DNA of 64,000 nucleotides from Ferruginibacter sp. (GTDB taxonomy: Bacteria > Bacteroidota > Bacteroidia > Chitinophagales > Chitinophagaceae), in contig JABFRP010000002.1 in assembly GCA_013141115.1 (NCBI GenBank), forward strand, positions 1,290,647 through 1,354,646, read 5' to 3'. The position numbers and the translations under genes are program-made. The notes beneath the pieces were generated by a model. That model was not told the origin of the DNA. It saw nothing but the letters and a program-made list of their open reading frames with translations, and did not search any database. Shown here piece after piece: positions 1-64,000 of this stretch (position 1 is its first letter; each line of letters begins with the position of its first letter).

Positions 1-2
1 AC

Positions 3-314
3 CAGGCCAGCTGGAAAAATCATGGGGTAAAAATTTATGCAGTACTTACGCCAGATAATAAAGATAATGTAAGAACAGAATGGACAAAGTTTATTAACGA
101 ACATAAGCTTACCGAGTGGACCAATGTATATAAAACCAAAGCCATGGAAGATGCAGATTTTGCAGCACAAAAACCCAGCTTTAGGCAGTTATACGATATT
201 ACCTTAACACCTACTTTGTATTTACTGGATAAAGACAAAAATATAATTGGCAAAAAGCTTACCCTGCTTCAATTGAACGAACTGCTTGAAGTAAAATGGA
301 AAACCAAAAACTAA
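3..314 (+). CDS. C-terminal fragment of a thioredoxin-like/TlpA-family protein (5' truncated by window edge)
   Basis: Open frame from base 3 to TAA at 312-314: QASWKNHGVKIYAVLTPDNKDN...SFRQLYDITLTPTLYLLDKDKNIIGKKLTLLQLNELLEVKWKTKN; thioredoxin-fold pattern (TPTLYLLDKDKNI). Confidence 0.6.
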   Translation, partial: QASWKNHGVKIYAVLTPDNKDNVRTEWTKFINEHKLTEWTNVYKTKAMEDADFAAQKPSFRQLYDITLTPTLYLLDKDKNIIGKKLTLLQLNELLEVKWKTKN

Positions 315-328
315 AACATTAACTACTG

Positions 329-2269
329 ATGAAAAAAATGTTATTGCTGTTAACCCTTGCGGTTAATTTTTCTATGTTGTGTGCACAAACACTGTTTACT
401 TATGGCAACAACGTTGTAGATAAAGAAGAATTTTTAAGAGCTTATAATAAAAACAAAACCGTAACCGAAAACAAGGAAGCGGCGCTTAAAGAATATCTTG
501 ACCTGTATGCAAAATTTAAGCTGAAGGTAAAAGCAGCAAAAGATGCCCGGTTAGATACACTGCCTCAAATTACAAGCGACCTGCAAAACTTTCGCAGCCA
601 GATTGATGAAACTTACATGAATAATGACGATGCATTGAATGAGTTGATCAATGAAGCTTTCCTTCACTCGCAAAAAGACCTGCATGTGATTCATTTTTTT
701 ACAGCCATAGCGGCTAAAATTACACCTGCCGATTCGTTAAAGGCCATAAAAGCCATGCAGGAAGTTTATAATAATCTGCTGGCAGGAAAAAAAGATTACG
801 ATAAGCTGACTGCTGATGTTTCGGCAAAATTTGTAAAAGTTAAAGCTTCGGATATTGGTTACATCACTGCATTTTCTGTTCCGTATGAGTACGAAAAAAT
901 TATTTACGGTTTAAAAGCTGGCGAAGCCAGTAAAGCTTACCGGTCAAAAAATGGTTTGCATATTTTTAAAGTAGTTGACGAGAGAAAAGCGGCAGGTAAA
1001 TGGAGAGTAGCCCAGATATTATTAGCTATACCTCCCGGAGATGCTGCAGTAACCAGTAAGTTAATTCAACAAAAAGCCGATTCTATTTATTTAAAACTGC
1101 AAGCCGGTGCCGATTTTGGAGATATGGCCAGGCAATACAGCGATGATAAATTAACTTATTTATCCAGTGGCAATATGCCCGAGTTTACCACAGGAAAATT
1201 TGAACCGGCTTTTGAAAATGCCGTATTCAAACTTGCTAAAGATGGCGAAGTATCAGCCCCTTTTACCACGCAATTTGGTGTGCATATTGTAAAGCGGATA
1301 AGTGTGCAGCCGGTGCCTGCCAGCAAAAACGATGTAGCGTACCTGTATGATATAAAACAAAAAGTATTGCAGGATAGCAGGATCAATTCTGCTAAAGATC
1401 TATTTACAAAATCGGTTATAAAATTAATTGGCTATAAAAAAAATGCAGCGGTAAAAGATGCAGATCTGTTTCGCTATGCCGATAGCGTGGTGGCAAACCC
1501 GGCGCAAAATGCCGGTAAAGAAGTTGCGGTAAGCAATAAAATAATTTACAGTGCCGCAAAAAGTAATCTTAAAGGCAGCGATTGGTTAAATTTTATAAGA
1601 GAATACAAAACCAATCCGGAAATTTATAAAGGCGAAAGCAATAAGGCTTTGCTGGAGAAATTTGTAACCGTAAAATCGTTGGAATATTACAGAACACATT
1701 TGGAAGATTACAGCCCGGAGTTTAAGTACCAGATGGAAGAGTTTAAAGAAGGCAACCTGTTGTTTGAAATTATGGAAAGAAAAGTATGGGGCAGCGCTGC
1801 CGGCGACAGTGCAGGCTTAATAAAATATTATAATCAGCATAAAGATAAATACCTGTGGGCTGCCAGTGCCGATGTAATTATTTTTAGTTGTCCCACAAAA
1901 AAAGCAGCCGAAGCATCGCTTGCTGCATTACAGGCAGGAAAAGAATGGAAAAAAATTGCTGACGAAAGTAACAATACCATACAGGCCGATTCGGGCAGGT
2001 ACGAGCTGGCACAAATTGCTTTAACCGAAGGGTTGCAAGCCGCTGCAGGAATGACCACGCCGGTGCTGGTAAATCCATCGGATGGCACTGCAGGTTTTGT
2101 ACACATTTTAAAATTACATGCCGCTGGCGAACAAAGAAGTTTTGAAGAAGCAAGAGGATTAGTGATAAACGATTATCAAAATATACTGGAAGAAAAATGG
2201 ATCGGGGAATTGAAGAAGAAATACCCGGTTAAAGTGGATGAAACTGTTTTTCAAAGCCTGATTAAGTAA
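329..2269 (+). CDS. Exported PpiC/SurA-type peptidylprolyl isomerase
   Basis: Signal peptide; tandem parvulin-like segments (WRVAQILLAIPPGD...DFGDMARQYSDD...GGNMPEF-like...FEPAFENAVFKLAKDGEVSAPFTTQFGVHIVK). Confidence 0.85.
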   Translation: MKKMLLLLTLAVNFSMLCAQTLFTYGNNVVDKEEFLRAYNKNKTVTENKEAALKEYLDLYAKFKLKVKAAKDARLDTLPQITSDLQNFRSQIDETYMNNDDALNELINEAFLHSQKDLHVIHFFTAIAAKITPADSLKAIKAMQEVYNNLLAGKKDYDKLTADVSAKFVKVKASDIGYITAFSVPYEYEKIIYGLKAGEASKAYRSKNGLHIFKVVDERKAAGKWRVAQILLAIPPGDAAVTSKLIQQKADSIYLKLQAGADFGDMARQYSDDKLTYLSSGNMPEFTTGKFEPAFENAVFKLAKDGEVSAPFTTQFGVHIVKRISVQPVPASKNDVAYLYDIKQKVLQDSRINSAKDLFTKSVIKLIGYKKNAAVKDADLFRYADSVVANPAQNAGKEVAVSNKIIYSAAKSNLKGSDWLNFIREYKTNPEIYKGESNKALLEKFVTVKSLEYYRTHLEDYSPEFKYQMEEFKEGNLLFEIMERKVWGSAAGDSAGLIKYYNQHKDKYLWAASADVIIFSCPTKKAAEASLAALQAGKEWKKIADESNNTIQADSGRYELAQIALTEGLQAAAGMTTPVLVNPSDGTAGFVHILKLHAAGEQRSFEEARGLVINDYQNILEEKWIGELKKKYPVKVDETVFQSLIK

Positions 2270-2288
2270 AATAAATTTTATAACAGTA

Positions 2289-2324
2289 AAGCCTGCCGGT
2301 TTATTACCGGCAGGCTTTTTTTTA
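2289..2324 (+). terminator. Rho-independent terminator after the PpiC-type gene
   Basis: AAGCCTGCCGGT-TTATT-ACCGGCAGGCTT followed by a T-run. Confidence 0.85.
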
Positions 2325-2398
2325 TGTAGAAATTTTTTAATCTTATTTAGTTTTTATACAATTAATAAAACATCATATCAGACTTTATTGATTATACC

Positions 2399-2430
2399 AG
2401 CTATCGTAAATAAAAAAATTTACGATAGCT
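2399..2430. promoter_or_regulatory. Perfect inverted repeat upstream of the outer-membrane protein gene
   Basis: AGCTATCGTAAAT-AAAAAA-ATTTACGATAGCT, 13-bp arms, about 120 bp upstream of the 2550 ORF. Function not determined. Confidence 0.45.
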
Positions 2431-2549
2431 AAGTAAAATAATGACCGTTTTATTACAAAGTTAAAACTCGCTATTTCATCCTGATGGCAGGCTTTTTGCG
2501 TAAGTACTGTTTTAACAGAATAAATCACTAATCTAAAAACTTTAAGAAA

Positions 2550-3239
2550 ATGAAAAAATTACTCATGGGAGTTGCGGTGTTGTTTATTGGTGCAACTGCC
2601 AATGCACAATTATTTTATGCACAAGGTGGCCTTAACCTTGCCAACATTACTAAAACCAATGACGGACAAACAGAAAAAAATAATATGCTGGCCAGTTTTA
2701 ATGCCGGGTTTATGGGCAGGTTTGGTTTATCCAAAACAGTTGATCTGGAAAGTGGCTTGTTACTTACCGGCCATGGCTCCAAAGCAGAAACTTATTTTAA
2801 TGGCGGCGCCGATTATGTAAAATCAACTTTTAATCCTTTGTATGTTGAGTTACCTTTAAACCTGGTAGTAACTGTACCACTGGAAAAAAGCTCGGGCATA
2901 TTTTTTAATGCAGGCCCGTACGTTGCTATAGGTATTGGCGGCAAATCAAAAACCAATTCAAAATTTGGCCCGTTAACATCCTCTTCAAGCAGCTCTATTA
3001 AATTCAGTAATGATGATCCGTTTACTTCGCAGCAGGATGATGCAGCGTATGATAAATTAAAACGTTTTGATTATGGCCTTAATTTAGGTGGCGGTTTTAA
3101 AATGGATAATTTAATATTAAAAGTAAATTATGGTTTTGGGCTGGCTAAAATAAACAGCACCGAAAGCAATAACACTGCAAATGATAAAAACAAATACCGC
3201 ACACTGAGTTTCTCGGTTGGTATTCCTTTAAGTAAATAA
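2550..3239 (+). CDS. Outer-membrane beta-barrel (PorT-like) protein
   Basis: Signal peptide MKKLLMGVAVLFIGATANAQ; alternating beta-barrel pattern and C-terminal TLSFSVGIPLSK. Confidence 0.75.
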   Translation: MKKLLMGVAVLFIGATANAQLFYAQGGLNLANITKTNDGQTEKNNMLASFNAGFMGRFGLSKTVDLESGLLLTGHGSKAETYFNGGADYVKSTFNPLYVELPLNLVVTVPLEKSSGIFFNAGPYVAIGIGGKSKTNSKFGPLTSSSSSSIKFSNDDPFTSQQDDAAYDKLKRFDYGLNLGGGFKMDNLILKVNYGFGLAKINSTESNNTANDKNKYRTLSFSVGIPLSK

Positions 3240-3266
3240 GCAAGGGGGTTTTATAGTTTTATAAAT

Positions 3267-3300
3267 AACAATGGGTCGCCTTTGGCGACCCATTGTTATT
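3267..3300 (+). terminator. Strong hairpin terminator
   Basis: AACAATGGGTCGCC-TTT-GGCGACCCATTGTT followed by ATTTTATT. Confidence 0.8.
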
Positions 3301-3444
3301 TTATTCAATTTATTTAATACAGCAATTCTTTAATCGAATCTGTTTACCCAAAATTTTTGCTTTAACACACAATATATTGTCTTTCGCCAATACCTTTGTT
3401 TTGTAATGAAATGTAGTTCTTTTAAATAGTGGCTTAATTTTTTT

Positions 3445-4473
3445 GTGAATTTTGACTATTATCCCTTCGGAATGCTGCAGCCGGGGCGTAAATACTCCGC
3501 CGGAAGTAAGTACAGGTACGGGTTTAATGGAAAGGAAAATGATAATGAAGTGAAGGGTGAAGGTGGGCAGCAGGATTACGGAATGAGAATTTATGATCCA
3601 AGGTTAGTTCGATTCCTTTCTGTTGACCCATTGACTAATAGATTTCCTTTTTATACTCCTTATCAATTTGCCGGCAATATGCCGATATGGGCAACTGATT
3701 TAGACGGAGGAGAGCCTAGTATAGCACTTCCAAGGTGGTTTACTTTTCCAGAGCCGATATTGACATTGCCAAGAATGCCGGCAATACCAGTCCAACCAAT
3801 GCCACCTCTGCCACCAGTAATTCCTCAAGGATTTTCGATGCCACAAGCACCGACATTACCTCCGGCTCCTTATATGCCTGTTCCGCCAATGTCGCCATCA
3901 TTAACAAAGTCTACGCCATTCGATGAGTCTGGAATAAATCCTAATGATGCAACTACATATCCAACGCCACCGTTTGGCGAAGGTTGGAAGGTTACCCCAA
4001 TTAAGCCTGGTACTAAAGGATACGACAAATTGGAAAAGCAAGGCATAGGAGCAACAAGGCTTGAAAATGATAAAGGGGGCATATTGAGATGGCATCAGGC
4101 GGACAAACAGCATCCTAAAGGACATTGGGATTATAAAAATCCTGACATAAACAGGCCAATGGGTAAGTGGGAGAATTATACACCTGATGGACAACAGATA
4201 CCTGATGGCTCAATTTATGGGAAAGACTTCAATCCCTCAGTTCTGATGTTTACAGATCCATTTGCATTCCCTCCAGCACAATACCCAGCGTATTTACAAA
4301 AGCAATACCAACAATCTAAAAAACAGATAGAGGAATACAATAAGAAGAAATCTGAGTATGATATACAAAAGAAGCAATACGATAAACAAATGAAAAAATA
4401 TCTTGAAAAAAAGGAAAAGTATGACCAAAAAATGCAACAATATTATAAAGAACATTCAGAAGCAATAGCATAA
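3445..4473 (+). CDS. Orphan RHS-repeat-associated core C-terminus with a polymorphic toxin-like tip and a Lys/Gln-rich coiled-coil tail
   Basis: Rhs core motif DYYPFGMLQPGRKYS...YRYGFNGKENDNE...QDYGMRIYDPRLVRFLSVDPLT...YQFAGNMPIWATDLDG, then Pro-rich linker and a variable domain (RWHQADKQHPKGHWDYKNP). No upstream YD repeats in the window. Confidence 0.8.
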   Translation: MNFDYYPFGMLQPGRKYSAGSKYRYGFNGKENDNEVKGEGGQQDYGMRIYDPRLVRFLSVDPLTNRFPFYTPYQFAGNMPIWATDLDGGEPSIALPRWFTFPEPILTLPRMPAIPVQPMPPLPPVIPQGFSMPQAPTLPPAPYMPVPPMSPSLTKSTPFDESGINPNDATTYPTPPFGEGWKVTPIKPGTKGYDKLEKQGIGATRLENDKGGILRWHQADKQHPKGHWDYKNPDINRPMGKWENYTPDGQQIPDGSIYGKDFNPSVLMFTDPFAFPPAQYPAYLQKQYQQSKKQIEEYNKKKSEYDIQKKQYDKQMKKYLEKKEKYDQKMQQYYKEHSEAIA

Positions 4474-4475
4474 TT

Positions 4476-4886
4476 ATGTTAAAAATTGATTTTACAAATG
4501 AAATGATTTTTAGTTTTGAAGGCCCTAATCTATGTTTACTTGGAAAGCCAGAAAATTTTAAATCATTGGGGAAGATTATTTTAGAGTTAACAGATACTCA
4601 AACTGAAAAAGCAATTGATATAACTGAACAAATTTTTATTGAAGTAGTAGGAAATCAATGTAAAGTTATTTTTTCATCTAAAAAAGGGGCAAATTTTTGG
4701 GGTACTCTAGAAAAAAATAATATTGTTCTCTTCGAATTAGATCATCGTATCTGGGAAAGAATTTTTCAGTTTTCTGCATTGTTAAGCTGGGATATGTTGA
4801 CATATTATTTGAACAACTATGAGTCAGGATTAGATGATTTGAATTTAAAGCAGGATTGTAACATTATTTGGAGTTCGGAATTTTAA
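4476..4886 (+). CDS. Candidate immunity protein for the upstream Rhs tip
   Basis: ATG immediately after the stop of the Rhs-tip gene, same strand, 136 aa, acidic, no signal peptide; assigned by position only. Confidence 0.55.
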   Translation: MLKIDFTNEMIFSFEGPNLCLLGKPENFKSLGKIILELTDTQTEKAIDITEQIFIEVVGNQCKVIFSSKKGANFWGTLEKNNIVLFELDHRIWERIFQFSALLSWDMLTYYLNNYESGLDDLNLKQDCNIIWSSEF

Positions 4887-4928
4887 AAAAAGTATAAAAT
4901 GTTATCCAATGGCGGGCTTAAAGCTTTT

Positions 4929-4957
4929 CGCCGCCGTCTTGTCTTCGACAAACGGCG
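4929..4957. repeat. Hairpin repeat family B, copy 1
   Basis: CGCCGCCGTCTTGTCTTCGACAAACGGCG; near-perfect stem-loop. Other copies at 8032, 8679 and (reverse) 9372. Confidence 0.85.
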
Positions 4958-4965
4958 AATTCCGA

Positions 4966-5022
4966 GCCGTTGTTGGTATCCAGCAGAGGTAAATGAGCGC
5001 AGGCGTACCAACAATAACGGGC
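4966..5022. repeat. Hairpin repeat family A, copy 1
   Basis: GCCGTTGTTGGTATCCAGCAGAGGTAAATGAGCGCAGGCGTACCAACAATAACGGGC; GTTGGTA/TACCAAC stem. Near-identical copy 308 bp downstream. Confidence 0.85.
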
Positions 5023-5200
5023 AAAACGAAAAGAGCCTCAATTAAAAACGGCCATCGTTTCAATTCCAAAACATGGATTTGTTATAAAGCGTTCCGTAAA
5101 AGCAATAGAAAATTTAATCATCAGCGTTGGTAAGCATACCAAAATCATCAATACCTGTAGCATAAAACCCTTTGCCGCCGTGGGTGCCCCATTCGCCGCC

Positions 5201-5222
5201 GCCTGGTTTTTAACCAGCGGTG
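5201..5222. repeat. Hairpin repeat family C, copy 1
   Basis: GCCTGGTTTTTAACCAGCGGTG; CTGGTT-TTT-AACCAG stem; exact reverse complement at 9314-9335. Confidence 0.75.
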
Positions 5223-5237
5223 AATACTTCCTTCTCT

Positions 5238-5330
5238 TTGCCTTCGTTGGTAGCCAAGCTTCAACCAGCACGAGCCGTTGTTGGTATGCAGCAGAGGTAA
5301 ATGAGCGTTGGCGTACCAACAACAACGGGC
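5238..5330. repeat. Extended hairpin repeat family A, copy 2 (left flank of RAYT 1)
   Basis: TTGCCTTCGTTGGTAGCCAAGCTTCAACCAGCACGAGCCGTTGTTGGTATGCAGCAGAGGTAAATGAGCGTTGGCGTACCAACAACAACGGGC; near reverse complement of 6047-6132. Confidence 0.85.
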
Positions 5331-5421
5331 AAAACGAAAAGAACCTCAATTAAAAACGGCCATTGTTTCAATTACAAAACATGGATTTGTTATAAAGGGT
5401 CCCGTAAAAGCAATAGAAAAT

Positions 5422-5943
5422 TTAATCATCAGCGTTGGTAAGCATACCAAAATCATCAATACCTGTAGCATAAAACTTTGCAGATGAATAATAGTAGTCT
5501 TCTGGTAAAGTACACAAACCTGCTTTCACAGGATTGTGATGAATATATTCAAGTTTCTGATTAAACACTTTAGAAGAACGCAATTCAATTGATAGTGAAT
5601 TACGTTCCCAAAATTGATAAGTTCTGTCTTTTGCTGCTACTTTAAATTGTTCCAGCAGACCAGCATTATTTTTTTGTAAATCAATTTTAAATTCTTGAGC
5701 CGTATACTTTAGTAAACTGTGTTGTATGGTTTGTAATGTTTGCCTTGGTAGTGGCTGCCAGATGAGATGCATGTGATTACTCATTATTACAAATGCGTAC
5801 AGCTTTATTCTTTTTTGTTTTACTAAAAACCGCAGGCTTTTAATAATTTCATCTTTATAGTTGTCTTGATGTAATAATGGTTTCCATTCTAAAATGGTGG
5901 CGGTAAAAAATTGTGGCCAGTATTCCGGATAAATTTGTTTCAT
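5422..5943 (-). CDS. REP-associated tyrosine transposase (RAYT, Y1/IS200-like), copy 1
   Basis: HUH motif NHMHLIWQP, catalytic-Tyr region LEYIHHNPVKAGL, C-terminal EDYYYSSAKFY; flanked by inverted hairpin repeats. Confidence 0.9.
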   Translation of the reverse strand: MKQIYPEYWPQFFTATILEWKPLLHQDNYKDEIIKSLRFLVKQKRIKLYAFVIMSNHMHLIWQPLPRQTLQTIQHSLLKYTAQEFKIDLQKNNAGLLEQFKVAAKDRTYQFWERNSLSIELRSSKVFNQKLEYIHHNPVKAGLCTLPEDYYYSSAKFYATGIDDFGMLTNADD

Positions 5944-5995
5944 AGTGCCAACAAATTTATTAATTTGAATTAAAATAACAGTAGCAAATATCTAT

Positions 5996-6448
5996 TTGAT
6001 GTACGTGCCGTTTAGTATTCGGGTTATGGCAGCGTTAGTTGCGCAATGTTGTTGGTACGCCTGCCCTCATTTACCTCTGCTGCATACCAACAACGGCTTG
6101 TGCTGGTTGAAGCTTGGCTACCAACGAAGGCAAAAGGAAAAGATATGGAATAATATTTTTGATAAGTTTATTGAAAAAATCTTTTTTGATTTTACTATTT
6201 TTGAAACAACTCATCAGGTATATTGGAAAGATACAAGCAAGATTTTATGCGAATTTAATTTTATAATTGAAGGCTCTTCAAACGAGGGGTTACTGAAATC
6301 TCATCTGCTTTTATTGTCAAGAATTTCTAATAATTGGGATATTACTTTTGGTAGTCAACCTCTACCAGATGTAATTATAGATAGTTCAGTCTGTCAAAAT
6401 TCTAAAATTATTGGTATTGATTGGATTAATATCGAAACATCCACATAA
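5996..6448 (+). pseudogene. Repeat-derived N-terminus fused to a possible orphan immunity-like domain
   Basis: First ~45 codons lie in repeat A copy 3; the rest (KIWNNIFDKFIEKIFFDFTIFETTHQ...IIGIDWINIETST) is AT-rich, single-domain sequence ending at another repeat-A remnant (6457-6505). Confidence 0.4.
6047..6132. repeat. Extended hairpin repeat family A, copy 3, inverted (right flank of RAYT 1)
   Basis: TGTTGTTGGTACGCCTGCCCTCATTTACCTCTGCTGCATACCAACAACGGCTTGTGCTGGTTGAAGCTTGGCTACCAACGAAGGCAA. Confidence 0.85.
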
Positions 6449-6456
6449 TCTCCTTT

Positions 6457-6505
6457 TTGCCCTCGTTGGTAGCCCAGCTCCAACTAGCACGAGCCGTTTC
6501 GCCTT
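6457..6505. repeat. Degenerate partial copy of extended repeat A
   Basis: TTGCCCTCGTTGGTAGCCCAGCTCCAACTAGCACGAGCCGTTTCGCC resembles 5238-5280. Confidence 0.6.
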
Positions 6506-6638
6506 TGTTGCCCTGCTAAGGGATGCCAATGCAAGAAAGGCATATGCTAAATAAAAAAACCACCAGCCTTTATAACTGATGGTTTAAACATGACTTTAAT
6601 TACTGTCTGGCGCAAGAAACCTACGCCTGCTGGACATT

Positions 6639-7139
6639 TTACTCATAAAATTCTTTAACATACTCAATAAATTCAGAGTAAACTTGTTTAAAATAATCGA
6701 ATTCAATGTCAAATGAATAAAATTTAGGTTTATGCTTGCCATCCATCTTATAGATCAAGAAAATAACACTATTTTTTTGATCTTTATAACAAAGTACTGT
6801 TAGCGAATTCCCTAGTTTATCATCGCTGAAAGCAAACCTATTCATCCTTTCAACCAAAATATTTTGCTCTTCTAATGAATAATTATCATCAATACAATCT
6901 AAAATGTTATCAAATATCTCTCTATGGGTCATAGAAATAAATTTCTTTTCATACAGACTATCAATTCTACCCAATAATTCTATATAGCTTTTAACATTAG
7001 TTGCTAAATCACCGCTTTTTTTGAAATCTCCAATTGAAGTATTACAAAAAAAATATCTAAAATAAAATTTCTTGACTTTTTCTGCCTCTTTAATACAAAT
7101 AGCAAATCGGCTTTTATCTCCAAATAATTTTTCTTTCAT
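6639..7139 (-). CDS. Candidate immunity protein (166 aa, hypothetical)
   Basis: Directly downstream (18 bp) of the truncated toxin-tip-like ORF 7158-7550, same strand, no signal peptide; assigned by position. Confidence 0.45.
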   Translation of the reverse strand: MKEKLFGDKSRFAICIKEAEKVKKFYFRYFFCNTSIGDFKKSGDLATNVKSYIELLGRIDSLYEKKFISMTHREIFDNILDCIDDNYSLEEQNILVERMNRFAFSDDKLGNSLTVLCYKDQKNSVIFLIYKMDGKHKPKFYSFDIEFDYFKQVYSEFIEYVKEFYE

Positions 7140-7157
7140 AAAATATTTTATTAAACC

Positions 7158-7550
7158 TTAAGGGGTTGGATTATTGGATGGGTTATTAGCCCCAGCCTTG
7201 TTTTCTTTAAATAACAGGGTATTAGGATTTGATGCTTTATCCCAGCCTGGCCTAATTGCATTAAGCCACGCAATACCTGCATTTATTTTAGTAATACTTT
7301 TATGTGTAAATCTCAGATTTGCTACCCTAGTAGATTTTGCAACATCAGCGTCGACTAAATTCGTAAGGTGAGTCTTGTAATTTAGTCCATATGTATTGAG
7401 TGCTATAACTGCAGTTTCGGCACCTTGAACAACTTGTAAGTCGTTTTTTCCTATAACACCTAAGTTTAACCCTTGTATTGAATAAGGGCTATATCTTCCC
7501 CCAATAGGTATGTCAATTTCCGCCGCCGTGGGTAACATCGCTTCTACCAT
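7158..7550 (-). CDS. Detached toxin-tip-like fragment (C-terminal domain) beginning at a repeat
   Basis: MVEAMLPTAAEIDIPIGGRYSPYSIQGLNLGVIGKNDLQVVQGAETAVIALNTYG...PGWDKASNPNTLLFKENK; no signal peptide; its 5' end lies in the repeat CGCCGCCGTGGGTAACATCGC shared with 8168. Confidence 0.45.
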   Translation of the reverse strand: MVEAMLPTAAEIDIPIGGRYSPYSIQGLNLGVIGKNDLQVVQGAETAVIALNTYGLNYKTHLTNLVDADVAKSTRVANLRFTHKSITKINAGIAWLNAIRPGWDKASNPNTLLFKENKAGANNPSNNPTP

Positions 7551-7580
7551 TCGCTTCTACAAATTTGAATGTTTCTGTAT

Positions 7581-7880
7581 TTAGCTTAACCAAGTTTTTT
7601 TAAATTCAGAATAAATTTTGACATACTCTTTGATATCTTTTCTTGTTCCTGTTAAATAGATATTTCCGTCATATTTATCAATTAATATTGGAGCATTTCC
7701 TCCAATCATATTTTGAGTATCTCCCGTTTTTACAAATTCCTCAGACTGATAAAAGAATACCCACCCATAATCAAAACTTAAAGTATCATTTTCAAAAAAA
7801 GCTAATCTGATTTTTGCTTCGTTCTCAATTTCTTTCAGCTTTGATAAAGCTATAACTTTTGCTTGCTCAAAATTTAGCAT
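7581..7880 (-). CDS. Imm35/YrhB-like immunity protein, copy 1
   Basis: MLNFEQAKVIALSKLKEIENEAKIRLAFFENDTLSFDYGWVFFYQSEEFVKTGDTQNMIGGNAPILIDKYDGNIYLTGTRKDIKEYVKIYSEFKK; matches the recalled Imm35 pattern (GW-FFYQS...APILID...GTR). Confidence 0.7.
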   Translation of the reverse strand: MLNFEQAKVIALSKLKEIENEAKIRLAFFENDTLSFDYGWVFFYQSEEFVKTGDTQNMIGGNAPILIDKYDGNIYLTGTRKDIKEYVKIYSEFKKTWLS

Positions 7881-7884
7881 GTCA

Positions 7885-8076
7885 TTATTTTAATGTTCCT
7901 TTCAAGAACCATAATTGATAGTATTGGTTTACTTCCGATGCCTGCATTACCGCAGAGCCTGATTTTTGAAAATCTAAAAACTGTATTGCTCCTCCCTTCC
8001 CACGCCGCCTTAGATGAACCGCTTCGATCTTCGCCGCCGTCTTGTCTTCGACAAACAGCGTTTGGTAATGCCACAA
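7885..8076 (-). pseudogene. Short toxin-tip remnant upstream of Imm35 copy 1
   Basis: MWHYQTLFVEDKTAAKIEAVHLRRRGKGGAIQFLDFQKSGSAVMQASEVNQYYQLWFLKGTLK; N-terminal part encoded by repeat B; ends just before the Imm35 start. Confidence 0.4.
8032..8060. repeat. Hairpin repeat family B, copy 2
   Basis: CGCCGCCGTCTTGTCTTCGACAAACAGCG. Confidence 0.85.
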
Positions 8077-8227
8077 ATTTTAATTGCCTGAATAATGTGT
8101 TAATATCCCAAAATCATCAACAGTATTAAAATAAAATTTTGCAGAGGAATAATAGTAGTCTTCCTTCCGCCGCCGTGGGTAACATCGCATCTACCATTCG
8201 CTTCTACAAATTTGAATGTTTCTGTAT

Positions 8228-8527
8228 TTAGCTTAACCAAGTTTTTTTAAATTCAGAATAAATTTTGACATACTCTTTGATATCTTTTCTTGTTCCTGTT
8301 AAATAGATATTTCCGTCATATTTATCAATTAATATTGGAGCATTTCCTCCAATCATATTTTGAGTATCTCCCTTTTTTACAAATTCCTCAGACTGATAAA
8401 AGAATACCCACCCATAATCAAAACTTAAAGTATCATTTTCAAAAAAAGCTAATCTGATTTTTGCTTCGTTCTCAATTTCTTTCAGCTTTGATAAAGCTAT
8501 AACTTTTGCTTGCTCAAAATTTAGCAT
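8228..8527 (-). CDS. Imm35/YrhB-like immunity protein, copy 2
   Basis: Identical to 7581-7880 translation except T52K (base 7726 G versus 8373 T). Confidence 0.7.
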   Translation of the reverse strand: MLNFEQAKVIALSKLKEIENEAKIRLAFFENDTLSFDYGWVFFYQSEEFVKKGDTQNMIGGNAPILIDKYDGNIYLTGTRKDIKEYVKIYSEFKKTWLS

Positions 8528-8531
8528 GTCA

Positions 8532-8723
8532 TTATTTTAATGTTCCTTTCAAGAACCATAATTGATAGCATTGATTTACTTCCGACGCCTGCATTACCGC
8601 AGAGCCTGATTTTTGAAAATCTAAAAACTGTATTGCTCCTCCCTTCCCACGCCGCCTTAGATGAACCGCTTCGATCTTCGCCGCCGTCTTGTCTTCGACA
8701 AACGGCGTTTGGTAATGCCACAA
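8532..8723 (-). pseudogene. Short toxin-tip remnant upstream of Imm35 copy 2
   Basis: Near-identical to 7885-8076 translation (YQTPFVEDKTAAKIEAVHLRRRGKGGAIQFLDFQKSGS...). Confidence 0.4.
8679..8707. repeat. Hairpin repeat family B, copy 3 (left flank of RAYT 2)
   Basis: CGCCGCCGTCTTGTCTTCGACAAACGGCG. Confidence 0.85.
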
Positions 8724-8726
8724 ATT

Positions 8727-9251
8727 TTAATTGCCTGAATAATGTGTTAATATCCCAAAATCATCAACAGTATTAAAATAAAATTTTGCAGAGGAGTAAT
8801 AGTAATCTTCCGGATTAGCACATAACCCGGCTTTAACAGGATTGTAATGAATATATTCAAGCTTTTGCATAAACACCGCATGGGTTCGCAATTCAATGCT
8901 TAATGATTCCCGTTTCCATATTTGATATAAGCGATCATATTTATTTACTTTATAGGTTTCCAATGCTACAATATCATCTTTAGTAAGGCTGCCTTTTAAT
9001 TGCTTAGCAGTGTGTTTCATAAAAGAAGCTTGGACATCCGAAGGGGTAAATGCAAATGCAGGTTGCCATATCAGGTGAATATGGTTATTCATAATAACAA
9101 ATGCATTTAAAATAACTCTTTTTTCAGATACTAAAAATTTAAGGCTATCAATAATTATGTTTTTATGTTTATCATCTAAAAGCAAATGTTTCCAATCAAG
9201 TATTGTTGCGGTAAAAAATTGCGGGTAATGTATGGGGTATTCCGGATTCAT
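8727..9251 (-). CDS. REP-associated tyrosine transposase (RAYT, Y1/IS200-like), copy 2
   Basis: HUH motif NHIHLIWQP; LEYIHYNPVKAGL; EDYYYSSAKFYFNTVDDFGIL; clearly related to but divergent from RAYT 1. Confidence 0.9.
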   Translation of the reverse strand: MNPEYPIHYPQFFTATILDWKHLLLDDKHKNIIIDSLKFLVSEKRVILNAFVIMNNHIHLIWQPAFAFTPSDVQASFMKHTAKQLKGSLTKDDIVALETYKVNKYDRLYQIWKRESLSIELRTHAVFMQKLEYIHYNPVKAGLCANPEDYYYSSAKFYFNTVDDFGILTHYSGN

Positions 9252-9313
9252 GCCACTAATTTATAAAAAAGTAATGATTTTATTGTGTTACAATCTTAGC
9301 TTACCGAACCATA

Positions 9314-9335
9314 CACCGCTGGTTAAAAACCAGGC
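9314..9335. repeat. Hairpin repeat family C, copy 2 (inverted)
   Basis: CACCGCTGGTTAAAAACCAGGC; reverse complement of 5201-5222. Confidence 0.75.
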
Positions 9336-9371
9336 TGCCAACGAAGGTGAAAAATATGAGTTTGTGGAGTA

Positions 9372-9400
9372 CGCCGTTTGTCGAAGACAAGACGGCGGCG
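9372..9400. repeat. Hairpin repeat family B, copy 4, inverted (right flank of RAYT 2)
   Basis: CGCCGTTTGTCGAAGACAAGACGGCGGCG; reverse complement of copy 3. Confidence 0.85.
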
Positions 9401-9427
9401 GAAGAGCTGTTTAAAAGTGAGCCTACA

Positions 9428-10381
9428 TTACACCAATTGTTTCACCACATCGGCAATAATTTGCGGCCTGCCCAATGTATAATAATGCAATACCGGCACG
9501 CCAAACTTTTTTAATTCTCTCGATTGATGCAACAACCATTCTGCGCCTACTTTTTCTACGTCTTCATCTGTTTTACATTTAGCTACCTCGTTACTTAATG
9601 CCGCAGGCAAATCAATATGAAATACTTTGGGCAACATGGTTAATTGCTTTTTGGTATAGATGGGTTTTAAGCCCGGTATAATGGGCACATTAATACCCAT
9701 ATCCCTGCAGGCTTTTACAAAAGCATAGTATTTTTCGTTATCGTAAAACATTTGGGTCACAATATAATCGGCCCCAAGGTCTACTTTCATTTTTAAATAC
9801 TTCAGGTCGCTATCCATATTGGGTGCTTCAAAATGTTTTTCGGGGTAACCGGCCACGCCAATACAAAATTTTGTGTTGGAAGAGTTTTTTAAATCTTCTT
9901 CCAGGTAAACCCCTGCATTTAAATTTACCACCTGTTGTAAAAGGTCGCTGGCATATTTATGCCCGGCCGGGTCGGGTTCAAAAGCACTTTCATTTTTAGC
10001 CGCATCGCCACGTAATACCAGTACATTATCAATACCCAGGTAATGCAAATTAATTAAGGCATCTTCGGTTTCATTAATATTAAAGCCGCCGCAAATTAAG
10101 TGCGGCACGGTATCTACACTGTATTTATTCATTATAGCCGCACAAATGCTTTCGGTACCGGGTCGTTTACGCACTACTACTTTTGCAAAACTACCATCAG
10201 CATTTTTCTTAAACACATGTTCGCTGCGGTGGTAAGTAACGTTTATAAAAGAAGGTTTAAACTCCATCAATGGGTCTAAATGTTTATATAAAGATTGAAT
10301 GCCTTTACCTTTTAATGGTGGAAGAATCTCAAAAGAAACCAAGGTGTCTTTTGCCTGGTTGATATGGTCTATTACTTTCAT
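9428..10381 (-). CDS. metF: Methylenetetrahydrofolate reductase
   Basis: MKVIDHINQAKDTLVSFEILPPLKGKG...VTYHRSEHVFK...VDTVPHLICGGF...VLRGD...GVAGYPEKHFEAPN...DYIVTQMFYDNEKY...PGLKPI. Start moved from 10426 to the internal ATG at 10381, downstream of a promoter-like motif. Confidence 0.93.
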   Translation of the reverse strand: MKVIDHINQAKDTLVSFEILPPLKGKGIQSLYKHLDPLMEFKPSFINVTYHRSEHVFKKNADGSFAKVVVRKRPGTESICAAIMNKYSVDTVPHLICGGFNINETEDALINLHYLGIDNVLVLRGDAAKNESAFEPDPAGHKYASDLLQQVVNLNAGVYLEEDLKNSSNTKFCIGVAGYPEKHFEAPNMDSDLKYLKMKVDLGADYIVTQMFYDNEKYYAFVKACRDMGINVPIIPGLKPIYTKKQLTMLPKVFHIDLPAALSNEVAKCKTDEDVEKVGAEWLLHQSRELKKFGVPVLHYYTLGRPQIIADVVKQLV

Positions 10382-10398
10382 TATTATTAAATATTTTG

Positions 10399-10429
10399 CA
10401 AACATAGTTAAGTAAGCATAAAGCACAAA
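10399..10429 (-). promoter_or_regulatory. Putative Bacteroidota-type promoter for metF
   Basis: On the minus strand TTTG-N19-TATGTTTG, matching the known TTTG/TAnnTTTG consensus, just upstream of the preferred start at 10381. Confidence 0.5.
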
Positions 10430-10499
10430 CTGCTGTTAAATAAAAGATGATAATAGCTTATTTATGCCTTTACATTATTTTTGCTTTAAACTGAATCAT

Positions 10500-11570
10500 T
10501 TGAGCTTAACTATACAAACAAAAAACCTGGTAAAAATTTACGGCAGCCGTACTGTTGTAAACAATGTTTCCTTTAATGTAAAGCAGGGCGAAATTGTTGG
10601 TTTGCTGGGGCCCAATGGTGCTGGTAAAACCACTTCGTTTTACCAGGTAGTGGGGTTAATTAAGCCCGATAAAGGCGAGGTTTTTTTAAACGATATCAAT
10701 ATTACCAAGCTGCCCATGTATAAAAGGGCACAAATGGGCATTGGCTATTTACCGCAGGAAGCCAGTGTGTTTAGAAAACTAAGTGTAGAAGATAATATTA
10801 TTGCCGTGCTGGAAATGACCAAGCTGAGCAAAGCCGAACAAAAAGAAAAATTAGAAAGTTTGCTGGATGAATTTCGCCTGCAGCGGGTACGTAAAAATAA
10901 TGGTGATACTTTAAGTGGTGGCGAACGCAGAAGAACAGAAATTGCCCGTGCCTTAGCTGTTGACCCTAAATTTATTTTACTGGATGAACCTTTTGCCGGC
11001 GTGGATCCTATTGCGGTAGAAGATATACAAGCCATTATTGCCAAGCTGAAATATAAAAATATTGGTATCCTTATCACCGATCATAATGTAACCGAAACAC
11101 TTTCTATTTGCGACAGGGCTTACCTGCTGATTGATGGCGAAATTTTTACCGAAGGAACCGCAGAAGAATTAGCTGCTAATGAGCAGGTGAGAAAAAGATA
11201 CCTGGGCAGAAACTTTGTACTGAAACGTAAAGATTATTTGCATGATGAAGCAAAAGAAAATAAGATATCTCTTGATTCATTGATTTATGCGGTAGAAAGT
11301 GCTTTGATCAATTTAGAAAATTTAGAACAGGAACATAGCGCTAATCAAAGATCATTTGGTTACTCCAAATCAAATTCAGAAGATAGTTTACAGTTAGATG
11401 AATTTAGAAAATTTATGGATGAGCTGAAGACCTCTTTATATACTTATGCATCCGAAAACAATAAAACAGATTTTATAAACGTATTAGACAAATTATACAG
11501 CGATGAGCATATTGATACCAAATCGCTATTAAATAAAATTGATTTTGAACTGAGGGGGATGCAGGAATAA
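10500..11570 (+). CDS. lptB: LptB-like LPS export ABC ATPase with a long C-terminal extension
   Basis: Walker [10 protein letters not shown], signature [15 protein letters not shown], Walker [15 protein letters not shown]-loop ITDHNV; typical LptB end at [13 protein letters not shown] is followed by ~115 extra residues. TTG start ([15 protein letters not shown]) preferred over 10464. Confidence 0.85.
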
Positions 11571-11627
11571 TCTTTTCTGCTATATTGTTTTTATTTACTC
11601 CGCATTGTTTTTTATCTTGTCGGTTAA

Positions 11628-13139
11628 ATGAAGTTGCTTTCCCCCATAATCTCTTTGCTTGCACGAAACCGTTTCTGGCGCATACAAAACTGGAGTAATC
11701 ATCCGGTAGCTGCCCAACGGCAGGTGTTACAGGATTTGGTAACCGCAGGGCAATACACCGCCTTTGGCACAAAGTACCATTTTGCAAAACTGTTTACCCT
11801 TAAGGAGTTTAAAAAAAATGTTCCCATTCACGAGTATGATGATATAAAACCTTACATCAATAAAATGATGGAGGGAGAAGACAATGTGCTATGGAACACG
11901 CCTGTAAAATGGTTTGCCAAATCATCGGGCACCACCAGCGATAAAAGCAAATTCATCCCCATCAGTGATGAAAGCCTTGCCGACAATCATTTTAAAGCGG
12001 CCAAAGATGTACTCACCAATTATTACAATAATTTTCCGGGCAGCGATCTGCTTACCGGCAAAAGTTTGGTTATCGGCGGTTCTCATCAGTTAAGTAAAAT
12101 AAATGAAGAAATTCAGTTTGGAGATCTTAGTGCTGTACTAATGCAAAATTCTCCTTTTTGGGGCCAGTGGATACGCACTCCGGAATTAAGCATCGCTTTA
12201 TTAGATGAATGGGAAAACAAGATTGAACAACTGGCACAGATCACTGCAAACGAAAATGTAACTTCTTTGGCTGGTGTGCCCACCTGGACGCTGATCTTAT
12301 TAAAACGTATTTTGCAAATAAAAAATAAACAAACCATTAAAGAGGTTTGGCCCAATCTGGAATTGTACGTTAATGGTGGCGTTTCTTTTGTACCCTATAA
12401 AGAACAGTTTGATAAAATTATTGGCGAAAAAATAAACTACCTGGAAATATATAATGCCAGCGAAGGTTTTATTGCCGGGCAGGTAAGCCCGGATGATGAT
12501 GGCTTATTATTATTTACTGAGCATGGCATTTTTTACGAGTTTATGCCGGTGGAAGAATATAAAAAAGATAAGCCACAAACTGTGGGATTAAAAGATGTAG
12601 CGTTAAATAAAAATTATGCTTTAGTAATTAGTACCACCGGTGGTTTATGGCGGTATTTAATTGGCGATACTATTATTTTTACTTCCATAAACCCTTATAA
12701 AATAAAAGTAAGTGGCCGCTTAAAACATTATATGAATGCTTTTGGCGAAGAAGTAATTGCAGATAATGCCGATAAAGCTATTGCTGTTGCCTGCGAAAAA
12801 ACCAATGCCATGGTGAGTGATTATACAGCAGCGCCGGTTTATTTTAGCGAAAATAGTAATGGCGCACACGAATGGCTGATAGAGTTTGAAAAAGCACCGG
12901 ATAATATTACTGCCTTTACTTACGAAATGGATAATGCATTAAAAGAAGTAAACAGCGATTATGAAGCCAAGCGGCATAAAGATATTGCCTTGCGCCTGCC
13001 CATTGTGCATGTGTTACCTAAAGGCACTTTTAACGAATGGTTGAAAAGTAAAGGCAAACTGGGCGGCCAGCATAAAGTACCGAGGTTGAGTAATGAGAGA
13101 ACGATACTTGAAGAGGTCCTGTCTGTAAAACATCATTAA
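11628..13139 (+). CDS. GH3-family acyl-adenylate/amide synthetase-like protein
   Basis: KSSGTTSDKSKFIPIS, LYVNGGVSFVPYKEQF, NASEGFIAGQ, TTGGLWRYLIGDTIIF motifs. Confidence 0.85.
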   Translation: MKLLSPIISLLARNRFWRIQNWSNHPVAAQRQVLQDLVTAGQYTAFGTKYHFAKLFTLKEFKKNVPIHEYDDIKPYINKMMEGEDNVLWNTPVKWFAKSSGTTSDKSKFIPISDESLADNHFKAAKDVLTNYYNNFPGSDLLTGKSLVIGGSHQLSKINEEIQFGDLSAVLMQNSPFWGQWIRTPELSIALLDEWENKIEQLAQITANENVTSLAGVPTWTLILLKRILQIKNKQTIKEVWPNLELYVNGGVSFVPYKEQFDKIIGEKINYLEIYNASEGFIAGQVSPDDDGLLLFTEHGIFYEFMPVEEYKKDKPQTVGLKDVALNKNYALVISTTGGLWRYLIGDTIIFTSINPYKIKVSGRLKHYMNAFGEEVIADNADKAIAVACEKTNAMVSDYTAAPVYFSENSNGAHEWLIEFEKAPDNITAFTYEMDNALKEVNSDYEAKRHKDIALRLPIVHVLPKGTFNEWLKSKGKLGGQHKVPRLSNERTILEEVLSVKHH

Positions 13140-13228
13140 AGTTCAATAGAAATAAAATGTTGAAGAGTGCGACGCCTGTGAAGCTGAATAGAATTACTTT
13201 TGCTTGTTTCAAAAAATAAAATAAACAC

Positions 13229-13984
13229 ATGAAATTACTTGAAGGAAAAACAGCCATAGTTACCGGAGCTGCCCGTGGTATTGGTGAAGCCATTGCAATA
13301 AAATTTGCAGAGCATGGTGCTAATGTAGCTTTTACATTTGTAAGCAACAGCAGTAAAGACAAAGCCACTGCACTGGAACAAAAATTAATTGCATTGGGTG
13401 TAAAAGCAAAAGCCTATCAAAGCAATGCCGGCGATTTTGCTGCCTGCGAAGTTTTTGTTGCTGATGTATTAAAAGAATTTGGCACCGTTGATATTTGTGT
13501 AAATAATGCCGGTATATCAAAAGATAATTTATTGCTGCGGATGACGCCGGAGCAATTTGAAGAGGTAATAAAAGTAAACCTGAACAGTGTGTTTTATATG
13601 ACCAAACAAGTTATAAAACCTATGATGAAAGCAAGAAGCGGTTCTATCATCAACATGAGTTCGGTTATTGGCGAAATGGGCAATGCCGGCCAAAGCAGTT
13701 ATGCCGCCAGCAAAGCCGGTGTAATTGGGTTTACTAAATCAGTTGCAAAAGAATTAGGTAGCCGCAACATACGCTGCAATGCTATTGCGCCGGGCTTTGT
13801 AGAAACCGATATGACCAGTTATTTAAAAGAAGGCGAAGCAGCAGATAAATACAAAGCGGGTATTCCCTTAGGCAGGTTTGCCAGTGCAGAAGATATTGCC
13901 AATGTTACTTTATTTTTAGCCAGCGAATTAAGCAGTTATATTACCGGGCAAACTATTAGTGCCTGCGGTGGATTGAATATTTAA
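13229..13984 (+). CDS. fabG: 3-oxoacyl-[ACP] reductase (SDR)
   Basis: TGAARGIGEAIA; NNAGISKDNLLLRM; SSYAASKAGVIGFTKS; ISACGGLNI. Confidence 0.9.
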   Translation: MKLLEGKTAIVTGAARGIGEAIAIKFAEHGANVAFTFVSNSSKDKATALEQKLIALGVKAKAYQSNAGDFAACEVFVADVLKEFGTVDICVNNAGISKDNLLLRMTPEQFEEVIKVNLNSVFYMTKQVIKPMMKARSGSIINMSSVIGEMGNAGQSSYAASKAGVIGFTKSVAKELGSRNIRCNAIAPGFVETDMTSYLKEGEAADKYKAGIPLGRFASAEDIANVTLFLASELSSYITGQTISACGGLNI

Positions 13985-14005
13985 TTTGTTTAAGTTTAAA
14001 ATACC

Positions 14006-14036
14006 AAAGCTGCTGTTTAAGTTTAACAGCAGCTTT
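14006..14036 (+). terminator. Hairpin terminator after fabG
   Basis: AAGCTGCTGTT-TAAGTTT-AACAGCAGCTTTT. Confidence 0.65.
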
Positions 14037-14092
14037 TCTTTTACAATTTTTTTACAATTGTATTTTGGATATCTGGTTACCAGTAAGTTTCT

Positions 14093-14380
14093 TTGCAGCT
14101 GCAAATGAAATTCTTTCTATCTATATTATTATTACTCAGTACAGCATTTTATGTACTTCCCATAAAAGAAGTTTTAATGGGCAAGCAAAGTATCTGTGTA
14201 ACAAATTTAGATGAGGTAAAAGAAGAGAGTAATAAAAAAGAAAAAAATAAAGAATTATTTTCTTTCAGCAACATTTACACTATTGTTAATGACAGCTACA
14301 GCAGCACTCATCACTATATATCTTTTACAATCCCCGTATTGCTGCAAACTATAGAAACGCCTCCTCCCGATTTAGTATAA
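14093..14380 (+). CDS. Small exported/membrane-anchored protein ending in PPPDLV
   Basis: Hydrophobic N-terminus MKFFLSILLLLSTAFYVLP, charged linker, C-term LLQTIETPPPDLV; directly upstream of the type I secretion genes. Confidence 0.5.
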   Translation: MQLQMKFFLSILLLLSTAFYVLPIKEVLMGKQSICVTNLDEVKEESNKKEKNKELFSFSNIYTIVNDSYSSTHHYISFTIPVLLQTIETPPPDLV

Positions 14381-14467
14381 TATTCTCTTTTCTCCTGCAT
14401 CACTTTGCCTACTGCATTTACAGAGGATGCAAATTATTTTTATACTATTTATCCAAATAAATTAATC

Positions 14468-16171
14468 ATGACTGGAAAAACCAGCCCGATTGCAAGAATA
14501 TTAAATCTTGTAAAACTGGAGCGTAAAGAAATTTCTGCCGTTTATTTCTATGCTATTATGAACGGCCTTATACTACTTGCCATACCGGTTGGTATACAGG
14601 CTCTTATTGGTTTTGCACAAACTAACACGGCATCAGCTTCCATTGTGGTGTTAATTGTGCTAATTGTAAGTAGTGTTTTTATTGCCGGAGTTTTGCAGAT
14701 AAAGCAAATGCAGCTTACCGAAAAAATTCAGCAGAAAATTTTTGTACGCTACTCCTTTGAAATTGCAAAAAAAATACCGGCACTTAAATTATCAGCCGTT
14801 GATAATTATTATCTGCCCGAATTGATCAATCGCTTTTTTGATATTGTAACACTGCAAAAAAAACTGGCCAAATTATTACTGGCTTTTCCTTTAGCCATTA
14901 TACAAATTACTTTTGGTTTACTGCTGCTGGCATTTTATCATCCGGTGTTTATTGCTTTTGGTGTATTGCTTATTTTAATTATTTACAGTATACTTTTTTT
15001 TTCGGGTACCAAAGGTTTAGAAACCAGCCTGCAAGAAAGTGCCTACAAATACAAAGTAGCAGGTTGGCTGGAAGAGATGGCCAGAATCATACGATCTGTA
15101 AAATTTGCTAAAAGCACCGACTTTCATTTGCACAAAACTGACGAGTACGTTACCAGGTATTTAAATGCCAGAACAAGTCATTTTAAAATTCTGGAGTTAC
15201 AATTTAAAACGTTGATCGGTTTTAAAACACTGGTAACTTTTGCCATGCTTGTAGTGGGTACCTACCTTTTATTAAACCAGCAATTAAATGTAGGGCAATT
15301 TATTGCTGCAGAAATTGTAATACTTACCATTATTGGCTCGGTAGAAAAATTAATTGGCAATTTAGATAGTGTTTATGATGTATTGACATCAGTAGAAAAA
15401 ATTGAAAAAATTACGGATAAAGAAACAGAAACAAGTGGCAGTATGCTACTGGCTTCTAACACTACTAATGGTTTAAGTATTGCTTTACAGCAAGTATTCT
15501 TCAGGTATGCCGGTGCAACTACCCAAACATTAAATAATATTTCTTTTACAGTTGCTGCCAACGAAAAAGTTTGCATACAAGGTGATGAGGGTACCGGAAA
15601 ATCAACACTGCTGCGCTTACTTGCCGGTAGTTATAGTGATTTTGAAGGTGCTGTTTTAATAAATGACCTGCCAATAAATAATTACGATCTGCAATCGTTG
15701 CGCCAGCAAACCGGAGTTGTAATTAGCCAGCAGGATATTTTTGAAGGCACATTGATGGATAATATTTGTATGGGGCTGGAAGATGTAGATCTGCAAGAAA
15801 TAATTTCGCTTTGCAATAAAACCGGTTTAACTTCTTTTATCAGCACTTTAAAAAACGGATTTGATACACCGCTATTTGCAGCCGGAAGGAAGCTACCCGC
15901 CCACGCCGTTAAAAAAATATTACTCGTAAGGGCATTAATTAACAAGCCCCAATTATTGTTGCTGGAAGAACCATGGATTGGATTGGAAGAACAGCATCAG
16001 CAACAAATAAAACAATTACTACTTACAGAAATGAATAGCACCACAGTATTGGTAATTACCAGAGATGAGGCTTTTGCATCAACATGTGACAAGACCATTA
16101 TTTTAAAAGAAACCGGTTGCCATATTATTAAAGGTAATCCACAGATACCCGGCGGTGGTGAAGATCTATAA
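14468..16171 (+). CDS. ABC exporter-type protein (TMD-NBD) of a type I secretion-like system, with degenerate NBD
   Basis: N-terminal TMDs without C39 peptidase; Walker A GDEGTGKST; signature replaced by LPAHA; Walker B LLLLEEP; H-loop position ITRDE. Start ATG 14468 preferred. Confidence 0.8.
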   Translation: MTGKTSPIARILNLVKLERKEISAVYFYAIMNGLILLAIPVGIQALIGFAQTNTASASIVVLIVLIVSSVFIAGVLQIKQMQLTEKIQQKIFVRYSFEIAKKIPALKLSAVDNYYLPELINRFFDIVTLQKKLAKLLLAFPLAIIQITFGLLLLAFYHPVFIAFGVLLILIIYSILFFSGTKGLETSLQESAYKYKVAGWLEEMARIIRSVKFAKSTDFHLHKTDEYVTRYLNARTSHFKILELQFKTLIGFKTLVTFAMLVVGTYLLLNQQLNVGQFIAAEIVILTIIGSVEKLIGNLDSVYDVLTSVEKIEKITDKETETSGSMLLASNTTNGLSIALQQVFFRYAGATTQTLNNISFTVAANEKVCIQGDEGTGKSTLLRLLAGSYSDFEGAVLINDLPINNYDLQSLRQQTGVVISQQDIFEGTLMDNICMGLEDVDLQEIISLCNKTGLTSFISTLKNGFDTPLFAAGRKLPAHAVKKILLVRALINKPQLLLLEEPWIGLEEQHQQQIKQLLLTEMNSTTVLVITRDEAFASTCDKTIILKETGCHIIKGNPQIPGGGEDL

Positions 16172-16184
16172 AAAAACTAAATAA

Positions 16185-17492
16185 ATGAAAACATTACAGG
16201 CATATAACGCCATATACCGGCACAATAAAACCAGCCGTATAAAATATTGGGCTGCTGGTTTTATTACAGCCCTTGCCATTATTTTATTTTTACCCTGGAC
16301 GCAGAATATAAGGGCCAAAGGAAGTGTAACCACCTTAAGGCAGGAACAAAGGCCGCAGGAACTCAACAGCATTATACCAGGCAAAATTGTACAATGGTTT
16401 GTAAAAGAAGGCGACCTGGTGCAGGCCGGTGATACTATTTTACAAATAAGTGAAGTAAAAGAAGACTACCTGGATACTAACCTGGTAAGCAGAACCGGTG
16501 AACAAATTAATGCTAAGCAAATGAGTGTTGCTTATTATAAAAATAAAGTAGCTGCTACACAAACGCAAATTGGCGCCTTGGATAATAACCGTTTATTAAA
16601 ACAAAGCCAGTTACAAAATAAAATACAGCAGTTGCAATTAAAACTGCAAAGCGATAGCATGGAAAATCTTACTGCCAATAATGATTACTCCATTGCATCA
16701 TTGCAATACAAAAGGCAAAAAGCAATGTATGATAGTGGATTGGTGTCGCTAACACAGCTGGAGCAACGCAACCAAAATTTTCAAAATGCAATGGCTAAAA
16801 AAATAAGTGCCGAAAATAAAATGGGTAGCACAAGGCAAGAGTTGTTGATTGCTCGTATAGAAATGGATGCCATTGATCAGGATTATGTAGAAAAAGTTTC
16901 CAAAGCACAGGGCGAACAATTTCAATCCTTATCACAAATAGCCGGAGGCCAGGGCGATGTGGCCAAGCTGCAAAATCAATACAGCAATTATAATATCAGA
17001 AGTGGTATGTACTTTATTACAGCACCACAGGCCGGGCAAATAACCAAGGCAAAAAAAGCAGGTATTGGAGAAATGATTAAAGAGGGTGAAATGCTGGTTG
17101 AAATTGTACCCGATAAAATGGATTATGCCGTGGAGCTTTTTGTGGAGCCGATGGATTTACCCTTGGTTTCGGTTAAACAAAAAGTGCGGTTTATGTTCGA
17201 TGGTTTTCCTGCAATTGTTTTCAGCGGATGGCCCAATGCATCTTACGGAACATTTAGCGGCGAAGTGGTAGCTGTGGAAAATGCTGTTAGCCCCAATGGA
17301 AAATTCAGAGTATTGATTAAAGAGGATTTAAGCGATAACAAAAGATGGCCAAGGGAATTAAAAATTGGTACCGGCACACAAGGCATTGCGCTGTTAAAAA
17401 ATGTACCGGTATGGTATGAGCTGTGGCGGAATATTAATGGCTTTCCGCCCGATTTTTATAAAACCAATAATCAGCAAGAAAAAAAGAAATAA
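16185..17492 (+). CDS. HlyD-family membrane fusion protein
   Basis: Single TM, GKIVQWFVKEGDLVQAGDTILQIS biotinyl-lipoyl-like motif, coiled coil, GEMIKEGEMLVEIVPD. Confidence 0.88.
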   Translation: MKTLQAYNAIYRHNKTSRIKYWAAGFITALAIILFLPWTQNIRAKGSVTTLRQEQRPQELNSIIPGKIVQWFVKEGDLVQAGDTILQISEVKEDYLDTNLVSRTGEQINAKQMSVAYYKNKVAATQTQIGALDNNRLLKQSQLQNKIQQLQLKLQSDSMENLTANNDYSIASLQYKRQKAMYDSGLVSLTQLEQRNQNFQNAMAKKISAENKMGSTRQELLIARIEMDAIDQDYVEKVSKAQGEQFQSLSQIAGGQGDVAKLQNQYSNYNIRSGMYFITAPQAGQITKAKKAGIGEMIKEGEMLVEIVPDKMDYAVELFVEPMDLPLVSVKQKVRFMFDGFPAIVFSGWPNASYGTFSGEVVAVENAVSPNGKFRVLIKEDLSDNKRWPRELKIGTGTQGIALLKNVPVWYELWRNINGFPPDFYKTNNQQEKKK

Positions 17493-17493
17493 G

Positions 17494-18900
17494 ATGAAAA
17501 AAATATTTTCAATTACCATAGTTTTATTTTTTTTACAGCATTGCAAAGCAAACGATAGTACTCAGGTACTATCGTTAAAAAGTTTTTTACAAATTGTAAA
17601 ACAGTTTCATCCTGCGGCTAAGCAAGCTGCTATACAAGTTGACAAGGCTACAGCAAGTTTAACCATTGCAAAAGGCAGCTTTGATCCATTACTGGGTACT
17701 GACGGCAGCAATAAAACCTTTGATGGTATCAATTATTATCAAACCAATACTACGCAATTAACTATACCCACCTGGTATGGTATTGAAATAAATACCGGTA
17801 TGGAATATTTGGCTGGCAACAGAACCAATCCAACTGCAACTAGTGGTAAAACCAGTTTTGCAGGTATCAGTATTCCATTGGCAAAAAATTTACTGATGGA
17901 TAAAAGACGAGCTGTATTGCAACAAGCCAAAGTAATGATCCAGGCATCTGAGCAGGAGAAAAGGGCTTTACTAAACGACCTGATAATGGATGCTGCCGAT
18001 GCTTATTGGCAATGGGTACAAACCTATTTAGTTTATACCACGTATAACAATGTTATTGATCTCAATAAAAAAAGAGTTGGCCTGATTAGTACCGCTTATC
18101 GCCTTGGCGAAAGGCCTGCAATAGATACTACAGAAGCCATTGCTCAACTACAAAATTTTGAATACCAGCAAAACGAAGCCCTACTTGCCTGGCAAAACGC
18201 AACGCTGCAGTTGAATAGTTTTTTATGGAAACAAAATAACGAAGCTTATGAATTACCCGAAGTTGTATTGCCTGATAAAAAAACAGAACAACTATATGAT
18301 GCTGTAATTTTTCCAGAACTGGAAAAGATTATAGCTGATACAAAAACAACTCATCCGGAATTAAATATTTACAGGTATAAATTAAACGCTTTAACTATAG
18401 AAAGAAAATTAAAATTTCAGGAACTGTTACCTAAAGCCGATTTAAAATACAATCAATTGGGTAAAGGATATAACATTGCATCAACTGCTGCTAAAACATT
18501 ATTTGATAATAACTACAGATTTGGTGTAAACTTTAGTATACCGCTACGGCTAAGCCAGGGCAGGGGCGAATATAAAATGGCTAAACTTAAAATAACCGAA
18601 ACCCAACTGCAACAAAGTCAAAAAGAAATTGCAGTGATCAATAAAGTAAGAAATTATTATAACCAGTTAGTAAATTATAAAACACAGGTGCATCTTTTAC
18701 AAAAAACCTATAATAACTATTTACAACTGCAACGGGGCGAAGAAACAAAATTCTTCAATGGTGAAAGTTCTTTGTTTTTAGTAAACAGCCGTGAAAACAA
18801 AACGCTGGAGACTTTACTAAAATTAACCGAGGCCGCAGTAAAATTTAATAAAGCAGCAATTAGCTTGCAATGGGCAGCAGGTAGGTTATGGCAATATTAG
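17494..18900 (+). CDS. TolC-family outer membrane efflux protein
   Basis: Signal peptide MKKIFSITIVLFFLQHCKA; TolC-like helical pattern, FGVNFSIPLRLSQGRGEYKMAKLKI. Confidence 0.85.
   Translation: MKKIFSITIVLFFLQHCKANDSTQVLSLKSFLQIVKQFHPAAKQAAIQVDKATASLTIAKGSFDPLLGTDGSNKTFDGINYYQTNTTQLTIPTWYGIEINTGMEYLAGNRTNPTATSGKTSFAGISIPLAKNLLMDKRRAVLQQAKVMIQASEQEKRALLNDLIMDAADAYWQWVQTYLVYTTYNNVIDLNKKRVGLISTAYRLGERPAIDTTEAIAQLQNFEYQQNEALLAWQNATLQLNSFLWKQNNEAYELPEVVLPDKKTEQLYDAVIFPELEKIIADTKTTHPELNIYRYKLNALTIERKLKFQELLPKADLKYNQLGKGYNIASTAAKTLFDNNYRFGVNFSIPLRLSQGRGEYKMAKLKITETQLQQSQKEIAVINKVRNYYNQLVNYKTQVHLLQKTYNNYLQLQRGEETKFFNGESSLFLVNSRENKTLETLLKLTEAAVKFNKAAISLQWAAGRLWQY
17551..17576. repeat. Perfect 11-bp inverted repeat inside the 5' part of the tolC-like gene
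   Basis: AACGATAGTAC-TCAG-GTACTATCGTT. Confidence 0.6.
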
Positions 18901-18911
18901 TTTGCCAAAAA

Positions 18912-20768
18912 CTACGAACTTCGGAAAGCTACCGGATGATTTAATTTTTTATGCGGCCCCATAAAAATGCGTAATAAAATTCTAAATGCCGATAGTTCAA
19001 TAAATAAAAGACAAAGGCCCATTAAAATAATTAATGCAGTTTGGCTGCTGTGTACATAGGTAAAAAATACATCAATACCTATAAATGCAGCCGTTATAGG
19101 AAAGCCCAGCATTCCAATGCAGGCAAATAAAAATAACAGACCTGTTGTTTCCTGCTCGTAAACATAACCATGAAACTGGTTTAACGAAATATCATTATCG
19201 ATAGCTCTTATTTTTTGCAAACAATAATATCCCAGGGCAAACGCTGGTAAAATACCACTTATATAAAATACAATTTCGATGGTATTAATATGCGGTGCAT
19301 TAAATAATATGGCAGCTATTATAAACAAATGTGCTATTAATAAATAACCCCACGCTTTTAACGCTGATTGCCTGAAAGAAAAAGCAAAAAGAATTACTGC
19401 TAAAGCAATGCTCATTAAAATAAGTGGCAATACTGCAACTAAAGAAGCTGTTATATTAAAATTGATATAACCAAGTATTAAAAACGCAATACCAGCAACT
19501 GCAATAATGCTGATAATAATTTTAGATTGTAAAAATAATACTTGTTTACCCAGCCATTTAAAGGGGCTCCATAAATAAGTATACATCATACTATCTAAAT
19601 TCCATTCTTTAATGCCCAGCATGTATAAAGAAGCTTTTAGTTTTGATACCGGCTTTTGTGTGGGTGCTGTGTAATGAAAATACTGATGATGTACCAGGTA
19701 ATTTAATACCGAAGGCGAAACGAGTAATTGATAGGTTCTTAAAAATGCATTACCGGCAAAATGTACCAATACCAACCAATGCCAGCCAATGGCCACTTCA
19801 ATAAACATTAAGCCTATTTGTGCAGCAGAGGAATAAGCAATTTGTGTTTTAACTGTTGGTTGCACTCTTGCAATTAAAGTGGCAATAATGGCTGTTAATG
19901 CACCAATAACAATGATGACAATTTTTGCCCACAACATATCTTCCCAAAAAGGATGCGTACGCAGCAATAAAAAAACACCAATATGTACGCTTAACGAACC
20001 ATAAAAAATTGCTGAAGAAGCTGTTGGCCCTTCCATTGCCCTGGGCAGCCAGGCTGTAAAAGGAAACTGTGCCGATTTAATAGCAGCAGGCAATATCATC
20101 ATACAAACAATAAATATAGCCATGCCGGTACTGGCTGATGCAACAGCCAACTCTTTTGCTTCTCCTAACTTGGCAAAAGTTATATTCTGATGAGTAAGGT
20201 GGTGCATCATCCACATGCAAAGCATTAGCGCCACATCGCTGGTACGATAATAAGAAATGGCTTTAAATGCATTTTTTACCGGTAAATACCGGTTGCGGTA
20301 AAAAGCAATCAATATAAAAGAACAAACCCCTTTTATTTCCCAGCCTATAAAAAGTGTTTCAAAATTGCCGGATAAAATAATAAAATTATAGCCTGCAGCA
20401 AACAGCAGTATGATATTAAAAAAACGTTTGTAGCCCTGATCACGATGCATGTAATATTTACTGAACGTGGCTACCAAAAAAAATAATAGTGCGCCAATTA
20501 TACTGAACACGGCGGTTATCTCATCATAAAATAATTCAAAGGCAAATACAAAATGATCTGTTTGATACAGCGTGGCCAAATGATAAGTAACTGGTTGCAT
20601 GCCATTAGTAACCCACCACCCAGCAAATAAAATCGAAACAAAGATGTACAATACCTTAGTAAAACGTACAATTTTACCAATAGCTTTTTCATTTTTATTT
20701 TGCCAGAACAGCGTTACCAAAAATGCCAGAAATGGTATGGCAATAAATAAGACAAGTAGTTGGTTCAT
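18912..20768 (-). CDS. dabB: DabB-like (NuoL/MrpA-type) proton-conducting subunit of a DAB inorganic carbon transporter
   Basis: NuoL/ND5-type protein (FETLFIGWEIKGVCSFILIAFYRNR..., PFTAWLPRAMEGPTASSAIFYGSLSVHIGVFLLLR) directly downstream of dabA; no other complex I genes in the window. Confidence 0.85.
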   Translation of the reverse strand: MNQLLVLFIAIPFLAFLVTLFWQNKNEKAIGKIVRFTKVLYIFVSILFAGWWVTNGMQPVTYHLATLYQTDHFVFAFELFYDEITAVFSIIGALLFFLVATFSKYYMHRDQGYKRFFNIILLFAAGYNFIILSGNFETLFIGWEIKGVCSFILIAFYRNRYLPVKNAFKAISYYRTSDVALMLCMWMMHHLTHQNITFAKLGEAKELAVASASTGMAIFIVCMMILPAAIKSAQFPFTAWLPRAMEGPTASSAIFYGSLSVHIGVFLLLRTHPFWEDMLWAKIVIIVIGALTAIIATLIARVQPTVKTQIAYSSAAQIGLMFIEVAIGWHWLVLVHFAGNAFLRTYQLLVSPSVLNYLVHHQYFHYTAPTQKPVSKLKASLYMLGIKEWNLDSMMYTYLWSPFKWLGKQVLFLQSKIIISIIAVAGIAFLILGYINFNITASLVAVLPLILMSIALAVILFAFSFRQSALKAWGYLLIAHLFIIAAILFNAPHINTIEIVFYISGILPAFALGYYCLQKIRAIDNDISLNQFHGYVYEQETTGLLFLFACIGMLGFPITAAFIGIDVFFTYVHSSQTALIILMGLCLLFIELSAFRILLRIFMGPHKKLNHPVAFRSS

Positions 20769-20813
20769 TTAATATTTTTTCTTACAGGTTACATCAATAG
20801 AAATGACAGGAGT

Positions 20814-23360
20814 TTAATCCAGCAAATACACCGGTAAATTTTCTTCCGTTGCATGTACAATATGATTGGTTTCCATTTCCTTTGCCCCTTCAATAAATGC
20901 TTCCATATTGTGAATGGTTTTTATTTCGCCGGCATCAGTAATGGGATCATATTTTTCAAACACTCCATTCTTAAAATAATAAAACTGTTGTTCTTGCGGA
21001 TGCAGTGCCGCAATATGCACCCACTCGTTTTTGTACCATTCAAAAACTTCGGGTGAAGATTGAATGGCCTTTAAAACAATATCTGGTTTTTGTTCTACTA
21101 TCACCAGTAAACGAACCGGATCGTGTACTTCAATCATTTGCCAGGGCAACCCTGGTCGCAAATCGCCATCGCTGCTGTTGGCCACGCCAAATAAACCCAT
21201 CACGTTATGCGGTAGTTTGGTGCCGGCTCCTACTTTAATATTATCTACCCGTGAAAAATAATATTCCAAATTAATACCACCGCAAACCAACCCAATGGGC
21301 CGCATTACTGCAGAAAGAATTGCTCCGTCTGTATCTGTGGTATAATCGTAACTGTTTAAAAATGCACGTCGGTCTAAAAACAATCCTTTGGTAATAGCTC
21401 TTCGGCCAATAATGGCCAACGTATTGGTACCATGCCCCAGCTCGGGCCTTGGTTCAAATAAAGAAACCGAACGGTTGTGAATAGCTTTGCGTACCTGCTC
21501 TAACTCTTGTTTGGTATTGATAGATGCAAAACGCCTGCTGCGTTCTTTTGCATTAAGGTTTAAAGCCGTTTCAAAATTTTGTATGTTGATGAGGTGTTTT
21601 TTTTTATTTTCTTCGCTCAATACATCCTCATCATAATAATCTATTACATCTGCAGCTGTATCATGCATACTGCCGATAAACTGCGTAGTTTGTGGAATAA
21701 CAATTCCTTTTGCTGCAAATGCTTCTCTTACTTTTTTATGGTTTAGTATATATGCCTGCGTTCTTGCATTGGTGGCACCCGGCCTTCCACTACAGGCGCC
21801 ACAATCGTGTGCGCCGTGGTGCGGATTATTGGCACTGCTACTGCCATGCGACACCAGGTAAACAATGGGTGCAAAATTTTTAACCAAGCCAATGCCTCTT
21901 AAAAAAGCTTCGCCCCTGGTTACCATTTCTTCAATGGTATAACCAATCTGTAAACCATTTTCCACATCAGACAGGTTTGTATTTTCTATAGTAAGTGTTG
22001 ATTGCTTATCCATATGCCCATACGCATCGGAAATTGCCGGGCTCATTGTTGGGCGAAATAGCATTTGCAATTTTTTTACAAAAGCCCAAAAACCAAAACC
22101 AATGCTCAGGAAAAAACCTGATACAATACCATGGGTATATTTTGTATAGATGAGTTCTTCTTTTCTGATTGTTTTTGCATCGGATTCTTTGATCAAAAAT
22201 TTTGGTGTTACAGGGGCAGGACAAAGCTTATCATAAAACTTGCTGCCCTGCTGATGAAAATAAAACTCCACACCAAAAAAGCCGGGGGCCCCAAAAGTTG
22301 CTGCATTTTTATCAACCGCCTCAATATGCCGACGTATAGAATCTTCTCTTTCATCTATGCAAAAAATGGCCTGTAAAGATGGGCTTGTTGCAGCACCGTT
22401 GTTATTTGGTTGCAACGATTTTTTTTGATTAACAATAAGCATTCCCTTTAATACCGAATCGTAATAGCTCCATTCAAATGCTTCCTGCCAAAGCTGTATC
22501 ACTTCGGCCAATTCTGTTTTGGGTACATCTGCAAACAGGTCAACTGGCGCTGCAGTAGCAACGCTTGCCAGTGGTTGCCATTTATCTCCTAACTCAAACT
22601 GCAATGCATCCAGTTCCATCAGCAGTTCAAATGCTACCAGTTCTTTAAAGCTTATCTTTTTTCTATCCAGTAATGTTTGCGGATTATCTTCCAGCGCACA
22701 AATAAAACCACTCCAGCCATGGTGGGCAAAATGCTGATCAAATAAATACTGTTCAAAATATACTGCATCACCTACAATCGTTCGCAGTAATTCACTAATA
22801 GAATAATTGCCTGTTAAAAATTTTTGCTGAACTTTTTTCGTTTTAAAAAAACTTACAAAACTATTTTGCTCCAGCTCTTTTATACTTTCGGTAAAACTTT
22901 TATTGGCAAATGGAAATGCTTCTATAGCAATACCCTGATCTAAAAAGCCACAAAGAATACGAAATAGTCGTGGATGCACTTTATTATCCAGGTCTACTTG
23001 ATACACTTCTTTCCAGAGTTTACGCAATTGCCCGATCCGTGGATGATTAATGGTATCGTATTCTTTGTGCAATAACCTTTGCTTCCATTCTGCAACATCA
23101 CCATTTTTACCGGCAATCAGCTTTTGTAAAATATCTTCTCTTATGCGTCCACTCTTGTACAGCTCCCGGTATTCCGGCAATTGTAAATGCACCTGGAAAC
23201 CAAAAATTTTTGATGCCTTAAAAATGGCATCATAAAATTTCATGTGTTGAAAAGCATGTAAAGAGTTATGATGAATAAAATCTTTTAACGCCTGTTGCGA
23301 CGGTAAAAAATGTTTTAGCTCATGCAATACATGCTCTTCGTTAAATAAATTTTTGCTCAT
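20814..23360 (-). CDS. dabA: DabA (DUF2309/UPF0753) beta-CA-like subunit of a DAB inorganic carbon transporter
   Basis: IFCIDEREDSIRRHIE and VSHGSSSANNPHHGAHDCGACSGRPG, the predicted zinc/active-site Cys, Asp, His and Cys motifs of the family. Confidence 0.92.
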   Translation of the reverse strand: MSKNLFNEEHVLHELKHFLPSQQALKDFIHHNSLHAFQHMKFYDAIFKASKIFGFQVHLQLPEYRELYKSGRIREDILQKLIAGKNGDVAEWKQRLLHKEYDTINHPRIGQLRKLWKEVYQVDLDNKVHPRLFRILCGFLDQGIAIEAFPFANKSFTESIKELEQNSFVSFFKTKKVQQKFLTGNYSISELLRTIVGDAVYFEQYLFDQHFAHHGWSGFICALEDNPQTLLDRKKISFKELVAFELLMELDALQFELGDKWQPLASVATAAPVDLFADVPKTELAEVIQLWQEAFEWSYYDSVLKGMLIVNQKKSLQPNNNGAATSPSLQAIFCIDEREDSIRRHIEAVDKNAATFGAPGFFGVEFYFHQQGSKFYDKLCPAPVTPKFLIKESDAKTIRKEELIYTKYTHGIVSGFFLSIGFGFWAFVKKLQMLFRPTMSPAISDAYGHMDKQSTLTIENTNLSDVENGLQIGYTIEEMVTRGEAFLRGIGLVKNFAPIVYLVSHGSSSANNPHHGAHDCGACSGRPGATNARTQAYILNHKKVREAFAAKGIVIPQTTQFIGSMHDTAADVIDYYDEDVLSEENKKKHLINIQNFETALNLNAKERSRRFASINTKQELEQVRKAIHNRSVSLFEPRPELGHGTNTLAIIGRRAITKGLFLDRRAFLNSYDYTTDTDGAILSAVMRPIGLVCGGINLEYYFSRVDNIKVGAGTKLPHNVMGLFGVANSSDGDLRPGLPWQMIEVHDPVRLLVIVEQKPDIVLKAIQSSPEVFEWYKNEWVHIAALHPQEQQFYYFKNGVFEKYDPITDAGEIKTIHNMEAFIEGAKEMETNHIVHATEENLPVYLLD

Positions 23361-23373
23361 ATAAAAATTAAAA

Positions 23374-23401
23374 ATGGGGTTGAGAAAAATCTCAACCCCA
23401 T
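23374..23401. terminator. Hairpin in the carbonic anhydrase-dabA intergenic space (terminator/attenuator)
   Basis: ATGGGGTTGAG-AAAAAT-CTCAACCCCAT, A/T-rich on both sides, inside an otherwise co-directional minus-strand cluster. Confidence 0.65.
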
Positions 23402-23409
23402 ATAAAAAA

Positions 23410-24099
23410 TTAGTGTCTTAGTTCTGCCATACTGAATTCCGGATTATTTTCGTCTCTTATGTATTCTGCATCATGATAAAATTCTACTACGCCGGTTTCT
23501 ATATTATACATAGCACCAACAACTCCTATCTCACCATTCTCTACCATTTGCTCAAGAATAAAACTTCTTTCGATGATATTTTTTACAGAGCGGCGTACAT
23601 TAATGGCGGATACATTTTCTACAAATGTTCCGTTTTTCGAGTTTCTTTTACCAATGTCACTGGTTTCTCTTTCTGAATACACTGCAGGCTGCAGTTTGGA
23701 TAACAATTCGGTAAGGTTGCCCATTTCCACATGATCGCATGCTCCTTTTACCGCACCGCATTTGGTATGGCCCAATACCACTATCAGTTTGCTGCCTGCC
23801 AATTTGCAAGCAAATTCCATACTACCCAAAATATCTGTATTTACAATATTACCTGCTATCCGTATGCTAAAAACATCCCCCAATCCCTGATCAAAGATCA
23901 GTTCGGCAGAAGTGCGGCTGTCGATACAACTAAGTATTGTGGCAAAAGGCCACTGTCCGTCTCTTGTAGCATTTACCTGGCCTAATAGATCCCTTTGCGC
24001 TTTCAGGTTTTTTATAAATCTGCCATTGCCTTCTTTTAATATTTCCAGTGCCATTCTTGGTGTTAAATCTGCTTGTGTTTCTTTTGTATGTGCTCTCAT
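23410..24099 (-). CDS. Beta-carbonic anhydrase
   Basis: SCIDSRTSAELIFDQGLGDVFSIRIAGNIV; VVLGHTKCGAVKGACD; GAMYNIETGVVEF. Confidence 0.9.
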   Translation of the reverse strand: MRAHTKETQADLTPRMALEILKEGNGRFIKNLKAQRDLLGQVNATRDGQWPFATILSCIDSRTSAELIFDQGLGDVFSIRIAGNIVNTDILGSMEFACKLAGSKLIVVLGHTKCGAVKGACDHVEMGNLTELLSKLQPAVYSERETSDIGKRNSKNGTFVENVSAINVRRSVKNIIERSFILEQMVENGEIGVVGAMYNIETGVVEFYHDAEYIRDENNPEFSMAELRH

Positions 24100-24181
24100 T
24101 GTTTATTTTTTTTTATTTAAATAATAATTGTACCCTCTAATATTGCAGGGGGCTTTGTTTATGATTTTTTTTGATGATCTC

Positions 24182-25765
24182 TTAATCCTGCTCCGAATGC
24201 ACATGTATGGCATCTTCCATTTTATAAGCCGGCTTAAAGTTTTTTAGTATTACAGTAATGTTTTTGTCTTTCGACCCATAGTTTACAAAGTCTCTTATTA
24301 ATTCCAGCACATCATAATCTATGTAAACAGTATTGGCTGCATCAATTATCAGTTTGCTGTTTTTAGGTAAATGTGCCAGCGTTTGTTTAATAGCGGCTTT
24401 ATTTAAAAACGATACTTCCTGTGCCAGATCCATGTGTACGGTTTCTCCTTCGTGGTATTTTTCTTTTTTAAAGAAATAAGCCAGCTTCATATTTCCTCTT
24501 AAGATGAAGAAAATACTTACTACCAAACCAATACCCACACCTTTTAAAAGATCGATAGCCACCACCGCAATTGCCGTTATAATAAACGGTATAAATTGAA
24601 ACTTACCCGATTGCCACATGTGTTTAAAAACTTTGGGACTAGCCAGTTTAAAACCAATCATTATTAAAATAGCCGCCAAACATGCCATGGGGATTTTATT
24701 AAGCACACTGGGTATAGCCACCACCGCAATCAACAGAAATACACCATGCGCTATTGCAGAAAGTTTTGATTTTGCACCTGCGTTTACATTGGCCGATGTT
24801 CGTACAATTACCGACGTCATAGGTATGCCGCCAATTAAACCTGCAAAAATATTACCGATACCTTGTGCCCTTAATTCTGTATTGGCACTGGAAAATCTTT
24901 TTTGCGGATCCATTTTATCACCGGCCTCTAAACAAAGCAATGTTTCAATACTGGCCACTGCAGCAATAGTTACAGCAGTGATCCAAACTGCCGGGTTTGC
25001 AAATCCTGCAAAATTGGGAAACCTGAACTGGCCAAAAAATTCGCCGAAGGAAGATGCTGTTGGCAGTTTTACCAAATGATCGCCGGTAATGGCAAAGGCT
25101 GGATTTGTAGCCTTAAATATTTCGTTAATAACAATGCCCGCTATTACTACTATTAATGCACCAGGTATAGCTTTTATTTTTTTCAAAAAAGGCACTTTAT
25201 TAAACGCTATTAAAATAGCAAGCGAAACCACGGTAACAATAATTATCCCTGTATGAGCGTAGTTAAAAGAATGAATAATTTCGCTGAAGAAACCTTTATC
25301 TGCCGTATCCATCAACTCGTAAGAATAAAAATCGCCTTCGTGTTCTTTATCATATCCAATAGCATGCGGCAGTTCTTTTTTAATAATAATAATACCTATT
25401 GCGGTAAGCATACCTTCAATAACACCTGAAGGAAAATAGCTGGAAATACCACCAGCTTTTGCAATGCCTAATAAAAGCTGAAGTACTCCAGCAAGCACCA
25501 CAGCCAGCAAAAAGGTTTCGTATCCAAGGTTAGTTACTGCAGCAAGTACAATTGCAATTAAGCCAGCAGCCGGACCCGATACACTTACATTAGAGCTGCT
25601 TAAAACACCCACTAATATACCGCCAATAACTCCTGTAATAATACCTGCAAATGGCGGCGCTCCGCTGGCTACTGCTATACCCAAACAAAGAGGTAATGCT
25701 ACCAAAAAAACTACCATACCGGAAAGTAGATCTGTCTTAAGAATTTGTGTGTTCAATTTCATCAT
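24182..25765 (-). CDS. SulP-family anion (likely bicarbonate) transporter with STAS domain
   Basis: MKLNTQILKTDLLSGMVVFLVALPLCLGIAVASGAPPFAGIITGVIGGI; STAS-like C-terminus KLIIDAANTVYIDYDVLELI. Confidence 0.9.
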   Translation of the reverse strand: MMKLNTQILKTDLLSGMVVFLVALPLCLGIAVASGAPPFAGIITGVIGGILVGVLSSSNVSVSGPAAGLIAIVLAAVTNLGYETFLLAVVLAGVLQLLLGIAKAGGISSYFPSGVIEGMLTAIGIIIIKKELPHAIGYDKEHEGDFYSYELMDTADKGFFSEIIHSFNYAHTGIIIVTVVSLAILIAFNKVPFLKKIKAIPGALIVVIAGIVINEIFKATNPAFAITGDHLVKLPTASSFGEFFGQFRFPNFAGFANPAVWITAVTIAAVASIETLLCLEAGDKMDPQKRFSSANTELRAQGIGNIFAGLIGGIPMTSVIVRTSANVNAGAKSKLSAIAHGVFLLIAVVAIPSVLNKIPMACLAAILIMIGFKLASPKVFKHMWQSGKFQFIPFIITAIAVVAIDLLKGVGIGLVVSIFFILRGNMKLAYFFKKEKYHEGETVHMDLAQEVSFLNKAAIKQTLAHLPKNSKLIIDAANTVYIDYDVLELIRDFVNYGSKDKNITVILKNFKPAYKMEDAIHVHSEQD

Positions 25766-25947
25766 TAATGCTTATTTAATATAACATGGCTGTTTCAACT
25801 GCCGGGGCTGTTGAAAATTTTAAAAAATACTGAAGGGAATTGCTGTTTGTCTTTTAAGCAGATAAATTTTTACCTGTATAATTCATAGAATTACTGTTGG
25901 TGCATACAAAAACATGCGTAACAAAAAAGACTGATAAACGAAATTAA

Positions 25948-26355
25948 TTAAGCCGCATTGGGCGGTGGCGCATGTAACTCGCCATGAAAGGCAATATAAG
26001 TGCCTGAGTTTTCTAACTTATAATTTGGAGCTGTTTTAGAAATACAATCTTGTGTACCATGATACTCATGCAAAAATTCTTCGGAAAGGCTGGTGGTACT
26101 CGGCACTTTCTCTTCTATATTATTACCGGAAGAATCTGAAGTTTCATCTTCGCTGTCACTCATCGGAAACTCAGCTGATAATGAATTTTGTTGTTTGGCT
26201 AATTGCTGTTGCGTACTAATAATAAAAGGAGTACTTACAGTAAGCCAAAGCAATACCATCATCAAAAATATTGATGATGCTTTTTGAAAAAATGTATATG
26301 ATTTGCTGTTTTTCTTCATTAAATGTGCTGCAAAATAGCATTTTACCTTTTGCAA
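25948..26355 (-). CDS. Small membrane-anchored protein with acidic linker and C-terminal PPPNAA
   Basis: TM segment ASSIFLMMVLLWLTVSTPFIIS, acidic/Ser linker SDSEDETSDSSGNNIEEKV, C-term GTYIAFHGELHAPPPNAA; upstream of and co-directional with sulP. Confidence 0.5.
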   Translation of the reverse strand: MQKVKCYFAAHLMKKNSKSYTFFQKASSIFLMMVLLWLTVSTPFIISTQQQLAKQQNSLSAEFPMSDSEDETSDSSGNNIEEKVPSTTSLSEEFLHEYHGTQDCISKTAPNYKLENSGTYIAFHGELHAPPPNAA

Positions 26356-26591
26356 ACCAAATGATTCGCCGTGGCCGTTGAAATTTTTACAGTATTTTTT
26401 AATTATTAAAATGCTGGTAAGTATACTGCCGCCGTCTTTTATTAACTATGTTAAATAAATAACAAATAAGGTTTGCTGTAATAACAGTTTGCTTTTTAAA
26501 AAGTTCAACAGGCTGATTATTTACAAACACAACAAATGGTTTTCAATTTATTAAATATTAATTTTGAGAAAAAGTACCGGCATGAAACCTT

Positions 26592-27215
26592 TTGAAAAAA
26601 ATATTACAAGATAATAAAGAGTGGGCGGCTGAAATGCTGGCGGCTGACCCGGGCTATTTTAAGCGCCTTGTAGAAATTCAAAGCCCCGAAGTATTGTGGA
26701 TTGGTTGCAGCGATAGCCGGGTACCTGCTGATAAAATTACCGGAACCGACCCTGGTGAAATTTTTGTACACCGCAATGTTGCCAACCTGGTGGTACATAC
26801 CGATTTAAATTTGCTAAGTGTTTTGCAATATGCAGTAGAGGTTTTAAAAGTAAAACATGTTATTGTTTGCGGCCATCACAACTGCGGAGGAATAAGGGCC
26901 GCCTTAAAAAACCAAAGCCTGGGGTTGATAGATAAATGGCTGTGGAATATTAAAAATGTGTACCGTCAGTATAAAGAAGAGATAAATGCATTAGCTGATG
27001 AAGATGCACAGGTGGATCTGCTAACAGAGTTAAATGTAAAAGAGCAAATACTGAATTTAGCCAAAACATCCATTATACAAAAAGCCTGGAAAGGCCGCAA
27101 AGGGCCCGACTTGCATGGTTGGGTATATGATTTAAGAGATGGCATAATTAACCCCGTATTTGATATGCCCGCCGGAAGTAAAATAGATGACATTTTTGAG
27201 TATGATAATTTATAG
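26592..27215 (+). CDS. can: Beta-carbonic anhydrase (Can-like)
   Basis: VLWIGCSDSRVPADKITGTDPGEIFVHRNVANLV; VIVCGHHNCGGIRAAL; LHGWVYDLRDGII. Confidence 0.92.
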   Translation: MKKILQDNKEWAAEMLAADPGYFKRLVEIQSPEVLWIGCSDSRVPADKITGTDPGEIFVHRNVANLVVHTDLNLLSVLQYAVEVLKVKHVIVCGHHNCGGIRAALKNQSLGLIDKWLWNIKNVYRQYKEEINALADEDAQVDLLTELNVKEQILNLAKTSIIQKAWKGRKGPDLHGWVYDLRDGIINPVFDMPAGSKIDDIFEYDNL

Positions 27216-27219
27216 TTAT

Positions 27220-27978
27220 CTATTTTGCTTTAAATTTTTCTATAGCTTTTTTTGTAAACTCACTTAATACCAGGCGGCCGCTTATGGCTGCCCTTTCTTT
27301 TAATAATTCATCCCAGTGTTCTGTGCCTTTCCAAAATATTTTTTTCATTTCGGCCATGGCCTGTGGCGATGAGTGTGCCAGTGTATTGGCTAAGCGATAC
27401 ACTGCTTCGTCCATATTATCTACACTTTCATGCACTTCTGCAAAAAGGCCTTTGCGCTTTGCCCAATCGCTGTTACGCCACATGGTGGCATCAATAGATA
27501 ATGTGGTAAATGCTGCTGTTCCTATTTTTCTTTCTACTGCCGGGCCTACCACAAATGGGCCGATGCCCACAGCAAGCTCACTTAATTTTACCTCCGCTTT
27601 ATCTGTAGCAATAGCATAATCAACAGCAGCAGCCAAACCAACTCCACCTCCCACACATTTGCCTTGTATTCTTCCAATAATAAACTTAGGGCATTTACGC
27701 ATGGCATTAATAACATGGGCAAACCCGCTGAAAAATTTTAATCCTTCTGCTTCTGTTTTTATAGCCATCAATTCATCAAAACTGGCGCCACTGCAAAAGG
27801 TTTTATCGCCTGCACTTTTTAAAATAATTACTTTGGTGTCGTCATGCGTTCCTGCAAAATGAATTTCTTTAGCCAGCTCCTCCAAAATTTTTCCGGGTAA
27901 AGAATTGCTTTGCGGATGAAAGAATTCTATCGTGTTGATGCCGTGCTCAATATGGCTTTTTACATGTGCGTCTGACAT
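27220..27978 (-). CDS. Enoyl-CoA hydratase/isomerase family protein
   Basis: GDKTFCSGASFDELM; GRIQGKCVGGGVGLAAAVDYAIAT; ELAVGIGPFVVGPAVERKIG. Confidence 0.88.
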   Translation of the reverse strand: MSDAHVKSHIEHGINTIEFFHPQSNSLPGKILEELAKEIHFAGTHDDTKVIILKSAGDKTFCSGASFDELMAIKTEAEGLKFFSGFAHVINAMRKCPKFIIGRIQGKCVGGGVGLAAAVDYAIATDKAEVKLSELAVGIGPFVVGPAVERKIGTAAFTTLSIDATMWRNSDWAKRKGLFAEVHESVDNMDEAVYRLANTLAHSSPQAMAEMKKIFWKGTEHWDELLKERAAISGRLVLSEFTKKAIEKFKAK

Positions 27979-28061
27979 TTTACAAATATTTAATCAAATG
28001 TACAAAACCTTACAGGCTGTAGTAGTATATGTTTTACTTTTTACAAAATATTTTAAAACTA

Positions 28062-28089
28062 AAACTGCCGGCTTAGTATCCGGCAGTTT
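28062..28089 (-). terminator. Hairpin terminator for the 28117 gene
   Basis: AAACTGCCGG-CTTAGTAT-CCGGCAGTTT. Confidence 0.65.
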
Positions 28090-28116
28090 ACAGCTAATTG
28101 TAATTACAGTTATACA

Positions 28117-29439
28117 TTACTTCATTTGTCCGCAATCTAACATATGGTATTCATTTTTATCAATAAATGCTTTGCCATAAGTGCCGCCGCCATTGTATTG
28201 CTGGCGCAAGCCAAAGCCCTGGTAAAAACAAGTTTTTCCGTTGGCATATTTTATAAAAATGGTGTACCACTGATTGCTGTATCTGTAAATAGGAATACCA
28301 AAATCGTTGTTTTGTGTTGTCCATCCGCCATTAGATGATGAAGCATGAAACTTAACAACAGTATGAGCATCCATTTTATCAGTAAAACTATTTTGATACA
28401 TGGTTATTAATTGTGCTTGTGTAAAGCCCATAACTGTATTGGAAGTTTTTTCGGCCCATTGTTTGGGCAACTCTGTAATTACATTTTTTATTGCGCTTAC
28501 CCTTAAATCGTTTAATAAGTCGGCATCTTTTTTTATAGCAGCTACATCTTTTGCATCAAAATTATAATCGAAAAAGTTAGTAAAAATAATATCGTCGCCC
28601 CAAATTGGCTTGCCCCAATCATCTACCTTTTCGTTTTTTATAAAAAACCCAACTTTGTAAGCACCATTTTTGCTAAATGTACTTTGGTCGTGCATTCCTA
28701 CAAATGTTGCACCAGGCCAAAAAGCACCTTGCTTTGAAAACTTATAAATTTCGGGGTCGGGTAAAATATCTACTGTAATACTTTTACTATTGGCTTGGGC
28801 AGGGGTAATATCAAAGTCGAGTTGATATTCCTGGGTTTTTATAGTTCCCTTATCATCGTTATAAATAATAAAACCAAATCTTATTCCATCATCTTTATCG
28901 GCAATTTTTAATGCCTCTTTTATAGTGCCTGTGTTAGCCGTTATTCTTGCATAAATATAACTTTTAGATGTAAAGCTAGTAATAGTTTTACCTACCTCAA
29001 CGTTATATGGTGTGTGAAAGCTAATGCTAATTGCATTGTTAATGGGTTCCATTACCGGGGCTAACTCCGGGTAATCTTTTGCAAAATGGAAAGTGCCTTT
29101 TTCATCCGATTTTCTAATGTGGTCGTTAGGCCTAAATGTTCGTTTCTGATTAATAAATTGAGCAACTGTGTAATTTGAACCGCCTGAACTATAGCCATAT
29201 TGCTGATCGTACAAATAAAAAGTTGTTTCAGTTTTTTCATTTGCGGTTTCTTTAGTATTTTCCATTATAGCTGGTTTATTGGTTTGAGTTGGTGTTGAGG
29301 ATGGGGTTGTAGCTTGGGTTTGGCTTGGCGGTGTTACTTTATCTTTTGCTTTTTTTAACAAGCCGCCCAGTTGTGCGTTTGTGTTGGTTGCAGCGGTAAA
29401 TAGTATTACCCCACATAACAGTAGTTTTATTTGTTTCAT
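28117..29439 (-). CDS. Exported hypothetical protein
   Basis: Signal peptide MKQIKLLLCGVILFTAATNTNAQ; Thr/Pro-rich linker; no recognised domain. Confidence 0.7.
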   Translation of the reverse strand: MKQIKLLLCGVILFTAATNTNAQLGGLLKKAKDKVTPPSQTQATTPSSTPTQTNKPAIMENTKETANEKTETTFYLYDQQYGYSSGGSNYTVAQFINQKRTFRPNDHIRKSDEKGTFHFAKDYPELAPVMEPINNAISISFHTPYNVEVGKTITSFTSKSYIYARITANTGTIKEALKIADKDDGIRFGFIIYNDDKGTIKTQEYQLDFDITPAQANSKSITVDILPDPEIYKFSKQGAFWPGATFVGMHDQSTFSKNGAYKVGFFIKNEKVDDWGKPIWGDDIIFTNFFDYNFDAKDVAAIKKDADLLNDLRVSAIKNVITELPKQWAEKTSNTVMGFTQAQLITMYQNSFTDKMDAHTVVKFHASSSNGGWTTQNNDFGIPIYRYSNQWYTIFIKYANGKTCFYQGFGLRQQYNGGGTYGKAFIDKNEYHMLDCGQMK

Positions 29440-29488
29440 AATTTTTAAATTTAAAAATTCCTATTAAACATTTGTTTTTATTAAAAGC

Positions 29489-32400
29489 TTACTCCTTTAT
29501 TATTTTAAAAGCAGTGCCATCGCTAAACCTCAGCATATAAATACCACTTGCCAGGTTTTGCATATTCATTTTATGCAATTGATTTTTTAGAATAATACTT
29601 TGTATTGCCTGCCCCTGCATATTGTATAAAATAGCAGTAGTGTTTAATAAACTACTGTTACTAATATGTATGTTTACAATAGTTGTTGCCGGGTTGGGGA
29701 AAACGCTAACCGCCTGATTAGCCGAAAAATGTATTACTACAATATTGCTGTAAGTAAATTGGCCATCAATATCCAGCATCTTTAATCTGTAATAAACTTT
29801 AGTACCAGCATAGGTTGCATTATCGGTAAAGCTGTATCGGTTATCGCCAGTACCAATTGCTTTTACATTGCCTGTTATAGTAAAATTTAGTCCATTGGTG
29901 CTGCTTTGTAATTCAAAACTTTTTGTATTTACTTCGCTGGCGGTTTGCCATTGCAGCAGATTGTTATCAGCTTGCCTAATGCCTTGGAAATTGAGTAAGG
30001 TTAATGGCAAAACAGCAGCTTGTGTTTTTACAAAAAAGCCGCTGAACCCGGTTACATTAAAACTTACTTCCCACCGGTCAAAAGTGCTGTTGTAAAAAAT
30101 ATCTGCATCGGCAGGGTTAATAGTTACTGGTGCAGTAGCCGTTGGATAACTTGCTGGCAAACCTGTGCCATCGCTACTGATACCTGTTCTTTTTTCTATC
30201 AATAAATTTGCTTTATTATTAGCTGCGTCAGCAGCATTGATAGGAAGTTTTATTGCATTTACTGCATTAAAATCTGTAAACTCCTGTTGGGTAAAATAGA
30301 GGGTTACTTTGCCTGTGGCAGTTTCGGCATTGTCGTCGGGAGTAATTTGATAGTGACGTTTTACAAAAGAAGCAGGCTGGGTAGTTTGTACCCATACTTT
30401 GGCTTCTATATAGCCATTTACGGGGTTGGTAATACCCGTTGGTAAAACCGAAGCAACAATGCGGCAAACATTTGACACTACTAATGAAGTAGGAGAATTA
30501 CCTGTTATAAACTGCGTAACATTATCTAAATTAACCCCCAGTGCCATACCCGTAGGGTTGTAAATGTTTACAATACTTTGCACGGACCTGCCCACCAGCA
30601 TATAATTGTAGATAGTATTATAGGCTACCACATAGGGAAATTGGGGAGTAGTGTTTGCATTTGCCAATACACTATTGCAGCTATTTACTGTACCGGCTAC
30701 ACCTATACTTCCGTTGCTAAAAGTTACAGCTCCAGCATCTATTATGGCGCCATTATCCCAAAGCCTGCTTTGCACTATATAATTACCATTGGGTAAAATT
30801 GTAATGCCGCCGATTACGTTTGCGTTTGGCTCAACTAGTCCCATATTATCATCTTCTGTAGTTCCTACTAAGCTATTTGATGCTGATATTGTTCCAACAA
30901 TTCCGGTATTGCCATTGGCCCATGTTACTGCACCAGCCTTTAATGCAGCACCGTTATTCCACAGTGGAGAATGAATTAAATAATTGCCATTGGGCAGCGT
31001 AAATGTTAAATCCCCTACTAAATCTGAAGTACTACTTCCTACTATACTATTGGTTGTAGATACCAGGCCAAATGCACCTGTATTGCCATTACACCAGGTA
31101 GAAGCCCCGGCATCAACAATACTTCCATTATCCCAATTTTTACTATTTACTACATAATTACCGTTTGTGAGTGGGTACACGCCAACTCCTTTTCTATCTT
31201 CTCCAACATGATCCACGGCATGGCTACCTACCAAGCTATTTGTGTTGGATACAATACCAGTAATGCCCATAATACCACTACCCCAGGTTACTGCTCCGGC
31301 TCCTGCTACTCCTCCGTTATTCCAATACGAACTAACAACCACATAATTGCCATTAGTTAATTCCACAATATCATTCGATCCAACAACGTCGTTGGTTTGT
31401 GTGCCTACCAGGCTATTGGCACTACTTACAAAACCTGTAATGCCCGTGCTACCATTAGCCCAGGTAACTGCACCTGCAGACAGAGCCGCCCCATTTCCCC
31501 AGGTAGTACTTTTAACCAAGTAATTACCATTACTCAAAATGCTAACCCCTTGGCCAACCCTATCACCTGTTTTTGTACCTACCAAACTATTGGTACTGTT
31601 AATAACACCAGTAATACCAGTGTTGCCATTAGCCCAGGTAGAAGCACCGGCTTCGGCTACTATGCCATTAGCCCATGATCTACTACTTATAACATAATTG
31701 CCATTGGGTAGTGCAGTAGCCTTAACCCCTACAAAGTCTTCCATTTTTGTACCCACCAAACTGTTGGTACTGCTTACTACACCTACTATGCCAGTATTAC
31801 CATTGCCCCATGTGGCTGCTCCGGCTCTGATAAATGTGCCATTTGCCCAATAGGCACTACACACTACATAATTTCCGTTAGTTAAAGCTATAATTCCATA
31901 ATTACCAACTCCATCACCTTGTTGGCTACCTACTAAACTGTTGCTGCTGCTAATCTCACCAGTTGTTCCTGTAGTACCATTGCCCCAGGTAGCTGCACCC
32001 GCAAATTCAACCATGCCATTTGCCCAATAGGGACTGCTTACAACATAGTTTCCATTTGTAAGTGGTGTAATAAAACCACCAATGAAGTCGGCCGAATGGC
32101 TGCCTACTAAACTATTGCTAACATCCACAGCACCAGTTATTCCAACTGTGCCATTGCACCAGGTAACTGCTCCAGCATGGTCTAATAAGCCGCCATTATC
32201 CCAAGATGGGCTGCTTACAACATAGTTGCCATTAGTTAAGGCAGTAACACCAGATTCAGAAAGAAATGTATTGTTTCCTACTTCATCAAAGGGTGTACTA
32301 CCCACCAGGCTATTGCTGCTTGATATTACACCACTTCGGCCAGTAGTACCACTGCACCAGGTTACTGCGCCAGCATCGGTTACACCTGTTTTATTCCACA

Positions 32401-33076
32401 ACGGGCTGCTAACAACATAATTGCCGTTGATAAGTTGGGTAATTGGGTAGGCGCCTACTTTATCATCAATATTACTGCCTACCAAGCTATTGCTGCTGCT
32501 AACTATACCGCTTACTCCTGTAGTACCGCTTCCCCAGGTTACTGCGCCAGCATTTTGGTTGTTCCCGTTTTTCCACGATTGACTTCTAACCACATAATTA
32601 TTATTGCTTAAAACGGTAATACCATCAGCACCAACATTGTCATTTGCCTGGCTGCCTACTAAACTATTGCTTTCATCTACCACGCCATTAAGCCCAGTGG
32701 TACCATTGATAAAGGTTACTGCACCCAGATATTCATCGCCTAAAACTGGGTCGTGAAAACGGGGAGTGGTTAGTAAAAAATTGCTATTGCTTAGCACTAC
32801 TAATTGCCCCGTACCTACCCTGTCACCCCACGTTTTGCCGGTAAGTGTGCTTATTAATGTATGATTACTGCCATTATATAAATACACAGCACCTACATCT
32901 TGTAAAGACCCATTATCATAAAGAAAATCATGCACTACATAATTGCCATTGGGCAATACGGTTACACTGCTGCCAAAGCGTTCGGAGCCAGGTATTGGCC
33001 CGTAAATAAAAGTGGTTTGTGCTTTTAAAGCAAGCGTACCAGCAATAAAAACTATTAAGGCAAAATATTTTTTCAT
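29489..33076 (-). CDS. Large secreted tandem-repeat protein with T9SS C-terminal sorting domain
   Basis: About 12 copies of a repeat with core NSLVGSxxxDxVGxxxxxxLxNGNYVVxSxxWxNGxxxxAGAVTWxNGxTG; C-term VFPNPATTIVNIHIS...GIYMLRFSDGTAFKIIKE. Confidence 0.9.
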   Translation of the reverse strand: MKKYFALIVFIAGTLALKAQTTFIYGPIPGSERFGSSVTVLPNGNYVVHDFLYDNGSLQDVGAVYLYNGSNHTLISTLTGKTWGDRVGTGQLVVLSNSNFLLTTPRFHDPVLGDEYLGAVTFINGTTGLNGVVDESNSLVGSQANDNVGADGITVLSNNNYVVRSQSWKNGNNQNAGAVTWGSGTTGVSGIVSSSNSLVGSNIDDKVGAYPITQLINGNYVVSSPLWNKTGVTDAGAVTWCSGTTGRSGVISSSNSLVGSTPFDEVGNNTFLSESGVTALTNGNYVVSSPSWDNGGLLDHAGAVTWCNGTVGITGAVDVSNSLVGSHSADFIGGFITPLTNGNYVVSSPYWANGMVEFAGAATWGNGTTGTTGEISSSNSLVGSQQGDGVGNYGIIALTNGNYVVCSAYWANGTFIRAGAATWGNGNTGIVGVVSSTNSLVGTKMEDFVGVKATALPNGNYVISSRSWANGIVAEAGASTWANGNTGITGVINSTNSLVGTKTGDRVGQGVSILSNGNYLVKSTTWGNGAALSAGAVTWANGSTGITGFVSSANSLVGTQTNDVVGSNDIVELTNGNYVVVSSYWNNGGVAGAGAVTWGSGIMGITGIVSNTNSLVGSHAVDHVGEDRKGVGVYPLTNGNYVVNSKNWDNGSIVDAGASTWCNGNTGAFGLVSTTNSIVGSSTSDLVGDLTFTLPNGNYLIHSPLWNNGAALKAGAVTWANGNTGIVGTISASNSLVGTTEDDNMGLVEPNANVIGGITILPNGNYIVQSRLWDNGAIIDAGAVTFSNGSIGVAGTVNSCNSVLANANTTPQFPYVVAYNTIYNYMLVGRSVQSIVNIYNPTGMALGVNLDNVTQFITGNSPTSLVVSNVCRIVASVLPTGITNPVNGYIEAKVWVQTTQPASFVKRHYQITPDDNAETATGKVTLYFTQQEFTDFNAVNAIKLPINAADAANNKANLLIEKRTGISSDGTGLPASYPTATAPVTINPADADIFYNSTFDRWEVSFNVTGFSGFFVKTQAAVLPLTLLNFQGIRQADNNLLQWQTASEVNTKSFELQSSTNGLNFTITGNVKAIGTGDNRYSFTDNATYAGTKVYYRLKMLDIDGQFTYSNIVVIHFSANQAVSVFPNPATTIVNIHISNSSLLNTTAILYNMQGQAIQSIILKNQLHKMNMQNLASGIYMLRFSDGTAFKIIKE

Positions 33077-33365
33077 ATTTTTTCAGTTTTTTTCTAAAAC
33101 TTACTTTTTTAGAAAATGTTATTTTTTTTAATTTTTATAATAAAAAAGATAAGCAATCAGACTTTTTAATTTTTAAGATGCTTGTACTTTCACACTTTAT
33201 TTTTTATCACAAATAAAATAGCATAAAAAATCACCAGCTTTATCTTTATAATCATAAGCAATAGCAATATTATTATCCCGGTAAATAGCCAGTTGTGGAT
33301 CGGTTTTATATTTTTCATTCATAGATGTTTCCATGCTGGATTTAAATTTTTTTAAATCCACTTCT

Positions 33366-33617
33366 TTATTGCTTATGTGTGTGTACCGTGTAGTGGTAGG
33401 TTATCATAAACTCATTGTACACACTGGCACTGTCCAACCTTGTATTTTCATCGGTAGGCATGGGGCATTTTTTGTTGATCTCTTTTGCTACTGCAAAAAG
33501 ATTTTGATTAACTGCAGTACCACTTAAAGAAGTTTTGTTTGATGCAGCATTGGTACAGTTGCTTAAACTAAAAGCAATAAAAAAAGCTGATACAATTATT
33601 AAGCTATATTTTTTCAT
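33366..33617 (-). CDS. Small lipoprotein-like exported protein
   Basis: MKKYSLIIVSAFFIAFSLSNCTNAAS lipobox-like signal. Confidence 0.55.
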   Translation of the reverse strand: MKKYSLIIVSAFFIAFSLSNCTNAASNKTSLSGTAVNQNLFAVAKEINKKCPMPTDENTRLDSASVYNEFMITYHYTVHTHKQ

Positions 33618-33622
33618 GCTGA

Positions 33623-34024
33623 TTATTTTACTTTATTTAAAACAATATTTAGTGCCTTGGTTATTAATTTTGATGAGGCGAATACTTCACCACCATCATC
33701 TGGGTCGCTGAAAATTTCTCCGCCATCATCCGGGTCGCTAAATATGCCGAGTGATTTAATTATTGGTGTGGCATTTTTAGCAAAGGTTTTGTAAGCCGCC
33801 TTATCCCAGCCAGAGGCAGTGGTAGCTGTTTTTAAAAGCGTTATAAAAGATTTTTCATTGGCTGTTAATCCTTTTAAAGCTTTAGGTGAAATATTTTTAG
33901 CATTTTGTTCCAGTGTTTTTAAAAACGCGGTATTGGGTTTTGTAATAACAATTGGTTTTGTTTTTTGTGCTACTACCGCAACACTATAAACAAGTACCAT
34001 TATCATTATTAGTATTTTTTTCAT
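33623..34024 (-). CDS. Small exported protein with duplicated acidic FSDPDDGGE motif
   Basis: Signal peptide; ...GIFSDPDDGGEIFSDPDDGGEVF. Confidence 0.65.
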   Translation of the reverse strand: MKKILIMIMVLVYSVAVVAQKTKPIVITKPNTAFLKTLEQNAKNISPKALKGLTANEKSFITLLKTATTASGWDKAAYKTFAKNATPIIKSLGIFSDPDDGGEIFSDPDDGGEVFASSKLITKALNIVLNKVK

Positions 34025-34062
34025 AATTATTTTTTAAAGTTGTTAGTAATAATAAAAATTTT

Positions 34063-34368
34063 CTATTTCCCTAAATTTTCTATTTCCTTTTTTTGCCACT
34101 CTTCTTTACATTCATTGGCAATAGCTGCAGCATCCAACATTTTATCATTGGCTTCTTTTTCTGTTTTAAATATGGTTATCATTTTTTGACCTACACAATC
34201 GCATATACCTTGTATGCGTTTTAGCTGTGGCGCATCTAAATCGTATTTGCCTTTTGTGGCAGCATCAAAACAGGTTTTAGTTGCTGTAGCTGCATCCCAT
34301 TTAGCAGCTGGAGTATTGGAGCAACTAAGTAAGAAAAGGGTAAGTGTTGGAAATATTATTTTTTTCAT
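34063..34368 (-). CDS. Small lipoprotein
   Basis: MKKIIFPTLTLFLLSCSNTPAAKWD lipobox. Confidence 0.6.
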   Translation of the reverse strand: MKKIIFPTLTLFLLSCSNTPAAKWDAATATKTCFDAATKGKYDLDAPQLKRIQGICDCVGQKMITIFKTEKEANDKMLDAAAIANECKEEWQKKEIENLGK

Positions 34369-34386
34369 TTTGTAATTTTTGTGTGT

Positions 34387-34794
34387 TTAATTTTGTTTCA
34401 TTTGCATATCACTAATTTTAGGCGGATCTATAGTGGTTTGCATAACACAGCATGTACTTCCTGTACAAGTAAGCACTTGGCCTGCGGTAGAAAAAGAACA
34501 TGGGCCTTTAGTAGTTGAATTAAAAGAGCAACCGCACCTAAACGTACCTGTAGTTACACCTTTAGCATTTACCAATTTAATGTCTCCATTACTTTGCACA
34601 GTTTCAAATTTGTACCCTGCTTTAAGTGTAATTTTATTATTAGTATAAGTTACACCTTCGGGTAAATCTTTTGCTGTAGATGCACTTACTACAAAAGTTT
34701 TGGTTTCAGTTTTGGCAGGCGCAATTTTTGCTTTTTGTGCGTTTGTTACTGTAAACAAACAGATTGACAAGGCTAATAAAATGTACTGTTTCAT
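34387..34794 (-). CDS. Small exported Cys-rich protein
   Basis: Signal peptide; FRCGCSFNSTTKGPCSFSTAGQVLTCTGSTCCVM. Confidence 0.65.
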   Translation of the reverse strand: MKQYILLALSICLFTVTNAQKAKIAPAKTETKTFVVSASTAKDLPEGVTYTNNKITLKAGYKFETVQSNGDIKLVNAKGVTTGTFRCGCSFNSTTKGPCSFSTAGQVLTCTGSTCCVMQTTIDPPKISDMQMKQN

Positions 34795-34799
34795 GTTGA

Positions 34800-35216
34800 T
34801 TAATGTTTAATTAATTGTTTTAAAAAATTATTAAGCGAAATATTTATTGCTGCTGCTGCTTTTAGCATAAAACTTATTTTTTTATTACCCACATTAATTT
34901 CAACAGCCGTATTTGGTTTTATATTTTTACCAGTTTGCGCTTTTTTATTGGCTAAAGCTGCTTTAAAAAGCTGCACTAATTCCTGACTTTCTTTTTCTGT
35001 AATTACTTTGCTTGCGTAAGTACCACCACTATAAATACCCGATGAGCTTTCACTTGCTTTTATTGGTGTGTATTCCAATTTATTTCCGTTTAATACATAT
35101 TTATTTCTTGCCGCATCGTGATAAGTATAAACAGTATCAGTATCAGTATTACTATTTGCTGTTGCATTTGTAAATGCCATTATTAATAAGAGTAGTATTG
35201 ATAAAAAATTTTTCAT
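34800..35216 (-). CDS. Small exported hypothetical protein
   Basis: Signal peptide MKNFLSILLLLIMAFTNATA; adjacent co-directional genes. Confidence 0.6.
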   Translation of the reverse strand: MKNFLSILLLLIMAFTNATANSNTDTDTVYTYHDAARNKYVLNGNKLEYTPIKASESSSGIYSGGTYASKVITEKESQELVQLFKAALANKKAQTGKNIKPNTAVEINVGNKKISFMLKAAAAINISLNNFLKQLIKH

Positions 35217-35249
35217 TGGTTAAGTAATTTGGAAGCGTTATTGTACAGT

Positions 35250-36980
35250 TTATATATCATCACTATCCAACATTTCATTATCAAATAATTTTAACCATTG
35301 GCCACTAACACATATATAGCTGACAGAGGTACGCCACCAACGATAATCAGTATAACCAATAGCTATCTCTTCTACATAAAATAGTTTGTGTTGAAATCTT
35401 CCAAATCCAGGTTGAGGATGATCAAATATTGGGGAATCTCCATGAATACCATTAATTATAACTGCCCCTTTGTTTTGATTTAACTCAAAATCTCTGATTT
35501 TGGGTGCATTTAATACCAATATTGTGTAAACCCTTCCTTCCCTTGCAGCTGTTGGCGCAGGCAAGGTTACATAAATAGCTCGATTTTTATCATTCTCTAA
35601 ATCGCAATAAAGTATATGATCGTTATCGGTTAATGTGTAGTTATCACTTACATATTTAGTACTGTAACTTACCGAACCATTTACCCTTAAACTGGAGCTT
35701 AATGTGAGCAATGCAGGCCAGCCAATTTGTGTGGTGGTATTGGCAACATCATTTATATATACCCGGCTGCCTGCTCTTCCGCCACGTATATAAGTATCTT
35801 CATTTGCGCCTTGCTGAAAATGAGAAGGGTAAAGAGAGCCCTGAAAAACTGCAGAGCCATTAGGATTACTACCTTTCCTTACAACCAAAGAGGCATCCGG
35901 AAGCCCAATACTTTTTATACCCACATTGCCGTTTGTTTCAATTCTCATGCTGGCTGAATTATTGTTAGTAGCAAATAGTAGAGGGTAATTATTGTGTGTT
36001 TGCAAATAGGCTGAGCTAGCATTAGTATAAAAACCAATAGCAGGATCACCGGGAGTATTTTGTTGACTTAAGCCTATGCCTCCACCAAATATTGCATCAT
36101 TTAAATTGATACTTAATTTACTATTTGGGTTAGCATCTCCTATACCTACATTTCCATTCCCCAATACTTTTATGGCATCGGTATTATTAGTTTTAATTGT
36201 TAAGGCAATACTATCAGTAGTGCCTATAAAATTGGCTGCAGTAGTACCAGCATTACCTGTTATTTTCCAGGTATTGTTTACATCACCATTGCATACATAA
36301 CTTATATTGGTTACTTCCGCAACATCTAAAGTATTGTTACCATTATTATCTACACCAGCTTCTATTTTTGTACCACCAACTGTGCAGTTTACACCTGCGG
36401 CTTCGGTAGTGGTTTTTACTAAACTTATTTTTCCATTGGCACCAGTGGGCAATACCAAGTTTATAGTTTGTGTGGGGCTAGTACCTGTAATGGTGGCACT
36501 TGCAGGCGTACCCGTAGCACCAGTAACTACAGTACCCACATTTAAAACGTTGGATGGCCCAGCCGGCCCTATTTTGCCATTAACTGCATACAAGGCGTAA
36601 GGCACACTTAACATTTCCGTATTGCCCAATGCAATAAAGTTAGTACCGCCTAAAGGATCCACTTCTACCTTAATAAATTTTTTGCCGGTACTCCAATTTA
36701 TAGTTGCAAAGTTTCCAGTAACATTAGTTGCACCACTACCACCAATAGCCGCAGTAAATAAACCTAACTGATTAGTGGTAAGTAACCTTACTTCAGTATA
36801 TACATTAGTGCCGGTGGTGCTACCATCCAAAATGGTAAATCGTGTACGGATAGTTGCATTAGGAATATTTTGGCCCAAACTATTACGTGCCACTGCCTGA
36901 TAATTAAATTGGTTGGGTACCTGTGCGTATGTTACTTTAATGCTTATTAACATAAATAGTAAGAGAAATATTTTTTTCAT
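35250..36980 (-). CDS. Exported tail-fibre/adhesin-like protein
   Basis: VPNQFNYQAVARNSLGQNIPNATIRTRFTILDG...TGKKFIKVEVDPLGGTNFIALGNTEMLSVPYALYAV; GNVGIGDANPNSKL repeats. Confidence 0.75.
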   Translation of the reverse strand: MKKIFLLLFMLISIKVTYAQVPNQFNYQAVARNSLGQNIPNATIRTRFTILDGSTTGTNVYTEVRLLTTNQLGLFTAAIGGSGATNVTGNFATINWSTGKKFIKVEVDPLGGTNFIALGNTEMLSVPYALYAVNGKIGPAGPSNVLNVGTVVTGATGTPASATITGTSPTQTINLVLPTGANGKISLVKTTTEAAGVNCTVGGTKIEAGVDNNGNNTLDVAEVTNISYVCNGDVNNTWKITGNAGTTAANFIGTTDSIALTIKTNNTDAIKVLGNGNVGIGDANPNSKLSINLNDAIFGGGIGLSQQNTPGDPAIGFYTNASSAYLQTHNNYPLLFATNNNSASMRIETNGNVGIKSIGLPDASLVVRKGSNPNGSAVFQGSLYPSHFQQGANEDTYIRGGRAGSRVYINDVANTTTQIGWPALLTLSSSLRVNGSVSYSTKYVSDNYTLTDNDHILYCDLENDKNRAIYVTLPAPTAAREGRVYTILVLNAPKIRDFELNQNKGAVIINGIHGDSPIFDHPQPGFGRFQHKLFYVEEIAIGYTDYRWWRTSVSYICVSGQWLKLFDNEMLDSDDI

Positions 36981-36982
36981 AA

Positions 36983-37396
36983 TTACTTATCCTTTTTAAA
37001 ATTTATTACTGCAGAATCTTTTATACTTTTTAGCTTACAACCCTGTTTGTCTAATGCAATTATTTTATGATACAGAAGAGTATCGTCATTAAAAGATATC
37101 AGCACAACCGTATCTTTAATTTCATCAGTAATTGCCCCTTTGTGAACAAAAGATTTTCCACTTTGTGATACATCGGAAAAATAAAAATAGCCGCTGCTTT
37201 TTATTTCTAATTTTTTAAAACTGCTATCTGTTTTAGTAATCCAAATGCCTTCCATTTTACTATTTATAACTTCGGCATTATTTTTTGGCATAAATATTTT
37301 ACCTGCAACCCAGGCAATTATTAACACTATAATTGTACCCGTAATGGTAAGCATAAATCGTTCCTTGCCGGCTACATTTTTACCTATTGTTATCAT
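36983..37396 (-). CDS. Membrane-anchored hypothetical protein
   Basis: N-terminal TM FMLTITGTIIVLIIAWVAGKIF; 137 aa. Confidence 0.55.
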   Translation of the reverse strand: MITIGKNVAGKERFMLTITGTIIVLIIAWVAGKIFMPKNNAEVINSKMEGIWITKTDSSFKKLEIKSSGYFYFSDVSQSGKSFVHKGAITDEIKDTVVLISFNDDTLLYHKIIALDKQGCKLKSIKDSAVINFKKDK

Positions 37397-37407
37397 CTGA
37401 AATTGTA

Positions 37408-38154
37408 TTAGTAATACGTAATATCATTTACAGATGTACCGCCACCGCCTGCAGTAATGATTGTTCTTTTTGTAATTCTATTTTCTGTATCAAATAAGTA
37501 GATATAATCATCAACCTGTGTATTAAAAATTCCGCTTGTCCTAAATATAGATGTCTGCTTTTTTAAAGGCATTGCAGCAGTTTCGGCCCAAAATAAATAG
37601 CCTTGGTTTTTGTAAGAAATACTGTTTGTTTTATCGGTATAGTAAGTGTACCAATAGCGGTACAAATCGTTATTGTAAGAAAATGTGGTTTGAGAACTAT
37701 CTAAAGTAGTGCCCGTATAAAAATTGATTTCGGTGGTAGTGTTTGTATTTAAGCTATTGCTTTTAACCACTGTTGCTACCTGCTTATTGGCATTGTACGT
37801 ATAAATAGATTTGTACGGTACTGATACAGCAGGTAAAGTGTAGGATTCTTTTGTTACTAAACCGTCTGCATTTAGGTCATACAGCTTAGAGGTAGAAAGT
37901 GTAGTGCCAACATAATAATTTTCTGTTGCTGTGTTTGCTGTATAACTGTATTCATACTTCCAATTACTTACCGCATTTATTCTTGTAAGTAACCTGCCTT
38001 GTACATCGTAGGTATAAGTAACATTATCGCCACCTATTGTGTAAGTTTTTACTTTGGGTATAGTTGCTGTTGGTGCAGCGGTATCTGTATTGTTTTTTTT
38101 GCAAGAAAAAATAACAACAGATAAAAACAAAATAGATAACATTATTTTTTTCAT
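37408..38154 (-). CDS. Lipoprotein with YD-repeat-like strands
   Basis: MKKIMLSILFLSVVIFSCKKNN lipobox; VTYTYDVQGRLLTRI...YEYSYT. Start moved to the internal ATG before the lipobox. Confidence 0.6.
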   Translation of the reverse strand: MKKIMLSILFLSVVIFSCKKNNTDTAAPTATIPKVKTYTIGGDNVTYTYDVQGRLLTRINAVSNWKYEYSYTANTATENYYVGTTLSTSKLYDLNADGLVTKESYTLPAVSVPYKSIYTYNANKQVATVVKSNSLNTNTTTEINFYTGTTLDSSQTTFSYNNDLYRYWYTYYTDKTNSISYKNQGYLFWAETAAMPLKKQTSIFRTSGIFNTQVDDYIYLFDTENRITKRTIITAGGGGTSVNDITYY

Positions 38155-38165
38155 AAAGTGGGGGT

Positions 38166-38684
38166 TTAATTTATTTTTTGAATAGTGTACACACATTTTT
38201 TGGCATGCGTACTGCCTGTTTCGGTAAAATATAATTGCAGGTAATACACACCGCTGGCAAGCTGTTGAATATTATATTCGGTTGTAGAAAAAGTATGGTA
38301 AGCAAATTCATTTGTTTGCAGCAACTTGCCCGATGCATCAAACAACAAGGTTTTAACATTGCCTGTTTTTAAAAAACTCAGCCGTAAACTAAATACACCT
38401 GGGCTTGGGTTGGGATACACTTTTACCTCAGTTCTTCCATAGCATTCATAAACTGTATCGGCAATAACGGGCCCAGGTTGCAGTACACCCTGGGTTATCA
38501 ACAACCCATTGCTTTGCCAGCTTTGTATCAGCGGCATTTCGCCAATGGTATAGCTTATTATAAAATTACCTGCAGTGCCTTGTGCTGTTGTAGTGCAGGG
38601 TGTTTGCACATTTAGTGTATTGGTTTGAGCATTTAATAAGCTTGTTATATAAAAGCTAACCAGCACGAAAAACATTTTCTTCAT
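38166..38684 (-). CDS. Small secreted protein with T9SS C-terminal sorting domain
   Basis: Signal peptide; VKVYPNPSPGVFSLRLS...GVYYLQLYFTETGSTHAKKCVYTIQKIN. Confidence 0.8.
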   Translation of the reverse strand: MKKMFFVLVSFYITSLLNAQTNTLNVQTPCTTTAQGTAGNFIISYTIGEMPLIQSWQSNGLLITQGVLQPGPVIADTVYECYGRTEVKVYPNPSPGVFSLRLSFLKTGNVKTLLFDASGKLLQTNEFAYHTFSTTEYNIQQLASGVYYLQLYFTETGSTHAKKCVYTIQKIN

Positions 38685-38687
38685 ATA

Positions 38688-38897
38688 CTATTTTTTAGGC
38701 AATGTTTTTTTACAGGTAAATTCTTCAAGGGTAACATCTAAGTCCTTAAAATTATCATACCAATGCAAGGGAGATAAATTCCAGAAGAATAATTTAATTT
38801 TTATAACGGCAATTTTAACCAGAGACTTCTTTCTTTTAAGTGGGGCAATTTTAAAAGTGCCATTGGGCTGTGCCAAAAGTGTTATTTGCCTTGCCAT
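38688..38897 (-). CDS. Short hypothetical ORF
   Basis: 69 aa, tightly downstream spaced in the same minus-strand run; basic; no recognised domain. Confidence 0.3.
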   Translation of the reverse strand: MARQITLLAQPNGTFKIAPLKRKKSLVKIAVIKIKLFFWNLSPLHWYDNFKDLDVTLEEFTCKKTLPKK

Positions 38898-39074
38898 GCC
38901 GGTAATGTTTATATGCTAAAAAATATTTTAAAATGATTACACAAACCTAGTTACAGCATTACAAACTTATAAGGCACTTTTATTTATCGGCGGTTATTGT
39001 TTTACTATTGGCAGCCATAAAAAAAAATTCTTCCGGCAGGTAGTTTTTTAACGGTGCCTTTTAATAATTAAAAG

Positions 39075-42000
39075 GTGGCTTTTAGTAAGCCAACGGGAAA
39101 AGTATTATTTTCTTGTTTTTTTGTTTTAATTGGTAGCAATACTTATTATACATTTGTTACACAACAAATAAAATTGCCAGCCCGCTACTACAAGCATATA
39201 ATTCTTCTGCTATTTACAGTTAGTTTGCTGTTAAACACTTCACTATTTGCGCAACGCAAACTGCATTTTGAAAATTTCAGTTCCGAAAATGGTTTAAGTC
39301 AAAATAGTGTGTATTCAATATCGCAATCAAGAGATGGCTTTATGTGGTTTGGCACGCAAGATGGTTTGAATAGATTTGATGGTAAAATATTTAAAAAATA
39401 TTTTACAGATAATGTAAGCCGGGGTAAACTTTCTTCTAATTATATACAATCACTATTGTATGATGCTGATAACAACTGGCTTTGGATGACCATGAAGAAT
39501 GGTGTAAATATTTATCAGCCTGCAACAGATTCATTTATTAAGATTGAGCAAATAATGCCTTCGGCAGTAATATTAAACAGGCTGAGCATTAAAAAGGTTT
39601 TTTCCAGCGGAAAAAATAAATTTTGGTTTATCTCTTACGATGATGGCCTTTTTTTTATTGATATAGAAAAACAAATATTGAAAAGATACTTTGAAAACAG
39701 TGTACTAAGCGACAAAATAAATGCTGTGGAAATACACAATGGCAAAATTGTTGTGGCTTCGCTGGATAATATTTACACGCTAAATGATAAGCTGGAGTTT
39801 GATAAAATTGAATTGCCTGGTGATTTTAATTTTACCGAAATCAGATGCTTGAAAAGTTATGCTAACAAATTGTGGGTAGGATCATTAACAGACGGATGCT
39901 GGTACATAGAAGATATTTTTTCAACCACAATTAAATTAAACAAGTTTACTACCCCTATTAACGAAATAGGTTGTTTTACTATTGATACCAAACAAAATTT
40001 ATGGATAGGCACAAGAGGTGCAGGCATAGTTATATACAACGATATTACAAAACAAACAAACCACCAGGTTAAAATTGATTACGATAAAACTTCGTTAAAC
40101 AGTAATTTTTTATTGTCGCTTTTTGTAGACAAACAAGGTATAGTTTGGTGCGGTGTTAGCGGAGGTGGTATAAGCAAATACGACTCTTTAAAATACCAGT
40201 TTACAACTATTGCCAAAGAGCCACTAAATAATAATAGCCTTGCAGATAATATGATTTTTTGCATGCATGAAAATGACAATTTTGTGTATTACGGATCTCA
40301 AAATAGTGGTTTAATATCCTTTAATAAAAAAACAAAGCTGTATAAAAATTTTAGCGTTAGTAACACCAGCAGCATTGTTGATAATTCTATTTATGGTATT
40401 ACAGAAGACAATAATGGTAATCTTTGGCTGGCCAGTTGGAGTGGTTTAATGCTGTTTAACAGTCGTACAAAAAAAATAACCTCGTTTGTAGAAAAAAAAG
40501 ATTTACGAACATTACGGCTTTACACTGTACACAAAATGCTGCAGGCCGACAGCCTGTTTGTTACGGGTAACTTTGGCAGTATCTTTTTTTCGTTAAAAGA
40601 AAAAAAATGGAAGCCCTGCAGAGATATAACCAACTGGCAGACACAAAAAAAAGTGATTGGCAGGCATATTTATGAAGACGATCAAAGAATAATTTGGGTA
40701 GCTACAGAAAGTGATGGATTAATAAAATATGATTATAAAAAGGGGTTGTTTGAACCACAAACCATTCAAACAAAAACCATCAGTAACAGCATCAGGTACA
40801 TTTATCCCGAAAACAATATTTTATGGTTAGCCACAGATAAAGGCGTGGTAAGCTACAATACTATCACTAAAAAAGCTACAGCAGCTTTTGGAAAAAAGGA
40901 AGGATTAACATCCAATGTATGTTATGCTATTGAAAAAGATGCCGGTGGTTTATTGTGGGTAAGTACCAACAATGGATTGTTTTCTATCAACAGATCTTCT
41001 GGAATAATAAAAAATTACAACAAATCTTTTGGACTTTCTTTTGAAGAATTTAATACCGCCTGTTGCACTAAAAGTAAAAATAACTGGCTATCTTTTGGAG
41101 GCGTTGGTGGTATAATTAGTTTTAATCCTTTATTACTGGAAGAAAATAATTACAGCGTTCCCCCCGTAATTACAAGTTTAATCATTAATGGTGTTCTTCT
41201 TTCTGCAAGTGTTAATACCAATACACTACCGGTAATTGAATTGTCATACCAGCAAAATAATTTGCAAATTGGCTTTACAGTAAATAATTTATCTAACTCA
41301 GAAAAAAATCAATTTGCTTATCGTTTAAAAGGCACCAAAGAAGATTGGGTGTACAACAACGAACGAAATGTGGCCTCTTACACACAACTAAATCCTGGTA
41401 AATATATTTTTGAACTTAAGGCTGCCAATAGTGATGGTATTTGGAATAATGATATTAAACAACTAACCATTATAATTAAGCCTCCATTTTGGCAAACCTG
41501 GTGGTTTAAATTATTATGCATTTTTTTAATAGCTCTTATTATTTATTTGTTTGTAAAACGAAGAATTAAAAACATTAAGCGAAAAGCCAATATAGACAAA
41601 CAGCTAGCCGATTACGAAATGAAGGCGCTGCATACACAAATGAATCCGCATTTTATTTTTAATAGTTTAGGCACTATTAAAAGTATGATCTTAGATAATC
41701 AGCAGGAATACGCCAGTAAATATTTAAGCAAATTTGCAAAAATGATAAGGCTTACGCTAAACCACTCCACCGAAGCATTTATAAGCCTGCAGCAAAATAA
41801 TGAATACATTACCCATTATTTAGAAATAGAAAATTTACGTTTTAATAACGCTTTTGATTTTGAAATAATTATTGGAAAGAATTTAAATAGTGAGGAAGTA
41901 AAAATACCCCCTATGATGATACAACCTTTAGTAGAAAATGCAATATGGCATGGGTTGCTAAACAAAGTAGGGCATAAAAAATTAACTATAAACTATAGTA

Positions 42001-42236
42001 TTAAAGGCAAAAAATTACTCTGTATTATTGATGACAATGGCCTGGGCATAAAAAACAGAAAAACAGAAAACAAAACACACAAATCAGTTGGCATAAATAA
42101 TATAAAACAGCGTTTATTATTACTCAACGAAAAATACAATATCGATTGCAGCTTAGAAATTATTGATAAAAGCACAATAAATGATACTGATGAAAGTGGA
42201 ACAACAGCTATTATTACTCTTCCTTACGTTATATAA
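39075..42236 (+). CDS. Two-component-regulator-propeller sensor histidine kinase (LytS/YehU type)
   Basis: Periplasmic propeller motifs (SRDGFMWFGTQDGLNRFDG; DNNGNLWLASWSGL), Y_Y_Y region, TM, LHTQMNPHFIFNSLGTIKSMI, PPMMIQPLVENAIWHGL. Confidence 0.9.
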   Translation: MAFSKPTGKVLFSCFFVLIGSNTYYTFVTQQIKLPARYYKHIILLLFTVSLLLNTSLFAQRKLHFENFSSENGLSQNSVYSISQSRDGFMWFGTQDGLNRFDGKIFKKYFTDNVSRGKLSSNYIQSLLYDADNNWLWMTMKNGVNIYQPATDSFIKIEQIMPSAVILNRLSIKKVFSSGKNKFWFISYDDGLFFIDIEKQILKRYFENSVLSDKINAVEIHNGKIVVASLDNIYTLNDKLEFDKIELPGDFNFTEIRCLKSYANKLWVGSLTDGCWYIEDIFSTTIKLNKFTTPINEIGCFTIDTKQNLWIGTRGAGIVIYNDITKQTNHQVKIDYDKTSLNSNFLLSLFVDKQGIVWCGVSGGGISKYDSLKYQFTTIAKEPLNNNSLADNMIFCMHENDNFVYYGSQNSGLISFNKKTKLYKNFSVSNTSSIVDNSIYGITEDNNGNLWLASWSGLMLFNSRTKKITSFVEKKDLRTLRLYTVHKMLQADSLFVTGNFGSIFFSLKEKKWKPCRDITNWQTQKKVIGRHIYEDDQRIIWVATESDGLIKYDYKKGLFEPQTIQTKTISNSIRYIYPENNILWLATDKGVVSYNTITKKATAAFGKKEGLTSNVCYAIEKDAGGLLWVSTNNGLFSINRSSGIIKNYNKSFGLSFEEFNTACCTKSKNNWLSFGGVGGIISFNPLLLEENNYSVPPVITSLIINGVLLSASVNTNTLPVIELSYQQNNLQIGFTVNNLSNSEKNQFAYRLKGTKEDWVYNNERNVASYTQLNPGKYIFELKAANSDGIWNNDIKQLTIIIKPPFWQTWWFKLLCIFLIALIIYLFVKRRIKNIKRKANIDKQLADYEMKALHTQMNPHFIFNSLGTIKSMILDNQQEYASKYLSKFAKMIRLTLNHSTEAFISLQQNNEYITHYLEIENLRFNNAFDFEIIIGKNLNSEEVKIPPMMIQPLVENAIWHGLLNKVGHKKLTINYSIKGKKLLCIIDDNGLGIKNRKTENKTHKSVGINNIKQRLLLLNEKYNIDCSLEIIDKSTINDTDESGTTAIITLPYVI

Positions 42237-42246
42237 ATAATCTAAA

Positions 42247-43008
42247 ATGGTTACTGCAATTTTTATTGATGATGAGGTGATTTTACTTAGCGGATTACAA
42301 ATAATGTTACGGCAATTATGTCCGCAAATAAATGTAGTGGCTTGCTGTACCAACGCAACAGATGCAAAAATAAAAATAAAGGAATTGCGGCCGCAGTTGC
42401 TTTTTTTAGATATAAATATGCCAGGGAAATCCGGCTTTGATTTATTAAATGAGATTGACACCCAAAATATTGAAATTATTTTTATAACTGCCCACAACAG
42501 TTATGCTTTGCAGGCATTTAAATATAGTGCTGTTGATTATATTTTAAAGCCGGTAGATGAAGATGAACTGGTAGAAGCAGTAAAAAAAACTTGCAAAAAA
42601 ATTGAAGACAACCAATGGAAAAATGGCTTAGATTCTTTTTTACACAATATAAAAATCAGCACCATACCTCAAGAAATGAAACTCTGTTTACCCAGTGTTA
42701 CAGGTTTTCAGGTAATTGACATTAAGGATATTGTGGTATGCATAGCTGAAGGAGCTTATACCAATTTTATTTTATCTAATAATAAAAAAATAACCGCATC
42801 CAGGCCATTGTTAGATTATGAAGAACTACTACAGGACAACTCCTTTATAAGAATACACAAAAGCAGCTTAATAAATGTAAACCATGTAAAGCAATATATA
42901 CGTGGCGAAGGTGGTAGTGTAATACTAAGCAATGGTATGGAAATAGAAGTAAGCCGGCGTAAAAAAGAACATTTTATTGAAATGATGAAAACGGTATTTA
43001 AATATTAG
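42247..43008 (+). CDS. LytTR-family response regulator
   Basis: Receiver domain FIDDE...LLFLDINMPGKSGFDLL...KPVDEDEL; LytTR domain SLINVNHVKQYIRGEGGSVILSNGMEIEVSRRKKEHF. Confidence 0.92.
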   Translation: MVTAIFIDDEVILLSGLQIMLRQLCPQINVVACCTNATDAKIKIKELRPQLLFLDINMPGKSGFDLLNEIDTQNIEIIFITAHNSYALQAFKYSAVDYILKPVDEDELVEAVKKTCKKIEDNQWKNGLDSFLHNIKISTIPQEMKLCLPSVTGFQVIDIKDIVVCIAEGAYTNFILSNNKKITASRPLLDYEELLQDNSFIRIHKSSLINVNHVKQYIRGEGGSVILSNGMEIEVSRRKKEHFIEMMKTVFKY

Positions 43009-45076
43009 GCAGTTTTGCTACCATGGTTAAAATTGTTGCCACGCCTGTTACCTCATTTGTTTCATCAAAAAATTCTACCAGCCATTTTACAATACCCTTG
43101 TCAATATCATCTCCTCTTTTAAAATCTTCGGGGTTTTCTATTACTCTTTTATCGTTGGGTAGCTTTTCTTTGCAGGTAAACCTTATGTATACTTCGGCAC
43201 CAGGATAAACCGGTTTTGTAAAACGTAATTCATCAATACCATAATTTAACAGCACCGGATTTTTTTCATAGCTGTCTACAAATAAACCTGCTGCAATACT
43301 CATTATAAAATAACCATGTGCCACCTGCTGTTCAAACATGGTGCCTGTAAAATCAGTGGTTTTAATATGGGCATAAAAATGATCGCTGCTCAGGTCGGCA
43401 AACTTATCAATGTCTTCGCTGGTAATGGTTCTTTTTTCGGTGATGATCTGGTCACCAATTTCCAGTTCTTCAAAATATTTTTTAAAGGGATGTTTGCCCG
43501 GATCTTTTCCTGCAGCATTGGGTTGATAAACATTGGTGATAGCAGTAATAGTTGTTGGCGAACCTTGCAAAGCGGTGCGTTGCAAATAATGTTTTACGCC
43601 TCGTATGCCGCCCATTTCTTCGCCGCCACCTGCTCGGCCGGGGCCGCCATGCACCAGTAACGGCAAGGGTGAGCCGTGGCCGGTACTTTCTTTTGCACAT
43701 TCATTGTTCAATACTAAAATTCTGCCATGATGCGATGCTGCGCCAACTATATATTGTCTGGCAGTGGTATGATCTGCAGTAACAATGGTAGACACTAAAC
43801 TTCCTTTTCCTAATTTGCTCAACGCAATGGCATCGTCCATATTCTTATAAGGCATAATGGTACTTACCGGACCAAAGGCTTCAATATTATGTGGTTCAGA
43901 TGAACTATGCGGTTTATCATTCATTAACAAAACAGGAGAAATAAAAGCGCCTTTACTGGCATCGGCATCTATCACTTTTACACTATCCAAACTACCATAT
44001 ATTATTTGTGAAGAAGCTAATAATTTTTGCACCTGCTCTTTTACTTCAAGGCGTTGTGTTTGTCCGGCAAGGCTGCCCATTCTTACCTTTTCGTTTAATG
44101 GATTACCGATAGTGGTTTGTGCAAGAGAAGCAGCAATCGCCTTCCACATATCTTCCATTTTATTTTCAGGTACAAATATTCTTCTGATACCTGTGCAACG
44201 CTGTCCTGCTTTTAAAGTCATTTCTCTTCGTACTTCTTTTACAAAAATATCCCACTCTGCTGTGCCCGGTGCCGCATCTTCGCCCAGCACAATACAATTT
44301 AAACTATCTGCTTCCATCGTAAACGGAACATTCTCTCTTAAAATATGAGGATTAGATTTTAACATCAACCCCGTTGCCGCACTGCCGGTAAAGGTTACCA
44401 CATCCTGCGATGTTACATGATCCAGTAAATCGCCGGCACTACCGCAGATCAATTGCAAACTTCCTTCGGGCAAAATTTTACTGGCAATAATTTCTTTTAC
44501 TACTGCTTCTGTTAAGTAAGATGTAACTGTTGCTGGTTTTACAATACAGGGCATTCCCGCTAATAAATTCACAGCAATTTTTTCCAGCATACCCCATACC
44601 GGAAAATTAAAAGCGTTGATGTGAATGGCCACGCCTTCTTTGGGTGTAAGAATATGAGTACCCATAAAAGTATTATTCTTCCCCAGGTTATGGCTTTCGC
44701 CATCTATACAAAATACTTCATCAGGAAATTTTCTGCGCAATGATGCGTTGGCAAAAAGGTTGCCAATACCGCCTTCAATATCTACCCAACTATCGGCTTT
44801 GGTAGCACCGCTTTGATAACTGATGGCATAAAATTTATCTAAATGATTACGCAAATGCAAGGCCAATGCTTTAAGCATATTACCTCTTGCATGAAAGGTC
44901 ATTTTGCGTAGTGCAGGGTTGCCTACTGTTCGGGCATAGTCTGTAATAGATTTAAAATCCAATCCTTTAGTGCTTGCTGCTCCTATTATATCTGCAGTAA
45001 CAGCATTGTATAAAGCTTGTCCATCGCCATCGCCGGTTATCCAGTTACCGGTTATATAGTTGCCTAATTTATTCAT
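42998..45076 (-). CDS. paaZ: Phenylacetate degradation bifunctional protein PaaZ (aldehyde dehydrogenase + MaoC-like hydratase)
   Basis: YITGNWITGDGDGQALYNAVTADIIGAAST; VTFTGSAATGLMLKSNP; LKAGQRCTGIRRIFVP; C-terminal MaoC domain ITSEDIDKFADLSSDHFYAHI. Confidence 0.93.
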   Translation of the reverse strand: MNKLGNYITGNWITGDGDGQALYNAVTADIIGAASTKGLDFKSITDYARTVGNPALRKMTFHARGNMLKALALHLRNHLDKFYAISYQSGATKADSWVDIEGGIGNLFANASLRRKFPDEVFCIDGESHNLGKNNTFMGTHILTPKEGVAIHINAFNFPVWGMLEKIAVNLLAGMPCIVKPATVTSYLTEAVVKEIIASKILPEGSLQLICGSAGDLLDHVTSQDVVTFTGSAATGLMLKSNPHILRENVPFTMEADSLNCIVLGEDAAPGTAEWDIFVKEVRREMTLKAGQRCTGIRRIFVPENKMEDMWKAIAASLAQTTIGNPLNEKVRMGSLAGQTQRLEVKEQVQKLLASSQIIYGSLDSVKVIDADASKGAFISPVLLMNDKPHSSSEPHNIEAFGPVSTIMPYKNMDDAIALSKLGKGSLVSTIVTADHTTARQYIVGAASHHGRILVLNNECAKESTGHGSPLPLLVHGGPGRAGGGEEMGGIRGVKHYLQRTALQGSPTTITAITNVYQPNAAGKDPGKHPFKKYFEELEIGDQIITEKRTITSEDIDKFADLSSDHFYAHIKTTDFTGTMFEQQVAHGYFIMSIAAGLFVDSYEKNPVLLNYGIDELRFTKPVYPGAEVYIRFTCKEKLPNDKRVIENPEDFKRGDDIDKGIVKWLVEFFDETNEVTGVATILTMVAKLPNI

Positions 45077-45159
45077 ATTGCAAATCCGTTTGTATCACAA
45101 ATCTACAAATCTAATGTGGGATAGATTTTGTAAATTTGAAGTAATAAAATTTTAAAATT

Positions 45160-45351
45160 ATGAGTGTAGCAGAAATGAAATTAGCCGCCATAAATGAAAT
45201 TAGTAAGTTGAATAACGAAGCTGCGGTAAAAGAAATATTGGACCACCTGGTTAAAATTTCAAAAGCAGAGAATACAAAATTTGATACTGAAGCCTTTTTT
45301 GAAAAAGCTGCTGAAAAATATGATGATATATTGCAAAAATTAGCTCAATAA
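45160..45351 (+). CDS. Putative antitoxin of a Doc/Fic module
   Basis: 63 aa; overlaps the downstream doc-like start by 1 nt (TAATG). Confidence 0.7.
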   Translation: MSVAEMKLAAINEISKLNNEAAVKEILDHLVKISKAENTKFDTEAFFEKAAEKYDDILQKLAQ

Positions 45352-45728
45352 TGATTGTTAAAGAAGTGATTTTAAAATTACATGAGCTTTCAATTATTAA
45401 ATATGGAGGTTCGCATGGAATAAGGGATGAAGGTTTGATGGAAAGTGCCATTGCAAGACCGTATCAGACTTTTGGAGGTGAGGATTTGTATCCAACTGGT
45501 ATTGAAAAAGCTGCAGCAATTGCTGAAAGCATTATTATAAATCATCCTTTTGTTGATGGTAATAAACGTACTGGATATTTAGCTATGCTGGCAATTTTGG
45601 ATGAGAACAAACTAGAATTGATTGTATCTAATGATGCTATTTACGCCTTTGTTATTAAAATCTCTACTGGCGAAATAAAGTTTGATAAAATAGTAGAATG
45701 GCTTAAGCAAAACACCTCTTCTTTATAA
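45351..45728 (+). CDS. doc: Death-on-curing (Doc/Fic) family toxin
   Basis: Fic core motif NHPFVDGNKRTGYLAML (HxFxDGNKR). Confidence 0.88.
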   Translation: MIVKEVILKLHELSIIKYGGSHGIRDEGLMESAIARPYQTFGGEDLYPTGIEKAAAIAESIIINHPFVDGNKRTGYLAMLAILDENKLELIVSNDAIYAFVIKISTGEIKFDKIVEWLKQNTSSL

Positions 45729-45737
45729 AATATTATA

Positions 45738-46202
45738 CTACAACCCAAACTGCTTTGCATGATGTATTACATGTTTATAATGCAGTAATATCCATTCACT
45801 AAAATTCAATTCTCCAAATACAGGATGTAATGTGGTGATGTAAGAGTCATCCTGAAAATAATTAATAAACTCTTCAATACTATCCTGCAATGCAGTAATT
45901 GCTTCAGCCATAGTATTGGTTTTTACGGGTAAGGGTTCCTCGCCTATTACAGAAGATGGCGCTTTTGTATTTTCTCTAAACTCCTTATCACTCAATAAAA
46001 AGGCTTTAAGCTTGGGCAAATGTTCGGTAGCTGATACCAAAGGAAAATGAAGTTTACCGGATGATACTTTAAAAAATGCGGTTACGTGTTCTACCATTTG
46101 CTGGGCATTCATTTTTCCCCATTTACCTGTAGCATCTGCGGTTAAATCTTTCAGCAAAAAAACAAATTGGTGTTGTATAAAGTCAAGTTTTACTTCATCC
46201 AT
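45738..46202 (-). CDS. DinB-like/DUF1569 protein
   Basis: WGKMNAQQMVEHVTAFF...LNFSEWILLHYKHVIHHAKQFGL. Confidence 0.6.
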   Translation of the reverse strand: MDEVKLDFIQHQFVFLLKDLTADATGKWGKMNAQQMVEHVTAFFKVSSGKLHFPLVSATEHLPKLKAFLLSDKEFRENTKAPSSVIGEEPLPVKTNTMAEAITALQDSIEEFINYFQDDSYITTLHPVFGELNFSEWILLHYKHVIHHAKQFGL

Positions 46203-46232
46203 AGTTGTAGTTTAGCTACACAATTTATAATA

Positions 46233-46266
46233 AAAAAAGCATCAACCGTATGGTTAATGCTTTTTA
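46233..46266 (-). terminator. Hairpin terminator downstream of adk
   Basis: AAAAAGCATCAACC-GTAT-GGTTAATGCTTTTT. Confidence 0.65.
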
Positions 46267-46283
46267 CAACTATTTTGTGCTAT

Positions 46284-46859
46284 TTAAATTCTTGTGTCTA
46301 TCTCTGCACTTAATGAACTAAAAATATCATTTACAGTACCTTCTCCTTTAACCATAACCACTTTATCAAAGTTTTTATAGTAGTCGGCAACCACTGCTGT
46401 TTTATTATGATACTCTGTAATTCTTGCCCTTATAACATTTTCATTGGTATCATCGCTACGGCCACTTGTTTCGCCACGTTTCATTAAGCGTTTTACCAAC
46501 TCTTCTTCTGTTACATTTAGGGCCAGCATTACAGCAATTGAGGTTTTTTTAAGCTCCAGCAATTTGTCCAGCGCTTCGGCCTGTGCAGCAGTACGTGGAA
46601 AACCATCAAACAAAAAACCCTTTGCTTCGGGGTTAGTATCCAATGCAGAGCTTATCATACCAATCACCACTTCATCCGGTACCAGTTGGCCTTTATCCAT
46701 CAATTTTTTTGCTTCCACACCCAATGGTGTTTGGTTAGCAATTTCGCTACGCAACAAATCGCCGGTGCTGAGATGTTTTAAGCCGTACTTTGCAATTAAT
46801 TTTTCGCTTTGTGTTCCTTTGCCGCTGCCGGGAGGGCCAAACAATATTAAATTAAACAT
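46284..46859 (-). CDS. adk: Adenylate kinase
   Basis: MFNLILFGPPGSGKGTQSEKLIAKYGLKHLSTGDLLRSEI...GFLFDGFPRTAAQAE. Confidence 0.96.
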   Translation of the reverse strand: MFNLILFGPPGSGKGTQSEKLIAKYGLKHLSTGDLLRSEIANQTPLGVEAKKLMDKGQLVPDEVVIGMISSALDTNPEAKGFLFDGFPRTAAQAEALDKLLELKKTSIAVMLALNVTEEELVKRLMKRGETSGRSDDTNENVIRARITEYHNKTAVVADYYKNFDKVVMVKGEGTVNDIFSSLSAEIDTRI

Positions 46860-46991
46860 ATTTACTTGCTAACCTTATGGTGTAAGCAAATATAATATAC
46901 GAACTTTAAATATCCTTTAACAATTGTAAGAATCTATTGAAAAACTTTAAGTTTACCTTTTTCGTATATCTAAAACCTTTTATAAACAGGG

Positions 46992-47570
46992 TTGTTATCA
47001 CTTATGAATAATTTATTTTACACCACAATATTAGCTATGGTTGTATTAACCAGCTGCAGTAATTCATCAAACAATAAAAGCAAAGCAAACCATATGGATA
47101 GTGCTAAACAACAGAATCCCGTGTTTTCTACCACCGATACACAAAAAGTAACTATTGGTAATGAGGAATGGAGAAGGATTTTACCCAAAGAGGTATATGA
47201 CATTGCAAGAGAAAAAGGCACCGAAAGGGCTTTTACCGGCAAATACAATGACCACAAAGAAATAGGTGCTTATCATTGTGCAGCTTGTGGCAACCCACTT
47301 TTTCGCAGCAATGGCAAATTTGAAAGCAGCTGCGGCTGGCCCAGTTTTTTTGAACCTATTACTAAAGGCAGCATTATTTATGCCCCCGATAATGCTTATG
47401 GTATGAAGAGAACCGAAGTAATGTGTGGCCGTTGTAAAAGCCATTTGGGCCATGTATTTGAAGATGGGCCGCCGCCTACAGGTTTACGTTATTGCATTAA
47501 TTCGGTAATTCTGGATTTTGAAAAAGCGAAAGATGCTGCTGAAATATTTAATCAGCAAAAAAGTGACTAA
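46992..47570 (+). CDS. msrB: Peptide-methionine (R)-S-oxide reductase, lipoprotein form
   Basis: Lipobox VVLTSCSNS; YHCAACGNPLFRSNGKFESSCGWPSFFEPI...EVMCGRCKSHLGHVFEDGPPPTGLRYCINS. Confidence 0.93.
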   Translation: MLSLMNNLFYTTILAMVVLTSCSNSSNNKSKANHMDSAKQQNPVFSTTDTQKVTIGNEEWRRILPKEVYDIAREKGTERAFTGKYNDHKEIGAYHCAACGNPLFRSNGKFESSCGWPSFFEPITKGSIIYAPDNAYGMKRTEVMCGRCKSHLGHVFEDGPPPTGLRYCINSVILDFEKAKDAAEIFNQQKSD

Positions 47571-47602
47571 TAAAATTTCACTTGCCCTGTTGTAATTATT
47601 TG

Positions 47603-47628
47603 TCCCGCCAAAATTTTGGCGGGATTTT
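47603..47628 (+). terminator. Hairpin terminator after msrB
   Basis: TCCCGCCAAAATTTTGGCGGGATTTT, perfect palindrome. Confidence 0.75.
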
Positions 47629-47696
47629 GCATTACCTATTTTCTGTTGCCAAATAAAATTATCTTTCATATCTTACTTTTCACTAAACTTTTAATA

Positions 47697-49607
47697 ATGA
47701 AAAATATACTGATTTTCGCTGCTGTATTTTCTCTTTTTTCCTGCAACAGCAATACTACTGCTGAAAAAAAGGATGTAAAGCTATACAGCATTCAACAGTT
47801 GTATAAAACAAAAAATATTAATGGTGGTGCATTTAACAAAGATGAAACTAAAATACTGGTAAATAATAACGAGACGGGCATATTTAATGTGTATGAAATT
47901 AATTTAACCGATACCAGTATGAAGCCCCTCACCCAATCGGCCAAAGAATCTTTTTTTAGTAATGACTATGTGCCGGGAACTGATAAATTTATTTACAGTG
48001 CAGATCAGGGCGGAAATGAAAACGATCATTTATACCTGCAAAGCCCCGGAGAGCCTGTGAAAGATCTAACCCCCGGGGCAAAAGAAAAGGCTTCTTTTGC
48101 CGGATGGGATAAAAGCCGTGCAAATTTGTACTATACCAGTAATAAAAGGGATGCTAAATTTTTTGACTTGTATAAAATGGATACCTCCAGGTGGATGCCT
48201 GCTTTAATTTATAAGAATGAAAACGGTTTGGATGTAAATAATATTTCTTACAATGAAAAGTACCTGCTGCTTACTAAAAGTATTACAACAGATAAAAACG
48301 AAATGTACCTGATGGATGCTGCTAAAAAAGAAATGAAAAAAATTTCTTCAGATAGTGGTGATGCTGTTTATTCACCCATGGCATTTGACTTAAATGATTC
48401 CTCATTTTATTATACCACAAATGAAGGAAAGGAATTTACGTATCTGGTAAAATATGATATTGTATCTGGCAATAAGGATAAACTTTATGAAACAAACTGG
48501 GATGTTGCTTATATGAGCCTTAGCCAAAATGGTAAATACCGCGTTATTGGAATAAATGAAGATGGCAGAAACAAAGTCTTATTATTTGATCATAAAACCG
48601 GAGAGCCACTTAAGTTTCCGGAAATAACCGGCGGGGATGTGCAGGGTGTAAATATTTCGTACAGTGAAAAAAATATGATTTTGTCTGTAGCCAGTGATAA
48701 AAGCCCGGTAAATTTATGGAGCTATAATTTTGAAACAAAGCAATTAAAACAATTAACCAAAACACTAAGTGATGAAATAAACCCGGACGACCTGGTTGAT
48801 GCAGCAGTAATAAGATTTAAGTCCTTTGATGGTGTAGAAGTACCGGCAATTTTTTACAAACCACTTACAACTTCCGTAGATGCAAAAATACCAGCCCTTG
48901 TTTGGGTGCATGGCGGCCCCGGAGGGCAATCAAGAGCAGGGTATTCTCAGGCTATCCAATATTTTGTAAACCATGGTTATGCTATTTTGGCTGTTAATAA
49001 CAGGGGTAGTAGCGGCTATGGTAAAACCTTTTACAAAATGGACAATCAAAACCATGGCGATAAAGACCTTATGGATTGTGTTTATGGAAAAAAATGGCTG
49101 GCAAAACAGGATTATATAGATGGAAACAAAATAGGAATTTATGGAGGAAGCTACGGAGGCTTTATGAGTCTTGCAGGTATCATCTTTCATCCTCAGGAAT
49201 TTAAAGTAGGAGTTGATTTATTTGGTGTGGCCAACTGGCCCCGTACATTAAAAAATATTCCTCCCTATTGGGAAAGTTTTAAAAAATCATTGTACACAGA
49301 GATGGGAGATCCATTTGGTGCAGATTCAACAAGATTAAAAAACATTTCGCCTTTATTTAATACCGATAAAATAAAAACGCCTTTGCTGGTACTTCAAGGT
49401 TCTAACGACCCAAGGGTTTTACAGCAGGAAAGTGATGAAATAGTAGCAGGCGCCAAAAAAAACGGAACTCCTGTGGAATATGTTTTATTTCCTGATGAAG
49501 GACATGGTTTTATAAAAAAAGAAAACCAAATGAAAGCAGCTGAAGAGACATTGAAGTTTTTAGACAAATATTTAAAATCTGATCAACCAAAAAACAAGAT
49601 GAACTAA
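47697..49607 (+). CDS. S9-family prolyl oligopeptidase-like lipoprotein
   Basis: MKNILIFAAVFSLFSCNSN lipobox; VWVHGGPGGQSRAGYS; KIGIYGGSYGGFMSL (GxSxG-type); LLVLQGSNDPRV; PDEGHGF. Start moved to 47697. Confidence 0.9.
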   Translation: MKNILIFAAVFSLFSCNSNTTAEKKDVKLYSIQQLYKTKNINGGAFNKDETKILVNNNETGIFNVYEINLTDTSMKPLTQSAKESFFSNDYVPGTDKFIYSADQGGNENDHLYLQSPGEPVKDLTPGAKEKASFAGWDKSRANLYYTSNKRDAKFFDLYKMDTSRWMPALIYKNENGLDVNNISYNEKYLLLTKSITTDKNEMYLMDAAKKEMKKISSDSGDAVYSPMAFDLNDSSFYYTTNEGKEFTYLVKYDIVSGNKDKLYETNWDVAYMSLSQNGKYRVIGINEDGRNKVLLFDHKTGEPLKFPEITGGDVQGVNISYSEKNMILSVASDKSPVNLWSYNFETKQLKQLTKTLSDEINPDDLVDAAVIRFKSFDGVEVPAIFYKPLTTSVDAKIPALVWVHGGPGGQSRAGYSQAIQYFVNHGYAILAVNNRGSSGYGKTFYKMDNQNHGDKDLMDCVYGKKWLAKQDYIDGNKIGIYGGSYGGFMSLAGIIFHPQEFKVGVDLFGVANWPRTLKNIPPYWESFKKSLYTEMGDPFGADSTRLKNISPLFNTDKIKTPLLVLQGSNDPRVLQQESDEIVAGAKKNGTPVEYVLFPDEGHGFIKKENQMKAAEETLKFLDKYLKSDQPKNKMN

Positions 49608-49618
49608 TATTAAAATAA

Positions 49619-49655
49619 AAAAACGCCCTTAACTAGTTGGGGGCGTTTTTATTTT
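49619..49655. terminator. Bidirectional terminator between convergent genes
   Basis: AAAACGCCC...GGGCGTTTTTATTTTAT. Confidence 0.75.
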
Positions 49656-49665
49656 ATCGATTATT

Positions 49666-51870
49666 TTACATTTTTTTCAATAAAATCTTTCGCTGGCTAA
49701 AATTATATGCTGCATCAATAAACTCAAGCATCTTACCATAATCTTCTTTTTTAATTTTGGTTTGCTTGTATACTTTTTTAATGTTTAGTTTAAGTACACT
49801 GCCTTCAATAGTGGCAGTAGTAACAAAAGCTCCAGTCTCATTTTCTACACTTTGGTTTAAGCCGGCAAGGCCTTTAACTGTAAAGCCAGCAGGAATGGTA
49901 TAATTAATATTCCATGTAAGCATATGCGGATAACGTACATCAATATCATATTTACGCTGCCTGTCTTCGGGCTTTACCTGTATTTGCCCGCCCATCAATA
50001 AAGGTACATTTACCAAATAATTTTTACCCGCTTTTCTGGTAAGATCGCCCAGTACAAATTTTTCTGTGTATTTTAATTCCTGTTTATTAAATGTTCTGCC
50101 ATCGGTTATTAAAGTAAAATTATCGTAGCTGATCACATTGCTGTACTCATTTTGCAGCTGCCCTTTCATATACACCGGCTTGCGTTTTTTAAACTCTTCT
50201 TTTTTTGCAAATATCAGGCGGTCAATTTCTTCTCTTCTTTTTTCCGGCAGTTCATCCAGATCGTTATCACCAAAATAAGCCAGGTAATCTACATCATACA
50301 CGTTGGTATAATTTAATGCTGGCCCTTCATTATCGTGTTTGCTAATGCCTTTGTAAGAAGAGGTAGAGGTAATATTTGTTTTTTCCAGATTTTCATCCAT
50401 CGATGCATCAATGATGGTGTTGCTGTAATTTTCTTCGGGTGTGGTTACCGGTAAAGTAATAGCTGTAGCTGTTGGGTTTTTGCCAAGTGTAACAGTATAG
50501 GCTTCGTTGCCCAGGTGATCATCTTTTAAATCAAAAGGATTACTGTTGGTTGAAAAATTAAACACGTATTTGTTTTTTGCTTTTACCAACCATTGCAGTT
50601 CTGTTCCAAAAATTACATTACCCATTTCGGTAATGCTGTTGTCGGTAGTGATAATTAATTCTGCAACTATATTTTTTCGCTTTAATTTTTCAAGCATTAC
50701 ATAAGCAAAAAACTGGCTACCCAGGCGCTTGCCATACAAACCATTGGTATGGCGTAAAATATAATACACCCTTTTAATAAAGTCATCGTCGTTTAAATCG
50801 TATGCTTCGCCTTTGCGTAAATAATATTCTGTTTGGCTTAAGAGGCCAGTAGTGTAAGCTGCTAAAATATTATCCTGTGTTACTTTTTTGCCTGCACTGG
50901 CATCCATTTTTTCGTAAATACCATTTACCTTTTTTGCCAGCTCTTCAGGTGTGATTGATTTTTTCAGTTCGCCCCTATCGCTAATAAACAAATCTTCTGC
51001 GTTGTTATTTTTTGAATAAATGATCTGGAATTTTGTCATGGGTAAAACCATATATTCATTTACCCAGCGGGTATCTTTTATTTTTTCCCTGTCTTTGTCT
51101 TCCCAGGTAAATGTTTTGTAGCCACCGGCAGAGCCTTCTTTAAATTCCGGTGCACCATTAATAGATTTACTGTTGACATAACTTTTTTCATCGGTATTAA
51201 TTTCAAACTTCTGGCTTACTACCGGGTACCCCCTGTGGCACAGATAATACACCGGATCAAACTCCAGCGAATTCATTTTAGCAGCATCGTTATCATTAAA
51301 AACGGTGCTGGCATAATCTATTATATCACCAGGTTCTAAATTAGATACCGCCAGCTTAAAATAAATATTTTCGCTTTTGGTTTTATTTTTTATAGTGCTT
51401 TGTTTTTCAAAATAAGGGGTAAAAGTGCCAGGTACATCATCATTATCTTCTACCAGTACAGCAGTTAATAAAGAAACAGTGTCTACGGTTCCATCTGCTT
51501 TAATAATGTGTAAGGCAAAGCCATCATTCTCGTGCCCACGCCTGAAGTAAAACTCTGAAAAACTGTTTACGCCATCTTTATCCAGCAGTTTTATTTTGCG
51601 ATGAGTGGTTTCATACACATTCAGTTTATCTACTCCGGAGCCTTTATCAAAAACAAATTTTACTTTTTGTGCAATAATTACCCCCGAGAAACCTTTCCAT
51701 TTTTCCGGAATCTGATTGCTGCTAAAATCAACATCAGCCTCTTTCCACACTGCATCCATATTAGATTGCAATTTATTGGCCAGGTCTTCTTTTATAGTTT
51801 GAGCAAATGTGGTGGCGTTAATTAAAACGGCAACCAATAAAATTTTTATGTTGAGGAATTGATGCTTCAT
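49666..51870 (-). CDS. DUF3857-type exported protein (transglutaminase-like family)
   Basis: Signal peptide; DUF3857-like N-terminal region; divergent paralogous layout with the neighbouring gene. Confidence 0.65.
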   Translation of the reverse strand: MKHQFLNIKILLVAVLINATTFAQTIKEDLANKLQSNMDAVWKEADVDFSSNQIPEKWKGFSGVIIAQKVKFVFDKGSGVDKLNVYETTHRKIKLLDKDGVNSFSEFYFRRGHENDGFALHIIKADGTVDTVSLLTAVLVEDNDDVPGTFTPYFEKQSTIKNKTKSENIYFKLAVSNLEPGDIIDYASTVFNDNDAAKMNSLEFDPVYYLCHRGYPVVSQKFEINTDEKSYVNSKSINGAPEFKEGSAGGYKTFTWEDKDREKIKDTRWVNEYMVLPMTKFQIIYSKNNNAEDLFISDRGELKKSITPEELAKKVNGIYEKMDASAGKKVTQDNILAAYTTGLLSQTEYYLRKGEAYDLNDDDFIKRVYYILRHTNGLYGKRLGSQFFAYVMLEKLKRKNIVAELIITTDNSITEMGNVIFGTELQWLVKAKNKYVFNFSTNSNPFDLKDDHLGNEAYTVTLGKNPTATAITLPVTTPEENYSNTIIDASMDENLEKTNITSTSSYKGISKHDNEGPALNYTNVYDVDYLAYFGDNDLDELPEKRREEIDRLIFAKKEEFKKRKPVYMKGQLQNEYSNVISYDNFTLITDGRTFNKQELKYTEKFVLGDLTRKAGKNYLVNVPLLMGGQIQVKPEDRQRKYDIDVRYPHMLTWNINYTIPAGFTVKGLAGLNQSVENETGAFVTTATIEGSVLKLNIKKVYKQTKIKKEDYGKMLEFIDAAYNFSQRKILLKKM

Positions 51871-51872
51871 TG

Positions 51873-53921
51873 TTATTGTTTTTTTACGGGTGTGGTTTTA
51901 GCAGGGGTTACAGTTTTTACAGGGGCTTTTACAGGCGCTGCTTTTACCGGTGCAGCCGGAATATCTTTTGGTGCCACATAGTTAGGGTCTTTTTCTACCA
52001 TAACAATGTTGTTATTAAAGTCTTTCAGTTTTTTTAAAAACTCCTTCCAGTTGGTAAAATCAGCTTTGGGTATAGTACCTGTTTTTATTGATAAAGATTT
52101 TTTTAAAACAATTTTATTACCCTGTTGTGTATAGCTACCGGCAAAACCATAATCTGTGGCCTGCTGGTTAAATGCTTCGGGCAGATCTTTTATTTTATAG
52201 CCCGGCAACACTAATTCAATTTCATCTTCGGCAGTATAAATGCTGTTGAATTCATAAGGATTTACCCTTTTATCATCGGGCATAAATGCACTTAATTTCC
52301 TGGGAAAAAAATCTATGCCTGCATAAATTTCTTTTTCATCACGGATAATGTTGTTGCTTAAATCAATATCGCCTTCTATCACCACCGGAATTTCTCTGTT
52401 GCTTAAGTCGGATGTTTTTACATTAGTAGCCGTTAGGTTATCATTACCAAACTCCAGCATTTTTTGCAGCACTTCTTTTTTACGGTCGGTAGGTAACTCC
52501 TGAAAATACTGATGAAAACCCGTTCTTTCCTCTCCGGTAAACGTAACCTTTAAATGCCCTTTTAAAATATTATCGTTTAAAGTAAAAGAGGCTTGGGTTA
52601 AAATTTTATTTTGATTAATATCTGCAACCGGTACTTTTAATATCTGGTGTTCTGTTCCCTTTCCTACCAATGCTTCTTTACCCTGAATGCGGTAAGCATA
52701 CTCGCCAACAGGTACATAATTTTCTGTGGCATCAAAAAAGTAAGTTTTGCCAGCTATAAATACCGTGGAAATACAATGATTATCCACACACAAAGAAGGG
52801 ATAGCATAAGTGTAAGGCAAATGCCGTGTACCTATCCACGTCATGTGTGCATCAAGGCCGGCAAGCTTCAGCATTTCGGTAACCAGGTTGGCCATGCCTT
52901 TGCAATCGCCATACTTATTTTTAAAAACATCTTGAACCGTTTGTGGTACAAAGCCTGCATAACCATCTTCAAAAGCAATGTAGCGGATATTATCCTGCAC
53001 CCAGTAAAAAATTGATTTTGCTTTTTCAAGATCATTTGTTTTTCCACGTACCAGCTCATCTACTTTAGGTTTTAATGTAGCTGTTTTATTATCCGTTTTT
53101 GAATACAGGTATTGATACCATTTGTATAGATCGGCGGCACTTTCAAAACCTTTTTCCTGTTTGCCATCTGCAGTAAAAGATTTTACCAACACTATTATGT
53201 GCGGAAAAGTATATCCAACCGGTAATGCATTTTCTTCGTTGTTCAGCAATGGCAGGTCTTTCATTTTAAATGTGTACACTATTTTCTTGCCTTCGGTTTC
53301 GGTGGATTTGGTGATGGTATAGCCAGCAAAATTCATTTCTCTGAATTCTAACTGAATATCGGCCGGCACCTTAAAGCGGATTATTTTTTCGCTGGTGGCA
53401 TAATTGCTATGGAATAAAACACGGGTTAAATATTTAGCATCTTTAATTTCTTTTTCTACCTCTACCATAGCCCCCATACCCATTTTTGGAATGATGATAT
53501 TGAAATATTTTACCCGGCTGTCATCATAAAAAATATCGCCGGAGGTAGCTGATTTGTCAATCGGTTTATTTTTAGAAGTGTAGTTAACAAACGAATTACC
53601 CGACTTGTAATATTGCTTTATTTTGGTTATGGCCGAAAACTTATTGTAAAACTCACCATATTGTACCATTGTTGCTTCACGCAAAGAAATGAATTGCACT
53701 TTTTGATTCATTAAAGCCGTTACCACCGGGCCGTTACCATCTCCTTTACCTACAGCAAAGTCGTATTCTTCAACATCTGCAACTACAGCAGATCTTTCAT
53801 CGGGGTATTTTCTTTTTAAACGGTAGGCTAAAGATTCATCATCATCACTTACCATTTGGGCTTTACTCTCGGAGGTAATGAGAAAAAATGTTGCCAGGAG
53901 TATCAGGAATAATTTTTGCAT
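51873..53921 (-). CDS. DUF3857/transglutaminase domain exported protein
   Basis: KSIFYWVQDNIRYIAFEDGYAGFVPQTVQDVFKNKYGDCKGMANLVTEMLK (transglutaminase Cys) ... DNHCISTVFIAGKTYFFDATE (His/Asp). Confidence 0.85.
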   Translation of the reverse strand: MQKLFLILLATFFLITSESKAQMVSDDDESLAYRLKRKYPDERSAVVADVEEYDFAVGKGDGNGPVVTALMNQKVQFISLREATMVQYGEFYNKFSAITKIKQYYKSGNSFVNYTSKNKPIDKSATSGDIFYDDSRVKYFNIIIPKMGMGAMVEVEKEIKDAKYLTRVLFHSNYATSEKIIRFKVPADIQLEFREMNFAGYTITKSTETEGKKIVYTFKMKDLPLLNNEENALPVGYTFPHIIVLVKSFTADGKQEKGFESAADLYKWYQYLYSKTDNKTATLKPKVDELVRGKTNDLEKAKSIFYWVQDNIRYIAFEDGYAGFVPQTVQDVFKNKYGDCKGMANLVTEMLKLAGLDAHMTWIGTRHLPYTYAIPSLCVDNHCISTVFIAGKTYFFDATENYVPVGEYAYRIQGKEALVGKGTEHQILKVPVADINQNKILTQASFTLNDNILKGHLKVTFTGEERTGFHQYFQELPTDRKKEVLQKMLEFGNDNLTATNVKTSDLSNREIPVVIEGDIDLSNNIIRDEKEIYAGIDFFPRKLSAFMPDDKRVNPYEFNSIYTAEDEIELVLPGYKIKDLPEAFNQQATDYGFAGSYTQQGNKIVLKKSLSIKTGTIPKADFTNWKEFLKKLKDFNNNIVMVEKDPNYVAPKDIPAAPVKAAPVKAPVKTVTPAKTTPVKKQ

Positions 53922-54063
53922 AGAAGAGGGTGTTTAGATTTTTGCTTAAATGAAAATAAGCAATAATACATTCGCCACCATAAATTATTAGTATTATTTC
54001 CGTTTACATAATTCTTTTGTAATAGCAGTAATTTTTCTGCAACTTCATACCACTAAAACTATC

Positions 54064-57000
54064 ATGATGAAAAAATTACACCGCTTCTGTGGGTTACTGA
54101 TGATTATTTTTTTAAGCACAGCTGCAACCGCTCAAAAAATATCGCTTGATCAATTTAAAAATTTAAAGGCCCGTAGCATTGGGCCAGCGGGTATGAGTGG
54201 CCGTGTAACTTCTATTGATGCTGTGCTCAGCAATCCCAATATCATTTATCTGGGTACAGCAAGTGGCGGTGTTTGGAAAACAGAGAACAGCGGCGCTAAA
54301 TGGGAGCCTATTTTTGATGAGCAGTCTATTTTAAATATTGGTGCGGTTGCCATTCAGCAAAGTAATCCATCTGTATTATGGGTGGGTACCGGCGAAGGCA
54401 ATCCACGCAACTCAATAAATATTGGCGGGGGTATTTATAAAAGCCTGGATGGAGGAAAAAACTGGAAAATGATGGGGCTGGAAAAAACAAAAAATATTCA
54501 CCGCATTATTATTGATCCGGAAAACCCCAATACCATTTACGCTGCGGCTATTGGTAATCCTTATGCCGAGCATCCGGAACGTGGTGTATACAAAACCACT
54601 GATGGGGGCGATAGCTGGAATTTAATTTTACATACCAATGATACCAGTGGTTGTGCCGATCTGATAATTGATCCTACCAACCCCAATAAACTAATTGCCG
54701 CCATGTGGCAGCACCGCCGCACACCTTATAGTTTTTACAGCGGTGGTGTTGGTAGTGGTTTATATATTACTTATGATGCCGGTAAAAACTGGAAAAAATT
54801 AGGTAAGGAAGAAGGTTTGCCCGAAGGCAATTATGGCCGTATTGGTTTAACTATCTGCAACGCAGAGCCCAAAAGAATTTACGCCATGGTGGAAGCTACC
54901 AAAAATGGTTTATACAAAACAGATGACGGTGGATTTAAGTGGGAGTTGGTAAACAGTAATAAAACCGATGTTACCAACAGGGCATTTTATTTTCAGGATA
55001 TCAAAGTAGATCCTAAAAATGAAAATCGTTTGTATAATATCACTCAAACCATTACCATGAGTGAAGATGGTGGTAAGAATTTTAGTACAGTAATTCCTTA
55101 CAGCGGTATTCATCCTGACCATCATGCATTTTGGATTAATCCCAACGATCCCAATTTTATTATAGATGGTAATGATGGCGGCATTGGCATTAGTCGTGAT
55201 AGGGGAAGAAACTGGATCTTCAGCGAACAATTGCCGGTAGGCCAGTTTTACCATATTAACGTTGATAATAAATTACCGTACAATGTAATGGGCGGCATGC
55301 AGGATAATGGCAGCTGGCGTGGCCCGGCTTATACCTGGACCAATGGTGGAATAAGAAATTTTTACTGGAATAGCTTATCAGGTGGTGATGGTTTTGATGT
55401 ATCACCAGATCCGGAAAATAATGATTGGGTGTATAGCATGAGCCAGGAAGGTGAACTACAGAAATTAAATGTAACCACCGGCGAAGATATGAGCATCAAG
55501 CCTCCCACACCAGATGTAAAAATGTATTTACGTTTTAATTGGAATGCTGCTTTTGCACAAGACCCTTTGGATGCCAAAACCATTTATTATGGCAGCCAGT
55601 TTTTACACAAAAGCACCAATAAAGGATTAAGCTGGCAAATAGTATCGCCGGATTTAACCACCGATAATAAACAACAACAAAACCAGGATAATAATGGCGG
55701 ACTATCTGTTGATATTACCGGAGCAGAAAATTACAATACCATTCTTTGTATTGCGCCCTCTTCTAAAGATAGTAAAGTAATTTGGGTGGGTACCGATGAT
55801 GGCAATGTACAACTAACAAAAGATGGCGGCAAAACCTGGACAAATTTCCGCAGTAAAATTGCAGGTATGCCTTTAGGTGCATGGATACCACAAATAACAG
55901 CGAGCCGCCACAATGCAGGTGAAGCGTTTGTAGTTTGTAACGATTATCGCAGGGGAGATTTTAAGCCCTATATTTTTCGTACCAAAAACTTTGGCCAAAC
56001 CTGGGAACGTATGTTGGATGAAAACAAAGCAAAAGGTTATGCATTATGTATGATACAAGACCCCACTGAACCCAATTTAATTTTTGCAGGAACAGAGCAG
56101 GGCCTTTGGATAAGTTTTGATAATGGTGCAACATTTCAACAATGGAAAAACGGCTACCCTTCGGTGTCTACTTATGATTTAGCTATACAGGAAAGAGAAG
56201 CTGATTTGTGTATAGCAACTTTTGGCAGGGCTATGTATATTTTAGATGATATCAGGCCATTAAGAAAAGCGGCGGCTAATAATGGCACAGCATTTACAAA
56301 AACATTGACCGTATTTGAGGCCCCTGCATCATACCAGGCCAATTATAAAAATGCACCAGGTTACGAGTGGAGTACATGGGGTTTGTATGAAGGACAAAAC
56401 AGGAGCCGTGGAGCAGCGTATTCTTTCTTTATAAAAAATGCTGCCAAAGCGGATAGCACAAAAAAATTAAAGATTGATTCTGCTACAATAAAAATTTATA
56501 ATAGCGCCAGTGAATTAATAAGAACTACAAAAATTAAAGTGGATACCGGTTTCAACAGAAATTACTGGCGGTACGAAACAAAAGGCATTCGCCAGCCCGG
56601 GTCTGCCAAACCCAAACCCGGAGCAGCAGAGCCGGTAAATTTTGGTATGCCGGTTTATCCCGGTACTTATAAAATTGTTGTGGGTTTAGGAAAAGAAGCA
56701 GATTCAACAATGCTTGTTGTAAACGCTGATCCAAATGTTGCCAACGATAAACAAGTGTATGATGCAAAAATGGTATTGTTGAAACGTTTAGATAAAAGCA
56801 CAGTAAGGTTAACAGACGTAACCGACCGTTTGGCCGAGGCTGAAGAAACTATTACAAAGCTGGATGCTCAATTAAAAAATGTGGAGGGAAAGGAAGCTGA
56901 TAGTTTACGTAAAGCCGGCAAAGCAATGACCGATTCTATAAAAAGTATCCGCTATTTTATTTTTGGCAAGCCGCAGGAAAAACAAGGCTATGGTTCGCCC

Positions 57001-57228
57001 TATCAATTAATGGTTATTGATAAACTACGCACGGCAAGAAGCGAAGTGTTGGGTAAAAATAAAATACCCGATGCACAGGAAATAAACCAAATTGAAATTG
57101 CAGAAACATTAGTTGGTGAGGCTGTAGAAAAAGCAAATACTTTTTTTACTGGTAAATGGAATGATTATAAAAAATTGGCAGCAAGTACACCAATGAATGT
57201 TTTTGGGGAGTATAAGGCGGTGGAATAA
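54064..57228 (+). CDS. VPS10/sortilin-like BNR-repeat exported protein
   Basis: LKARSIGPAGMSGRVTSIDAVLSNPNIIYLGTASGGVWKTENSGAKWEPIFD; repeated GGKNW/GGDSW blades. Confidence 0.88.
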   Translation: MMKKLHRFCGLLMIIFLSTAATAQKISLDQFKNLKARSIGPAGMSGRVTSIDAVLSNPNIIYLGTASGGVWKTENSGAKWEPIFDEQSILNIGAVAIQQSNPSVLWVGTGEGNPRNSINIGGGIYKSLDGGKNWKMMGLEKTKNIHRIIIDPENPNTIYAAAIGNPYAEHPERGVYKTTDGGDSWNLILHTNDTSGCADLIIDPTNPNKLIAAMWQHRRTPYSFYSGGVGSGLYITYDAGKNWKKLGKEEGLPEGNYGRIGLTICNAEPKRIYAMVEATKNGLYKTDDGGFKWELVNSNKTDVTNRAFYFQDIKVDPKNENRLYNITQTITMSEDGGKNFSTVIPYSGIHPDHHAFWINPNDPNFIIDGNDGGIGISRDRGRNWIFSEQLPVGQFYHINVDNKLPYNVMGGMQDNGSWRGPAYTWTNGGIRNFYWNSLSGGDGFDVSPDPENNDWVYSMSQEGELQKLNVTTGEDMSIKPPTPDVKMYLRFNWNAAFAQDPLDAKTIYYGSQFLHKSTNKGLSWQIVSPDLTTDNKQQQNQDNNGGLSVDITGAENYNTILCIAPSSKDSKVIWVGTDDGNVQLTKDGGKTWTNFRSKIAGMPLGAWIPQITASRHNAGEAFVVCNDYRRGDFKPYIFRTKNFGQTWERMLDENKAKGYALCMIQDPTEPNLIFAGTEQGLWISFDNGATFQQWKNGYPSVSTYDLAIQEREADLCIATFGRAMYILDDIRPLRKAAANNGTAFTKTLTVFEAPASYQANYKNAPGYEWSTWGLYEGQNRSRGAAYSFFIKNAAKADSTKKLKIDSATIKIYNSASELIRTTKIKVDTGFNRNYWRYETKGIRQPGSAKPKPGAAEPVNFGMPVYPGTYKIVVGLGKEADSTMLVVNADPNVANDKQVYDAKMVLLKRLDKSTVRLTDVTDRLAEAEETITKLDAQLKNVEGKEADSLRKAGKAMTDSIKSIRYFIFGKPQEKQGYGSPYQLMVIDKLRTARSEVLGKNKIPDAQEINQIEIAETLVGEAVEKANTFFTGKWNDYKKLAASTPMNVFGEYKAVE

Positions 57229-57246
57229 TTATTTACCTTTTTTACA

Positions 57247-57284
57247 AGAAATTGCCTCCAATTAATTGGAGGCAATTTCTTTTG
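57247..57284. terminator. Bidirectional terminator between convergent genes
   Basis: AGAAATTGCCTCCAATTAATTGGAGGCAATTTCTTTT. Confidence 0.8.
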
Positions 57285-57322
57285 ATCACTACTCATCAAA
57301 AGGTTGTTTTATTGTTCAGGCA

Positions 57323-60300
57323 TTATTGTTTTATAAATTTTGTCTTAACTGTATTACCATTCGTTTCAAAAACTGCTATATATATTGAGCTTGACAAAGC
57401 TGAAATATTTAATTGTATTAAGTTCGTGTTGGAAAAAACCTGATGTTGCATCAGCCTGCCCGACTCGTCGTATATATTTACCGATTTAATTATAATACCA
57501 GGGCTTCTGGACTGTGCATATAGAATATTATCGGCAGGATTTGGATATATACGTACATCTTCGGTACTGCCATTTACAAATGGATTTAAGCTAATTGCAG
57601 CGCTAATTGCTACACATGTTTTATAGGTTTCCTTTACTGTGTAATTTCCAAAAACAGTTGCTGAGTAAGCGCTGCTATTTGCGCCAATAATTGGTTGCCC
57701 ATCCTTATACCATTGCCAGCTTGCTGTAGGTCTTTTAGGATTTACTGTAAGGCTGTATCCATTTTGTGTAATAACCGGATTAACTTTAATTACTTCCAAT
57801 CGTATTTTGTTGCTTTCAATATTATTAGAAATAAGGCAACTTTCGTTACTTGTGATTATACAAGAAATTTCATCATTATCTGAAGGGGATGACAAAGTGA
57901 AGTATGCAGAGTTAGAACCTGCATTAACACCATTTTTCTTCCATTGGTAAACTGGCATTGAGCCTGCGTTTGCTGCAATTGCTGTAAAAATAATGGGCTG
58001 TCCTTCACATAATGTATTGTCTGCGTCGTTACTATTTATTGCTATTGCTGGCGTAAGCAATGGCCGCACAGTTACTGCTATACTATTGCTGTTAACATTA
58101 TATGCAGTGTAACAATCGGTTGGTGGTGCAGTAACCGAACAACTTATTATATCATTGTTATTTAAAGTACTAATCGAAAGGTTGTTGCTATTTGTTCCTG
58201 AGTTGATACCATTAATTTTCCATTGATAAACCGGGTTTACAATATTGGTTACCGCCGTAAAAGTTATACTTGAGTTGGCGCAAATTGTTGTTGCCGTTGC
58301 TGTAATATTCAATACTGGTGTAAGTACTGACCTTACGGCGATGGTAAGACTATTGCTGTTTGCCATGGATGAGGTTACACAATTTAATGAGGTTGTTAAT
58401 ACACATGTAATTATATCGCCGTTAACTAACCCTGTTGTGGAATAAGTGCTGCCAGTTGCAACATTATTACCATTCCTTTTCCATTGATATGATGGTGTTG
58501 CCCCTCCATTTACAGGTGTTGAGGTAAATACTACATTTTCACCGGCACATGGGTTTGTACGTGTAGCTGCAATACTTATTACAGGTGTTAAAGGTGCAAC
58601 AACATTTATAGTGATATTATTACTCGCTGTTGCGTTTGTAATAAAACAACCTGATGTTGCTGAAACAACACAAGAAACCTGATCGTTATTAAGAAGCGCA
58701 TTATCTGCATAAGTGGTGGTATTCGTTCCCACATTAACGCCATTCTTTTTCCATTGGTAATTGGCTGTAGGCGCATTTGTGGTAGCGGTAAATGTTACAG
58801 AAGTACCTGGGCAAATATTATTTACAGATGCTGTAATTGTTGTTACTGGCACAGCAGGTGTATTTACAACCATCGTTATGGTATTACTGCTGCCGGTTGG
58901 AGTACTAAAACATCCACTTAACGCTGTAATAACACAGGTAACTGTGTTCCCGTTTGTTAAACTGTTATCTGTATAAGTCGGAATATTGCTTCCTACATTT
59001 ACCCCGTTCTTTTTCCATTGATAATTTGCTGTTGGCGCATTAGTGGTAGCAGTAAATGTTACGGAGGTACCCAAGCAGATATTATTTGCAGAGGCAGAAA
59101 CAGCAGCAGTTGGTGGTTGATTGGCTAATGTAAGTTGCCAATCGCTTTGTGAGTAAGATACTCTGAATTTATCTACCAACCCTTTAAAACCGTAAATTCC
59201 CCACCAATTTGCAGCATCTTGAAAATTAGCTCCCCCTAAAAAACCATGCCCGTCATTTAGCTGAAAATTTGCAGTTGTGTTGGTAGCATAGGTAATACCA
59301 TCCACTTTTATTATAGTTCCTATGCTTCCATAGCTTACCGATACCACATGCCACTCGTTAAAACGAAATGGTGTTGCGGTTGCTGTTACATCTGTAAAAG
59401 TTTGCGTTGTTGTATTAAATCTTCTGAAACTAACATTGCCATTGGAATAGCCAACAATAAAGCTCGATTTTGTTAACCCGTTACTATCCACTGCAAAAAT
59501 GGTTGCACTTGTTGTACTATTGCCACCGAATGATGTATAGCCATTTTGAACTTTTACAAGCATTTCAATAGTACCCTGTTTAGGTAACCAAACTTGTTTA
59601 TCATATCGTATTACAGGGTAATCGTTAAATGCAGCGAGAGTACCATTAAAATAAGATTCGCCATCGCAGTAGGTGTTTTGATAAGTAACAAGATTTGAAG
59701 CACCATTAGTTGTTCCGTTCATATTATCTGTCCATGAATTAAATATTGGTATTTGCAGGCATTTTTGATTTGTACCGTTTACGTTAGTAACCGTTAAACA
59801 AACATTATACATTCCGTTTGCAGCATATGTATGCACTGGGTTGGCCAATGCAGAAGTAACGCCATCACCAAAATCCCAGCTATAAATGGCTGCACAGGTA
59901 CTTAAATTTGAAAAGTTAACTGTCAAACCTATTTTGATAAAAGAATAATTGGAAATTGGTGCAGCTAGGTTTACTGTTATACTATTACTTGTAATATTAT
60001 TTGCAGTAACACATGTAATTGATGAAGTTAAAACACAAGTAACAACATCATTATGATTTAAAGTAATTGTTGAATAAGAATTGGCATTTATTCCCACATT
60101 TACACCATTTACTTTCCATTGGTAAATTGGAGAACTACCAGCATTTGTTGTAGTAGCATTAAAAGTTGCATTTGCTCCACCACAAAAAATAGTGCTGTTT
60201 GCTACGATAGCAATGGTTGGTGTGGGACCCTGAAAGGTTATGGCATTACTTGATATATTGTTTGCTGTAACACAACTTAACGATGAAGTTAAACTACAAC

Positions 60301-61933
60301 TAACTATGTCATTGTTACCTAAATTAACAGATGCAAAACTGATGGAATTTGTTCCAACAGTTACTCCATTTATTTTCCATTGAAAAATTGGTGCTGCGCC
60401 TCCATTACTAATTGTGGCTACAAATGTTGCACTACATTGATTAGAAGAAGTTGCGGCAATAGAAATAGTTGGTGTAGGCGGAATACCACCTATGGATTGT
60501 TTTACAATAATTGTTGGTACACCAGTATTTGTATTAGGGCAAACAGAAGTAACCCTTATTTGAAAATACTCGGTTACATTACAGTTAGGATTATGACTTA
60601 TTTGCGCAAAATTGATAGGATTATTATAAGTACCAACTAGTGTAAATGGTCCGGTTGTGGTGTTTCTATACTCTATTCTGGTAGGGTTTGTATTTGCTGT
60701 CCAGTTTACTATTAGCTGGCTGCCATTATCAGTTACCGCTACAGCCGGTGTTACTAAGGTTTCGCAAATATTATAGTTACAAGGCATAATACAAGCGCCT
60801 CCGCTGCCTGCAATTCTATTATTAACTGTTGAGATAGATTCGGGAGCCCAAGTAGTAGCATTATTCACGGAAGGATTCATGATAAATCCTGATGTGTGAC
60901 CACAGCCAAAATTATGACCTATTTCGTGTGCAATTAAACAGCGCATATTGTCAATTGTGCCTCCATATTCCCGAATTACATTAGTATTAAAACCGTTTGT
61001 AGCACAAGTAGTATTAACCCAGGCAAATCCTACTGGCTGGAAAACACCCCCTTGTGTATACCAATAAGAAGCATCATCAAATGGCTTAGTAAAACCCGTA
61101 GGAGCCCAAGCCGTAAATAAGTTTAGGTTTGCGGCAATGTCAGGATTAAAAACCCATGGATTAACTTGAGGGCTTGTAAAAATTAATATCTCCGATATTT
61201 TGTAGTACAGATCATCAGTAAAAACGCCTACATAATTTCCTTCAACCAAATTCATTATTGATAAAATATAATTTGAAGTTTGGTCTATACTACTGCCATG
61301 ATTAAGAAACGTAGAGTAATCTACCGCAATAGCATAATCTATAACCCTGCAAATGCCATTTGTAATTTGGTTTACACCTCTTTCTGGTAATTCAATATTA
61401 TTTTTATACTCATTAACTGTTTCTGTTCCACATGTTACTTCCGTTTTTATTTCATCTTTTGTATTATAGATAATAACCAGGTCGCTTTCTGCTTCTTTAA
61501 CAAAATTACAAACCTGTTCAATAGCAAAATTTTCGTTGTCAATTGTAAAACTACCCAATATAAAGTTTTTTGCAACAGAAATTCGGCATTCATTTTTTGC
61601 TCTCTTTACTGTATTAAAATGAAGGAGTGAAGCATCTTTGGAAAATTGGTTGCCATTAGCTGTTATTACAAAATCGGGTTTGGTTAGCCGATTATTATTC
61701 TCAACAATAAATGATAAAATGCTGTCTGCTAAGTGAATTTGCAAGTTTCTGATTTCGGCACTTAAGCTGTTAGTTAAATCTACTTTCCATAGTTCAAACT
61801 TATGAAACTTACCACTAAGGACACTTTTATCAAAGCTGACTTTTTCAAACTGGATAACATTATCATGATTTTGACCAAATACTACAAAAGAAAAAAATAT
61901 TTGAAATAAGCAAAAGAGTAAACGTTTATTCAT
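57323..61933 (-). CDS. Large secreted zinc metalloprotease (M12B-like) with PKD, LamG-like and tandem Ig-like domains and T9SS sorting domain
   Basis: HEIGHNFGCGH zinc motif; PKD YSWDFGDGVTSALANPVHTYAANGMYNVCLTVTN; repeated YQWKKNGVNVG modules; C-term VRIYPNPADNILYA...KTKFIKQ. Confidence 0.92.
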   Translation of the reverse strand: MNKRLLFCLFQIFFSFVVFGQNHDNVIQFEKVSFDKSVLSGKFHKFELWKVDLTNSLSAEIRNLQIHLADSILSFIVENNNRLTKPDFVITANGNQFSKDASLLHFNTVKRAKNECRISVAKNFILGSFTIDNENFAIEQVCNFVKEAESDLVIIYNTKDEIKTEVTCGTETVNEYKNNIELPERGVNQITNGICRVIDYAIAVDYSTFLNHGSSIDQTSNYILSIMNLVEGNYVGVFTDDLYYKISEILIFTSPQVNPWVFNPDIAANLNLFTAWAPTGFTKPFDDASYWYTQGGVFQPVGFAWVNTTCATNGFNTNVIREYGGTIDNMRCLIAHEIGHNFGCGHTSGFIMNPSVNNATTWAPESISTVNNRIAGSGGACIMPCNYNICETLVTPAVAVTDNGSQLIVNWTANTNPTRIEYRNTTTGPFTLVGTYNNPINFAQISHNPNCNVTEYFQIRVTSVCPNTNTGVPTIIVKQSIGGIPPTPTISIAATSSNQCSATFVATISNGGAAPIFQWKINGVTVGTNSISFASVNLGNNDIVSCSLTSSLSCVTANNISSNAITFQGPTPTIAIVANSTIFCGGANATFNATTTNAGSSPIYQWKVNGVNVGINANSYSTITLNHNDVVTCVLTSSITCVTANNITSNSITVNLAAPISNYSFIKIGLTVNFSNLSTCAAIYSWDFGDGVTSALANPVHTYAANGMYNVCLTVTNVNGTNQKCLQIPIFNSWTDNMNGTTNGASNLVTYQNTYCDGESYFNGTLAAFNDYPVIRYDKQVWLPKQGTIEMLVKVQNGYTSFGGNSTTSATIFAVDSNGLTKSSFIVGYSNGNVSFRRFNTTTQTFTDVTATATPFRFNEWHVVSVSYGSIGTIIKVDGITYATNTTANFQLNDGHGFLGGANFQDAANWWGIYGFKGLVDKFRVSYSQSDWQLTLANQPPTAAVSASANNICLGTSVTFTATTNAPTANYQWKKNGVNVGSNIPTYTDNSLTNGNTVTCVITALSGCFSTPTGSSNTITMVVNTPAVPVTTITASVNNICPGTSVTFTATTNAPTANYQWKKNGVNVGTNTTTYADNALLNNDQVSCVVSATSGCFITNATASNNITINVVAPLTPVISIAATRTNPCAGENVVFTSTPVNGGATPSYQWKRNGNNVATGSTYSTTGLVNGDIITCVLTTSLNCVTSSMANSNSLTIAVRSVLTPVLNITATATTICANSSITFTAVTNIVNPVYQWKINGINSGTNSNNLSISTLNNNDIISCSVTAPPTDCYTAYNVNSNSIAVTVRPLLTPAIAINSNDADNTLCEGQPIIFTAIAANAGSMPVYQWKKNGVNAGSNSAYFTLSSPSDNDEISCIITSNESCLISNNIESNKIRLEVIKVNPVITQNGYSLTVNPKRPTASWQWYKDGQPIIGANSSAYSATVFGNYTVKETYKTCVAISAAISLNPFVNGSTEDVRIYPNPADNILYAQSRSPGIIIKSVNIYDESGRLMQHQVFSNTNLIQLNISALSSSIYIAVFETNGNTVKTKFIKQ

Positions 61934-62054
61934 AACTGTTGATTAATTAATCAAATAAAAAACATAAACAACTATGCGAACAACATTTTTTCACCAAACC
62001 CCCAAATCCCAACACGAAACAGATTTTCCATAAACTTCTTTTCGCTATTTTTAA

Positions 62055-64000
62055 ATGGTGAAATATTTGCTGGTTTTTATTGTACTCCTACTCAACGGCA
62101 TCGCCTATGGCCAAAATACTTTTCCGGCAGGTGTTGCCAATACTTATACTTTGGGTGAAAAAGAAGGGTATAACGGTTTTAATTATGCCGCTATATACCA
62201 TGCTCCATCAGGCAAAGTATATACAAGAACGTACTATGGCGAAATAGCCATACACGGCAATAACTACAGTATTCCATTGCCTTCTATTTCTTTAGAAGGC
62301 ACACAGGCGGGGTACTTTTATGAAGTAAATGAAAAAGAAATCTGGTACTACGATTCTAAAAGAATTGCTGTTATCCGTAATGATACCGTACAACGCATTA
62401 TCCGCCTGCCGGAAGAAACTTTTTTTTATTCCGAATTCAACAAATCCCTTATTTACGTTTACAATAGAAAGGGCTATATTGATATCTATACCTTTTCAGG
62501 AAATGAATTGGTTAAAAAATCTTCTTACCCGGCGTTAACAGCAAAGTTTTTCAATGCCATTTATCGCTTCGGTAAAAATATTTATACTGCCGCAGTTGAA
62601 GGCGACTCCCTATTGATATATGAGCTAACACCTGAAACATTCCATTTTAAGCAAGTGGCTGTATATGCCACAGGCAAGGCAATTATTGTGCAATTTATAG
62701 ATGCCCGCAATTTGATAGTACAACTTACAGATACTAAAACAACAACCTTTTGTGTTATAGAAAATGGCACACTTAAAAAACCACTTGAAGGCGAAAAATT
62801 AAATAATATTTTTCCACTTAACACTGACTGCTATCCTTACGGATTAAAAAAAATGGGTGATAAATACAAACAGATTTTTAGCGTTACGCAACCAGAAGAA
62901 AACAACCCTGTTTTTATTTCGCAGGATAACCCAAACCTGGTTGGTACAGAAAAACAATATGGTTCGTTTTACGCCAGCACGGGTAATAAACCTTTGCGCA
63001 TTTTTACCACTGTAAAAAAATATCCTTATATATTCCACAATAGCAGCGCCAATTCCATTTTTTCGCTCCAGCAAGATTATACCGGAGATATTTGGGCAGG
63101 CAGTTACAACGGCGGTATTTCCATTATTCATGATAATGTGGCAAGCCCGGTACCCAGTATAAAAAAAAGGATAACCAACGGCGGCTCTTCTTTTAAAAAA
63201 AATATGTACCTGATAGATGAGGGAATAGGAGGCGGATTATTTCGTGTTGATAAAAACGGGAACAATAATAAGCTTACTCAGGATGTGTTTGGCTTTTACA
63301 CTTACATTTCAAAAAATGGCAACTATTTTTACCTCGGCACTGGTGGTTACAATGGATTGTGGCAAACAACTACTGCCCAAATAGAAACTGGTAAACCCAA
63401 TTGGCATAAAATAGACAGCAGCAAAGGTGCCAATCTTTTAAACATTTTAACTATTACAGAAGATACACTTGGCCGCATTTGGTGTGGCCACCCAAAAAGA
63501 GGAATTCTTATTTACTATCCAGAAAAAGATATTGTTAAAACATGGTTAACAGATAAAAACGAAAGTCCCTTTGGTGCTTTTTCTTCTATCAGCGATACTA
63601 AAGGTACTGTATGGATGGGTAGTGGCGCAAACGGCCTTTGGTATTATAACGATTATAACAAAGAACCCTCGCCTCTTAACTGCAAAAGGATTAATCATCC
63701 CTTGTTGGCAAATAGTAAATCAATCACGGCCCTTACTCAATACAACAACTGGCTTGTTATTAGCGGTTACGATAAAATAATGTTGCTTAACCTGGATTCT
63801 TTTTATCAAAAAAATAAAATCATTCTCCGTTATCTTAACCCACAGGAAGCTGGCTTTACCTCATTTACTGAACAAAACACTTTACTAACTTCTAAAAAAG
63901 ACAGTACGGTTTGGTTTAGTACCAGCGATATGTTGTATCAATGGAATGTAAAAAAATGGTTAGGCTTACCTGCCTATAAAGTAACTGCTACTGTTTTTGT
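62055..64000 (+). CDS. Propeller-containing sensor/regulatory protein (3' truncated by window edge)
   Basis: Open frame from ATG 62055 (MVKYLLVFIVLLLNGIAYGQNTFPAGVANTYTLGEKEGYNGFNYAAIY) to window end; regulator-propeller motifs DYTGDIWAGSYNGGISIIH, DTLGRIWCGHPKRGILIY, DTKGTVWMGSGANGLWYY. Missing from the supplied track because it has no stop in the window. Confidence 0.8.
   Translation, partial: MVKYLLVFIVLLLNGIAYGQNTFPAGVANTYTLGEKEGYNGFNYAAIYHAPSGKVYTRTYYGEIAIHGNNYSIPLPSISLEGTQAGYFYEVNEKEIWYYDSKRIAVIRNDTVQRIIRLPEETFFYSEFNKSLIYVYNRKGYIDIYTFSGNELVKKSSYPALTAKFFNAIYRFGKNIYTAAVEGDSLLIYELTPETFHFKQVAVYATGKAIIVQFIDARNLIVQLTDTKTTTFCVIENGTLKKPLEGEKLNNIFPLNTDCYPYGLKKMGDKYKQIFSVTQPEENNPVFISQDNPNLVGTEKQYGSFYASTGNKPLRIFTTVKKYPYIFHNSSANSIFSLQQDYTGDIWAGSYNGGISIIHDNVASPVPSIKKRITNGGSSFKKNMYLIDEGIGGGLFRVDKNGNNNKLTQDVFGFYTYISKNGNYFYLGTGGYNGLWQTTTAQIETGKPNWHKIDSSKGANLLNILTITEDTLGRIWCGHPKRGILIYYPEKDIVKTWLTDKNESPFGAFSSISDTKGTVWMGSGANGLWYYNDYNKEPSPLNCKRINHPLLANSKSITALTQYNNWLVISGYDKIMLLNLDSFYQKNKIILRYLNPQEAGFTSFTEQNTLLTSKKDSTVWFSTSDMLYQWNVKKWLGLPAYKVTATVF

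Follow-up and report, generated by a model that had tools for sequence, protein, structure and literature searches.

A 6.2 kb island within a 64,000-nucleotide stretch of Ferruginibacter sp. DNA (the window) is probably best explained as an off-site collection of orphan Rhs tip/immunity cassettes, together with two RAYT/REP elements (REPtrons), that lies at a hotspot for Rhs genes and mobile elements and has been pruned at REP ends. The RAYTs would then be passengers that also supply breakpoints; tip swapping would not be their work. The features of the island are listed in Table 1. Comparison of the locus with that of close relatives, all of them species representatives, reveals that the entire stretch is missing there: the two island-flanking genes are 69 bp apart in the genus-mate G078 (L156) and 62 bp apart in G068 (L159), and G082, in which MTHFR is 96% identical, is likewise without the island. 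At the left border (approximately 3318–3345), a duplication of the MTHFR end was considered and dropped, the signal being too weak. An Rfam search gave no match.

Table 1. Features of the island, in window positions.
Feature	Position	Strand	Remarks
Whole island	3240..9427	.	Lineage-specific insertion; flanked by an outer-membrane-protein gene and the MTHFR gene (convergent)
Orphan Rhs core (from YYPFG motif) with complete toxin tip (tip3445)	3445..4473	+	TIGR03696; tip relatives in G216 and G105
Predicted cognate immunity gene of tip3445 (imm4476)	4476..4886	+	Relatives directly 3' of homologous tip
REP hairpin C	4926..4958	.	DNA fold -10.4 kcal/mol, z -3.2
Truncated copy of RAYT1 3' end with REP B	4963..5168	.	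96% identical to 5271-5476; stops 5 bp before GCCGCCGTGGGT
Left ~101-bp REP arm (A+B) of RAYT1 unit	5232..5332	.	91% complementary to 6039-6139; fold z -2.1
RAYT1, REP-associated tyrosine transposase	5422..5943	-	NF047646, 91.1 bits (cut-off 80)
Right ~101-bp REP arm of RAYT1 unit	6039..6139	.	Inverted relative to left arm; fold z -1.7
Orphan immunity-like gene (orf5996)	6150..6448	+	5' end cut at RAYT1 REP arm
Solo REP, family A	6450..6498	.	88% identical to 5231-5279; fold z only -1.5
Predicted immunity gene of tip7158 (imm6639)	6639..7139	-	42% identical to gene directly 3' of homologous tip in G257
Truncated Rhs tip (tip7158)	7158..7550	-	Homology stops at IGGRY (~7505); REP-end motif at 7522
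647-bp tandem duplication	7518..8811	.	Carries REP end, Imm35, toxin stump, REP C, RAYT2 3' end
Imm35 copy 1	7581..7880	-	PF15567, 43.7 bits (cut-off 27.5)
C-terminal stump of papain-fold (PF15644-type) toxin tip	7885..8001	-	Cut at REP
REP hairpin C, one mismatch, degraded	8030..8061	.	Weakened fold, z only -1.0
Imm35 copy 2	8228..8527	-	PF15567, 41.1 bits (cut-off 27.5)
REP hairpin C, 3' side of RAYT2	8677..8708	.	Exact copy
RAYT2	8727..9251	-	NF047646, 88.3 bits (cut-off 80)
REP pair, 5' side of RAYT2, right edge of island	9306..9403	.	Fold z -2.9; inverted copies of 5198-5230 and 8679-8708

The original prediction, made from the sequence, was of an orphan Rhs core with a tip and an immunity gene, a second such pair on the opposite strand and an orphan immunity-like ORF, and all three are borne out. 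Tip3445, imm4476, tip7158 and imm6639 match no family from Pfam, NCBIfam or the PDB, and small profiles built for tip3445 and imm4476 were of no help in family assignment; since profiles do not recognize the two pairs, they were identified through relatives in Rhs loci. A TIGR03696 match (43.4 bits, cut-off 32.5, residues 5–88) places a partial core in frame with tip3445, which is 63–65% identical to Rhs tips of G216 and G105. In G216 (two copies) and G105, the gene immediately 3' of the homologous tip is 44–60% identical to imm4476, and this order is kept 3' of an Rhs core in those two other genera; it is on such conserved adjacency that imm4476 is predicted to be the cognate immunity gene of tip3445. 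Similarly, tip7158 is 53–54% identical to the C-terminus of a 3039-residue Rhs protein in a third genus (G257), where the next gene corresponds to imm6639, the predicted immunity gene of tip7158. The homologue of orf5996 (36% identical) lies within an immunity array 3' of a gene for a 1658-residue Rhs protein in G301, relative to which orf5996 apparently lacks some 25 N-terminal residues. Rhs loci of other genera contain relatives of every tip/immunity module of the island, and the ORFs did not turn out to be unrelated to toxin/immunity families.

Two Imm35-like copies preceded by tip remnants had also been claimed, and PF15567 matches and papain-type stumps support this reading of the genes. 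The stumps upstream of both copies are the C-terminal ~37 residues of a papain-fold toxin, full-length tips beside Imm35 homologues match PF15644, and a pairing of Imm35 with Tox-PL1 has been described (PMC3482391); in the window the papain-type partner is present only as a stump. The doubling itself is another matter. The units 7518–8164 and 8165–8811 differ at 8 of 647 positions, and the two copies are one tandem duplication, not two acquisitions. The joint is a 4–5 bp microhomology (TTCC/TTCCG), and the idea of a hairpin exchange at this point has to be given up. One tip/immunity pair of the island is intact, and two other toxin genes are beheaded with their immunity genes whole.

Both RAYTs, also foreseen in the original prediction as Y1 transposase genes, exceed the NF047646 cut-off and sit in REPtron-like units. 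They are 59% identical to each other, and RAYT1 is matched by the E. coli TnpA-REP structure 4er8 in phmmer (E 0.003). The HUH and YIHxNP motifs of RAYT1 are intact, and the catalytic residues are present in both proteins (NHMH and YIHHNP in RAYT1, NHIH and YIHYNP in RAYT2), with variable letters that differ from the subclass 2.6 motifs NH[LIV]H and YIH[QN]NP (Table 1 of PMC6006769). A further hairpin at 5192 has a DNA-fold z of -3.7, and a junction motif at 5174 lies beside the truncated copy of the RAYT1 3' end. A pattern search of the 5.44 Mb genome (hairpin C at ≤3 mismatches) found hairpin C at seven places, four of them in the island, and hairpin B at four, three of them in the island. 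The matches are therefore clustered, not uniformly scattered: seven of the 11 are in the island and two more in a second RAYT island. REP copies elsewhere occur at L017, L018 and L019, and the RAYT1 unit (~920 bp) is 86.5% identical to L017:8569-9509, hairpins and RAYT recurring as a block.

The second island contains a RAYT, REPs, an orphan Ntox21-type immunity gene and a shard of an Rhs core. Genus-mates did not reveal its empty site, as they have no clear orthologue of the neighbouring gene. Across the two islands, five cut-off gene fragments all have their cut within ~16 bp of one and the same REP end; the fragments come from toxin, core and RAYT genes, in both islands. The REP-end motif GCCGCCGTRGGT occurs exactly four times in 239 kb of the organism's own DNA, each time beside a cut fragment. 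Since the hairpin repeats sit where toxin genes are cut off, this arrangement suggests that hairpins may help to prune toxins while sparing immunity genes. Hairpins at module boundaries were part of the original description; REPs accompany the cassettes in the two islands and mark the fragment cuts. At the left edge of the first island, no REP is found between 3240 and 4926.

A RAYT and an Rhs core are no more than 5 kb apart at eight loci among 61 genomes of the family, against 0.62 expected (~13-fold). The excess is similar for two unrelated transposase families, and every transposase tested is enriched: rve at three loci (0.18 expected) and DDE_Tnp_1 at three (0.33 expected), small control counts that have one locus in common. 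Rhs and RAYT densities are uncorrelated (rho 0.11). Genes close to 80 related RAYTs are for the most part of ordinary kinds (Pfam tally, 25 commonest of 101 families).

The original prediction went further in proposing that RAYT-mobilised hairpins may be the homology or insertion joints by which cassettes are assembled and shuffled; RAYTs would then cleave and rejoin REP ends, moving or joining REP-bounded tip/immunity cassettes and so generating Rhs tip diversity. The part that stands is the link between RAYTs and Rhs across the family and the presence of REPs at cuts, in both islands, of toxin, core and RAYT fragments. Evidence consistent with the proposal includes the content of the second island, an independent case in G021 (a REP cluster, RAYT, tip stump, immunity gene, orphan Rhs core, Ntox21 tip and immunity gene), a deaminase-like tip fused to a REP at L043 with no Rhs core seen nearby, and RAYTs between two convergent Rhs cassettes at L047 and L049, as in the window. 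However, some of the largest Rhs arrays (~20 cores) occur in genomes with no RAYT or one (G016 has 21 Rhs and none), homologues of the island's cassettes are found in Rhs loci free of RAYTs, the left edge has no REP, other transposases are similarly enriched, and the substrates described for TnpA-REP are REPs, not cargo genes (PMC6006769). Together with the uncorrelated densities, these observations leave the assembly or shuffling of tips by RAYT hairpins unsupported; we consider the proposal unlikely, and RAYT-driven tip diversification unproven. A related version, in which RAYT-recognized REP ends are the cut-and-join points that detach cassettes from Rhs genes, relocate them and trim their toxin parts, a transposase-assisted route to orphan immunity arrays in Bacteroidota, seems to us rather improbable.

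RAYT elements might instead have a preference for Rhs loci as targets, drawn for example by hairpins exposed on the lagging strand or by sequence in the tip/immunity 3' region, and play no part in cassette exchange. At six of the eight loci the RAYT lies 1.8–2.0 kb from the core on its 3' side, usually right behind the immunity gene; three RAYT subgroups are represented; and in G035, where three copies of a RAYT unit are 97–99% identical, one RAYT family has three complete copies, every one of them at a toxin cassette. Yet the uniform distance follows from the usual lengths of tip and immunity genes, only four of 80 loci of the RAYT1/2 subgroup have an Rhs core, and REPs also occur at the ordinary intergenic sites L018 and L019, making such targeting quite unlikely. 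The same six loci and G035 copies are nevertheless the reason why 'general hotspot' may understate the RAYT link. It is very unlikely that a single mobile element, a composite transposon or some other kind, makes up the whole island and moves as a block, despite the island's clean presence or absence between convergent genes and the RAYT2 and REPs at its right edge: the borders do not carry matching element ends, the left having no matching REP or repeat; the cassettes face both directions; what the second island has in common with the first is limited to the RAYT unit, REPs and a short match in the core, and excludes the cassettes; and none of 399 family genomes holds the same block at another place. 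The reading of an accreted island, by comparison, is supported by the empty sites, the RAYT-free cassette loci, the enrichment of all transposases tested, the uncorrelated densities, the ordinary neighbours of RAYTs, GCCGCCGTRGGT at the cuts and the block-copied RAYT units. On that reading, cassettes would arrive by horizontal transfer or through homologous exchange, for which the conserved Rhs core provides the site. Insertions would be tolerated in displaced cassettes and in the DNA 3' of Rhs cores, and several kinds of mobile element, RAYTs included, would gather there for that reason. REP insertion, REP-ended deletion and short tandem duplication may then strip toxin parts, while selection would retain the immunity genes.

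The island resembles known orphan Rhs-CT/effector-immunity modules and immunity arrays (Kirchberger 2017, PMC5361080; Zhang 2012, PMC3482391) in its partial core with tip and immunity gene, its immunity genes outlasting toxins and its heterogeneous array. It differs in having REPs at its cut points and in its placement, not directly 3' of an intact rhs gene: the nearest, and sole other, Rhs core match in the genome, also its only full-length core, is ~34 kb off. With the REPtrons (TnpA-REP, or RAYT) of subclass 2.6 of Bacteroidetes (Quentin 2018, PMC6006769; Nunvar 2010, PMC2817692) it shares an HUH-Y1 gene between inverted REP arms, REP copies elsewhere in the genome and the NHxH, WQ and YIHxNP motifs, although the REPs of this genome are very few (11 matches) and clustered. 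A CDI-carrying transposon of Burkholderia thailandensis (PMC6350997) likewise has polymorphic toxin genes alongside mobile-element functions; that toxin locus moves as a single element, whereas the island's cassettes have no enclosing element boundary. Within the literature library searched, no paper contains both 'RAYT' and 'Rhs'.

The escape of cassettes from their home locus, and the existence of lone immunity genes, are usually ascribed to homologous or illegitimate recombination, with no agent named. The recurrent coincidence of a REP end with toxin cuts, and the family-wide excess of transposases at Rhs cores, provide a concrete hypothesis that can be put to counts. Even if the RAYTs are mere passengers, the results suggest that Rhs 3' regions are general hotspots for mobile elements in the family.

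The window (C1:1290647-1354646 of a 5.44-Mb genome, C1 being a contig) holds the island in a gap of 6.2 kb between an outer-membrane-protein gene and the MTHFR gene, and this stretch is missing from relatives; the two genes are 69 bp apart in one genus-mate (G078) and 62 bp apart in another (G068). In G082 the MTHFR is 96% identical to that of the window, and neither the outer-membrane-protein gene nor the island is found at that place. The original prediction that the ORFs of the island are Rhs tip/immunity modules is borne out by the core profile, by PF15567 and by paired homologues at Rhs loci of other genomes. ORF 3445 is an Rhs core (a match to profile TIGR03696) with a complete tip, the C-terminal toxin part; in both G216 and G105 this tip and gene 4476 recur as a pair on the 3' side of Rhs cores. 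ORF 7158 is the terminal part of a tip whose homologue ends a 3039-aa Rhs protein in G257, where a homologue of gene 6639 comes next. A homologue of the orphan immunity-like gene orf5996 sits within an immunity array downstream of a 1658-aa Rhs gene in G301. The identity of Imm35 is supported by its match to PF15567; each copy is preceded by a short stump, the C-terminus of a papain-fold toxin, which is the partner given for Imm35 by Zhang et al. 2012 (PMC3482391), and the doubling is a tandem duplication with a joint of 4-5 bp microhomology.

Both transposases of the window score above the NCBIfam cut-off for RAYTs, the transposases associated with REP hairpins, and their closest relatives are found in Ferruginibacter, other Chitinophagales or Bacteroidetes. 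RAYT1 is flanked by inverted arms of 101 bp, and the complete unit is found again (86.5% identity) at C1:373 kb, in an island that contains two RAYTs, of which one is broken, along with an Rhs core shard and an orphan immunity-like gene of 176 aa. A homologue of the 176-aa gene directly follows an Ntox21 tip in G021, with a RAYT ~1 kb upstream of the Rhs core. Genome-wide, hairpins B and C are not uniformly scattered: seven of their 11 places are in the window's island, two in the C1:373-kb island and two in ordinary intergenic DNA (L018, L019).

Hairpins and immunity genes also occur in other settings. Upstream of the G021 RAYT, in an orphan Rhs/Ntox21 island, two families of hairpin repeats form a dense array (L210:7300-8270). 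Homologues of the orphan Ntox21-type immunity gene stand alone amid ordinary genes at L208:7793-8305 and L209:8348-8878; the stretches read around them showed neither an Rhs core nor a RAYT. A second REP family, with core CCGGACTGTGTCCGG, lies near the C1:373-kb island (L017:7160-7275) and around a RAYT at C4:214 kb, on another contig of the same genome (L020:8860-9990). At L045:5993-7750, B-type REPs are clustered beside a RAYT that shares 80% identity with RAYT1; a SIR2-like gene of 369 aa is next to them, and Rhs is absent.

Five fragments in the window's island and the C1:373-kb island have ends that fall about 16 bp or less from the same REP end. In 239 kb of DNA from this genome the exact REP-end motif, GCCGCCGTRGGT, has four occurrences, each at a fragment cut point, and the cut point of the papain stump has a diverged form of it. 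In addition, orf5996 is cut at a RAYT1 arm. In the same-genus genome G035 a tip is fused to REPs of another family; it is called deaminase-like from our reading of the motif HAE...PCADC, and has no Pfam match. In G060 (L042:1-1148) the ORF of a shortened Rhs tip has its end directly overlapped by a RAYT gene, as if the RAYT had cut the tip. The coincidence of fragment ends with REP ends is a direct observation; that the REPs caused the cuts is what we infer.

Coordinates of the island's neighbours, of cut points and of repeated RAYT units (window positions unless a stretch, L, is named)
Feature	Coordinates	Remarks
Outer-membrane-protein gene	2550-3239	left neighbour of island
MTHFR gene	9428-10426	right neighbour of island; minus strand
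RAYT1 remnant	cut at 5168	near REP end
tip7158	cut at about 7505	near REP end
RAYT2 remnant	cut at 8164	near REP end
Papain stump	cut at about 8001; duplicated at about 8648	near REP end
Rhs core shard	cut at about L017:10166	near REP end
G035 RAYT unit	L039:2155-2949	
G035 RAYT unit	L040:8474-9128	
G035 RAYT unit	L043:7740-8533	

It was originally proposed that RAYT-mobilised hairpins may serve as joints that assemble and shuffle the tip cassettes. Other architectures were seen elsewhere. Two whole contigs, L047 (4.4 kb) and L049 (4.7 kb), read core-tip-immunity, RAYT, immunity-tip-core, with the RAYT between convergent Rhs cassettes as in the window and the contig ends inside Rhs cores; inversion between the cores could swap tips, yet within each contig the two cores differ. 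In L036 and L041 the RAYT lies between tandem cassettes. G035 has three RAYT units (0.66-0.80 kb), of which two follow Rhs tip/immunity pairs and the third adjoins the orphan deaminase-like tip; they are 97-99% identical in differing surroundings, which argues that such units can be copied as blocks and that the copying was recent.

Proximity was counted in 61 genomes of the family, between 150 listed RAYTs and 151 listed Rhs cores, with all expectations here computed from rounded genome sizes and from lists of up to 150 rows. At least eight loci among the matches listed have the two less than 5 kb apart, against 0.62 expected (P about 3e-7); excluding the window's own genome, there are seven among the matches listed, against 0.60. 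The RAYT lies on the 3' side of the core in 8/8 listed loci (1.8-2.0 kb away in six), a bias to be expected, as the long Rhs gene usually takes up the 5' side. Among controls in these genomes, rve (three loci against 0.18 expected) and DDE_Tnp_1 transposases (three against 0.33) are also enriched beside Rhs cores, and the excess is therefore not special to RAYTs, although RAYTs lie closer than DDE_Tnp_1, of which none is within 3 kb. Several of the Rhs-richest genomes have few or no RAYTs, and the densities of the two are uncorrelated across genomes. Within the RAYT1/2 subgroup an Rhs core is present in four of 80 loci (average density predicts about one), and in the remaining loci the genes close to the RAYT look ordinary. 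No RAYT is present in the foreign stretches bearing homologues of the island cassettes.

The original observation is confirmed and extended. RAYT hairpins as the machinery of tip assembly and shuffling are possible, but this is not the best-supported mechanism, because cassettes and arrays also arise where RAYTs are absent, and other transposases likewise accumulate in Rhs 3' regions. The locus is best read as an accreted island of orphan cassettes in which REPs mark the points of toxin loss, and may make them.
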